This document shows, piece by piece, positions 1 to 40,839 of a DNA stretch of 40,839 nucleotides (the stretch's first letter is position 1; each line of letters opens with the position of its first letter). The notes under the pieces were generated by a model. That model did not search any database. It saw only the letters and a list, made by a program, of their open reading frames with translations, and was not told the origin of the DNA. The stretch is from an uncultured Clostridia bacterium. Lineage in GTDB: Bacteria; Bacillota; Clostridia; TANB77; CAG-508. The position numbers were made by a program, and so were the translations under genes. The stretch spans positions 1-40,839 of the forward strand of contig CANQMG010000003.1 of the NCBI GenBank assembly GCA_947624925.1, read 5' to 3'.

Positions 1-1
1 T

Positions 2-118
2 TTATTAAAATATCAAATCAATCCTAGATTAAAACAAGTTGCACAAAATATTATACAAGAGCAAAGTGAAGGAATAAAAGAATTGGAGAATGTACGAAGA
101 GATTTGTGTCACAATTAG
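2..118 (+). CDS. C-terminal fragment of a small protein (possibly DUF305-like); 5' end outside window
   Basis: Open frame from the window edge: LLKYQINPRLKQVAQNIIQEQSEGIKELENVRRDLCHN*; the 'NP.LKQ.AQNII..Q..EI' pattern resembles DUF305 tails. Confidence 0.4.
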   Translation, partial: LLKYQINPRLKQVAQNIIQEQSEGIKELENVRRDLCHN

Positions 119-225
119 TAAAATTAAGAACAGGTTGTTCTCAACATTTTAAAATACTATAAATCCATATTGAGAAATTGTTATTTTAATGGTAAAATAG
201 AAAAAATAAAACGAGGTAAAATTAT

Positions 226-984
226 ATGGGAAGAAAAAAGAAAAATAAAAAATTAAATATTTTGCAATACTTTTTTGCTATGGTAATATTAATTTTTATT
301 TCAATTTATGGATATATAAACCCAAATGCTACATCTGAAAATTCAGTAAATGATTATAATTTAAATAATCAAAATATTATATTTGATTTATCTACAATTC
401 CAGAGTATACATCAAGTCCTTATGTTGAAATCAATAATAATATTCCATATTTTACGGAAGAAGATTATACCACTGAGCCTTTTGAAAAATATAGCGATTT
501 GGGAGATGGTAAGGCAGGAGTTGCTTATGCAAACATTTGCAAAGAAATTATGCCACAAGAAGGAGAAGAACGTGGTGAAATAGGAAATGTTAAAGATTTA
601 TCTGGATGGGTGCAAAAAAGATATGATAATTTAATAAAGGATAAATATTTATATAATCGTTGCCATCTAATTGGTTGGCAACTTGCAGGAGAAAATGCAA
701 ATAAAAACAATTTAATAACTGGGACAAGATACTTAAATACAGAAGGAATGTTACCATTTGAAAATGAAGTGGCAGAGTATATAAATAAAAACGAAAATAA
801 TCATGTTTTATATAGAGTAACACCTATTTTTGAAGGAAGAAACCTTTTAGCAAGTGGAGTAGAAATGGAAGCATGGTCAGTTGAAGATTCAGGTAAAGGA
901 GTTCATTTTAATGTTTATTGTTATAATGTTCAGCCAGGAATAGTTATTGATTATACTACTGGAGAAAGTTATGCAGAAGAATAA
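226..984 (+). CDS. Secreted/membrane-anchored DNA/RNA non-specific endonuclease (NucA/streptodornase type)
   Basis: N-terminal hydrophobic segment; core 'YLYNRCHLIGWQLAGENANKNNLITGTRYLNTEGMLPFE' matches the His-containing active-site region and downstream Asn of the NUC superfamily. Confidence 0.88.
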   Translation: MGRKKKNKKLNILQYFFAMVILIFISIYGYINPNATSENSVNDYNLNNQNIIFDLSTIPEYTSSPYVEINNNIPYFTEEDYTTEPFEKYSDLGDGKAGVAYANICKEIMPQEGEERGEIGNVKDLSGWVQKRYDNLIKDKYLYNRCHLIGWQLAGENANKNNLITGTRYLNTEGMLPFENEVAEYINKNENNHVLYRVTPIFEGRNLLASGVEMEAWSVEDSGKGVHFNVYCYNVQPGIVIDYTTGESYAEE

Positions 985-1131
985 ATTAATTAAATTTGAT
1001 AATTTACAGTAAAATTATTGTAAATTTATGAAAAACAATATATAATTACTATTAAGTTTAGTTCTTAATACTATTAAATCAGATAGTATATTTCCAAAAA
1101 ATAATGTAAAAAACGAAGGAGTGATTATATA

Positions 1132-1842
1132 TTGAATTTAGATTTAGTAAATAATTTATTAAATGATTTAAAGGAGAATCAATTTGTGCAAAATTTTATA
1201 AAAGAGTTATCCAATTATTTAGAAGATAAAAATAATTTAAATAGTGAAAATGAAGAAATTCCAATAATAGAAGATATATTGTCAAAAAACAATCTTACAA
1301 CAGGAAATAAAAATGCTATTAGATGGAATTTAGATGATGTTGTATTAAAATATTCACAAGAAAATTCGAGTAATGATGCAATATATTTTATAAAAGATAA
1401 AAAGGATAATGCTTATGCTGCACTAAAGGCAGAAAATGGTAAAATAGAAGAAATAGAAATAAGTAAAAAAGATGTTCCAAGTGAAGTAAAAATAAATGAC
1501 GTTTTAAGAATTAAGAATAATAATTGTGTAATTGATAGTATTGCTACTAAAGAATTGCAAGAAGATATAAGAAATATGGCAAAAGAAATACTAAATAAGC
1601 AGAACATAAATTTAGAAAAACATAGAAAAGAAGGACATTTATATATGGTAACTGAAGAATTAGGGAATAACAGATTCTTATTGGATTTAACGGATGCACC
1701 AAAAACAGAATTTGAAGAGACGGATATTCAAAAAGATTTACTAAGCATAGCAACAGAAGGTATGGTCCTTAAATACACTAATGGAAAATACGAATACTAT
1801 TCAGATGATGGATTTGAAAGAGCTGAAAAAATACATTCATAA
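1132..1842 (+). CDS. DUF3006-domain protein (TTG start)
   Basis: ORF of 236 aa; 'AALKAENGKIEEIEISKKDVPSEVKINDVLRIKNNNCVID' resembles DUF3006; RBS-like aaggagtg upstream of TTG. Confidence 0.6.
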   Translation: MNLDLVNNLLNDLKENQFVQNFIKELSNYLEDKNNLNSENEEIPIIEDILSKNNLTTGNKNAIRWNLDDVVLKYSQENSSNDAIYFIKDKKDNAYAALKAENGKIEEIEISKKDVPSEVKINDVLRIKNNNCVIDSIATKELQEDIRNMAKEILNKQNINLEKHRKEGHLYMVTEELGNNRFLLDLTDAPKTEFEETDIQKDLLSIATEGMVLKYTNGKYEYYSDDGFERAEKIHS

Positions 1843-2694
1843 TCTTAAAGTTGGTTGGTATATTTTAAAATCCACACCAGAGATATTGGCTTTCCAACCA
1901 TCCGGAAAAGGTATATTATTATAATTATCTGAAATTAATTTTGCTTGGCTAAAAGCTGTAGAATCTTGTTTTATTTCACCAGTAACTAAATTAACACCAT
2001 CTGGATTAACCATTGGAACAATGTATAATGATATATTATTATATAAAAATCTTGTATTATATCCAAAGATAGTTTCATTATTTACAAAACTTAAACAATA
2101 ATTCTCAATAAAATTCATAAGTAAAGGAGTTGTAATCCATTCATTAGCATGGAAAGAGGCATTATAAAAAACTTCTTTTGAACCTCTACCAATTTTAATA
2201 TAAGGAATTCTATTATTTAATACACTATTTCCAATATACCCAATTTCTATAAAAGGATAAGTATTTTTTAAAGCAGATATATTCATTAAAAGAATAGAAT
2301 AAGAGTAAGAAATACTTGTAGGTACAATTTTATTAAAAGGTACTAATATTCTTTGACCAACAGAAATATTATTAATAGAGGAAATATTAGGGTTTGCAAA
2401 TATTATACGATTTATATTAGAATTAAATTTTTGTGATATAGAATATAAAGTATCTCCTGGTTTAGTTGTATAAATTGTATAACCATATATGTAAGGAAAA
2501 AGTTTATCCCATGTATTATTTCCAACTATACCATCCGTAGGTAAACCAAAGTTATATTGAAAAATTTTTACAGCTGTTTGAGTATTATCACTAAATAAGC
2601 CATCTATAGTGCCAAAATAAAATCCTAATTTTTTTAGAGTAGATTGTAAGAGTTCAACAATTGGGCCTGAAGAACCTAATTTTAAAACTTCCAT
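1837..2694 (-). pseudogene. 3'-truncated peptidoglycan-binding/LysM/M14 zinc carboxypeptidase (gamma-D-glutamyl-diamino-acid endopeptidase-like)
   Basis: PG_binding_1 (LQSTLKKLGFYFGTIDGLFSDNTQTAVKIFQ), LysM (YTTKPGDTLYSISQKFNSNINRIIFANPN), M14 HxxE motif (FHANEW), but ORF stops right after 'DGWKANISGVD' so the second zinc His and catalytic Glu region are missing. Confidence 0.65.
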
Positions 2695-2922
2695 AATATC
2701 ACCTAAAATATTATATTTTAGTAATATACAAAGTGTGATAAAGTTATATACATATATTTTAATTTCTTAATAATAAATTCATATATATATAAACTATAAA
2801 AGTGTACCTAATAAATCATTAGATGATTGTAATTTAATAAAGGATAGTATTTATATAATTGTTATTATTTAACTGAATAGCAATTTATGGGAGAAAATAT
2901 AAATATAAAGCATAAATAATAA

Positions 2923-2964
2923 AACTTCACATATAAATATAATAAATTATTTATTTGTGAGGTT
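2923..2964 (+). promoter_or_regulatory. Hairpin whose 3' arm contains the cwlD RBS, followed by TTTTTT
   Basis: aacttcacatataaata ... tatttgtgaggtt then ttttttATG; mostly complementary arms (one wobble, one mismatch). Confidence 0.5.
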
Positions 2965-2968
2965 TTTT

Positions 2969-3679
2969 ATGTTTATATTAAGTAAAAAGAGAATCTTAAT
3001 TGTATTAATATGTTTATGTGTTTCAATATGTAGTACATATATTATAAAAGAAAATATAACAAATAAAACAGTTGAAACAGTTAGTCTTCCTGTTTCAAAT
3101 AAAGTAATTGTAATAGATGCTGGACATGGCAAACCAGATGAAGGGGCACAAAGTAGTAATGGTACAACAGAGGCACAAACAAATTTAAAAATTGCTCTAA
3201 AGGTACAGAATTTATTAGAACAAAGCGGATGTGAAGTTATTTTAACACGTTCTGATGATGAAGCTATATATGATTTAGATAGTAAAACTCTTAAAGATAA
3301 AAAAATTTCAGATATACATAATAGAGTGAAAATTGGAAATGAATCACAAGCGGACATATTTGTATCAATTCATTTAAATAAAATACCTGAGAACCAATAT
3401 TATGGTTGGCAGACATTTTATAAAAAAGATAATGTTGAAGGAAAAAAACTAGCTACATGTATACAAAATAATTTAAATACTTCAATACAAAGAGAAAATG
3501 ATAGAGTTCCTTTAACTATAGATAATGTATATATAATTAAACATGTAGAAATACCTACAGCTATAGTAGAATGCGGATTTTTATCAAATCCAGAAGAAGA
3601 AAAACTATTGTTAGATGATAATTATCAAAATAAATTAGCATGGGGAATATATACAGGAATTATTGATTATTTTATGTAA
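2969..3679 (+). CDS. cwlD: N-acetylmuramoyl-L-alanine amidase, CwlD type
   Basis: Amidase_3 motifs VIVIDAGHGKPDEGA, LTRSDDE, DIFVSIHLNK, AIVECGFLSNPEEE; ATG at 2969 preferred over the GTG at 2957 of the ORF track because gtgagg serves as RBS. Confidence 0.85.
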   Translation: MFILSKKRILIVLICLCVSICSTYIIKENITNKTVETVSLPVSNKVIVIDAGHGKPDEGAQSSNGTTEAQTNLKIALKVQNLLEQSGCEVILTRSDDEAIYDLDSKTLKDKKISDIHNRVKIGNESQADIFVSIHLNKIPENQYYGWQTFYKKDNVEGKKLATCIQNNLNTSIQRENDRVPLTIDNVYIIKHVEIPTAIVECGFLSNPEEEKLLLDDNYQNKLAWGIYTGIIDYFM

Positions 3680-3891
3680 AAATCTTTAAAAGCATTGAAA
3701 ATTTTGCCATTTTATAATACAATAATAAACATAATGTGATTACATACCTAAAAAGCTAAAAATAGGTAATAAAAAATCACAAATAGTAAAAAACTTTTTT
3801 AAATACTTGACTAAATGCGACAAACAATTTAAACAAAAATAATTATAATTTTTAATACTTAAGTTTATTTAAAAAAGTATGGGGTGGTAAA

Positions 3892-6369
3892 ATGTTTCAA
3901 AATATATCAGTAGATGCAGAAGTGGAGGAAGAATATAAAAGTTCTTCTAAAAATAAATTAAAAATTAAATTGGGTTTAATTTTAAAAAAACAAACAATTT
4001 TATTATATATAATTTCTTTTATGTTATCTATGGTGTCAGCTGGACAAGGAATAAATGTATTTTCAATTTCAATATTTGCAGCCACATGTAGTAATAATAT
4101 ACCTGTTGGTATTTTATATATTATTACATTAATAGGAACGCTAATTAAATTTGGAACAGCTGGATTATTAGATTATTTATTAAATAGTTTTTTATTTATG
4201 GTATTAATATTAATATTTAGAGCAAAGATTCCAGAAAGTACAGTTTTCAATGAAAAAAGAAAATTAGGAAAATACGTTTTTATATCTACTTTTTTAGTAC
4301 AAGCTATAAAAATGATATTTAGTGGTATTATGCTTTACGATGTATTAATTGCACTAATAACATCTATATCTGCATATATATTTTATAAAATATTTAGTAA
4401 TTCAATTATTGTAATAAATGAATTTAATATAAAAAAAGCATTTGCCATAGAAGAAATAATAGGTGCTAGTATATTATTATCAATAGCGGTATCTTGTTTT
4501 GGAGAACTTAGTATATTAGGGGTACATATTAAAAATGTAATAAGTATATTAATAGTATTAATATTAGGCTGGAAAAATGGAATATTAATTGGGGCAACAA
4601 GTGGTGTAGCAATAGGAACAGTACTTGGAATTATTACAAATAGTAATCCAATTATAATAGCTGTTTATGCATTGTCTGGAATGCTTTCTGGTTTACTTAG
4701 TAAATTTGGAAAAATAGGTGTAATTGTTGGCTTTATTGTTGGAAATTTACTAATTACATATGTAGTAAATGGTAATATTGCAGAAATAATTTATTTTAAA
4801 GAAATAATTATTGCTTCATTAGGATTATTACTTGTTCCTGAAAAAATTAAAATAAATATTGAAGATTTATTTGGAAACGATAATTTGTTAGAAGAAACTG
4901 GTAAATATAGATTAGAGAGTAGCAAAGAAACAATAGAAAAATTAAATAATGTATCTGATGTTATACAAGAAATATCAAATTCATATAAACAAGTCGCTTC
5001 AACAGTTGTTGAAAATGATATCGAAGTAGAAGAAAAAAATAAAGATATATTTATTGAAGAGTTTCAAAAAAATTTAAATGGAATAGAAGATAATATATTA
5101 TATGAAGATTTAACAAGTGTAGATGAAAATATAATAACAGATATTTTTAAATACATAAATCAAAATGAAAAAATTAATAAAGATAAATTAATAGAAATAT
5201 TTAAAAATCATAATAATTATATAGTTGGATTTGATGATTATAAAACGAATCAAAAAATTGAGCAAGACATTAATGAAATTACAAAAATAATAAATGAATC
5301 GTATAAAATTTGTAAGGTTAATTTTATATGGAAAAAGAAAATTAATGAAAATAAACAAGTAATGTCAGAACAGTTAAATGGAGTTTCTAAAGCGATATCT
5401 TCTATAGCACAGGAATTTGATGATAATAGTAAAAATATTTTTGATGATAAAAAGAGAGAAATAATAGCAAAAGCAAAAATTAAAAATATAAATATTTTAG
5501 ATGTAAATATTAAGAAATTATCAAATAATAGATTTATAATAAATATTTATACAGAAAAATGTGATACAAAAACAGAAGAATGTCCTAATAAAACAATTGA
5601 AAAAATTTTATCAGAGGTTTTAGAGGATAATATTGTAATACAAAAAGAAAAATGTGCAATAAAACAGCAAAGTAATATATGTAAACAAACGTATTTATCT
5701 AAGGATAAATATAGGTTGCAAATAGGAATGTCCAAAACAACAAAGGATAAATCAGTAGTTTCAGGAGATAGTTTTATACAAGCAAAACTAAATGATGGAA
5801 AAAATTTAATAGCTTTAAGTGATGGAATGGGTTCTGGTCCAGAGGCTAGGAAGTCTAGCCAAATAGCAATAAAGATGTTAGCCAGACTTCTTACTAATGG
5901 ATTTGATAAAGATACATCATTAGAATTAATAAATAGTACAATATATGTTAATTCAGAAAATGAAACATTTGCAACATTAGATGCAAGTATACTAGATTTA
6001 TACTCTGGAAATGTAGAATTTATTAAAAATGCAGCATGTCCAACATTTATAAAAAGCAAACGACAAGTGCAAATATTAAAAACATTATCATTACCGGCTG
6101 GAATTTTAAATAATATAGACTTAGTTGTATATGATAGAGATCTTGAAGATGGTGACATTATTGTAATGTGTACAGATGGGATTTTAGATTCAAATATGGA
6201 ATATAATAATAAAGAAATATGGATTAAAAACTTATTAGAAGAAATAGAAACAGATAATGTACAAAAAATTGCTGATATTATTATAAAAGAGTCTATAGAT
6301 AATAATTATGGTATACCAAAAGATGATATGACTGTTATTGTAATGAAAATAATGAAAAGTATTACCTAA
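3892..6369 (+). CDS. spoIIE: Stage II sporulation protein E (multi-TM + PP2C-type phosphatase)
   Basis: 825 aa; N-terminal polytopic region, C-terminal 'LSDGMGSGPEARKSSQIAIKMLARLL...TLDASILDLYSG...CTDGILDSN'. Confidence 0.93.
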   Translation: MFQNISVDAEVEEEYKSSSKNKLKIKLGLILKKQTILLYIISFMLSMVSAGQGINVFSISIFAATCSNNIPVGILYIITLIGTLIKFGTAGLLDYLLNSFLFMVLILIFRAKIPESTVFNEKRKLGKYVFISTFLVQAIKMIFSGIMLYDVLIALITSISAYIFYKIFSNSIIVINEFNIKKAFAIEEIIGASILLSIAVSCFGELSILGVHIKNVISILIVLILGWKNGILIGATSGVAIGTVLGIITNSNPIIIAVYALSGMLSGLLSKFGKIGVIVGFIVGNLLITYVVNGNIAEIIYFKEIIIASLGLLLVPEKIKINIEDLFGNDNLLEETGKYRLESSKETIEKLNNVSDVIQEISNSYKQVASTVVENDIEVEEKNKDIFIEEFQKNLNGIEDNILYEDLTSVDENIITDIFKYINQNEKINKDKLIEIFKNHNNYIVGFDDYKTNQKIEQDINEITKIINESYKICKVNFIWKKKINENKQVMSEQLNGVSKAISSIAQEFDDNSKNIFDDKKREIIAKAKIKNINILDVNIKKLSNNRFIINIYTEKCDTKTEECPNKTIEKILSEVLEDNIVIQKEKCAIKQQSNICKQTYLSKDKYRLQIGMSKTTKDKSVVSGDSFIQAKLNDGKNLIALSDGMGSGPEARKSSQIAIKMLARLLTNGFDKDTSLELINSTIYVNSENETFATLDASILDLYSGNVEFIKNAACPTFIKSKRQVQILKTLSLPAGILNNIDLVVYDRDLEDGDIIVMCTDGILDSNMEYNNKEIWIKNLLEEIETDNVQKIADIIIKESIDNNYGIPKDDMTVIVMKIMKSIT

Positions 6370-6387
6370 AAAATAGGTAATACTTTT
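6355..6387 (+). terminator. Intrinsic terminator overlapping the spoIIE stop codon
   Basis: AAAAGTATTACCTA / TAGGTAATACTTTT, 14-bp perfect stem with 5-nt loop, U-run at 3' end. Confidence 0.8.
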
Positions 6388-6458
6388 ATTATAATTAAAA
6401 ATACTATTGAAAAAAAAAGAAATATATAGTATTCTTTAAATATGGAGGTAGAATATAT

Positions 6459-7976
6459 ATGAGTAGAAGTAGAAGTAGAAAGCATGGCAGAAGATATAAA
6501 GATGAACCAAAATTAAATATAAAAAGAGTTATTGCTGTAGTTATAGCTATAGTAGTAATAATAATGTTTATTATTTTATTAAAAAAATTATTAACTTCTA
6601 ATTTCTCTAATTTACAAACTACTCAATATTTTTCACTATATAGTAATGATAGATGGGGAGTAATAGATAATACTGGAAAAATAATAATAGAGCCTACATA
6701 TGATGAAATGATTATAATTCCAAATAGCAAGCATCCAATATTTATAACCTCAACACAAGTAAATTATGATGTTGGAACATATACAACTAAGGTATTAAAC
6801 GAAAAAAATAAAGAAATATTCACAGAATATGATAAAATATTACCAATAGAAAACTATGATGAAAATAATACACTATGGTATGAGGAAGATGTATTAAAAG
6901 TTCAAAAAGACGGAAAATATGGATTAATAGATTATGAAGGAAAAGTTATACTTGAATGTGAATATGATAATATAAATTCATTAAAAGGAATAAAAAATAG
7001 ATTAATAATTGAAAAAGAAAATAAAAAAGGATTAGTAAATAATAAAGGAAATATAATAGTTAACATAGAATACAAAGATATAAAAGTACTTGGTAAAACA
7101 GTTAATTCATATATTGTTATAGATGAAGAAAATAAATATGGAGTATCTGATATATTAGATACAAAATATGACGAAATAAAGAATATAGATACTACTAATA
7201 TGTTTGTAGTAAAAGAAAAAGGAAAGTACAAAGTAATAGACAAAGAAGAAAAAGAAGTACTTACATCTGATTTTGATGATGTTGAAAACATTATAGATTC
7301 AAATATAATAATTAAAAAATCAGATAAATATGGGATAGTAAATGTAGAAACAGGTAAAAAAATTAATGCAGATTATGAAAAAATAGATTATATAGATGAA
7401 GATAAATTTATTGCAAAAAAAGATGGAAAATATGGAATTATAAATATAAATAATGAAACTTTACTTGATTTTAAATATTCAGATATAATATATTACAATA
7501 CTGCAAACCTTCTTGAGTTAACGTATGAAGAGGATGGAAATATAAAAAATGATATTTTAAATGAAAATTTAGAATTAAAGTCAAATGGAATATTATCAGA
7601 AATTAATAATGAAAAAAATTATATTAAAGTATGGACAGAAGATGGATACAAATATTATAATTTTAAATTTGAAGAAAAAGATGTTATTAATATTTTAAAT
7701 AATAATACAATTTTTGCAAGTAAAAAAGATGGGAAATATGGTTTCATTGATAAAAAAGGAAAAGTAATAGTAGATTATATTTATGATGATGTTATGGAGC
7801 AAAACTCTTTTGGATTTGCTTGCATAAAAAAAGATGGAAAATGGGGATGTATAGATAAGAACGGAAAAATAATACAAGAACCAAAATACGAATTAAAAGA
7901 TAATATATTAATAGACTTTATAGGAAAATATCATATAGGACAAGACTTAAATGCATATTATTATACAGACATATAA
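6459..7976 (+). CDS. Membrane-anchored WG-repeat (beta-propeller-like) protein
   Basis: Basic N-terminus then TM; repeated 'GKYGLIDYEGKVILECEYDNI', 'DGKYGFIDKKGKVIVDYIYDDV', 'DGKWGCIDKNGKIIQEPKYEL'. Confidence 0.85.
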   Translation: MSRSRSRKHGRRYKDEPKLNIKRVIAVVIAIVVIIMFIILLKKLLTSNFSNLQTTQYFSLYSNDRWGVIDNTGKIIIEPTYDEMIIIPNSKHPIFITSTQVNYDVGTYTTKVLNEKNKEIFTEYDKILPIENYDENNTLWYEEDVLKVQKDGKYGLIDYEGKVILECEYDNINSLKGIKNRLIIEKENKKGLVNNKGNIIVNIEYKDIKVLGKTVNSYIVIDEENKYGVSDILDTKYDEIKNIDTTNMFVVKEKGKYKVIDKEEKEVLTSDFDDVENIIDSNIIIKKSDKYGIVNVETGKKINADYEKIDYIDEDKFIAKKDGKYGIININNETLLDFKYSDIIYYNTANLLELTYEEDGNIKNDILNENLELKSNGILSEINNEKNYIKVWTEDGYKYYNFKFEEKDVINILNNNTIFASKKDGKYGFIDKKGKVIVDYIYDDVMEQNSFGFACIKKDGKWGCIDKNGKIIQEPKYELKDNILIDFIGKYHIGQDLNAYYYTDI

Positions 7977-7991
7977 AATGGAGAGAGAAAA

Positions 7992-9212
7992 ATGGAACTA
8001 AAGAGCAAATATCAATATACATATTTTATATATCCATATGTTATTGATGAATATAAATATAAAAAATATATTTTAAATTTATTAAAAAACAAAAATATAC
8101 ATATAAAAAATATTGAGCAAGAAAAAGATATAGAAATATATAATTACTTTTTGCCTAGTATAAAAAAATATATGTTTAGTAATTTTGAATTTACAAAAAA
8201 GAAAATAAATAATATAAAAAAACTAAATATAAAAACACAGGCAAATATTTTATCACAATATAATTGCGTTATGTTCGAATACGAACTAAACAAATCAATA
8301 CAAGGAAAAGCTGATTTAGAAAAATGCATATTTTTTGAAATTCAAAAAATTGAAGTAATATGTTTTAATACAGGAATATGTTTTTTAAATATAAAAACAA
8401 ATGTAGAAGGAAGTAATAATTTTTCGGATATATTAGATTTTAATTATAAATTTAAGGATATACAATCAAATAATAGCAAACTAAAAGATTATGAAAATAT
8501 AAAAATACAAACAAGTACATTTAAAGATATTGAAAGCATATCACAAATAATAACAACAATAACTGGAAATAAAAATTATTTAAAAGATTTAAATATACAT
8601 ACAAATAAATTCTTTACATATTCATATGTGTGCTTAGAACAAGATATGTGGAATAAAGAAAATGATTTTGAAAAAATAGAAAAAGATTATATAAAATATA
8701 TAGAACAAATGCCTAGTAATTGTAAAATAAATTATATGGTATTAGAAGAAATTACAAAAGGTGAATATATAAAAATAGGTGCTAATAATTTAGGAGTTGG
8801 TTTGATAACATCTGCTGTTGAATTGGAAAATTATACAAAGCTTCCATATGAGTTTGAAAATCAATATTTATATACATATATTATTGCTTTATATAAAAAA
8901 ATATATTTAGAAGTTATAAAGGACAAACTAGAAAATTACAAAAATATATATAATATTATAAAAAAAACAGAGAAATTTGAAAAAAGTTTTGAACAAAAAC
9001 AAATAACAGAAGATAAATTTGGAAATATATTTTTTGAATATATACAAGAAAAAATAGATTATAGAAAAACATTTGATGAAATAAATAAAATATATGAAAT
9101 AACAAATAAAAACAAGATATATAAGAAATTTCAAAGAAAAAATATTATATTAAAAATTGTATTATTAATATCAATAATAGTGAACATAATATTATTATGG
9201 AAACTTAATTGA
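7992..9212 (+). CDS. Uncharacterised protein with a single C-terminal transmembrane segment (tail-anchored)
   Basis: 406 aa ORF, RBS ggagag, ends '..NIILKIVLLISIIVNIILLWKLN'; no family recognised. Confidence 0.7.
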   Translation: MELKSKYQYTYFIYPYVIDEYKYKKYILNLLKNKNIHIKNIEQEKDIEIYNYFLPSIKKYMFSNFEFTKKKINNIKKLNIKTQANILSQYNCVMFEYELNKSIQGKADLEKCIFFEIQKIEVICFNTGICFLNIKTNVEGSNNFSDILDFNYKFKDIQSNNSKLKDYENIKIQTSTFKDIESISQIITTITGNKNYLKDLNIHTNKFFTYSYVCLEQDMWNKENDFEKIEKDYIKYIEQMPSNCKINYMVLEEITKGEYIKIGANNLGVGLITSAVELENYTKLPYEFENQYLYTYIIALYKKIYLEVIKDKLENYKNIYNIIKKTEKFEKSFEQKQITEDKFGNIFFEYIQEKIDYRKTFDEINKIYEITNKNKIYKKFQRKNIILKIVLLISIIVNIILLWKLN

Positions 9213-9270
9213 TGTTTAAAATTTAAAAAATTTGTATATAACATAGATATCATAAATAGAGAGGTAAAAA

Positions 9271-9663
9271 ATGCAAATAACTTGTGGAACAGATATTATA
9301 GAAATAGAAAGAATTAAAGAGTCCATTGAAAATTTGAAAGATGCATTTACAACAAAAATATATACTCCAAAAGAAATAGAATATTGTGAAAGCAAAAAAA
9401 ATGCTAAATATGAGCATTATGCTGCAAGATTCGCAGCAAAAGAAGCAATATATAAAGCAATTTCTCCAATTCTAAATAACAAATACGAAATATCTTGGAA
9501 GGATGCTGAAGTAGTAAATGATATAAATGGAAAGCCATATGTAAATTTTATAAATTATAAAACAGATAAAATAGAAAGTATAGATATAAGTTTATCACAT
9601 TGTAAAAAATATGCCACAGCAAATGTAACTATTTTATTAAAAAATAATTTGGAGGAAAAATGA
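9271..9663 (+). CDS. acpS: Holo-[acyl-carrier-protein] synthase
   Basis: GTDIIEIERI, YTPKEIEYC, AARFAAKEAIYKAI, SLSHCKKYATA. Confidence 0.93.
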   Translation: MQITCGTDIIEIERIKESIENLKDAFTTKIYTPKEIEYCESKKNAKYEHYAARFAAKEAIYKAISPILNNKYEISWKDAEVVNDINGKPYVNFINYKTDKIESIDISLSHCKKYATANVTILLKNNLEEK

Positions 9664-10442
9664 AATTATATGATTCTCATGCACATTATAATGATGAAAA
9701 ATTTGACGAAGATAGAAAAGAAATAATAGAAAAAATATTAAATGAAAATATAAATTTTATAATTGCGGGATATAATTTAAAATCATCTGAGGATGCAATA
9801 AAAATATCTGAAAAATACAAGCAAATATATTGCACATGTGGAATTTCTCCAAATGATATTATAGAAGATAAAAATCAAATGCTAAAACAATTAAATAAAA
9901 TAGAAGAAATTTCACAAAATAATAAAGTAGTAGCAATAGGAGAAATTGGTTTAGATTATTATTGGAACAAAGAAAATAAAAAAATACAAGAAGAAATGTT
10001 TATAAAACAAATAGAAATTGCAAATAAATTAGATTTACCAATTGTTATACACACAAGAGAAGCAATAAATGATACCTTAGAAATAATAAAAAATAATCCA
10101 GTAAAAAATAAAGGAGTATTCCATTGCTGTCCACTAAATAAATATTTAGTAGAAGAAGCTATTAAAATGGGATTTTATATTTCTTTTTCAGGAGTAATAA
10201 CATTTAAAAATTGTAAAAATGCAGATGAAATAATAAAAATAATTCCTGAGGATAAAATATTAATAGAAACAGATAGTCCTTATTTGGCACCAGAGCCTAA
10301 TAGAGGGAAAAGAAATGATTCAAGAAATGTAAAATATGTAGCTAAAAAAATTGCGATGGTAAAAGGCAAAACAATAGAAGAAATAGCAGATATAACGTAT
10401 AATAATATATCAAAAATATTTAGAAAAATTAAAAGATGTTAA
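9660..10442 (+). CDS. tatD: TatD family DNase
   Basis: YDSHAHYNDEKFDEDR, AIGEIGLDYYW, PIVIHTREA, LIETDSPYLAPEPNRGKRN; ATGA overlap with acpS. Confidence 0.93.
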   Translation: MKLYDSHAHYNDEKFDEDRKEIIEKILNENINFIIAGYNLKSSEDAIKISEKYKQIYCTCGISPNDIIEDKNQMLKQLNKIEEISQNNKVVAIGEIGLDYYWNKENKKIQEEMFIKQIEIANKLDLPIVIHTREAINDTLEIIKNNPVKNKGVFHCCPLNKYLVEEAIKMGFYISFSGVITFKNCKNADEIIKIIPEDKILIETDSPYLAPEPNRGKRNDSRNVKYVAKKIAMVKGKTIEEIADITYNNISKIFRKIKRC

Positions 10443-10530
10443 ATTTTATAATTATTAATTATAAAATTACTTGAATATTTTAAAATAATGTGTTAATTTA
10501 AATATAAATAAAAAATAAGGAGGTTATATT

Positions 10531-11082
10531 ATGTGGATTGCATTAATAGTTATAGCTGTAATTGTTATAATTTTAATTGCTATTTATAATGGTTTAGTAT
10601 CTTCAAGATTAAAAGTAAAAAATGCATGGAGTCAAATTGATGTACAATTACAAAGAAGATTTGATTTAATTCCAAATTTAGTAGATACTGTAAAAGGATA
10701 TATGAAACATGAAAATGAAACATTAACTAAGATAGCAGAATTAAGAACAGCATGGGCAGGAGCAAATACAGTTGCACAAAAAGCAGAATTAGATAATCAA
10801 TTATCAAGCACATTAAAAACAATTATGGCAGTATCAGAAAATTATCCAGATTTAAAGGCAAATCAAAATTTTTCAGATCTACAAGAAGAACTAAGAAATA
10901 CGGAAAATAAAATATCTTATGCAAGACAATTTTATAATGATAGTGTAACAATGTATAATACAAAATTAGCAGTATTTCCAAATAATATAATAGCTTCAAT
11001 GTTTAGATTTCAAGAAGAAGAATTATTCAAAACAGATGATGATGAAGCTAGAAAAAACGTAAAAGTAGATTTTAATAACTAA
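10531..11082 (+). CDS. lemA: LemA family protein
   Basis: N-terminal TM, 'VKNAWSQIDVQLQRRFDLIPNLVDTVKGYMKHE', 'RQFYNDSVTMYNTKLAVFPNNIIA'. Confidence 0.93.
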   Translation: MWIALIVIAVIVIILIAIYNGLVSSRLKVKNAWSQIDVQLQRRFDLIPNLVDTVKGYMKHENETLTKIAELRTAWAGANTVAQKAELDNQLSSTLKTIMAVSENYPDLKANQNFSDLQEELRNTENKISYARQFYNDSVTMYNTKLAVFPNNIIASMFRFQEEELFKTDDDEARKNVKVDFNN

Positions 11083-11086
11083 TAAT

Positions 11087-11112
11087 TTGGGCGTACATGC
11101 GCCCAATTTTTA
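11087..11112 (+). terminator. Hairpin with U-tract between lemA and htpX
   Basis: TTGGGCGtacatgCGCCCAATTTTT. Confidence 0.7.
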
Positions 11113-11153
11113 GCTATATAATAATGTTTTAAGCAAATTAAAGGAGAAACTTT

Positions 11154-12050
11154 ATGTATGAAGATATAAAGAAAAATAAAATTAAATCAGGTTTTATTGT
11201 ATCAGGTTTTATATTAATGATAACAATAATAGTATATTATATATGTGCAGCATTTGACTTAGGTGCATTTTCAATTGTAATAGCATTAATAGTTTCAATA
11301 ATATCTGCATGGGCATCATATTATAACAGTGATAAAATAATATTATCAATAAGTAATGCACGACCTGCAACAAAAGAAGAATATCAAAAATTAGTTAATA
11401 TATTAGATGCATTAGTTGTAAGTGCAGGTATGACTGTAACACCAAGAATATATGTAGTTGAAGATAATCAGCCAAATGCATTTGCAACTGGAAGAGATCC
11501 AGAACATTCTGTAATATGTGTTACATCAGCACTATTAGAGAAATTAGATTACTATGAACTAGAAGGTGTTATTGCACATGAATTATCACATATATATAAT
11601 TATGATATTAGACTTTCTGCAGTAATAACAGTAATGGTAGGACTAATAGTTATGGTATCAGATATGTTTACAAGAAATATATTTTTTTCAAGAAGATCAA
11701 GTAGAGATGATGATAATAAATCAAATGGAATATTAATGATATTGGGATTGATATTTTTAATAATATCTCCAATATTTGCAAAATTACTACAATTATGTGT
11801 ATCACGTAGAAGAGAATTTTTAGCCGATGCTACGGCTATACAATTTACAAGGAATCCAGATGGATTAATATCTGCACTTGAAAAAATATCTAATGATCCA
11901 AATGAATTGCAAACAGCAAGTACATCAACAGCACATATGTATATAGAAGATCCATTTAGAAAAAATTTAAAAAGTGGTAAAAAAACGAGTATATTTTCAA
12001 CTCATCCTAGTACAGAAGATAGGATAGCAGCATTAAAAGCTTTAAGATAA
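11154..12050 (+). CDS. htpX: HtpX-type M48 zinc metalloprotease
   Basis: GVIAHELSHIYNYD (HExxH), polytopic TMs, 'SRRREFLADATAIQFTRNP', FSTHPSTEDRIAAL. Confidence 0.93.
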   Translation: MYEDIKKNKIKSGFIVSGFILMITIIVYYICAAFDLGAFSIVIALIVSIISAWASYYNSDKIILSISNARPATKEEYQKLVNILDALVVSAGMTVTPRIYVVEDNQPNAFATGRDPEHSVICVTSALLEKLDYYELEGVIAHELSHIYNYDIRLSAVITVMVGLIVMVSDMFTRNIFFSRRSSRDDDNKSNGILMILGLIFLIISPIFAKLLQLCVSRRREFLADATAIQFTRNPDGLISALEKISNDPNELQTASTSTAHMYIEDPFRKNLKSGKKTSIFSTHPSTEDRIAALKALR

Positions 12051-12084
12051 AAAAATAAAAAATAAAATAATATAAAAAATATAA

Positions 12085-12105
12085 AGGCAGGTCTAAGACC
12101 TGCCT
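12085..12105. terminator. GC-rich hairpin downstream of htpX (probable terminator, U-run better on the minus strand)
   Basis: AGGCAGGTCT a AGACCTGCCT perfect stem. Confidence 0.6.
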
Positions 12106-12201
12106 AAAATATTAAAAAAAATTAATCATATTTTTGTACAAGCAGGCATATAATTTACTAAAAGTATTTATTTTCTAAGGATATGGACGTGTTTCGAAAA
12201 T

Positions 12202-12230
12202 TTGACATATAATGTAATATATGGTAAAAT
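12202..12230 (+). promoter_or_regulatory. SigA-like promoter for the 3D/G5 protein
   Basis: TTGACA - 17 bp - TAAAAT, about 34 bp upstream of the start codon. Confidence 0.7.
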
Positions 12231-12263
12231 ACAAATGTCACTTTAAGGAGGGATAAAATATTT

Positions 12264-13256
12264 ATGGGGAATAATGAAAAGGCATCTTTTCAAATAATAA
12301 AAATTGCAATAATTTTATTTATTTTTTTAGCAATATTTAGCATTGGATTTAGGGTTTTTGGTACACAAATAAACAATGTAAAAATAATATTATCAGACAA
12401 TTATGAAATGAATGTATTAACTTCTAAAAATAAAGTTTCAGAAATATTAAAAGAAAACCATATAATATTAATGCCAGATGAAAAAGTGTATCCTGGAGAA
12501 GATGAGAATATATTAGAAAATAATAAAATAGTAATATCTAAAAATAATAAAACAATAACACAAATTGCAGATGAAAGTGAAGAAGTAACATTAGATGAAA
12601 TAATGAATAACTACACACCAATAATAGAAAAAATAGTTGAAAAAGAAGAAGAAATACCTTTTGAAACAATAACTAAAAAATCAAGCACTACAGAAACACA
12701 AAGAGGAAATGAAGTTATTCAAGAGGGAAAAAATGGAATAAAGAAAACAACATACAAAATAAAGTATCAGAATGATGAAGAAATAGAAAGAACAATATTA
12801 AAGGAAGAAATTATAAAAAAACCAGTGAATAAAATTGTTCAAGTAGTATCTGTAGTTTCATCAAGAAGTGGAAATAGAACAAATATAGATGTTTCTAAAG
12901 CATCTGGTTCAATTGCTAAAAAAGTAGAAAATATTACTCCTATAGTAAAAACATTAAATACATCTGCTTATACTGCATCAACTTGTGGAAAAAGCCCAAC
13001 AAGCAAAGGCTATGGAGTCACAGCATCAGGAACAAAAGCGACAGCTTGGTATACAGTAGCAGCAGGAAAAGGATATCCTATAGGAACAGTAATATATATA
13101 CCATATTTTAAAAATAAGCCAAATGGAGGATGGTTTGTAGTACAAGATAGAGGTGGAGCAATAAGCAATAATAAATTAGATGTGTATATGAACACATATA
13201 ATGAATGTATTCAATTTGGTAGAAAAAACCTAGAATGTTATATTTATATGAAATAA
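12264..13256 (+). CDS. YabE-like protein: DUF348 + G5 + C-terminal 3D domain
   Basis: 'NVKIILSDNYEMNVLTSKNKVSEILKENHI' (DUF348), 'EIPFETITKKSSTTETQRGNEVIQEGKNGIKKTTYKIKYQNDEEIERTIL' (G5), 'TASGTKATAWYTVAAGKGYPIGTVIYIPYF...VQDRGGAISNNKLDVYM' (3D). Confidence 0.88.
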   Translation: MGNNEKASFQIIKIAIILFIFLAIFSIGFRVFGTQINNVKIILSDNYEMNVLTSKNKVSEILKENHIILMPDEKVYPGEDENILENNKIVISKNNKTITQIADESEEVTLDEIMNNYTPIIEKIVEKEEEIPFETITKKSSTTETQRGNEVIQEGKNGIKKTTYKIKYQNDEEIERTILKEEIIKKPVNKIVQVVSVVSSRSGNRTNIDVSKASGSIAKKVENITPIVKTLNTSAYTASTCGKSPTSKGYGVTASGTKATAWYTVAAGKGYPIGTVIYIPYFKNKPNGGWFVVQDRGGAISNNKLDVYMNTYNECIQFGRKNLECYIYMK

Positions 13257-13261
13257 AAAAG

Positions 13262-13289
13262 AAAACCGATAACTGATGTTATCGGTTTT
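13262..13289. terminator. Bidirectional terminator between convergent genes
   Basis: AAAACCGATAAC tgat GTTATCGGTTTT, 12-bp perfect stem. Confidence 0.85.
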
Positions 13290-13309
13290 ACATTAATTTT
13301 ATTTTAACC

Positions 13310-13657
13310 TTATATAGTTGCTAAATAGTCTAAATATGTATTTAAAAATTTTTCCAAATCATTTTGTTCTACTTCGCCCACTTTAAATTTTATTTCTTCT
13401 TCAGAAATTTCAATAAAGTCATCACATTTTACAATACTATCTTTGTTTAAATTATTCTTATTATTTTTTCTTAACATTTTATTATATGGATATTTAATTT
13501 GTTCCTGATTTGATGTTAATAAAAAACCAAAATAACTATCAATATCTATTGCCTGTCCATCATCTATTATTACTAAAAAATGATTTGCTCCTTCTTTTCC
13601 ACTTTTATAGAAATATTTAGATACAAAAACTATATCTCCAATATTAAAATTTTTCAT
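13310..13657 (-). CDS. PemK/MazF-like toxin of a type II toxin-antitoxin system
   Basis: 'GDIVFVSKYFYKSGKEGANHFLVIIDDGQAIDIDSYFGFLLTSN...DSIVKCDDFIEI' resembles the MazF/PemK-like fold; directly follows a small antitoxin-like ORF. Confidence 0.65.
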   Translation of the reverse strand: MKNFNIGDIVFVSKYFYKSGKEGANHFLVIIDDGQAIDIDSYFGFLLTSNQEQIKYPYNKMLRKNNKNNLNKDSIVKCDDFIEISEEEIKFKVGEVEQNDLEKFLNTYLDYLATI

Positions 13658-13658
13658 T

Positions 13659-13829
13659 TTAATTTGCTCCTTTTATTTTAGAAGTATAATAAATGACTTC
13701 TTTTTCTGATAAAGCATACTCTTTTGATTCTTTTGTATCACAAAAATCAGAATATTTTTTTATTAATCCTTTTTGTTGAGCTTTTTTAACCAATTCTGTT
13801 GCTCTTTTTTTATAATCTGAATCCACCAT
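13659..13829 (-). CDS. Putative small antitoxin (56 aa), not in supplied ORF track
   Basis: Minus-strand translation MVDSDYKKRATELVKKAQQKGLIKKYSDFCDTKESKEYALSEKEVIYYTSKIKGAN*; strong RBS (aggaggtataagaaATG); stop codon 1 nt from the toxin start. Confidence 0.65.
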   Translation of the reverse strand: MVDSDYKKRATELVKKAQQKGLIKKYSDFCDTKESKEYALSEKEVIYYTSKIKGAN

Positions 13830-14003
13830 TTCTTATACCTCCTATATATATTATTTCAACTTTCATAATATTAATACTATAATATGAAAAGCAAATAAAA
13901 ATGATTTAATTATTAAATTTATTATAGCATAAATTTAACATAATATCAATTTTTATTTATAATTAATATATATTATTCTAAATCGTTCTGTCAAGAAAAA
14001 TCG

Positions 14004-14021
14004 TTCGACATTTTTGTCGAA
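14004..14021. promoter_or_regulatory. Inverted pair of Spo0A-box-like sites
   Basis: TTCGACA tttt TGTCGAA (0A box consensus TGNCGAA); further copy TGTCGAA at 14072-14078. Confidence 0.5.
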
Positions 14022-14164
14022 TTATGGTGGATTCAAATTTTAATTAATGTTATAAAAATTATTTTTTTTCTTGTCGAAAAATGTATTATTATAAAATAAA
14101 TAATTATCGTTTTCAAATTTCCGTAGGAGAAGCAAGTTTACATATAACTTTTTGTTTAAAATCC

Positions 14165-14193
14165 TTGAAAATATTGAAAAAAAGATATATAAT
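14165..14193 (+). promoter_or_regulatory. SigA-like promoter for exodeoxyribonuclease III gene
   Basis: TTGAAA - 17 bp - TATAAT. Confidence 0.6.
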
Positions 14194-14231
14194 ATTGTTG
14201 TTAAAATTCAAAAGTGTAAACTGGAGGAATT

Positions 14232-14999
14232 ATGAAATTAATTTCGTGGAATGTAAATGGATTAAGGGCTGTGTTAAAAAAGGGATTTGAAGATTTTTTT
14301 TATAATGAAAATGCTGATATTTTTTGTATTCAAGAAACAAAAATGCAAGAAGGACAAGCTCAAATAGAATTTAAAGGATACAATATATATTGGAATAGCG
14401 CAGAAAAAAAGGGATATTCAGGAACAGCAATATTTACAAAAATAAAACCAAAAAATGTATTTTATGGAATTAATAAAGAAGAACATGATAAAGAAGGAAG
14501 AGTTATAACATTAGAATTTGATAAATTTTATTTAGTAAATTGTTATACTCCAAATTCAAAAAGAGAATTAGAAAGATTAGACTATAGGATGATATGGGAA
14601 GATGACTTTAGAAATTATCTAATAAATTTAGATAAGAAAAAAGCTGTTATCTTATGTGGAGATTTAAATGTTGCACATAAAGAAATTGATTTAAAAAATC
14701 CAAAATCAAATAGAAGAAATGCAGGATTTACAGATGAGGAACGAAATAAAATGACATCACTTTTAGAAAGCAACTTTATAGATACATTTAGATATAAATA
14801 TCCTAATAAAGAAAACTGTTACACATGGTGGTCTTATATGGCAAATTCAAGAGCCAAAAATATTGGTTGGAGAATAGACTACTTCATAGTATCAGATAAA
14901 ATTAAAAATAAAATAAAAGATGCAATAATATATGATTCAATAATGGGAAGTGATCACTGCCCAATAGGACTAGAATTGGAGGTTAAAAATGAAAAATAA
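14232..14999 (+). CDS. exoA: Exodeoxyribonuclease III (Xth/ExoA)
   Basis: MKLISWNVNGLRAV, IFCIQETKMQEGQ, CGDLNVAHKEIDL, WRIDYFIVSD, GSDHCPIGLEL. Confidence 0.95.
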   Translation: MKLISWNVNGLRAVLKKGFEDFFYNENADIFCIQETKMQEGQAQIEFKGYNIYWNSAEKKGYSGTAIFTKIKPKNVFYGINKEEHDKEGRVITLEFDKFYLVNCYTPNSKRELERLDYRMIWEDDFRNYLINLDKKKAVILCGDLNVAHKEIDLKNPKSNRRNAGFTDEERNKMTSLLESNFIDTFRYKYPNKENCYTWWSYMANSRAKNIGWRIDYFIVSDKIKNKIKDAIIYDSIMGSDHCPIGLELEVKNEK

Positions 15000-16134
15000 A
15001 AATAACATATGGTGGAAATGGATATATTGGTTTTTATTTGCAGTAGCAGTTATAGCAGTTTATAAAACGATGGATAATTTTAATGAAATAATAGTTTTTT
15101 TTAAAAACTTATTTGGAATATTAATGCCATTTATTATAGGCGCACTATTAGCATATTTACTATATGTACCATGTAAAAAAGTAGAGAGTGCTGTAAAAAA
15201 ATCAAAATTTAAATTTGTAAGAAAGAGAGCGAGAGGTATTTCAATTTTAATTGTATATGTAATACTATTTCTAATATTAATAATAGCTATAAACTTTATA
15301 TTACCACCAATTGCAAAAAGTTTAATAGATTTATACAATAATTTACCATCATATTATGATGGAGCTGTAAAGAAAATAGATGAAATACCAGAAGATTCAA
15401 TATTAAATAAAATAAATATAAAGCAAATTGCAGAAAATTTAAAGCAAATTGATTTAGGCAAGTACATTAATATAGAAACATTAGGCTCATATGCTAAGGG
15501 AATAATAAATATCGCAAATGCAATATTAGATATTTTTGTAACTTTAATAATATCAATATATACATTATTAGAAAGAAAACAAATTTTAGAATTTTTTAAA
15601 AAAGTTCTTATGGCAATCCTAAAGAATGATACATATGTAAGCATTGGAAAATATTTAAAAAGAACAAATGAAATATTTTTTAAATTCTTATCAGGACAAA
15701 TATTAGATTCAATAATAATTTGGATATTAATATCAATTGCAATGTTAATTATGAAAGTAAGATATGGAGTATTGCTTGCATTTATGATTGGATTATTCAA
15801 TTTAATTCCTTTCTTAGGGGCAATTATTGCAGTAACAGCAGCAATAATAATAACTGTAATTACTGGTGGAATTTCTCAAGCAATATGTGTTGCAATTGTA
15901 GTGATAATATTACAGCAAATAGATGCAAATATTATAAATCCTAAAATAATAGGAACATCACTACAAATTAGTCCAATACTTGTAATATTATCTGTAAGTT
16001 TGATAGGATCATATTTTGGAATATTGGGAATGTTCCTAGCTGTTCCAATTGTTACAGTATTCAAATTAATATTAATGGATTATATCGATTTTAAAAATGA
16101 AAAGAATTTACATAATAAAAATATAAGCAACTAA
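14989..16134 (+). CDS. AI-2E family transporter (permease-like)
   Basis: Polytopic; 'FNLIPFLGAIIAVTAAIII', 'QQIDANIINPKIIGTSLQISPILVILSVSLIGSYFGILGMFLAVPIVTVFK'. Confidence 0.92.
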   Translation: MKNKNNIWWKWIYWFLFAVAVIAVYKTMDNFNEIIVFFKNLFGILMPFIIGALLAYLLYVPCKKVESAVKKSKFKFVRKRARGISILIVYVILFLILIIAINFILPPIAKSLIDLYNNLPSYYDGAVKKIDEIPEDSILNKINIKQIAENLKQIDLGKYINIETLGSYAKGIINIANAILDIFVTLIISIYTLLERKQILEFFKKVLMAILKNDTYVSIGKYLKRTNEIFFKFLSGQILDSIIIWILISIAMLIMKVRYGVLLAFMIGLFNLIPFLGAIIAVTAAIIITVITGGISQAICVAIVVIILQQIDANIINPKIIGTSLQISPILVILSVSLIGSYFGILGMFLAVPIVTVFKLILMDYIDFKNEKNLHNKNISN

Positions 16135-16260
16135 AATGAACTATAAAAAAATTTGTAATATAAATTTAATATATGATTAAAATAAATCATAAAATGCATA
16201 ATCCGTAAAAGAAGATATTATAAAAAAATGTCATAAAATTATTTGGTAAAATTTTCAGTA

Positions 16261-16288
16261 TTGTGTTTTGAAAAAATGGTATTATAAT
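16261..16288 (+). promoter_or_regulatory. SigA-like promoter for the giant surface protein
   Basis: TTGTGT - 16 bp - TATAAT, ~64 bp upstream of the start codon. Confidence 0.5.
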
Positions 16289-16351
16289 ATAAATTAGGAT
16301 AAAATGTATTAAAATGCAAAATAATAATGTTTTTAGTAAGGAGTTAAAACT

Positions 16352-19300
16352 ATGAAAAACAAAGACACTAAAAAAATTAATTTATTATTAAAAAAGGGAA
16401 AAGTAGCAATACCAATTGTATTAATTGCAATAGTAATGTTGCTTAGTTTCTTACTGTATAATGTAGGAAATAATAAGAATAATTTAATAAGTAAGGTAGA
16501 AGAAAACCAAGAGGCATTAAATTCAACTGAATATATATATAGAAAAAATTTAAAGGGATATATTACTAATAACAATATAACTATTTATCCTGATAGAACT
16601 CCTGGTATTATGGAATATAATGTAAGATATGTAGAATTGCAAAAAAAGAATGCTAAAGGGGAGTATGAAACATATTCAAATGCTGAGAATGGTAAGTATC
16701 AATATCTACATGGAGATGTAAATAATGATGGAGAAATAAATAAATATGATGCAGGATTAATATGGGGATATTTAGCTGGTCAAGCTAATCTTACTGAAGT
16801 TCAAAAGTTAGCAGCAGATATAAATGGAGATGGAATATTAAATAATATAGATTATCAAATTATATTATATACTACAGAGTCTAGAGAATATATTATAGGT
16901 AACCCTTCTACTAATGGAGATAATGACAAAATTAATGATAATTTTGATAATTATAATGAAATGAAATTTTTAAAGTCTGATGATGCTAGATTAGTGTTAA
17001 GAGCTTATGGAGGAATGTCAGAAGATGGTGAAAAGAATCCTCAAGAAAACAAAGAAACATTAGTTATTAGAATGTTGGCAGATATTGATTTTGATTATAA
17101 ATTTACATATGAAGAAGTAATATTATATTTAAGAGCATCAGCTAACTTAGAAGAAGATCCGTTAAAAGATGAATTAAAGGAATTATGTAATAAATTAGGA
17201 ATTTCAACTGAATATAGTGAAGGAGATGTAAAAACAGCTAAAGAATTTATAGCAGAACAAATATCTGGTATAATCGAATTAAAGAAAAAAATAAATAATG
17301 CATTATATTATTCAGATACTAATAACCAAGTTATGAAACTAAATATGAATAAAAATTTATTACCAGAGATAGTTGAAGAAGGAGAATATAAACTAGTAAC
17401 AAGAAGATTAAAAAATGCTAATGATGGTGGTAACATTAAATTAAGAGATAAAAATGGTTCAAAAACGCAAGATTTTATTTTGAATCATTCAGAAAATGCA
17501 GAAGAATATGAATTTGTAATAGATAAAACTGCTCCAACTGTTACTGGTACATCTCAAAATCCAAATTCTGATAAATGGACTAACAAAAATGTAACCGTTA
17601 CATTAACTTTTGATGAGGACGTTAAAAAATCAGGAGATAATGAATATAGTAAAAGTCAAGATATTACAATTACTGACAATGGAACTGTTAATACAACATT
17701 TTATGATAAAGCTGGAAATAGTGTAAATGTTCCAACAACTGTTACAAATATAGATAGAACACCAGCTGTGATTTCTGCTAGACCAAGTACTATGGAAGAT
17801 AGTAAAAATTTATTTTTATTAATAACAGCAAATGATGATGGAATTACACAAGAACAGTACATTACAAGTGACTTAAATGGTAACGGAAAAGGAAATGTTA
17901 CTGTTTATAAAAATACTGATAATACAGCTATGACTCTTAGTTCATGTGACAATAATGGAAATAAGGATGCATCTGATAAGAATTATACTAGATGTGATAT
18001 AACAGAAAATGGAACGTATGAGGTTAAAGTTACAGATAAAGCAGGAAATGTAACTAGAACAAGTATTGTTATAGATAATATAGATAAAACATCACCTGTA
18101 TATTCTGTAGTATATAGTACAGTAGACCCAACAAATGGAACTGTAACTGCAACAATATATTTTAGTGAAGAGGTAAAAAAAGAAAACACTAATGAATTTA
18201 ATACAGTATTTAAAGAAGACTTTACTTCTAATGGTACATCAAATAAAAAATTTACAGATAAAGCAGGAAATGAAATAACAGTAAATTTAACAGTTAATAA
18301 TATAGACAAAACTGAACCTAATTTAACAGTTACAAAAAAGATTGAAGGTAGCACAGAATGGACATCTGAAAATGCAACATTAAATATAGTAGCTACAGAT
18401 AGTGATATTGCATTTATAAAAGTAAATGGTGGAGTAATTTCTACTAATGAAACAGAAGTTAATGGTATAGATTACATCGTTACAGAAAATGGAGAATACA
18501 AAGTAGAAGTTATAGATAAAGCTGGAAATGTAAGTGCTAAAAAAGTTACAGTATCTAATATAGATAAAACACCAGCAGTTATATCTGTAAAGCCAAGTAC
18601 AACTAATAAAACAAAATCATTATATTTATTAATAACTGCAAATGATGATGGAATTACACAAGATCAGTATATTACAAGTGATTTAAATACTAGCGGAAAA
18701 GGAAATGTTAGTGTTTATAGAAATAGTGGTTCAAGTACTCTTACAGTTAACTCTTCAGATGGAAATGGTAATACCAGTGCATCTAAAAAGAATTATACAA
18801 AATGTGAAATAACGGAAAATGGAATATATGAAGTAAAGGTAACAGATAAAGCACAAAATATAACAAGAAAAACAATTTTAATAGACAATATTGATAAAAT
18901 TAATCCAACTGAAAAAGTTATATATAGTGAATATGGACCAACAAATAATAATGTAACAGCAACAGTATATTTTAGTGAACCAGTAAGTGTTAGTTTAGAT
19001 AATAAAAATAGTTATAGTAAACAGTACTTTACAACATATACATATGATTTTTCTGAAAATGGTACAAAAACATTAAATTATAAAGATGAAGCAGGAAATG
19101 AAAAGTCAGTAGAATTAAACGTTCAAAATATAGATAAAACAGCACCAAACGCACCTACTATTACAGGAAATCCTACAAATTGGACAAATGAAGATGCTAC
19201 ATTAAATATAACAGCATCAGATAATGATGGTGGATTAGGAATAGCAGAAATAAAAGTAAATGGTGCAATAGTATCAAATACTTCACCAGCTACATATGAG

Positions 19301-22300
19301 GTAGATAAAAATGGTGAATATGATGTAGAAATTGTAGACAAGGCTGGAAATGTTACATCACAAGCTGTTAATGTAACAAAAATAGATAAAGTTGAACCAA
19401 CTGTTCACGTAAATGTTCCAGATTTGAGAGCAAGTGTAGCAAAAACATTAACAGTTGATGCATATGATGGTTTATCAAAAGTAAAAAGTGTAACTGTAAA
19501 TGGAAATACACCTAACAAAGATAATGATAAATATACTGAAACAATAACAGAAAATGGAACATACAAAATTGCTGTAACAGATAATGCTGGTAATACAAAA
19601 ACTATAACTCAAACAGTAGAAAATATAGATCAATCTAAGCCAAATGTAACTATACAATCACCTGGAAGTAGATATATATTATCAAGTGAAAATGGAAAAG
19701 ATAGCAAAACATCAAAAATTACAGCAAAATTACATTCATATGATGAAAATGGAATATTAAAAACAATGTATATCTGGTGCCATGTAAAAGATGAAAAAGT
19801 TACATACCTTGGTAAAGATGGAAAAGAAAAAGATTTAACAGGAGTTACAAAAGGGGACGACGGAGCTTCAATTACTTCTGCAAATATATTAAAGGTACTA
19901 GATGCAGAAGGTGCAAGTGCTACTTGGCAAGAAGTAAATGAAATTACTCAAAACGAACTTGTGTTAGAGCAAGAATTTAAAGAAGCAGGATTATATGTTC
20001 TATTTGCTAAAACAAGAGATAAAGCAAATAACGAATATATTGCATATAAAGAATATGAAATTATAGATGAACCAATTACAAGTGTTACATATAAAGCAGG
20101 AACAGATGAAGAAACAACAGAAGATTTAAGTCAATTTACAGATAATAAGATAACAGAGCCTATGACAATAGAGTTAAAATATGATACTGCTGTAAAATCA
20201 AAAGAAGTAAGCTTTGACCATATAACATATTATGACCCAAATAAATTTGTAATAAGAAAAAATGGAACATTAGTGATAACTGTAAAAGACTGTAATGATA
20301 ATACATATGTAAAAACAGTAGATATTACTAAAATTGATGAAAATAGACCAATAGTTACAATTGAAGAAACAGGAAGAGAAGGAACAACTATTTCTTACAG
20401 ATTACATTGGAACAAAGAAGATATGAACTTTACAACTAATAATGTAATAGTTAAAAATGCAGAAAAATGTAATGGCGATGATGGATTTAAATTTGATGAT
20501 ACTGTTCAAAATGCTGAAGGTGAACCTGATGGAAAAACTGCTACATTAAAAGTTGACTATAAAAATAAAATAAAAAATAATGAGACAAAAGATGTAGAAA
20601 TATATATAAAAGCAGAAGATGCCTTAGATAATGATAGCTATTTAGCATATTATAGTTCAAGAGTAGATAGAAAAGTTCCAGAATTAAAAGAAATAAAGGT
20701 TTATGTTGATCCAAAAGTTGTTACTGTAAATTCAGATATAAGCAGAACAAAGAAAGATTACAACTCAGAAGAAACAATAACTATAGAGGCAATATTTGAT
20801 GAAGATGTTCAATTAACTGAAGATGGAAAATATCCAACATTAAATATATCTTTTGGTGATAATGAATCATTAGAAAAAGTACAAGACGGAGAAGTTCTAG
20901 GAAATGTAATAAAATATACTTATCAGATAAAATCTGGTGATAATGGAAAAATAAGCATAGACGAATTTTCAGGAAAAGTTAAAGATGATCAAGGAAACAT
21001 ATTAAACATACAAAATTATGGAAATATGAATGTAAATACAATAATTGCAGATACAATACTTCCATATGTTACAAAAGTAGATATAACAACAACTGATAAG
21101 AAAACAAACTTAAAAAATGATGATGAAATAACATTTGTAGTAAACTTTAATGAAAGTATCTATAAGAGAAATGAAAATAATGTAGAAAAAATAACTACTG
21201 TTCCTAATTTTAAATTTAAGTTAGGTGAGACAGAAAGAACGCTAAGTAATGGACAATTAAGTGAAGATGGAAAAAAAGTAACATACACATATAAAATAAA
21301 TAATGACAATGGAAAACTTTCATTAATGAGAGATACAGATAAAGCAAAAAATTCATTTGGAAGTTATGGAGATAGTATTGTTTCAGATATTGCAGGAAAT
21401 AAATTTACAGTTGAAAATAATGAAATAAATAAATATGGAATAACTTTAAATGGCGAAGATGTAACAGATAATGGAGATATTGATATTGAATCAGATTCAA
21501 CACCTGTAGCTATTGAAGATATAACAATGACAAATGCAAATGGACATGATGAATATCAAACTGGAGACAGAATAGATATAAAAGTTAACTTCACAGAGGA
21601 ATTATATACATCAGATGGAAAATTATTAACAGATGCTATAAATGAAGATGTAAATAAAAGAGCTTTAAATGGTGATATTAAATATGATGTAATAGATCCT
21701 GAAACAGGAAGTCTACTTGGATATATAATAGATCATGTTGATAGTGAAACTCGTAGAGAGATAAAAGACGAAGTAATATATAAATATCTACCTGACTTAA
21801 TATTAGATATAGATGGAAGAGATATTAAAGATGACCTTGAATTTGAAGATATAGAAAATATTGACGGAAAAACAGTTATAAGCTATTCATATGTAATAAA
21901 ATATGAAGATTATGGTGGAATAGAAGTTGAATCTTATGGAAATAAAGATATATATGATAAAGCTGGAAACAAAACTAATATAAATTATTCAGGAACAGAC
22001 TTTAATTATTATGAAAAAGATAAAGCAATATTTAATACTGGCTCAGTAAAAGTAAATAGAGTTAAAGCACCTTTTGTAAAATACATTGTAAAAGTACAAA
22101 ATGAAAGTGGAGAATGGATTGTAAAAGAAGGTGGAAATTACAAAAAAGGTGATAAAATTCAAATAGTTGCAGGATTTGATGGCTATTTAAGCAGTAATGG
22201 TGAAAAACCAAATGAAAAAAACAATTTAGAAGAATCATATAAAAACCATAATGCAAACTTATATTCACTTAAGATAACAGATGAAGAAGGAAACGAGCTT

Positions 22301-25300
22301 GATACCATAAGACCACTTACAGATGATCATAATCGTAATTCAAATGTTACATTAGCTGTAGGAAAAGAAAGACCAGCCAATAAAACTATTGACAAAAATA
22401 TGGTTATTACATATACATATGACTTAAATAAGGAGAATTTAGACTCAAATATTAAAGTAGGTATATATAACGAAGAAAACGGAAGTAAAGGTACATTAAG
22501 AAATTATAAAGATGAAACATATACTTATTCAAAAGATATATTAAGTAGTTTAGGAATTACTATAGATACAACAATGCCAAAAGCTACAGTAAATGATAAT
22601 GAACTAAAAGCAGGAGAAGAAGAAAACAGTAATAATACATTGGTAGATGAGGCAGATATAGAAGTTAAAGATATAGATATATCATCTTGGACATTAGAAA
22701 AACAGATAACAACTCAAGAAGGCCAAAAAGAATGGATAACAAGTAGAAGCGGAGCCGGAAATCCATATTACTTATATGTAACTACTCCAGGAAAATATAG
22801 ATTAACTTTAATAGATAAAGCTGGAAATACAACAATATATTATTTTGAAATAGTATCATCTAATGATGTTAAAGATGGAATAATAGGACAAAGCGAAAAT
22901 ACAGAAGATTATCCAAAAGAAGATGCACCACTTAAATTTACTGGATTTAATAAATACGAAGATGATGTATTAACTAAAAATGATGTTACAGTATCATTAA
23001 AAGAAGCAAACCATAAATTAAAAGGAGAAGAATCAGAAAATAATTCTTTACAATTACAAAATGGCTTAATAATATCAAAAGTAGAATATGTAGCTGAAGA
23101 TATAAGAATTCATTGGTATGAAGAAAATTATAATCCACAATATACTGAAGTAAAATTTGGTGAAACAACAACACTTTCAAATTTAGATGCAAGTAAAGAT
23201 TATACAGTAAAAGTAACAATAGTAGATACAGCAGGACAAAAACACGAAATTTACTACTATATAACAATAGATCAACAAAAGCCATTAGTAAAAGTAGAAG
23301 TTTCATTAGCAGATAGCACATTAAAAAATAATGATGATATCTATAAAGAAGGAACAAGATTAAATATTTCAGTAATAGTAAACGAGCCAATTTATAATGA
23401 GGATGAAAAAGCTGAAAAAAGGACTTTTGTTACAGCTCCTAAATTAAAAGTATATTTTGGAGAAGGAGAAGAGAAAAAACAAGGAACAGCAAGCAACGGA
23501 TATGCAGTATATCAATTTGGTTCTACATATATATATTCATATGCATATACAATTGGACAAGATGATAATGGACCAATAAGCTTAGAATTTGATAGTAAAG
23601 ATGTATATGATAAAGCTGGAAATAAAATTAATTTATTAGATGATAGTAAAGAGCCAGAACCTGTAGAAGAAGAACATCCAGAAGAGAAAAAAGAAGTTCA
23701 ACCAAGAGTAACATTTAAATATAATGATATTATAGCTGATGCAAAATTACCAACAGTAGATATTAAGTTATATAATGACGATGAAGAAATTACAACAGGT
23801 TATACAAACAAAGATGAACTTAAAGTAGAATTTATTTGGAGTGAAAATGTAACAGGATTTGATGTTTCAGATGTAAGCATTTATGGAATGGGAGAAACAT
23901 TAAGTGAATTTACAGGTCCTTCAGAAGACGGTACACATAAATACACAGCTAAATTAAATACAAGCAGTATTCAAGAGGGAACCATAAGAATTGGTATAGA
24001 ACAAAATGCAGTAAGAGATAAAGCTGGAAATTATAATGTAAGAAAAGAAATTTCTATTATAAAAGATAAAAAAGCACCTACTTTGGAATCACTTACAACA
24101 TATGCAGTAGAGCCATATAAAATTGAAGTAGATGATGAAGTAAGCCCATATAAAGAATACTATAAAGATGAAGAACAAGTTGTAGTTGAAGCTGTATTTA
24201 GTGAGGCAATACAAGATGAAGATCTTCCAACATTAAACCTAAAACTTGGAAAGGCAAATGTTAAAGGAGAAGTAGAAACAGAGGTTTCAGGAGATACAAT
24301 AACATATACTTATACTATAACAGATGGAGATAATGGAGAAATTTCAGTAGGAAAATTTGCAGGAACTGTAAAAGACTTAGCAGGAAACACTAAGAGAATT
24401 GCTGGTAAAGATATAGATGGTGAAACAGTAATTGCAGATACAACAGACCCAGTGCTAAAAACAGTAAATATTAAAACTCAAATAGATAGTACAACACAAC
24501 AACCAAAAACAAATGTAAAAGCTGGAGATACTATAACAATTGAGCTTGAATATAGTGAAAATGTGTATGATTTAGAAGAAAGTGAAGATAAACTTACAAA
24601 TACAATAATAAATTTGGCTAAAGATTTAATAAGTTCAGATTACTTTACATTATCAGATGAAGATGAAATAACAGTTGAAGAAAATAAAGTAATTTACACA
24701 GCTACAATAAATGATAATGTAAATGAAAAATTAAATACAGTAGGGTATAATGGAACTGTTTATGATATTGCAGGAAATGCTTTAACAGCAGAAACTCTAC
24801 CACAAGATACGAAAGTATTAGTAAATGGAAATGATGTAAATAATGATGGTAGTGAAGAAGGAAAAGGTGGAATAGTAGTAGATACTACAAAACCAACTGC
24901 AAATGAAAATTCAATAATAATAGATGCAGTATCAGATATACAAGGAACAGCACCATATTATAAAGCAGGAACAAACTTAACTATAAAAATTAGTTTAGCT
25001 GAAGATATTAAAGTTTGTGAAGGAAATGAATTACAAGGTGGAGTAAAAGTACAACCTATTACTCAATCTGAAATACACTTTGGAGAAGAAGTTTCTGAAG
25101 AAAATATAGGAAAAGGTAAACTAACATTTAAAGGATATGAAGATAAAACATTAATATTTGAATATACAATTGAAGATGGAGATAATGGAGACTTTAACTT
25201 AGTAATACCTGAAAATGCTATAGAAGATTTAGCAGGAAACTTAAATGATGAAATTACAATTGAATATGGAGAGCAAGCAGGAGATAAAAAAGGTGTTGTA

Positions 25301-27508
25301 GCAGATACAATAGCACCAACAATAAATTTACAAAGTGATATTCAATTAAGTAATGGTAGTGGTAATACATTTAATGTTACAGCAAACTTCTCAGAAGATT
25401 TGTATGATGTAAAAGATAATACTAGAACAACTTTAGATTTAGATAATGCTTTACAATTTATTTATACATATAATGGAACAGGAGAAAGAACATCTGTAAA
25501 AGCAAATTCTATAAATGGAAATAAAATTACATATACATTTAATGTAGAAGCTGATAAAGAAGTTGCTACAAGTAAAATAGAGAAAAATGGATTTACAGGA
25601 ACAGCATATGATAGAGCAGGAAATGGATATTCTATGAATCAAACATCTATATTTATAAGAAAAATTACAGTAAGTCTTGCAGATGATGAACAAACAAATG
25701 AATACAATAGATATAAAGCAGGAACAAAAATTAACATTGAAGTAGAATTAAATAAGGAAATTGCTAAATCACAGAATGATCCTACAATAAAAATAAAATT
25801 CGGAGATAGTGAAGAAGAACATGAATTAACAGGAAATATCTCTGATAATAAGATAACATTTGAATATACTATAGCAAATGGAGATAATGGAGAATTAAAG
25901 GTAACACAACTATCTGGAGTAGTAAAAGATGTAAGTTCAGGTAATGATGATACATTTGATTTGGAAGATATGTCTATAGACGGATTAGCAAGAGATACAA
26001 TTATAGCAGATACAACAGCTCCAATAGCCACAGTAACAGTTCAAAATGTTAATAATATAACAAATGCTGATACAATAACTTACAAGATTAAATGGAGCGA
26101 AGAAGTTATAGGATTTGAGGAAAATGATATCAAGGTACAAAATGGAACTATAATAAATTATAAATATGATGAAAATTCAAATGAAGCAACTATAGAAGTA
26201 TTAAAACAAAATGAAGGAAAACAGATTGTATTTATAGCTGCAAATGTATGTGAAGATCAAGCAGGAAATGAAAATATTAGAAGTGAAATAAATAATATAA
26301 CAATAGACACTACAGAACCTACAATAAGGGCAATAGTAAATGGTGGAAATTATGTTATAGATAGTAGTACACAAAAATCTAAGATAGAAACAAAATTAGA
26401 AATAAGTGAAGAAATATCTAGCTTAAAATACAAATGGTCAAAAGAAACTGCTGAAAATGTAGATATGTCAGATGCTACAGAAGTTGATTTAACAGACTTA
26501 GATATAAACGATATACCAATTGCAACAGAAATATCTGAAGAAGGAACTTGGTATTTATATATAACAGCAACAGATATTGCTGGAAATACTAAAAATGCTA
26601 AAACAAAAGCATTTAACGTAAAAGCATCAACAATTGAAATTACTCTAAGCAAGGAAGAAAAAACAAATACAGATATTGTAGCAAATGTAAAATACGGAGA
26701 ATATCTAACAGAAAAACAACTTCTAAGAATTGGAGAACAAGGCTCAGCAGATGCAAGTAAAATTACTGTTAAAGAAAATGGAACTGTACATGCAGAAGCT
26801 ACTGATGGACATGGAAATAAAGTAATAGCAGAAAAAGAGGTTACAAACATATTCAAAAATCCACCAGAAGTAAAAGTAACTGAAGATGCAGGAACAATAA
26901 CAGTAGAAACAACAGATAATGGAGCTGGTATAAAATCTACAACAGTAAAAGGACCAGACGGAGAAAATATAGAACAAAATGAGGACGGAACATATACTGT
27001 AACAGAAAATGGAACATATACTGTAACTGTAGAAGATGAAGCTGGTAATGTAGTAGAAAAGGAAATTGAAGTAAAAGATCTTGATTTACAAGTTGAAACA
27101 GATTATACTATAGTAGAAAAAGACTCTAAGAAATATATAAAGGTAAGTCCAAATACAACAGCTAGTGATATAATAAAGAATGTAAAAGTCTTGAAACAAG
27201 AAAATGCTACAAAAGAAGTTTATGACAAAGATAAAAAGGTTTCTGATAGTGATAAATTAAAAACTGGTGAAGTAATGAAAATTAATGGAGAAGAAACATA
27301 TATAATTGTTGTAAATGGAGACTTAAATAAAGACGGAAATATTTCAATATCAGATTTTGGTTTACTAAATGATTATATACTAGAAAGAAAAAAGAATTTG
27401 GAAACTGTAGTTTTAATTGCTGCTGATGTAACTAATGATGGTGAAATAACAATATCAGATTTTGGTAAATTAAATGCATACTTATTAGGAAGAAATGTAA
27501 GTTTATAA
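16352..27508 (+). CDS. Giant (3718 aa) Ig-like-repeat surface protein with N- and C-terminal dockerin modules
   Basis: Single uninterrupted ORF; N-terminal signal/anchor helix (VAIPIVLIAIVMLLSFLLY); two canonical dockerin-type EF-hand pairs; many 'DKTAP...DKAGN' and 'GDNGEISV..FAGTVKDLAGN...ADTT.P' Ig-like units. Confidence 0.93.
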   Translation: MKNKDTKKINLLLKKGKVAIPIVLIAIVMLLSFLLYNVGNNKNNLISKVEENQEALNSTEYIYRKNLKGYITNNNITIYPDRTPGIMEYNVRYVELQKKNAKGEYETYSNAENGKYQYLHGDVNNDGEINKYDAGLIWGYLAGQANLTEVQKLAADINGDGILNNIDYQIILYTTESREYIIGNPSTNGDNDKINDNFDNYNEMKFLKSDDARLVLRAYGGMSEDGEKNPQENKETLVIRMLADIDFDYKFTYEEVILYLRASANLEEDPLKDELKELCNKLGISTEYSEGDVKTAKEFIAEQISGIIELKKKINNALYYSDTNNQVMKLNMNKNLLPEIVEEGEYKLVTRRLKNANDGGNIKLRDKNGSKTQDFILNHSENAEEYEFVIDKTAPTVTGTSQNPNSDKWTNKNVTVTLTFDEDVKKSGDNEYSKSQDITITDNGTVNTTFYDKAGNSVNVPTTVTNIDRTPAVISARPSTMEDSKNLFLLITANDDGITQEQYITSDLNGNGKGNVTVYKNTDNTAMTLSSCDNNGNKDASDKNYTRCDITENGTYEVKVTDKAGNVTRTSIVIDNIDKTSPVYSVVYSTVDPTNGTVTATIYFSEEVKKENTNEFNTVFKEDFTSNGTSNKKFTDKAGNEITVNLTVNNIDKTEPNLTVTKKIEGSTEWTSENATLNIVATDSDIAFIKVNGGVISTNETEVNGIDYIVTENGEYKVEVIDKAGNVSAKKVTVSNIDKTPAVISVKPSTTNKTKSLYLLITANDDGITQDQYITSDLNTSGKGNVSVYRNSGSSTLTVNSSDGNGNTSASKKNYTKCEITENGIYEVKVTDKAQNITRKTILIDNIDKINPTEKVIYSEYGPTNNNVTATVYFSEPVSVSLDNKNSYSKQYFTTYTYDFSENGTKTLNYKDEAGNEKSVELNVQNIDKTAPNAPTITGNPTNWTNEDATLNITASDNDGGLGIAEIKVNGAIVSNTSPATYEVDKNGEYDVEIVDKAGNVTSQAVNVTKIDKVEPTVHVNVPDLRASVAKTLTVDAYDGLSKVKSVTVNGNTPNKDNDKYTETITENGTYKIAVTDNAGNTKTITQTVENIDQSKPNVTIQSPGSRYILSSENGKDSKTSKITAKLHSYDENGILKTMYIWCHVKDEKVTYLGKDGKEKDLTGVTKGDDGASITSANILKVLDAEGASATWQEVNEITQNELVLEQEFKEAGLYVLFAKTRDKANNEYIAYKEYEIIDEPITSVTYKAGTDEETTEDLSQFTDNKITEPMTIELKYDTAVKSKEVSFDHITYYDPNKFVIRKNGTLVITVKDCNDNTYVKTVDITKIDENRPIVTIEETGREGTTISYRLHWNKEDMNFTTNNVIVKNAEKCNGDDGFKFDDTVQNAEGEPDGKTATLKVDYKNKIKNNETKDVEIYIKAEDALDNDSYLAYYSSRVDRKVPELKEIKVYVDPKVVTVNSDISRTKKDYNSEETITIEAIFDEDVQLTEDGKYPTLNISFGDNESLEKVQDGEVLGNVIKYTYQIKSGDNGKISIDEFSGKVKDDQGNILNIQNYGNMNVNTIIADTILPYVTKVDITTTDKKTNLKNDDEITFVVNFNESIYKRNENNVEKITTVPNFKFKLGETERTLSNGQLSEDGKKVTYTYKINNDNGKLSLMRDTDKAKNSFGSYGDSIVSDIAGNKFTVENNEINKYGITLNGEDVTDNGDIDIESDSTPVAIEDITMTNANGHDEYQTGDRIDIKVNFTEELYTSDGKLLTDAINEDVNKRALNGDIKYDVIDPETGSLLGYIIDHVDSETRREIKDEVIYKYLPDLILDIDGRDIKDDLEFEDIENIDGKTVISYSYVIKYEDYGGIEVESYGNKDIYDKAGNKTNINYSGTDFNYYEKDKAIFNTGSVKVNRVKAPFVKYIVKVQNESGEWIVKEGGNYKKGDKIQIVAGFDGYLSSNGEKPNEKNNLEESYKNHNANLYSLKITDEEGNELDTIRPLTDDHNRNSNVTLAVGKERPANKTIDKNMVITYTYDLNKENLDSNIKVGIYNEENGSKGTLRNYKDETYTYSKDILSSLGITIDTTMPKATVNDNELKAGEEENSNNTLVDEADIEVKDIDISSWTLEKQITTQEGQKEWITSRSGAGNPYYLYVTTPGKYRLTLIDKAGNTTIYYFEIVSSNDVKDGIIGQSENTEDYPKEDAPLKFTGFNKYEDDVLTKNDVTVSLKEANHKLKGEESENNSLQLQNGLIISKVEYVAEDIRIHWYEENYNPQYTEVKFGETTTLSNLDASKDYTVKVTIVDTAGQKHEIYYYITIDQQKPLVKVEVSLADSTLKNNDDIYKEGTRLNISVIVNEPIYNEDEKAEKRTFVTAPKLKVYFGEGEEKKQGTASNGYAVYQFGSTYIYSYAYTIGQDDNGPISLEFDSKDVYDKAGNKINLLDDSKEPEPVEEEHPEEKKEVQPRVTFKYNDIIADAKLPTVDIKLYNDDEEITTGYTNKDELKVEFIWSENVTGFDVSDVSIYGMGETLSEFTGPSEDGTHKYTAKLNTSSIQEGTIRIGIEQNAVRDKAGNYNVRKEISIIKDKKAPTLESLTTYAVEPYKIEVDDEVSPYKEYYKDEEQVVVEAVFSEAIQDEDLPTLNLKLGKANVKGEVETEVSGDTITYTYTITDGDNGEISVGKFAGTVKDLAGNTKRIAGKDIDGETVIADTTDPVLKTVNIKTQIDSTTQQPKTNVKAGDTITIELEYSENVYDLEESEDKLTNTIINLAKDLISSDYFTLSDEDEITVEENKVIYTATINDNVNEKLNTVGYNGTVYDIAGNALTAETLPQDTKVLVNGNDVNNDGSEEGKGGIVVDTTKPTANENSIIIDAVSDIQGTAPYYKAGTNLTIKISLAEDIKVCEGNELQGGVKVQPITQSEIHFGEEVSEENIGKGKLTFKGYEDKTLIFEYTIEDGDNGDFNLVIPENAIEDLAGNLNDEITIEYGEQAGDKKGVVADTIAPTINLQSDIQLSNGSGNTFNVTANFSEDLYDVKDNTRTTLDLDNALQFIYTYNGTGERTSVKANSINGNKITYTFNVEADKEVATSKIEKNGFTGTAYDRAGNGYSMNQTSIFIRKITVSLADDEQTNEYNRYKAGTKINIEVELNKEIAKSQNDPTIKIKFGDSEEEHELTGNISDNKITFEYTIANGDNGELKVTQLSGVVKDVSSGNDDTFDLEDMSIDGLARDTIIADTTAPIATVTVQNVNNITNADTITYKIKWSEEVIGFEENDIKVQNGTIINYKYDENSNEATIEVLKQNEGKQIVFIAANVCEDQAGNENIRSEINNITIDTTEPTIRAIVNGGNYVIDSSTQKSKIETKLEISEEISSLKYKWSKETAENVDMSDATEVDLTDLDINDIPIATEISEEGTWYLYITATDIAGNTKNAKTKAFNVKASTIEITLSKEEKTNTDIVANVKYGEYLTEKQLLRIGEQGSADASKITVKENGTVHAEATDGHGNKVIAEKEVTNIFKNPPEVKVTEDAGTITVETTDNGAGIKSTTVKGPDGENIEQNEDGTYTVTENGTYTVTVEDEAGNVVEKEIEVKDLDLQVETDYTIVEKDSKKYIKVSPNTTASDIIKNVKVLKQENATKEVYDKDKKVSDSDKLKTGEVMKINGEETYIIVVNGDLNKDGNISISDFGLLNDYILERKKNLETVVLIAADVTNDGEITISDFGKLNAYLLGRNVSL
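16709..16880 (+). other. N-terminal dockerin type I module of the giant protein
   Basis: HGDVNNDGEINKYDAGLIWGYLAGQANLTEVQKLAADINGDGILNNIDYQIILYTT: two DxNxDG calcium loops. Confidence 0.88.
16960..17160 (+). other. Degenerate second dockerin-like module
   Basis: 'LKSDDARLVLRAYGG...LADIDFDYKFTYEEVILYLRASANLE' resembles dockerin helices (..aDARLvLRaaagle) with eroded calcium loops. Confidence 0.5.
17750..19381 (+). repeat. Tandem duplication of a ~270-aa three-module Ig unit inside the giant gene
   Basis: Unit 1 17750-18559 (810 bp) starts IDRTPAVISARPST..LITANDDGITQEQYITSDLN; unit 2 18560-19381 (822 bp) starts IDKTPAVISVKPST..LITANDDGITQDQYITSDLN. Confidence 0.85.
27312..27508 (+). other. 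C-terminal dockerin type I module of the giant protein
   Basis: NGDLNKDGNISISDFGLLNDYILERKKNLETVVLIAADVTNDGEITISDFGKLNAYLLGRNVSL*. Confidence 0.9.
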
Positions 27509-27568
27509 TAAAATATTGATTTTATAGAAATATTTGATTATAATATAGTTAATAATATTATAAAATAA

Positions 27569-27599
27569 TTTAGGCAGGCATATTTTCTGCCTGCCTAAA
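27569..27599. promoter_or_regulatory. Perfect 12-bp intercistronic hairpin between dockerin and cohesin genes
   Basis: TTTAGGCAGGCA tattttc TGCCTGCCTAAA; no U-tract on either side, 19 bp upstream of the cohesin start. Confidence 0.8.
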
Positions 27600-27618
27600 C
27601 AAAGAAAAGGAGAGAAAT

Positions 27619-28440
27619 ATGAAAAAGACAATTAACGTAATATTATTTTTAATGCTCAGTTTAATTCTACTAACGACTACAGTATTAGCAGAAAACATAA
27701 CAGCTAGTATGAGCCCAAGTTCAAATTCTGTAAAAACAGGTGATACATTTACAGTATCTATTAATCTAAGTAATTCAGAAGGTTTAAATTCAGGAAAAGG
27801 AACAATAACTTATAGTAGTGATGTTTTAACCTTGGAAAGTATAAGTGCAGGAGATTCAACCGCATGGAGTCAACCTACTAAAGAAGATAATGGAAATGGA
27901 CAAGCTACATTTACAATAGCTAGGAATTCATATGATGTAAGTGGAAATAAAATTGTAACATTAACATTTAAGGTTAAGGAAAATGTAACAGTAGAACAAA
28001 CTGTTATTTCAGTATCTAATTTTACAGTATCAAACAGTAATTATGAAGATGTTGATGTTCCAGATGCAAATGTAACAGTTAAAATAACAAATGCTAATGC
28101 TGGAACTGGCAATGATACAGGAAACAATGGACAAGGTGGAAATACAGCAACTGTGGATCCAAGTGGTGTAGTAGATACAAATAGTGTAGCAGATCCAAAT
28201 AGTTCTGGAAATACACAAACACCATCAAATACAAACACAAATCAAAATGCAAATACAAATCAAAATGTAAATACAAGTAACAATAAAAATACAAATACAA
28301 ATTTAAATCAAAATAAGAATACAGCAAAAGGAAAATTACCACAAACAGGATTAAACTCAATATTACCAATACTTATTATTGCAGTAATAGCAATAGGAAT
28401 AGGAACATATGCATCATATAGAAAATATAAAAATATGTAA
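27619..28440 (+). CDS. Secreted cohesin-domain protein with Asn/Thr-rich linker and LPQTG sortase cell-wall anchor
   Basis: Signal peptide; 'SPSSNSVKTGDTFTVSINLSNSEGLNSGKGTITYSSDVLTLESISAG' cohesin fold; linker NTNQNANTNQNVNTSNNKNTN; LPQTG (28336-28350) + hydrophobic segment + basic tail YRKYKNM. Confidence 0.88.
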   Translation: MKKTINVILFLMLSLILLTTTVLAENITASMSPSSNSVKTGDTFTVSINLSNSEGLNSGKGTITYSSDVLTLESISAGDSTAWSQPTKEDNGNGQATFTIARNSYDVSGNKIVTLTFKVKENVTVEQTVISVSNFTVSNSNYEDVDVPDANVTVKITNANAGTGNDTGNNGQGGNTATVDPSGVVDTNSVADPNSSGNTQTPSNTNTNQNANTNQNVNTSNNKNTNTNLNQNKNTAKGKLPQTGLNSILPILIIAVIAIGIGTYASYRKYKNM

Positions 28441-28570
28441 ATAAAATTTATAATAAATGGGGGTAGATTATGATTCTACTCTCTTTATTTTTCTTATAAA
28501 ATTCTCTATTATTTTTTCAAGGCAAATCGCCCAAAATTTTCAAAAAAATAAAATATATTTTAGAAAGATA

Positions 28571-28599
28571 TTGAATTTAGATAACAAATGTGTTATCAT
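28571..28599 (+). promoter_or_regulatory. Promoter with embedded dyad operator for higBA
   Basis: TTGAAT - 17 bp - TATCAT; perfect inverted repeat GATAACA aatg TGTTATC (28580-28597) lies between/over the boxes. Confidence 0.65.
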
Positions 28600-28627
28600 A
28601 TAAATACAATATAAAAGGTACAATAAA

Positions 28628-28990
28628 ATGTATAAAATAATTTTTTATCAAAATATTAAAGGATATAGTGAAGTAGAAGAATATATCAAAGAGCTAAGAG
28701 ACAGTAAAAATAAAAATTGCAGAATACAGCTAACTAAAATAACAGCATACTTAAACCTTTTATCTGAAAAAGGGTTATCAATAGGAGAGCCATATATAAA
28801 ACATCTTAAAGGAGATATATGGGAATTAAGACCTATAAGAAATAGAATACTTTTTGCTAATTTTAATAATAATAAATTTATATTATTAAGCAAATTTATA
28901 AAGCAAACTCAAAAAACACCTAAAAAAGAAATCGAAAAAGCAGAAACCTATTTAAAAGATTATAAAACAAGGAGGCAAAATTATGAGTGA
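28628..28990 (+). CDS. higB: HigB/RelE-like toxin (Gp49-like)
   Basis: 'GLSIGEPYIKHLKGDIWELRPIRNRILFANFNNNKFILLSKFIKQTQKTPKKEIEKAETYLKDYKTR'. Confidence 0.9.
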   Translation: MYKIIFYQNIKGYSEVEEYIKELRDSKNKNCRIQLTKITAYLNLLSEKGLSIGEPYIKHLKGDIWELRPIRNRILFANFNNNKFILLSKFIKQTQKTPKKEIEKAETYLKDYKTRRQNYE

Positions 28991-29288
28991 GAAAGAATTA
29001 ACTTGGGAAGAAGTTAAAAAAAGTTTAAAATTTACACCTAATGAAGAAGCTGAAATACAGCTAGAAATGGATATAATTGAAGCAACAATTGCAGCTCGTA
29101 AGGAAAATAATCTTACTCAAAGAGAGCTAAGTGCAAAAAGTGGTATAAAGCAACCGGTTATTGCTAGAATTGAAAAGTTTATTAATTCACCTCAAACTAA
29201 TACCCTTATAAAACTTTTATATCCAATGGGGTATACAATAAAAGTAGTCCCACTAGATAAAACATTAAAGAGTAAAAATAATAAATAA
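28983..29288 (+). CDS. higA: HigA-type XRE antitoxin
   Basis: Overlaps higB by 8 bp; HTH 'AARKENNLTQRELSAKSGIKQPVIARIEKFINSPQTNTLIKLL'. Confidence 0.92.
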   Translation: MSEKELTWEEVKKSLKFTPNEEAEIQLEMDIIEATIAARKENNLTQRELSAKSGIKQPVIARIEKFINSPQTNTLIKLLYPMGYTIKVVPLDKTLKSKNNK

Positions 29289-29401
29289 TTTATAAAAAAA
29301 GGTTAAATAAAAAGTTAAATGCCCATTTAACATAAATAAAGGGAACTTAACACTGGATACTTATATTATATCTTGTTACTTTTCTTAAATGATATAAAAA
29401 C

Positions 29402-29470
29402 AAATTTTTAGATTGTTTGTAAATGGTGCCGATAGGCATTTATATACCATTTACAAATATATAAAAATTT
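29402..29470. repeat. Two-tiered inverted repeat in intergenic region
   Basis: Outer arms AAATTTTTA/TAAAAATTT and inner arms TTTGTAAATGGT/ACCATTTACAAA. Confidence 0.6.
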
Positions 29471-29797
29471 GTTATAATATTATTCTAAAAGTATAATATA
29501 AAAATAGGTAAGCGGGAATTTATCTTTGAAAATATATCAATGCCTGCTTATTTGTCGTTTTTTAAATAAAATATTTTATATATGAAAAATTATAAAAATG
29601 AATAATTTAATATAATTTTTATCTAAAAATTAATACTTTTTTACAAAAAAACGGGCATTTAATCTCGGATTAGGTATAGTTACTATACAAAAGGGCATTT
29701 AAGTTTTAATTCAACGATTTATAAAAAAATAAAAAACTATTAAACAAACCTATTTTCATTTTAGAAAAATAGGTTTATAATGTTATAGGGTGAAAAA

Positions 29798-30475
29798 ATG
29801 GATGTAAAAAATTTAGAAAAAGATTTAGGACTTGAATTCAATAATATAAATCTTCTAAAAAATGCTCTTACACATACATCATATGCTTATGAAAATAATG
29901 TAAAAAGCAATGAAAAATTAGAATTCTTAGGAGATAGTATTTTAGAATTTATAACAAGTAAATATTTATACAATAATTATTTTAATTTAAAAGAAGGAGA
30001 AATGACTAAAGTTAGAGCAACAGTTGTATGTGAAGATAGTTTATATAAGATTGCAGTAAAGCATAATTTTAGTGATTTTTTGTACTTAGGAAAAAGTGAA
30101 AGATATAATGAAAGTGGAAAAAAAAGTAAAGCAATACTTGCAGATAGTGTAGAAGCAGTTATTGCAGCTATATATTTAGACTTAGGAATTGAAAAAGCCG
30201 AAAAATTTATAATAGATAATTTAAAAGACGAAATAAAAATAGCAAGTCAAAATGTAGGAGAAAAAGATTATAAAACAGTATTGCAAGAGAAACTTCAAAT
30301 AAATGGGAATGTAACAATAAAATATACAATATTAAAAGAAGAAGGTCCAGACCACGATAAAAAATTTGTATCACAAGTAGAATGTGATGGAAAAGTGTTG
30401 GGAATTGGAGAAGGAAAAAGTAAAAAATCATCAGAAATGATGGCAGCAAAACAAGCATTAATGAAAATAAATTAA
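29798..30475 (+). CDS. rnc: Ribonuclease III
   Basis: NEKLEFLGDSILEF signature; C-terminal dsRBD 'DYKTVLQEKLQ...GEGKSKKSSEMMAAKQALMKI'. Confidence 0.95.
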   Translation: MDVKNLEKDLGLEFNNINLLKNALTHTSYAYENNVKSNEKLEFLGDSILEFITSKYLYNNYFNLKEGEMTKVRATVVCEDSLYKIAVKHNFSDFLYLGKSERYNESGKKSKAILADSVEAVIAAIYLDLGIEKAEKFIIDNLKDEIKIASQNVGEKDYKTVLQEKLQINGNVTIKYTILKEEGPDHDKKFVSQVECDGKVLGIGEGKSKKSSEMMAAKQALMKIN

Positions 30476-30486
30476 GAGGAGGGTAT

Positions 30487-31572
30487 ATGAAAAAACAATA
30501 TATAATACCAATATTTATACCACATTTAGGATGCCCTAATGATTGCACTTTTTGTAATCAAAAAAGCATAAGTGGTACAAAACATATGCCAACAAAAGAA
30601 GAAATAAAAAATGAAATTGAAAAAAATTTAAAATATTTTAAAGAAGAAGATAAAAATGTTGAAATTGCATTTTTTGGTGGAAGTTTTACAGGAATAGAAC
30701 CAAAGCTTCAAGAAGAGTTTTTACAAATTGCGAACGAATACATAATATCAAAACAAGTAAATAGCATTAGAATTTCAACTAGACCAGATTATATAAACAA
30801 AGACATTTTAAAAATGCTAAAAAAATATCACGTAAAAACTATAGAATTAGGTGTTCAATCTACAAATGACTATATTTTAAAAAAATGTAAAAGAGGACAT
30901 ACTTTTGAAGATGTAAAAAAAGCATCTAAATTAATTAGATGGTATGGATTTAAATTAGGACATCAAATGATGGTTGGACTCCCTGAAAGTACAAAATTAG
31001 ATGAAATAAATACAGCAAAAGATTTAATAAAACTAAAACCTAAAATTGTTAGAATATATCCGGTATTAGTAATAAAAGGAACTCAGCTTGAAAAAGAATA
31101 TGAGGAAAAAGAATATGAGCCAATAACTGTAAATCAAGCTGTAGAAAGATGTAAGGAATTAGTATATTTATTTAATAAAAAGAAAATAGAAGTTATAAGA
31201 ATTGGTTTGCAAAATACAGAAGAAATTACTGATCCAAATGATGAAAAAAGTAGTGTTACTGCTGGCCCATATCATCCTGCGTTTGGACAACTTGTAGAAG
31301 ATAGTATATGGTATGATAGTATTCTAGATAAAATAAAAGCAGTTAATGTTAAAGTAAAAGATGCTAAACTATATGTAAATCCAGATAATCTAAACAATGC
31401 AATAGGACATAAAAAGTCAAACATTATTAATATACAAAAAACATATGATGTAGACCTTAAAGTAGTCGCAGATGAAAAAATAAAACCTGGAAATTCAAAA
31501 TTAGAAATTGTAAAAACATATGATGATTACCTAGAAGAAATAAGAAAAAAACAAGAAAAAGTAAAAAGCTAA
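30487..31572 (+). CDS. Radical SAM protein (Elp3-like, without acetyltransferase domain)
   Basis: CPNDCTFCNQ (CxxxCxxC), AFFGGSFTGI, ISTRPDYIN, ELGVQSTND. Confidence 0.9.
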   Translation: MKKQYIIPIFIPHLGCPNDCTFCNQKSISGTKHMPTKEEIKNEIEKNLKYFKEEDKNVEIAFFGGSFTGIEPKLQEEFLQIANEYIISKQVNSIRISTRPDYINKDILKMLKKYHVKTIELGVQSTNDYILKKCKRGHTFEDVKKASKLIRWYGFKLGHQMMVGLPESTKLDEINTAKDLIKLKPKIVRIYPVLVIKGTQLEKEYEEKEYEPITVNQAVERCKELVYLFNKKKIEVIRIGLQNTEEITDPNDEKSSVTAGPYHPAFGQLVEDSIWYDSILDKIKAVNVKVKDAKLYVNPDNLNNAIGHKKSNIINIQKTYDVDLKVVADEKIKPGNSKLEIVKTYDDYLEEIRKKQEKVKS

Positions 31573-31581
31573 AATTTGTAT

Positions 31582-31623
31582 AAAAAAGCCTATAATGTAA
31601 ATAATTACATTATAGGCTTTTTT
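31582..31623 (+). terminator. Strong intrinsic terminator
   Basis: AAAAAAGCCTATAATGTAA ataa TTACATTATAGGCTTTTTT, 19-bp perfect stem with U-tract. Confidence 0.92.
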
Positions 31624-31636
31624 CTGAAAATATAAA

Positions 31637-31785
31637 TATTGAAATGTATATATATAATTTTTCGTAATGAACGCTGTGGGGACCGACAAATTAGATACTG
31701 TTTCTGGCTAATGTAATTAGGCAGATTACAGTATCTATGCAGTTGGGGGTGATATGGAGAAAAATTATATATATACATTTCTATA
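31637..31785. repeat. ~149-bp palindromic element with 23-bp perfect terminal arms and internal nested stem
   Basis: GAAATGTATATATATAATTTTTC (31641-31663) / GAAAAATTATATATATACATTTC (31759-31781); inner TAGATACTGT..ACAGTATCTA and CTAATgtaATTAG. Confidence 0.8.
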
Positions 31786-31809
31786 AAATAATATTTCTGT
31801 GAGGTATTT

Positions 31810-32676
31810 ATGCAAAGAAAAAATAAAAGAATAATATTAATCATAAAAAAATACATTTTTGAACTTATGCAAATCATATTAGGGACAGCATTAATGGCAT
31901 TAGGAGTTTCACAATTTTTACTCCCAAATCAATTATCATCTGGAGGATTTTCTGGAATTGCAACAATAACATACTATTTATTAAATCTGCCTATGGGTAC
32001 AGTTATTTTAGCTTTAAATATACCACTATTTATACTTGCTTTTTTTAGAATAGGAAAAATCTTTTTTGCAAAAGCAATTATTGGAACAGCTTTACTTTCT
32101 GTGTTTATTGATATGTTTGACAAATTTAATTCTTTAACTAATGATAGATTTTTAGCTTGTATATATGGTGGAATAATAACTGGTCTTGGAACTGCATTAA
32201 TACTAAAAGCTAACGCATCTACAGGTGGAAGTGACCTTTTAAGTTATATTATAAAAAGTTATAAAAAAACAGTAACTACAAGTAGCATTATTGTTATATT
32301 TGATACGATAGTAATACTATTAAATGTTATATTTTTTAAAAAATTAGAGGTAGGTTTTTATTCTGCAATTTCAATATATATTATGGGAAAAGTGCTAGAT
32401 ATAGCTTTTGAAGGAATAGATTTTTCAAAAATGATACTTATTGTTTCAGATAAGTATAAAGAAATTGCAAAAGAAATAGGAAAAGAATTAAAAAGAGGTA
32501 GTACAGGATTTTATTCTAAAGGAATGTACACAGATGAGGAAAAAATGACATTACTTTGTGTTGCATCAAGAAATGAAGTTGTCAAAATAAAATTAATTGT
32601 AAACAAAATAGACCATAAAAATTTTATGATAGTATCAAATGCAAGAGAAGTCTATGGTAAAGGATTTAAGACTTAG
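31810..32676 (+). CDS. YitT family membrane protein
   Basis: 'ALGVSQFLLPNQLSSGGFSGIATITYYLLNLPMG', 'KANASTGGSDLL', C-terminal DUF2179 'RGSTGFYSKGMYTDEEKMTLLCV'. Confidence 0.93.
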   Translation: MQRKNKRIILIIKKYIFELMQIILGTALMALGVSQFLLPNQLSSGGFSGIATITYYLLNLPMGTVILALNIPLFILAFFRIGKIFFAKAIIGTALLSVFIDMFDKFNSLTNDRFLACIYGGIITGLGTALILKANASTGGSDLLSYIIKSYKKTVTTSSIIVIFDTIVILLNVIFFKKLEVGFYSAISIYIMGKVLDIAFEGIDFSKMILIVSDKYKEIAKEIGKELKRGSTGFYSKGMYTDEEKMTLLCVASRNEVVKIKLIVNKIDHKNFMIVSNAREVYGKGFKT

Positions 32677-32744
32677 GACCTATTATATCTTGATTTTTTG
32701 TTAAAATTATGTCATAATGTGATATGAAGGGTGATATTTCGAAA

Positions 32745-33617
32745 ATGAAGGAACAAATATTTATACTAGAAAATTATAATTCATTCAATCCAAAGCACAT
32801 TTTTGAATGTGGACAATGTTTTAGATGGAATTTAAATAATGATGGTAGTTATACAGGTGTATTTAAAAATAATGTTTTAAATGTCAAAAAAGAAGATAAC
32901 AAAATTGTATTTAAAGGTATGTGTGAGGATAATATAATTAAAATATGTATAGATTATTTTGATTTAGATACAGATTATATAGATATAAAAAAAAGATTAT
33001 CAAAAATAGATAATAACTTAAAATTAAGTGTTGAATTTGGAGAAGGAATACGAATATTAAATCAAGATCTTTGGGAAGCATTAATTAGTTTTATTATTTC
33101 AGCTAATAATAATATACCTAGAATAAAAGGAATAATAGAAAGATTATCTAAAACATATGGAAAGCCAATTATTTGGAATGAATGTACATATTATACTTTT
33201 CCCACACCAGAAGAATTGTCAAAAGCAAGTGAGCAAGATTTAAGAAATTTAGGATTAGGTTTTAGAGATAAAAGAGTTTTTGAAACAACTAAAATTATTA
33301 ATGAAAATAAAGGCTTATTAGATGAGTTAAAACAAGAAGAAAATATTCAAATTCTAAGAGAAAAACTAAATAAATTTCCTGGAGTTGGTCCAAAAGTTGC
33401 AGACTGCATAATGCTTTTCTCATTAAAAAAATTTAATGTATTTCCTATAGATGTTTGGGTTAGAAGAGTAATGAATGACCTTTATATAAAAAATGAAGAT
33501 GAAACAAAAGTTAGCAAAAAACAAATAGAAAAATTAGCGCAAGAAAAATATGGAGATATAGCAGGACTCGCACAGCAATATTTGTTTTATTGGAGAAGAG
33601 AAAATGAAGCAGTATAG
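32745..33617 (+). CDS. 8-oxoguanine DNA glycosylase (OGG1-like) with HhH-GPD fold
   Basis: FECGQCFRWN, 'LISFIISANNNIPRIKGIIERL', 'FPGVGPKVADCIMLFSLKKFNVFPIDVWVRRVM'; internal ATG 32745 favoured by aagggtgat RBS over 32724. Confidence 0.9.
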   Translation: MKEQIFILENYNSFNPKHIFECGQCFRWNLNNDGSYTGVFKNNVLNVKKEDNKIVFKGMCEDNIIKICIDYFDLDTDYIDIKKRLSKIDNNLKLSVEFGEGIRILNQDLWEALISFIISANNNIPRIKGIIERLSKTYGKPIIWNECTYYTFPTPEELSKASEQDLRNLGLGFRDKRVFETTKIINENKGLLDELKQEENIQILREKLNKFPGVGPKVADCIMLFSLKKFNVFPIDVWVRRVMNDLYIKNEDETKVSKKQIEKLAQEKYGDIAGLAQQYLFYWRRENEAV

Positions 33618-33644
33618 ATATTAAATAATTATAAGGAGAACAAA

Positions 33645-34490
33645 ATGTTAGATGTAATTATAGAAACTTTAATAGATTCATTAAAATTAATACCCTTTTT
33701 ATTTGTAGCATTTATATTAATTGAATCTATTGAACATAAATTAAATAATAAAAAAATAATCAAAAAATCAGGAAAATTTGGACCACTTATAGGTAGTATT
33801 CTAGGAGCATTTCCACAATGTGGATTTTCAGCAGCAATGACAAATTTATATAGTACAAGGATTATTACACTTGGTACATTAATTTCTGTCTATTTATCTA
33901 CATCAGATGAAATGCTACCAATATTAATATCTGAAAAGGCACCAATTGCTGTAATATTAAAAATAATAGGTTTAAAAGTTTTAATAGGATTTATATCTGG
34001 TTTTATAATAGATTTTATTATACAAAAAAGAAAAAAAGCAGACTCCGAGGAAGAAACAATAGAACATTTCTGTGAAAAAGAGCATTGTCATTGTGAGAAA
34101 GGTATATTAAAATCTAGTGCTATACATACTTTAAAAATTACATTATTCATATTTATAGTAACATTTATACTAAATACAATACTTCATTATTTAGGAGAAA
34201 ATATACTTCAAAAAATTTTCTTAAAAGGAAGTATTGGAGGAGTATTTTTAGCAAGTTTAATAGGATTGATTCCAAACTGTGCATCTAGCGTAGCAATAAC
34301 AACTTTATATTTAGCAGATGCAATAACTTTTGGTGCAACAATGTCAGGATTACTTACTGGAAATGGAATAGGATTACTTTTATTATTCAAAACAAATAAA
34401 AATACTAAAGAAAATCTAAAAGTACTAGGACTCATTTATGCAATAGGCGTATTTTGCGGAGCTCTAATAGATGTAATAGGATTAAGGTAA
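33645..34490 (+). CDS. Putative ArsP_2-type heavy-metal/manganese transporter
   Basis: Two half-repeats 'LGAFPQCGFSAAMTNLYSTRIITLGTLISVYLSTSDEMLP' and 'IGLIPNCASSVAITTLYLADAITFGATMSGLLTGNGIG'; His/Cys-rich loop EHFCEKEHCHCEKG. Confidence 0.8.
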   Translation: MLDVIIETLIDSLKLIPFLFVAFILIESIEHKLNNKKIIKKSGKFGPLIGSILGAFPQCGFSAAMTNLYSTRIITLGTLISVYLSTSDEMLPILISEKAPIAVILKIIGLKVLIGFISGFIIDFIIQKRKKADSEEETIEHFCEKEHCHCEKGILKSSAIHTLKITLFIFIVTFILNTILHYLGENILQKIFLKGSIGGVFLASLIGLIPNCASSVAITTLYLADAITFGATMSGLLTGNGIGLLLLFKTNKNTKENLKVLGLIYAIGVFCGALIDVIGLR

Positions 34491-34509
34491 AATTTTAATT
34501 TAACACATA

Positions 34510-34547
34510 AAAATCACCTTTAGAAATATAATTTAAAAGGTGATTTT
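34510..34547 (+). promoter_or_regulatory. 12-bp perfect hairpin (terminator-like) containing the RBS of the downstream DD-carboxypeptidase gene
   Basis: AAAATCACCTTT (34510-34521) / AAAGGTGATTTT (34536-34547), then ATTATG; AAAGGTGA is the RBS. Confidence 0.85.
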
Positions 34548-34550
34548 ATT

Positions 34551-35819
34551 ATGAAAAAATCTATTATATCTATAATTTTATGCACATTAATTATAGTGCA
34601 AAATATATGCATTTTTTCAAACGATATAGAAGAAGAGTTAGATGGTAAAACTGTAGAAGAAATAATCCAAACCGTAAGTGATATTAAAGAAACACCCAAG
34701 ATAAATTCTAGAGCTGCTATAGTATTAGAAAGAAATTCAAAAAGAATATTATATGGAAAAAACGAAAATGATAAGAGACCAATGGCCTCTACAACAAAAA
34801 TAATTACGTCTCTATTGGTAATAGAAAAAGGAAATTTTGATGATACAGTTACAGTATCTAAAAAAGCAGCCGGAACAGGAGGATCAAGATTAGGACTTAA
34901 AACTAATGATAAAATTACTGTAAAAAATCTATTGTATGGACTTATGCTAATTTCAGGTAATGATGCTGCAGTTGCACTAGCAGAATATATTGCTGGAGAT
35001 GTTGCAAGTTTTGCAAATTTGATGAATGAAAAGGCTAAAGAAATAGGACTAAAAAATACGCATTATGTGACTCCGCATGGACTAGATTCAGAAGAACATT
35101 ATACTACAGCTTATGAGCTAGCAATACTTACAGATTATGCATTAAAAAATCAAACTTTTGCCAACATTGTAAAAACACAAAACTACACTATTACAATAAA
35201 TGGATATAGTAAATCATTAAATAATACTAACGAATTATTAGGGTACTTAGATGGAGTATATGGTGTAAAAACTGGATTTACAAATGGAGCAGGAAGATGT
35301 TTAGTAACAGCCACTAAAAGAGGAGATTTAGATATTATCTGTGTAGTTTTAGGTGCAGATACTAAAAAAGATAGAACACAAGATAGTATTAAATTAATAG
35401 AATATACATTTGAAAATTATAAAATGGAAAATTTAAAAAAAATAATACAAGATGAATTTGATAAATGGCAAAGAACCAATAAAATATCGGTATACAAAGG
35501 AGTAAAAGAAAATATAGATGTTATATTAGATGAAATTAATATACCATTATATCCTATGCGTATTGATGAAAAGATTGAAGTAAATATTACAGCAAATTAT
35601 AATTATGAAGCACCAGTAAATATAGGTACAATAATTGGAAAACTTACTGTTACATTAAATAAAGATAATATTTATGAATTTAATATAAAAGCAAAAGAAA
35701 CAGTAAGAAGAAAAATGATAAAAGATTATTTTAATCAAATAATTGGAAGTTACTGCGATATTTTAAGTAATTATTGTTACAGGATAATAGTTTTAGATAA
35801 AAAAATCCCTAAACCCTAG
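34551..35819 (+). CDS. Serine-type D-Ala-D-Ala carboxypeptidase (PBP5/DacF family)
   Basis: Signal peptide; STTK (SxxK), SGN, KTGFT motifs. Confidence 0.93.
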   Translation: MKKSIISIILCTLIIVQNICIFSNDIEEELDGKTVEEIIQTVSDIKETPKINSRAAIVLERNSKRILYGKNENDKRPMASTTKIITSLLVIEKGNFDDTVTVSKKAAGTGGSRLGLKTNDKITVKNLLYGLMLISGNDAAVALAEYIAGDVASFANLMNEKAKEIGLKNTHYVTPHGLDSEEHYTTAYELAILTDYALKNQTFANIVKTQNYTITINGYSKSLNNTNELLGYLDGVYGVKTGFTNGAGRCLVTATKRGDLDIICVVLGADTKKDRTQDSIKLIEYTFENYKMENLKKIIQDEFDKWQRTNKISVYKGVKENIDVILDEINIPLYPMRIDEKIEVNITANYNYEAPVNIGTIIGKLTVTLNKDNIYEFNIKAKETVRRKMIKDYFNQIIGSYCDILSNYCYRIIVLDKKIPKP

Positions 35820-35896
35820 TTGTATGTAACATTTTTGTAACAAAATCTTCATATATTTTTTAAAATAAATATTTTTAAAAGTATATTACATCATAT

Positions 35897-35945
35897 AAAC
35901 AGCTTCAATTTAAGTATATTTACTTAATTAAAGCTGTTTTTACAT
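35897..35945 (+). terminator. Intrinsic terminator
   Basis: AAACAGCTT.AATT.AAGTA tatt TACTT.ATT.AAGCTGTTTTT. Confidence 0.75.
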
Positions 35946-36061
35946 ATTTTTCTAATAAAAAAAGAAATATATAATATAATCTTCTCTAAAATAATCCTAA
36001 TACTGTAATATCCTCGTAATGCTATTGTAACGTGCATTTTTAAAGAATATGTAGTATAATT

Positions 36062-36084
36062 ATCACATCAAGAAAGGTGGTGAT
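36062..36084 (+). promoter_or_regulatory. Short hairpin sequestering the transposase RBS
   Basis: ATCAC atcaagaaaggtg GTGAT immediately 5' of the transposase ATG. Confidence 0.4.
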
Positions 36085-36089
36085 TTTAC

Positions 36090-37619
36090 ATGATATATTC
36101 TGAAAAACAATATAAAGAATTAGAAGAACAATTAAAGAAATTGAAAAGAGAAAATGAATTAAAAGAAAAAGAAAATAAATTATTGAAGCAACAAAATAAA
36201 CAAAAAGATGAAATTATTCATGATTTAGATAAAAACAACTACAAAGGGCAATATGAAACTTTAAAATTAGAAAATATAGAACTCAAAAAAAAACTAAAGA
36301 TATTCGAAGAAAAATTCGAGATGCAGAGAATCAGCTTAGGAAAAAATAGCAGTAATAGTTGTAAGCCATCATCAACAAATGGCTTTAAAAGAGTTGTTCA
36401 AAATAATCGTGTAAAATCTGGAAGAAAACCTGGTAGAGAAAAAGGTCATTTAAAGTCTACTCCGACTGTAAGTAAAACACCAGATGAAGTAGTAAAAGTA
36501 TCTAGAGTAGCAACATGTACATGTGGTCATAAGACAATAGAGAAAGAAGAAGTATCAAGAGATTTAATATCACTAGAAATAATTGTACATACTACACAGT
36601 ATAGAGGCAAGAAAACAGTATGTCCATGTTGTAATAAAGAATATATGCCTAAATTTCCAGAACAAGTAAAAAATATAATAAACTATGATGAAGGAATAAA
36701 GGCACTGATAGTATACTTAAATTCATATTGTAATGTGCCAAACCAAAAGACAGTAGAACTATTAGGTTTATTAAGCAACGATAAAATAAAGATGTGTCAT
36801 GGTACAGTTGGAAATACCATAGCTCAATTTAGTAAAAAAAGTAAGCCTATTCTAAAAAAGATGAAACAACAAATCTTAAAGACACCAGTAATTAATGAAG
36901 ATGAAACACCAATAAAAGTCAATGGCAAGCTTATGAGTGTAATAGGGGTATTTACAAAAGGAATATCATTACTAGAAGCTTTTGAGCATAGAACTCTCGA
37001 AAGTTTTGAAGAAATGGGTATTCTTAATAGATATATAGGAACAGTATGTCATGACCATAATAAAATACATGACTCATTTATACAATCAAAACAAGCAGAA
37101 TGTAATTTTCACATTTTAAGATATTGTAAAGCAGAATATGAAGTACATAAAAGAGAATGTATTAAAAAATTTATGGATTATCTGTTAAGCTTGAGGGATA
37201 AAGTTGATGAATATAAATTGGAAGGGAAAACATCTTTCACAGAGAAAGAATACGAAGAAGTAAAAACAAAATACTTAAAATTACTAGACATATGGGATAC
37301 AGAATTTAAAAAAGATTATGATAAAAAAGAATATTTTGATAGTGAGAGATGTTTAAAAACAAGGCTGAGAGAACGTGTTGATGATCATTTAAGATTTTTA
37401 ACAGATTTTAGAATTGATTTTACAAATAATTTAGCAGAAAGAGGATTAAGAAAAGTAAAAACGAAATTAAAAATTGCAGGAGGATTTAGGAAATTAGAAT
37501 TTTCTAGATATTATTGTGATGCAATAAGTATAATAGATACATGTAAGAAGCAAAATATGAATATTGGAGAAACCATAAAAAATATATTTAAAGGAAATAA
37601 AAAAATATTTGCTTTTTAA
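36090..37619 (+). mobile_element. IS66-family transposase (TnpC-like), stand-alone
   Basis: Coiled-coil N-terminus, Cys4-type zinc motif (CTCG..CPCC), 'VINEDETPIKVNGK', 'CHDHNKIHDSF', 'CNFHILRYCK', 'TNNLAERGLRKVKTKLKIAGGFR'. Confidence 0.85.
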
Positions 37620-37767
37620 ATTAAGCGAACCTTCCTATTTCAAGGAAAGCCCGCTATTTTTTATCTAAAACCTTTATCTTGTAACTAATTATTAAATTCT
37701 ATTCTCCTATTTATTGACATAAAAACGTATAATGTGATAATATACAGTAAAAATAGGAGAAATTTTT

Positions 37768-38607
37768 ATGTATAGTGTAAATAGTTTAGTGGAAACTAAT
37801 AAACCAAAAAAAAGAATTAAAATACTAGGAATTAGCATATACAAAATATTAGTTTATTTTATTATTTATAGTGTTGTAGGATACGTTTTTGAAACGTTAT
37901 TTGGAATTATAACAAAGGGAGTATGGGAGAGCAGACAAAGTTTTTTATATGGACCATTTTGTGGAATATATGGATTAGGAGCTGTTGTATTAATTTTATC
38001 TTTGCAATATTTTAATAAAAGTGCAAATAAGCTATTTGTTGGTGGATTTATAGTAGGCTCAATAGTCGAATACTTAGTTAGTTTAGTAGGAGAATTAATT
38101 TTTCATGTAAAATGGTGGGATTACTCTCATATGCCTTTAAACATAAATGGGAGAATATGTGTATACTATTCTATTTTTTGGGGACTTTTAGCAGTATATT
38201 TTATGATGTCCTTTCATCCCAAAGTAGAAAAGCTTGTTAATCAAATAGAAACTAAAAAACCAATGAAATCTTTAAAAATTATTACAATAGTTGTATCTGT
38301 ATTTTTACTATTAGACTTTTTAATTACGATGTTTGCATTAAAAGCATTTATTGTTAGAAAAGTATATGAGTATGACTTAAATGTATCAAATAAAGAATAT
38401 GTAATTAATGATACATATAGCAAAATATATGGTAATGAAAAAGTAGCTAATTTTATTTATAAATATTTTAGCGATAAAAAAATGATTAAGACATTTCCAA
38501 ATTTAAAAATCCAAGATGTAAATGGAAATATATTATATCTAAATCAATATGTTGGAAATATACAACCATATTATATGAAAATATTTGAAAAAAGAATAGA
38601 AAATTAA
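37768..38607 (+). CDS. Putative ABC transporter permease (CmpB/PF06541-like membrane protein)
   Basis: 'FIIYSVVGYVFETLFGIITKGVWESRQSFLYGPFCGIYGLGAV', 'WWDYSHMPLNINGRICVYYSIFWGLLAVYF'. Confidence 0.82.
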   Translation: MYSVNSLVETNKPKKRIKILGISIYKILVYFIIYSVVGYVFETLFGIITKGVWESRQSFLYGPFCGIYGLGAVVLILSLQYFNKSANKLFVGGFIVGSIVEYLVSLVGELIFHVKWWDYSHMPLNINGRICVYYSIFWGLLAVYFMMSFHPKVEKLVNQIETKKPMKSLKIITIVVSVFLLLDFLITMFALKAFIVRKVYEYDLNVSNKEYVINDTYSKIYGNEKVANFIYKYFSDKKMIKTFPNLKIQDVNGNILYLNQYVGNIQPYYMKIFEKRIEN

Positions 38608-38815
38608 TTGAATAATGAAAATTAAATGATGAATAATGAATAATTTCAAATATGCTTATCTATTAATTAGAAATTATTCATTTTTCATTATTCACTATTA
38701 AATATTAATTGCGGTATGAATACACCACACATTTGAATGCATACTCCAATTTGATATTTTTATAAAGCAAGTAATATCAATGTTTACAAGGCACAATATG
38801 CAAAAATTAATGTAG
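38607..38815 (+). repeat. Structured direct repeat, copy 1 (decayed)
   Basis: Shares attattcatttttcattattcactattaaatattaattgcggt(a/g)tgaatacacc(a/g)cacattt with copy 2; offset 1851 bp. Confidence 0.88.
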
Positions 38816-38848
38816 TATTAATGTAGATTTTAATATAAAGTGAATTTA

Positions 38849-40046
38849 TTAGCTAAGTAGAAAGTCTATTATATTTATTACTTCTATTCCTTCGATTTGC
38901 TTATTTTTTACTTTATCCATTGTTAAAATAACCTTTTTATAATTATCTTTTATAGCGAGCAGTGAATTTTTTTCTCGTTCTTCAACTTTTTCATCTAATA
39001 TACTTCTTGTTACTTGATAATATATTTTTTCATTTGGTTTAATTGCAATAAAATCTATTTCTATATCATTATATTTTCCTACATAAACTTCATATCCGTC
39101 TGCGAAGTAATTCGATATATATTAAATTTTCAAAGCTACTTCCACTATCATAGGATGAAAGTCCGTCTATAATGTTCTTTAATCCATTATCTACAAAATA
39201 ATATTTTCCTTGTGTTTTTAAAAGTTGCTTTCCCTTTAATTCGTATCTTGGAACTCTATATATAAAATAAGCATTCTCAATCATTCTTAAGTATGAATCC
39301 ACAGTTTCATTTGTAACTGTACTTCCATTCTTTTGCATAAATTCTGAAATATTATTAGGTGTAGTTAAGTTACCTATGCATGATGCCATATATTTTATCA
39401 AATTGTCCAAAAAAACAACGTCTTTTATTTTATTTCTACCTATAACATCTTTTTTTAGTACAACTTCTTTAATGTCCGTTAAATAGTTAATAATCATTTC
39501 TTCATTATCATTCATATTAACAATCATCGGCATTCCACCAAATTTTAAATATTTATCGAATTTATCATATTTATCTGCATCTTCTTTGAAAGGATATTCT
39601 TCTATAAATTCTTTGAAGGAAAATGGATATATTTTTATTGTTAAAACTCTACCAGCAAGTAATGTAGTTAATTCACTTGATAAAAGGTAAGCATTTGAAC
39701 CTGTAATATAAATATCACAATCAATATCAACCAATAATGAGTTTACTGCCTTTTCCCAGCTTTCTACATTCTGAACTTCATCTAACAAAATATAATTTTT
39801 ACCTTTTGAAATATGGCTTTTTATGTAAGAGTATAAATCTTTGTAGTTTTTTATAGCATACCAATCCGCACTTTCAAAATTCATAAAGATTATATTTTTT
39901 TCTGGTATTTTTTGTGAGATTAAATATTCTCTATATTGCAATAATAATGTGCTTTTTCCACTTCTCCTAACTCCAGTTATAACTTTTATTAAATTTAAAT
40001 CTTTACTTTTTATTAATTGGTTTAAATAATATTCTCTTTTTAACAT
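38849..40046 (-). pseudogene. AAA ATPase with C-terminal DUF4143, single-base frameshift
   Basis: 'VITGVRRSGKSTLLLQY' (Walker A), 'YILLDEVQNVESWEKAV' (Walker B), 'ITGSNAYLLSSEL'; ORF breaks at FENLIYIELLRRRI* (39090) but the next frame continues YEVYVGKYNDIEIDFIAIKPNEKIYYQVTRSILDEKVEEREKNSLLAIKDNYKKVILTMDKVKNKQIEGIEVINIIDFLLS* to 38849. Confidence 0.88.
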
Positions 40047-40087
40047 AGTTTTCCTCCACTAAAATGTATATCAAATACTTTAATTTT

Positions 40088-40142
40088 ATTTTACAATACT
40101 ATTTTGATTTTGTCAAGTTTTACGTTTATAAACGTAAAACTT
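40088..40142 (-). promoter_or_regulatory. Promoter and perfect 28-bp palindromic operator upstream of the ATPase gene
   Basis: AAGTTTTACGTTTATAAACGTAAAACTT (40115-40142) overlaps the -35 of TTGACA - 17 bp - TAAAAT (minus strand). Confidence 0.75.
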
Positions 40143-40400
40143 ATAAAAATTACATTTTTTACGTTTATATATATTATATGTAAATTTTTTGCTTATTATT
40201 CTAAACTTAATTTCTGAAATAAAATCAGGTTTACTATTCGCATAATTTGCTTCATTAATATTTGAACCTATACTAGTAGCACTTTTAATAATTTGCTTAG
40301 AAATAATTGTTTCTTTCTTTTCTTTTAATAAAAATTTTTGTAATTTGATAATTTCAGATGCAAAATTTAATGACTGTTCTAGTAATGGATTTTCCTTCAT
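40113..40400 (-). pseudogene. Four-helix-bundle protein (S23/IVS type), C-terminally truncated
   Basis: 'MKENPLLEQSLNFASEIIKLQKFLLKEKKETIISKQIIKSATSIGSNINEANYANSKPDFISEIKF' then aberrant 'YNIYKRKKCNFYKFYVYKRKT' encoded by the operator palindromes. Confidence 0.75.
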
Positions 40401-40452
40401 AGAATAAAACCTTTCTTTGAAAGTTGTATAAAAATATATATAGAATATTAAA

Positions 40453-40665
40453 AATTTAATGAATAATGAAGATTGAATAATTAATAATGAATAATTCCAA
40501 ATGTGCTTCTCTATTAATTAAAGCTTATTCATTTTTCATTATTCACTATTAAATATTAATTGCGGTGTGAATACACCGCACATTTGGAGGCGTACTCCGG
40601 TTTAATATTTTTGAAGTTATAGTAATATCAACACTTTTAAGATACAGGAAGCAATTTTTAATGTA
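40453..40665 (+). repeat. Structured direct repeat, copy 2 (better-preserved hairpins)
   Basis: TGCGGTGTgaatACACCGCA and GGAGgcgtaCTCC hairpins intact; same orientation as copy 1. Confidence 0.88.
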
Positions 40666-40772
40666 ACTGGGATTGCGTTTATATATTTTAAAAATATAAT
40701 TACTTGAAAAATATTGACTACATATCGATATTTTGATAAAATATGTATATAATATTTATGGGGGTGTTTAGT

Positions 40773-40839
40773 ATGCCAATTATTAGACCAAGTTCTGATT
40801 TGAGAAATAATTATAATGAAATTTCCACAATTTGCCATC
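40773..40839 (+). CDS. Phd/YefM-type antitoxin, 5' fragment (runs off window)
   Basis: MPIIRPSSDLRNNYNEISTICH.. ; RBS-like gggggtg; upstream dyad ATATCGATAT. Confidence 0.7.
   Translation, partial: MPIIRPSSDLRNNYNEISTICH

Follow-up and report, generated by a model that had tools for sequence, protein, structure and literature searches.

Cohesin–dockerin binding is known mainly as the glue of the cellulosome. The OlpA cohesin of Clostridium thermocellum, held by SLH domains, is an anchoring single type I cohesin, and its complex with Doc918 (3ul4) is by sequence the nearest solved relative of both the C-terminal dockerin described here and the cohesin profile of the family, although OlpA works in a cellulosome and our pair does not. 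In Ruminococcus flavefaciens, ScaE is a single-cohesin sortase anchor for CttA, ScaB and others, non-enzymatic cargo with C-terminal dockerins encoded in the same gene cluster, and symmetric dockerins occur there on LRR, transglutaminase-like, peptidase and unknown proteins (PMC5301203, PMC2930009, PMC3573020). In gut Clostridia, the LPxTG single cohesin cSca5 of the Limousia mucinolysome is predicted to attach dockerin-bearing proteins to the wall (PMC12997984). Non-cellulosomal cohesin–dockerin systems have also been proposed earlier, such as the planctosome of Nemodlikiaceae, which lies outside cellulose degradation (PMC6461901). The Clostridium perfringens cohesins (2jh2, 2vo8) are likewise non-cellulosomal, and the protease modules of C. 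thermocellum (8x39) carry two dockerins per protein, in tandem (PMC12484212).

The window analyzed here is a stretch of 40,839 nucleotides comprising the whole of one contig in a 1.276-Mb, 98-contig genome of an uncultured Clostridia bacterium, rated 100% complete with 4.23% contamination. It encodes, on the forward strand, a 3718-aa giant surface protein (16352–27508), a single intact ORF with a ribosome-binding site, and a 273-aa sortase-substrate cohesin, the socket (27619–28440); both ORFs lie exactly where the initial annotation had placed them. We consider it probable that the two genes form a surface-mounting unit, in which the wall-linked cohesin socket holds the giant by its C-terminal dockerin. 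As with ScaE, a single LPXTG cohesin is encoded beside a non-enzymatic protein that ends in a dockerin. ScaE, however, serves a full cellulosome, with one anchor for many proteins, whereas here there is no cellulosome and sockets are commonly one-to-one with the adjacent cargo gene; moreover, the modules of our pair resemble type I, and its cargo, an Ig giant, carries dockerins near both ends. The multi-cohesin scaffoldins and dockerin-bearing mucin glycosidases of the Limousia mucinolysome (PMC12997984) are both missing here, and the planctosome (PMC6461901) and the C. perfringens cohesins differ in anchor, cargo and gene organization. A literature search, which covered few subscription papers, found no paper on this pair arrangement in these bacteria.

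The identity of the small protein as an LPQTG-ended cohesin, proposed in the initial annotation and made dependent on recognition of 27619–28440 by a cohesin profile, is well supported. Pfam Cohesin (PF00963) scores 39.3 bits against a cut-off of 24.1 (E 9e-10), and the domain occupies 27688–28101. The AlphaFold model of this domain, built from 31 aligned sequences, has a mean pLDDT of 91.4, and all of the top structures that Foldseek retrieved for it from the PDB are cohesins (TM 0.7–0.8), the best being the C. perfringens modules 2jh2 and 2vo8, with type I cellulosomal cohesins also among the leaders. A PDB sequence search with the window cohesin alone returned chance matches and no cohesin, while the family profile does find cohesins. 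The C-terminus (28336–28437) consists of the LPQTG motif, a transmembrane hydrophobic segment and a lysine-rich basic tail, aligned with LPxTG-like ends in relatives; TIGR01167 scores 15.9 bits, exactly its cut-off. Together with nine sortase matches in the genome, this end marks the protein as a probable sortase substrate. The small protein would thus be exported and then linked to the wall by sortase through LPQTG, presenting one cohesin.

The giant consists of an N-terminal hydrophobic segment, an N-terminal dockerin, a long stalk of Ig-like repeats and a C-terminal dockerin. The hydrophobic segment (residues ~17–38, 16400–16465), located by a hydropathy scan and the sequence, is likely an uncleaved signal anchor; judged by eye, no obvious AXA-type signal-peptidase site is present, so that of the two terms in the earlier description, "secreted/anchored", the latter is the likelier. 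Pfam Dockerin_1 is found twice (55.6 bits against a cut-off of 22.9), and both copies carry the two 12-residue calcium loops of type I dockerins (DVNNDGEINKYD/DINGDGILNNID and DLNKDGNISISD/DVTNDGEITISD). A local dockerin profile delimits the N-terminal copy to 16706–16870 (E 4e-18) and the C-terminal copy, a feature of 27305–27505, to 27305–27499 (E 6e-22), in agreement with the previously noted limits of 16709–16880 and 27312–27508. The N-terminal dockerin has the recognition residues KY/NI, and its nearest PDB match is 8x39; the dockerins of 8x39 are tandem (PMC12484212), whereas ~3,500 residues separate those of the giant, one being near either end. The C-terminal dockerin is symmetric, with the recognition residues IS/IS, and its best PDB match is 3ul4_B. 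In the stalk (17519–27031, outer limits approximate), the motif D-x-AGN occurs 19 times. Apart from the dockerins, Pfam recognized only Ig-like Big_12 and BiPBP_C-like repeats and no catalytic domain in the giant, as had been noted before. Between the stalk and the C-terminal dockerin, a putative module without a Pfam match (27062–27298) occupies an X-module-like position. As regards a ScaE-like type III cohesin with an X-dockerin partner, the pair has this putative pre-dockerin module, and its sequence and fold matches favor type I and C. perfringens cohesins. Besides the dockerin, the N-terminal region of the giant showed practically no conservation across 146 family genomes.

According to our preferred explanation, the exported giant would be held at the surface by its symmetric C-terminal dockerin, which would plug into the cohesin socket in a calcium-dependent manner, and the plugged giant would display its Ig-type stalk. 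We infer an adhesive or spacer role for the stalk, because no enzyme domain was found. The N-terminal dockerin and the hydrophobic segment probably provide a second attachment near the membrane, with a different partner.

The arrangement is not confined to this genome, as a search for conserved synteny, suggested at the outset, revealed. Among 40 genomes of the family, about one per genus, a cohesin was found in 36 and a dockerin in 39. The start of 34 of the 99 cohesins, in 23 genomes, lies at most 600 nt downstream of a dockerin encoded on the same strand, while random placement would give ~0.1 by an arithmetic estimate. In a second sample of 54 MAG loci, retrieved independently by cohesin sequence alone from uncultured Clostridia (mostly Lapin (rabbit) isolates, with some wild-mouse and other metagenomes), a C-terminal-dockerin protein is encoded directly 5′ of the cohesin in 50. 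The dockerin–cohesin pair is therefore a real, recurrent system. In 40 loci from the family genomes, most P0002-like cohesins, which measure 230–390 aa and have LPxTG-like ends, are preceded by a protein of 330–6,061 aa with a dockerin at its end. The cargo includes proteins that combine NPCBM with F5/8-type-C domains, papain-like peptidases with lectin-like domains, LRR proteins, a transglutaminase-core protein and Ig giants (in the window and in genomes G059 and G020), and its kinds match those of R. flavefaciens. Chains also occur, in which adaptors with both a cohesin and a dockerin lie between cargo genes (loci L091, L093 and L121). Beyond the order, this type of cohesin occurs sparsely: matches were obtained in 16 of 288 genomes of the class, family and order members included, and a few neighboring dockerin and cohesin genes are found outside the order as well. 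Within the genus, G059 has an AI-2E transporter gene, a 2,220-aa Ig protein with a C-terminal dockerin (34% identity over 1,105 aa) and an LPQTG cohesin, while in G081 the transporter gene is directly beside that for RNase III, with neither giant nor cohesin in between. Since G059 keeps both genes and G081 lacks both, they appear to have been gained or lost together. Two further architectures were observed among the relatives. In locus L121 (3–8901), tandem giants, each with a cohesin immediately preceding the C-terminal dockerin, are encoded ahead of an LPXTG-type cohesin, possibly a surface daisy chain; in a 2,792-aa protein of a related genome (L219, 1693–10071), an N-terminal cohesin is combined with a dockerin and an M26 (IgA1-type) peptidase region.

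The dockerins and the adjacent cohesins also co-vary. The Mantel correlation between dockerin and cohesin distances was 0.94 for 78 pairs. Because the two genes are linked, the cargo attached to the dockerin was used as a control. For the 49 pairs with homologous NPCBM cargo, the correlation was 0.88 for dockerin–cohesin, 0.60 for cargo–cohesin and 0.46 for cargo–dockerin, with a partial dockerin–cohesin correlation of 0.85 given the cargo; for the strictest 44 pairs, all of one dockerin subclass, the corresponding values were 0.55, 0.49, 0.20 and 0.53. The dockerin thus tracks its neighbor's cohesin more closely than its own polypeptide. The best-correlating dockerin positions are 10, 11, 14, 15, 18, 19 and 22, which we take to be the helix face familiar from cellulosome work. 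Positions 10, 11, 17, 18 and 22 exceed the others with p 0.009 for all pairs and p 0.04 for the non-NPCBM pairs, and the excess is not significant in the strict NPCBM subset (p 0.12); all three values are rough, given that columns are non-independent. Part of the co-variation between linked genes can stem from their exchange as one cassette. For the window pair the family argument is indirect, because its cohesin is only ~22–32% identical to those of the relatives. In sequence searches, the best matches of the window C-terminal dockerin and of the family cohesin profile were the two partner chains of 3ul4, a solved anchoring complex.

Genome-wide searches for the cohesin and dockerin profiles revealed neither a multi-cohesin scaffoldin nor a dockerin on a carbohydrase or other glycoside hydrolase in the assembly. 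A conventional cellulosome, the possibility that the initial annotation had wished to see examined, is thereby ruled out, and its reading of the locus as something else than a cellulosome holds. Its description of the pair as self-contained does not, because sortases aside, the genome contains other cohesins and dockerins: single-cohesin proteins are encoded on contigs C3 (the window), C5 and C68, with a weaker cohesin-like protein on C5 (three or four in total), and the dockerins number four, of which the giant carries two and contigs C5 and C45 encode one each. The proteins with the latter two contain SH3 domains and are autolysin-like; their N-terminal parts look glucosaminidase-like by eye and were not called by Pfam. 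The C5 genes (L017, 7341–12734) belong, with loci L213–L217, to a second recurring operon of similar spacing in ~18 genera of the family. Its order is an LPXTG cohesin of ~360 aa, a sortase (in the window's own genome), an SH3/Big_2 autolysin-like dockerin protein of ~750 aa and a membrane protein with cohesin-like and cadherin-like parts, an arrangement that suggests a wall hydrolase retained by cohesin–dockerin binding. In L017, the autolysin-like dockerin gene (8618–10916) and the sortase gene (10974–11628) each appear to be split into two frames in the assembly, by sequencing error or decay. On contig C14 (L235, 2027–9643), a degenerate dockerin-like stretch (E 0.035) lies within a 2,538-aa protein that is repetitive and adhesin-like and has a membrane segment at its C-terminus.

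The initial annotation had supposed that the wall-bound cohesin captures the C-terminal dockerin, the N-terminal one, or both. Adjacency, co-variation and the 3ul4 partner matches make capture of the C-terminal dockerin most likely, while binding of both ends by the same cohesin is doubtful, because their recognition residues are unlike (KY/NI versus IS/IS) and the two-ended form is rare. The retrieved loci include 95 proteins of more than 500 aa that end in a dockerin (a few counted twice); a second dockerin near the N-terminus was found in three of them, namely the giant of the window and those of loci L123 and L102. All three have, just before the N-terminal dockerin or dockerins, a hydrophobic segment in which no cleavage site is evident by eye. 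We take the N-terminal dockerin to be probably a second attachment near the membrane, or a structural module. A refinement of the preferred explanation, compatible with it and to be entertained as a tentative possibility, is that the N-terminus stays in the membrane, with its dockerin docked nearby or structural, and the C-terminal dockerin sits on the wall cohesin, so that the giant would form an outward loop or bridge the envelope. The two-ended proteins differ in this respect from the single-ended N-dockerin proteins of locus L101, which have clear signal peptides; however, there are only three examples, and in the G059 protein, from the same genus, the signal looks cleavable and the N-terminal dockerin is absent. 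With a dockerin at either end of its very long stalk, the giant could also be engaged by cohesins of different cells, or of a released scaffold, in an intercellular lattice or cell–cell tether. We regard this as quite improbable in view of the rarity of the two-ended form, the closeness of the N-terminal dockerin to what is probably a membrane segment and the differing recognition residues of the two ends.

The further cohesins and dockerins in the genome raise another alternative, that sockets are shared: the cohesins and dockerins would cross-react, the window cohesin would mainly anchor other proteins, such as the SH3 autolysin-like ones of C5 and C45, and the giant would bind other cohesins. 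G020 offers a case in point, where two giants on different contigs, of 4,112 aa (L103, 117–12455) and 6,061 aa (L084, 1813–19998), have near-identical C-terminal dockerins, and a cohesin is seen beside the 6,061-aa one only. In the window's own genome, however, the dockerins are unlike at the recognition positions (IS/IS, KY/NI, SV/SS and SG/SG), and the C5 dockerin protein sits in its own operon with cohesins; these features and the strong co-variation of each dockerin with the cohesin next to it lead us to consider shared sockets unlikely. Dockerin-like stretches inside proteins without evident partners, such as the 2,538-aa protein of C14 and one in locus L218, would fit dockerins that are calcium-stabilized caps only, with the cohesin as a coincidental neighbor. 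The adjacency far above chance and the co-variation at the recognition face make this extremely improbable.

We therefore favor the wall-linked socket that holds the giant by its C-terminal dockerin, although the co-transcription of the two genes is not assured, because the 110-nt gap between them includes a hairpin and a promoter-like site. The promoter-like site (TTGATT-17-TATAAT, 27516–27544, + strand) matches 10 of 12 positions and belongs to a class not enriched over shuffles. The 12-bp hairpin (27568–27600, z = −5.0) is terminator-like on the − strand only; it is strong and the sole one of its kind in the window. These elements suggest, without proof, that the socket may be expressed separately or boosted. 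Of the mucinolysome genes of Limousia, that for the anchoring cohesin has the highest expression (PMC12997984).

Such a system would provide modular surface display with swappable cargo in the majority of the genera sampled from this uncultured gut lineage, whose genomes measure ~1.1–2.3 Mb, no cellulosome having been detected in the genome studied, and would account for the mounting of proteins of 1,000–6,000 residues on these cells. The family also offers dozens of natural, probably orthogonal cohesin–dockerin pairs for specificity tests and protein assembly. A broader view, which we put forward as rather speculative, is that a family of small-genome gut Clostridia mounts its giants through separate, co-evolving, orthogonal cohesin sockets in place of an LPXTG motif on each cargo, and that the two-ended variant is held at both its membrane end and the wall by two dockerin specificities, as a loop or strap.

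Immediately 3′ of the cohesin gene, the window contains a Gp49/RelE-like toxin and HTH antitoxin pair (28628–29288), which is missing along with the giant and the cohesin at the matching site of G081 (L212). An IS66-family transposase gene lies further downstream (36090–37619).
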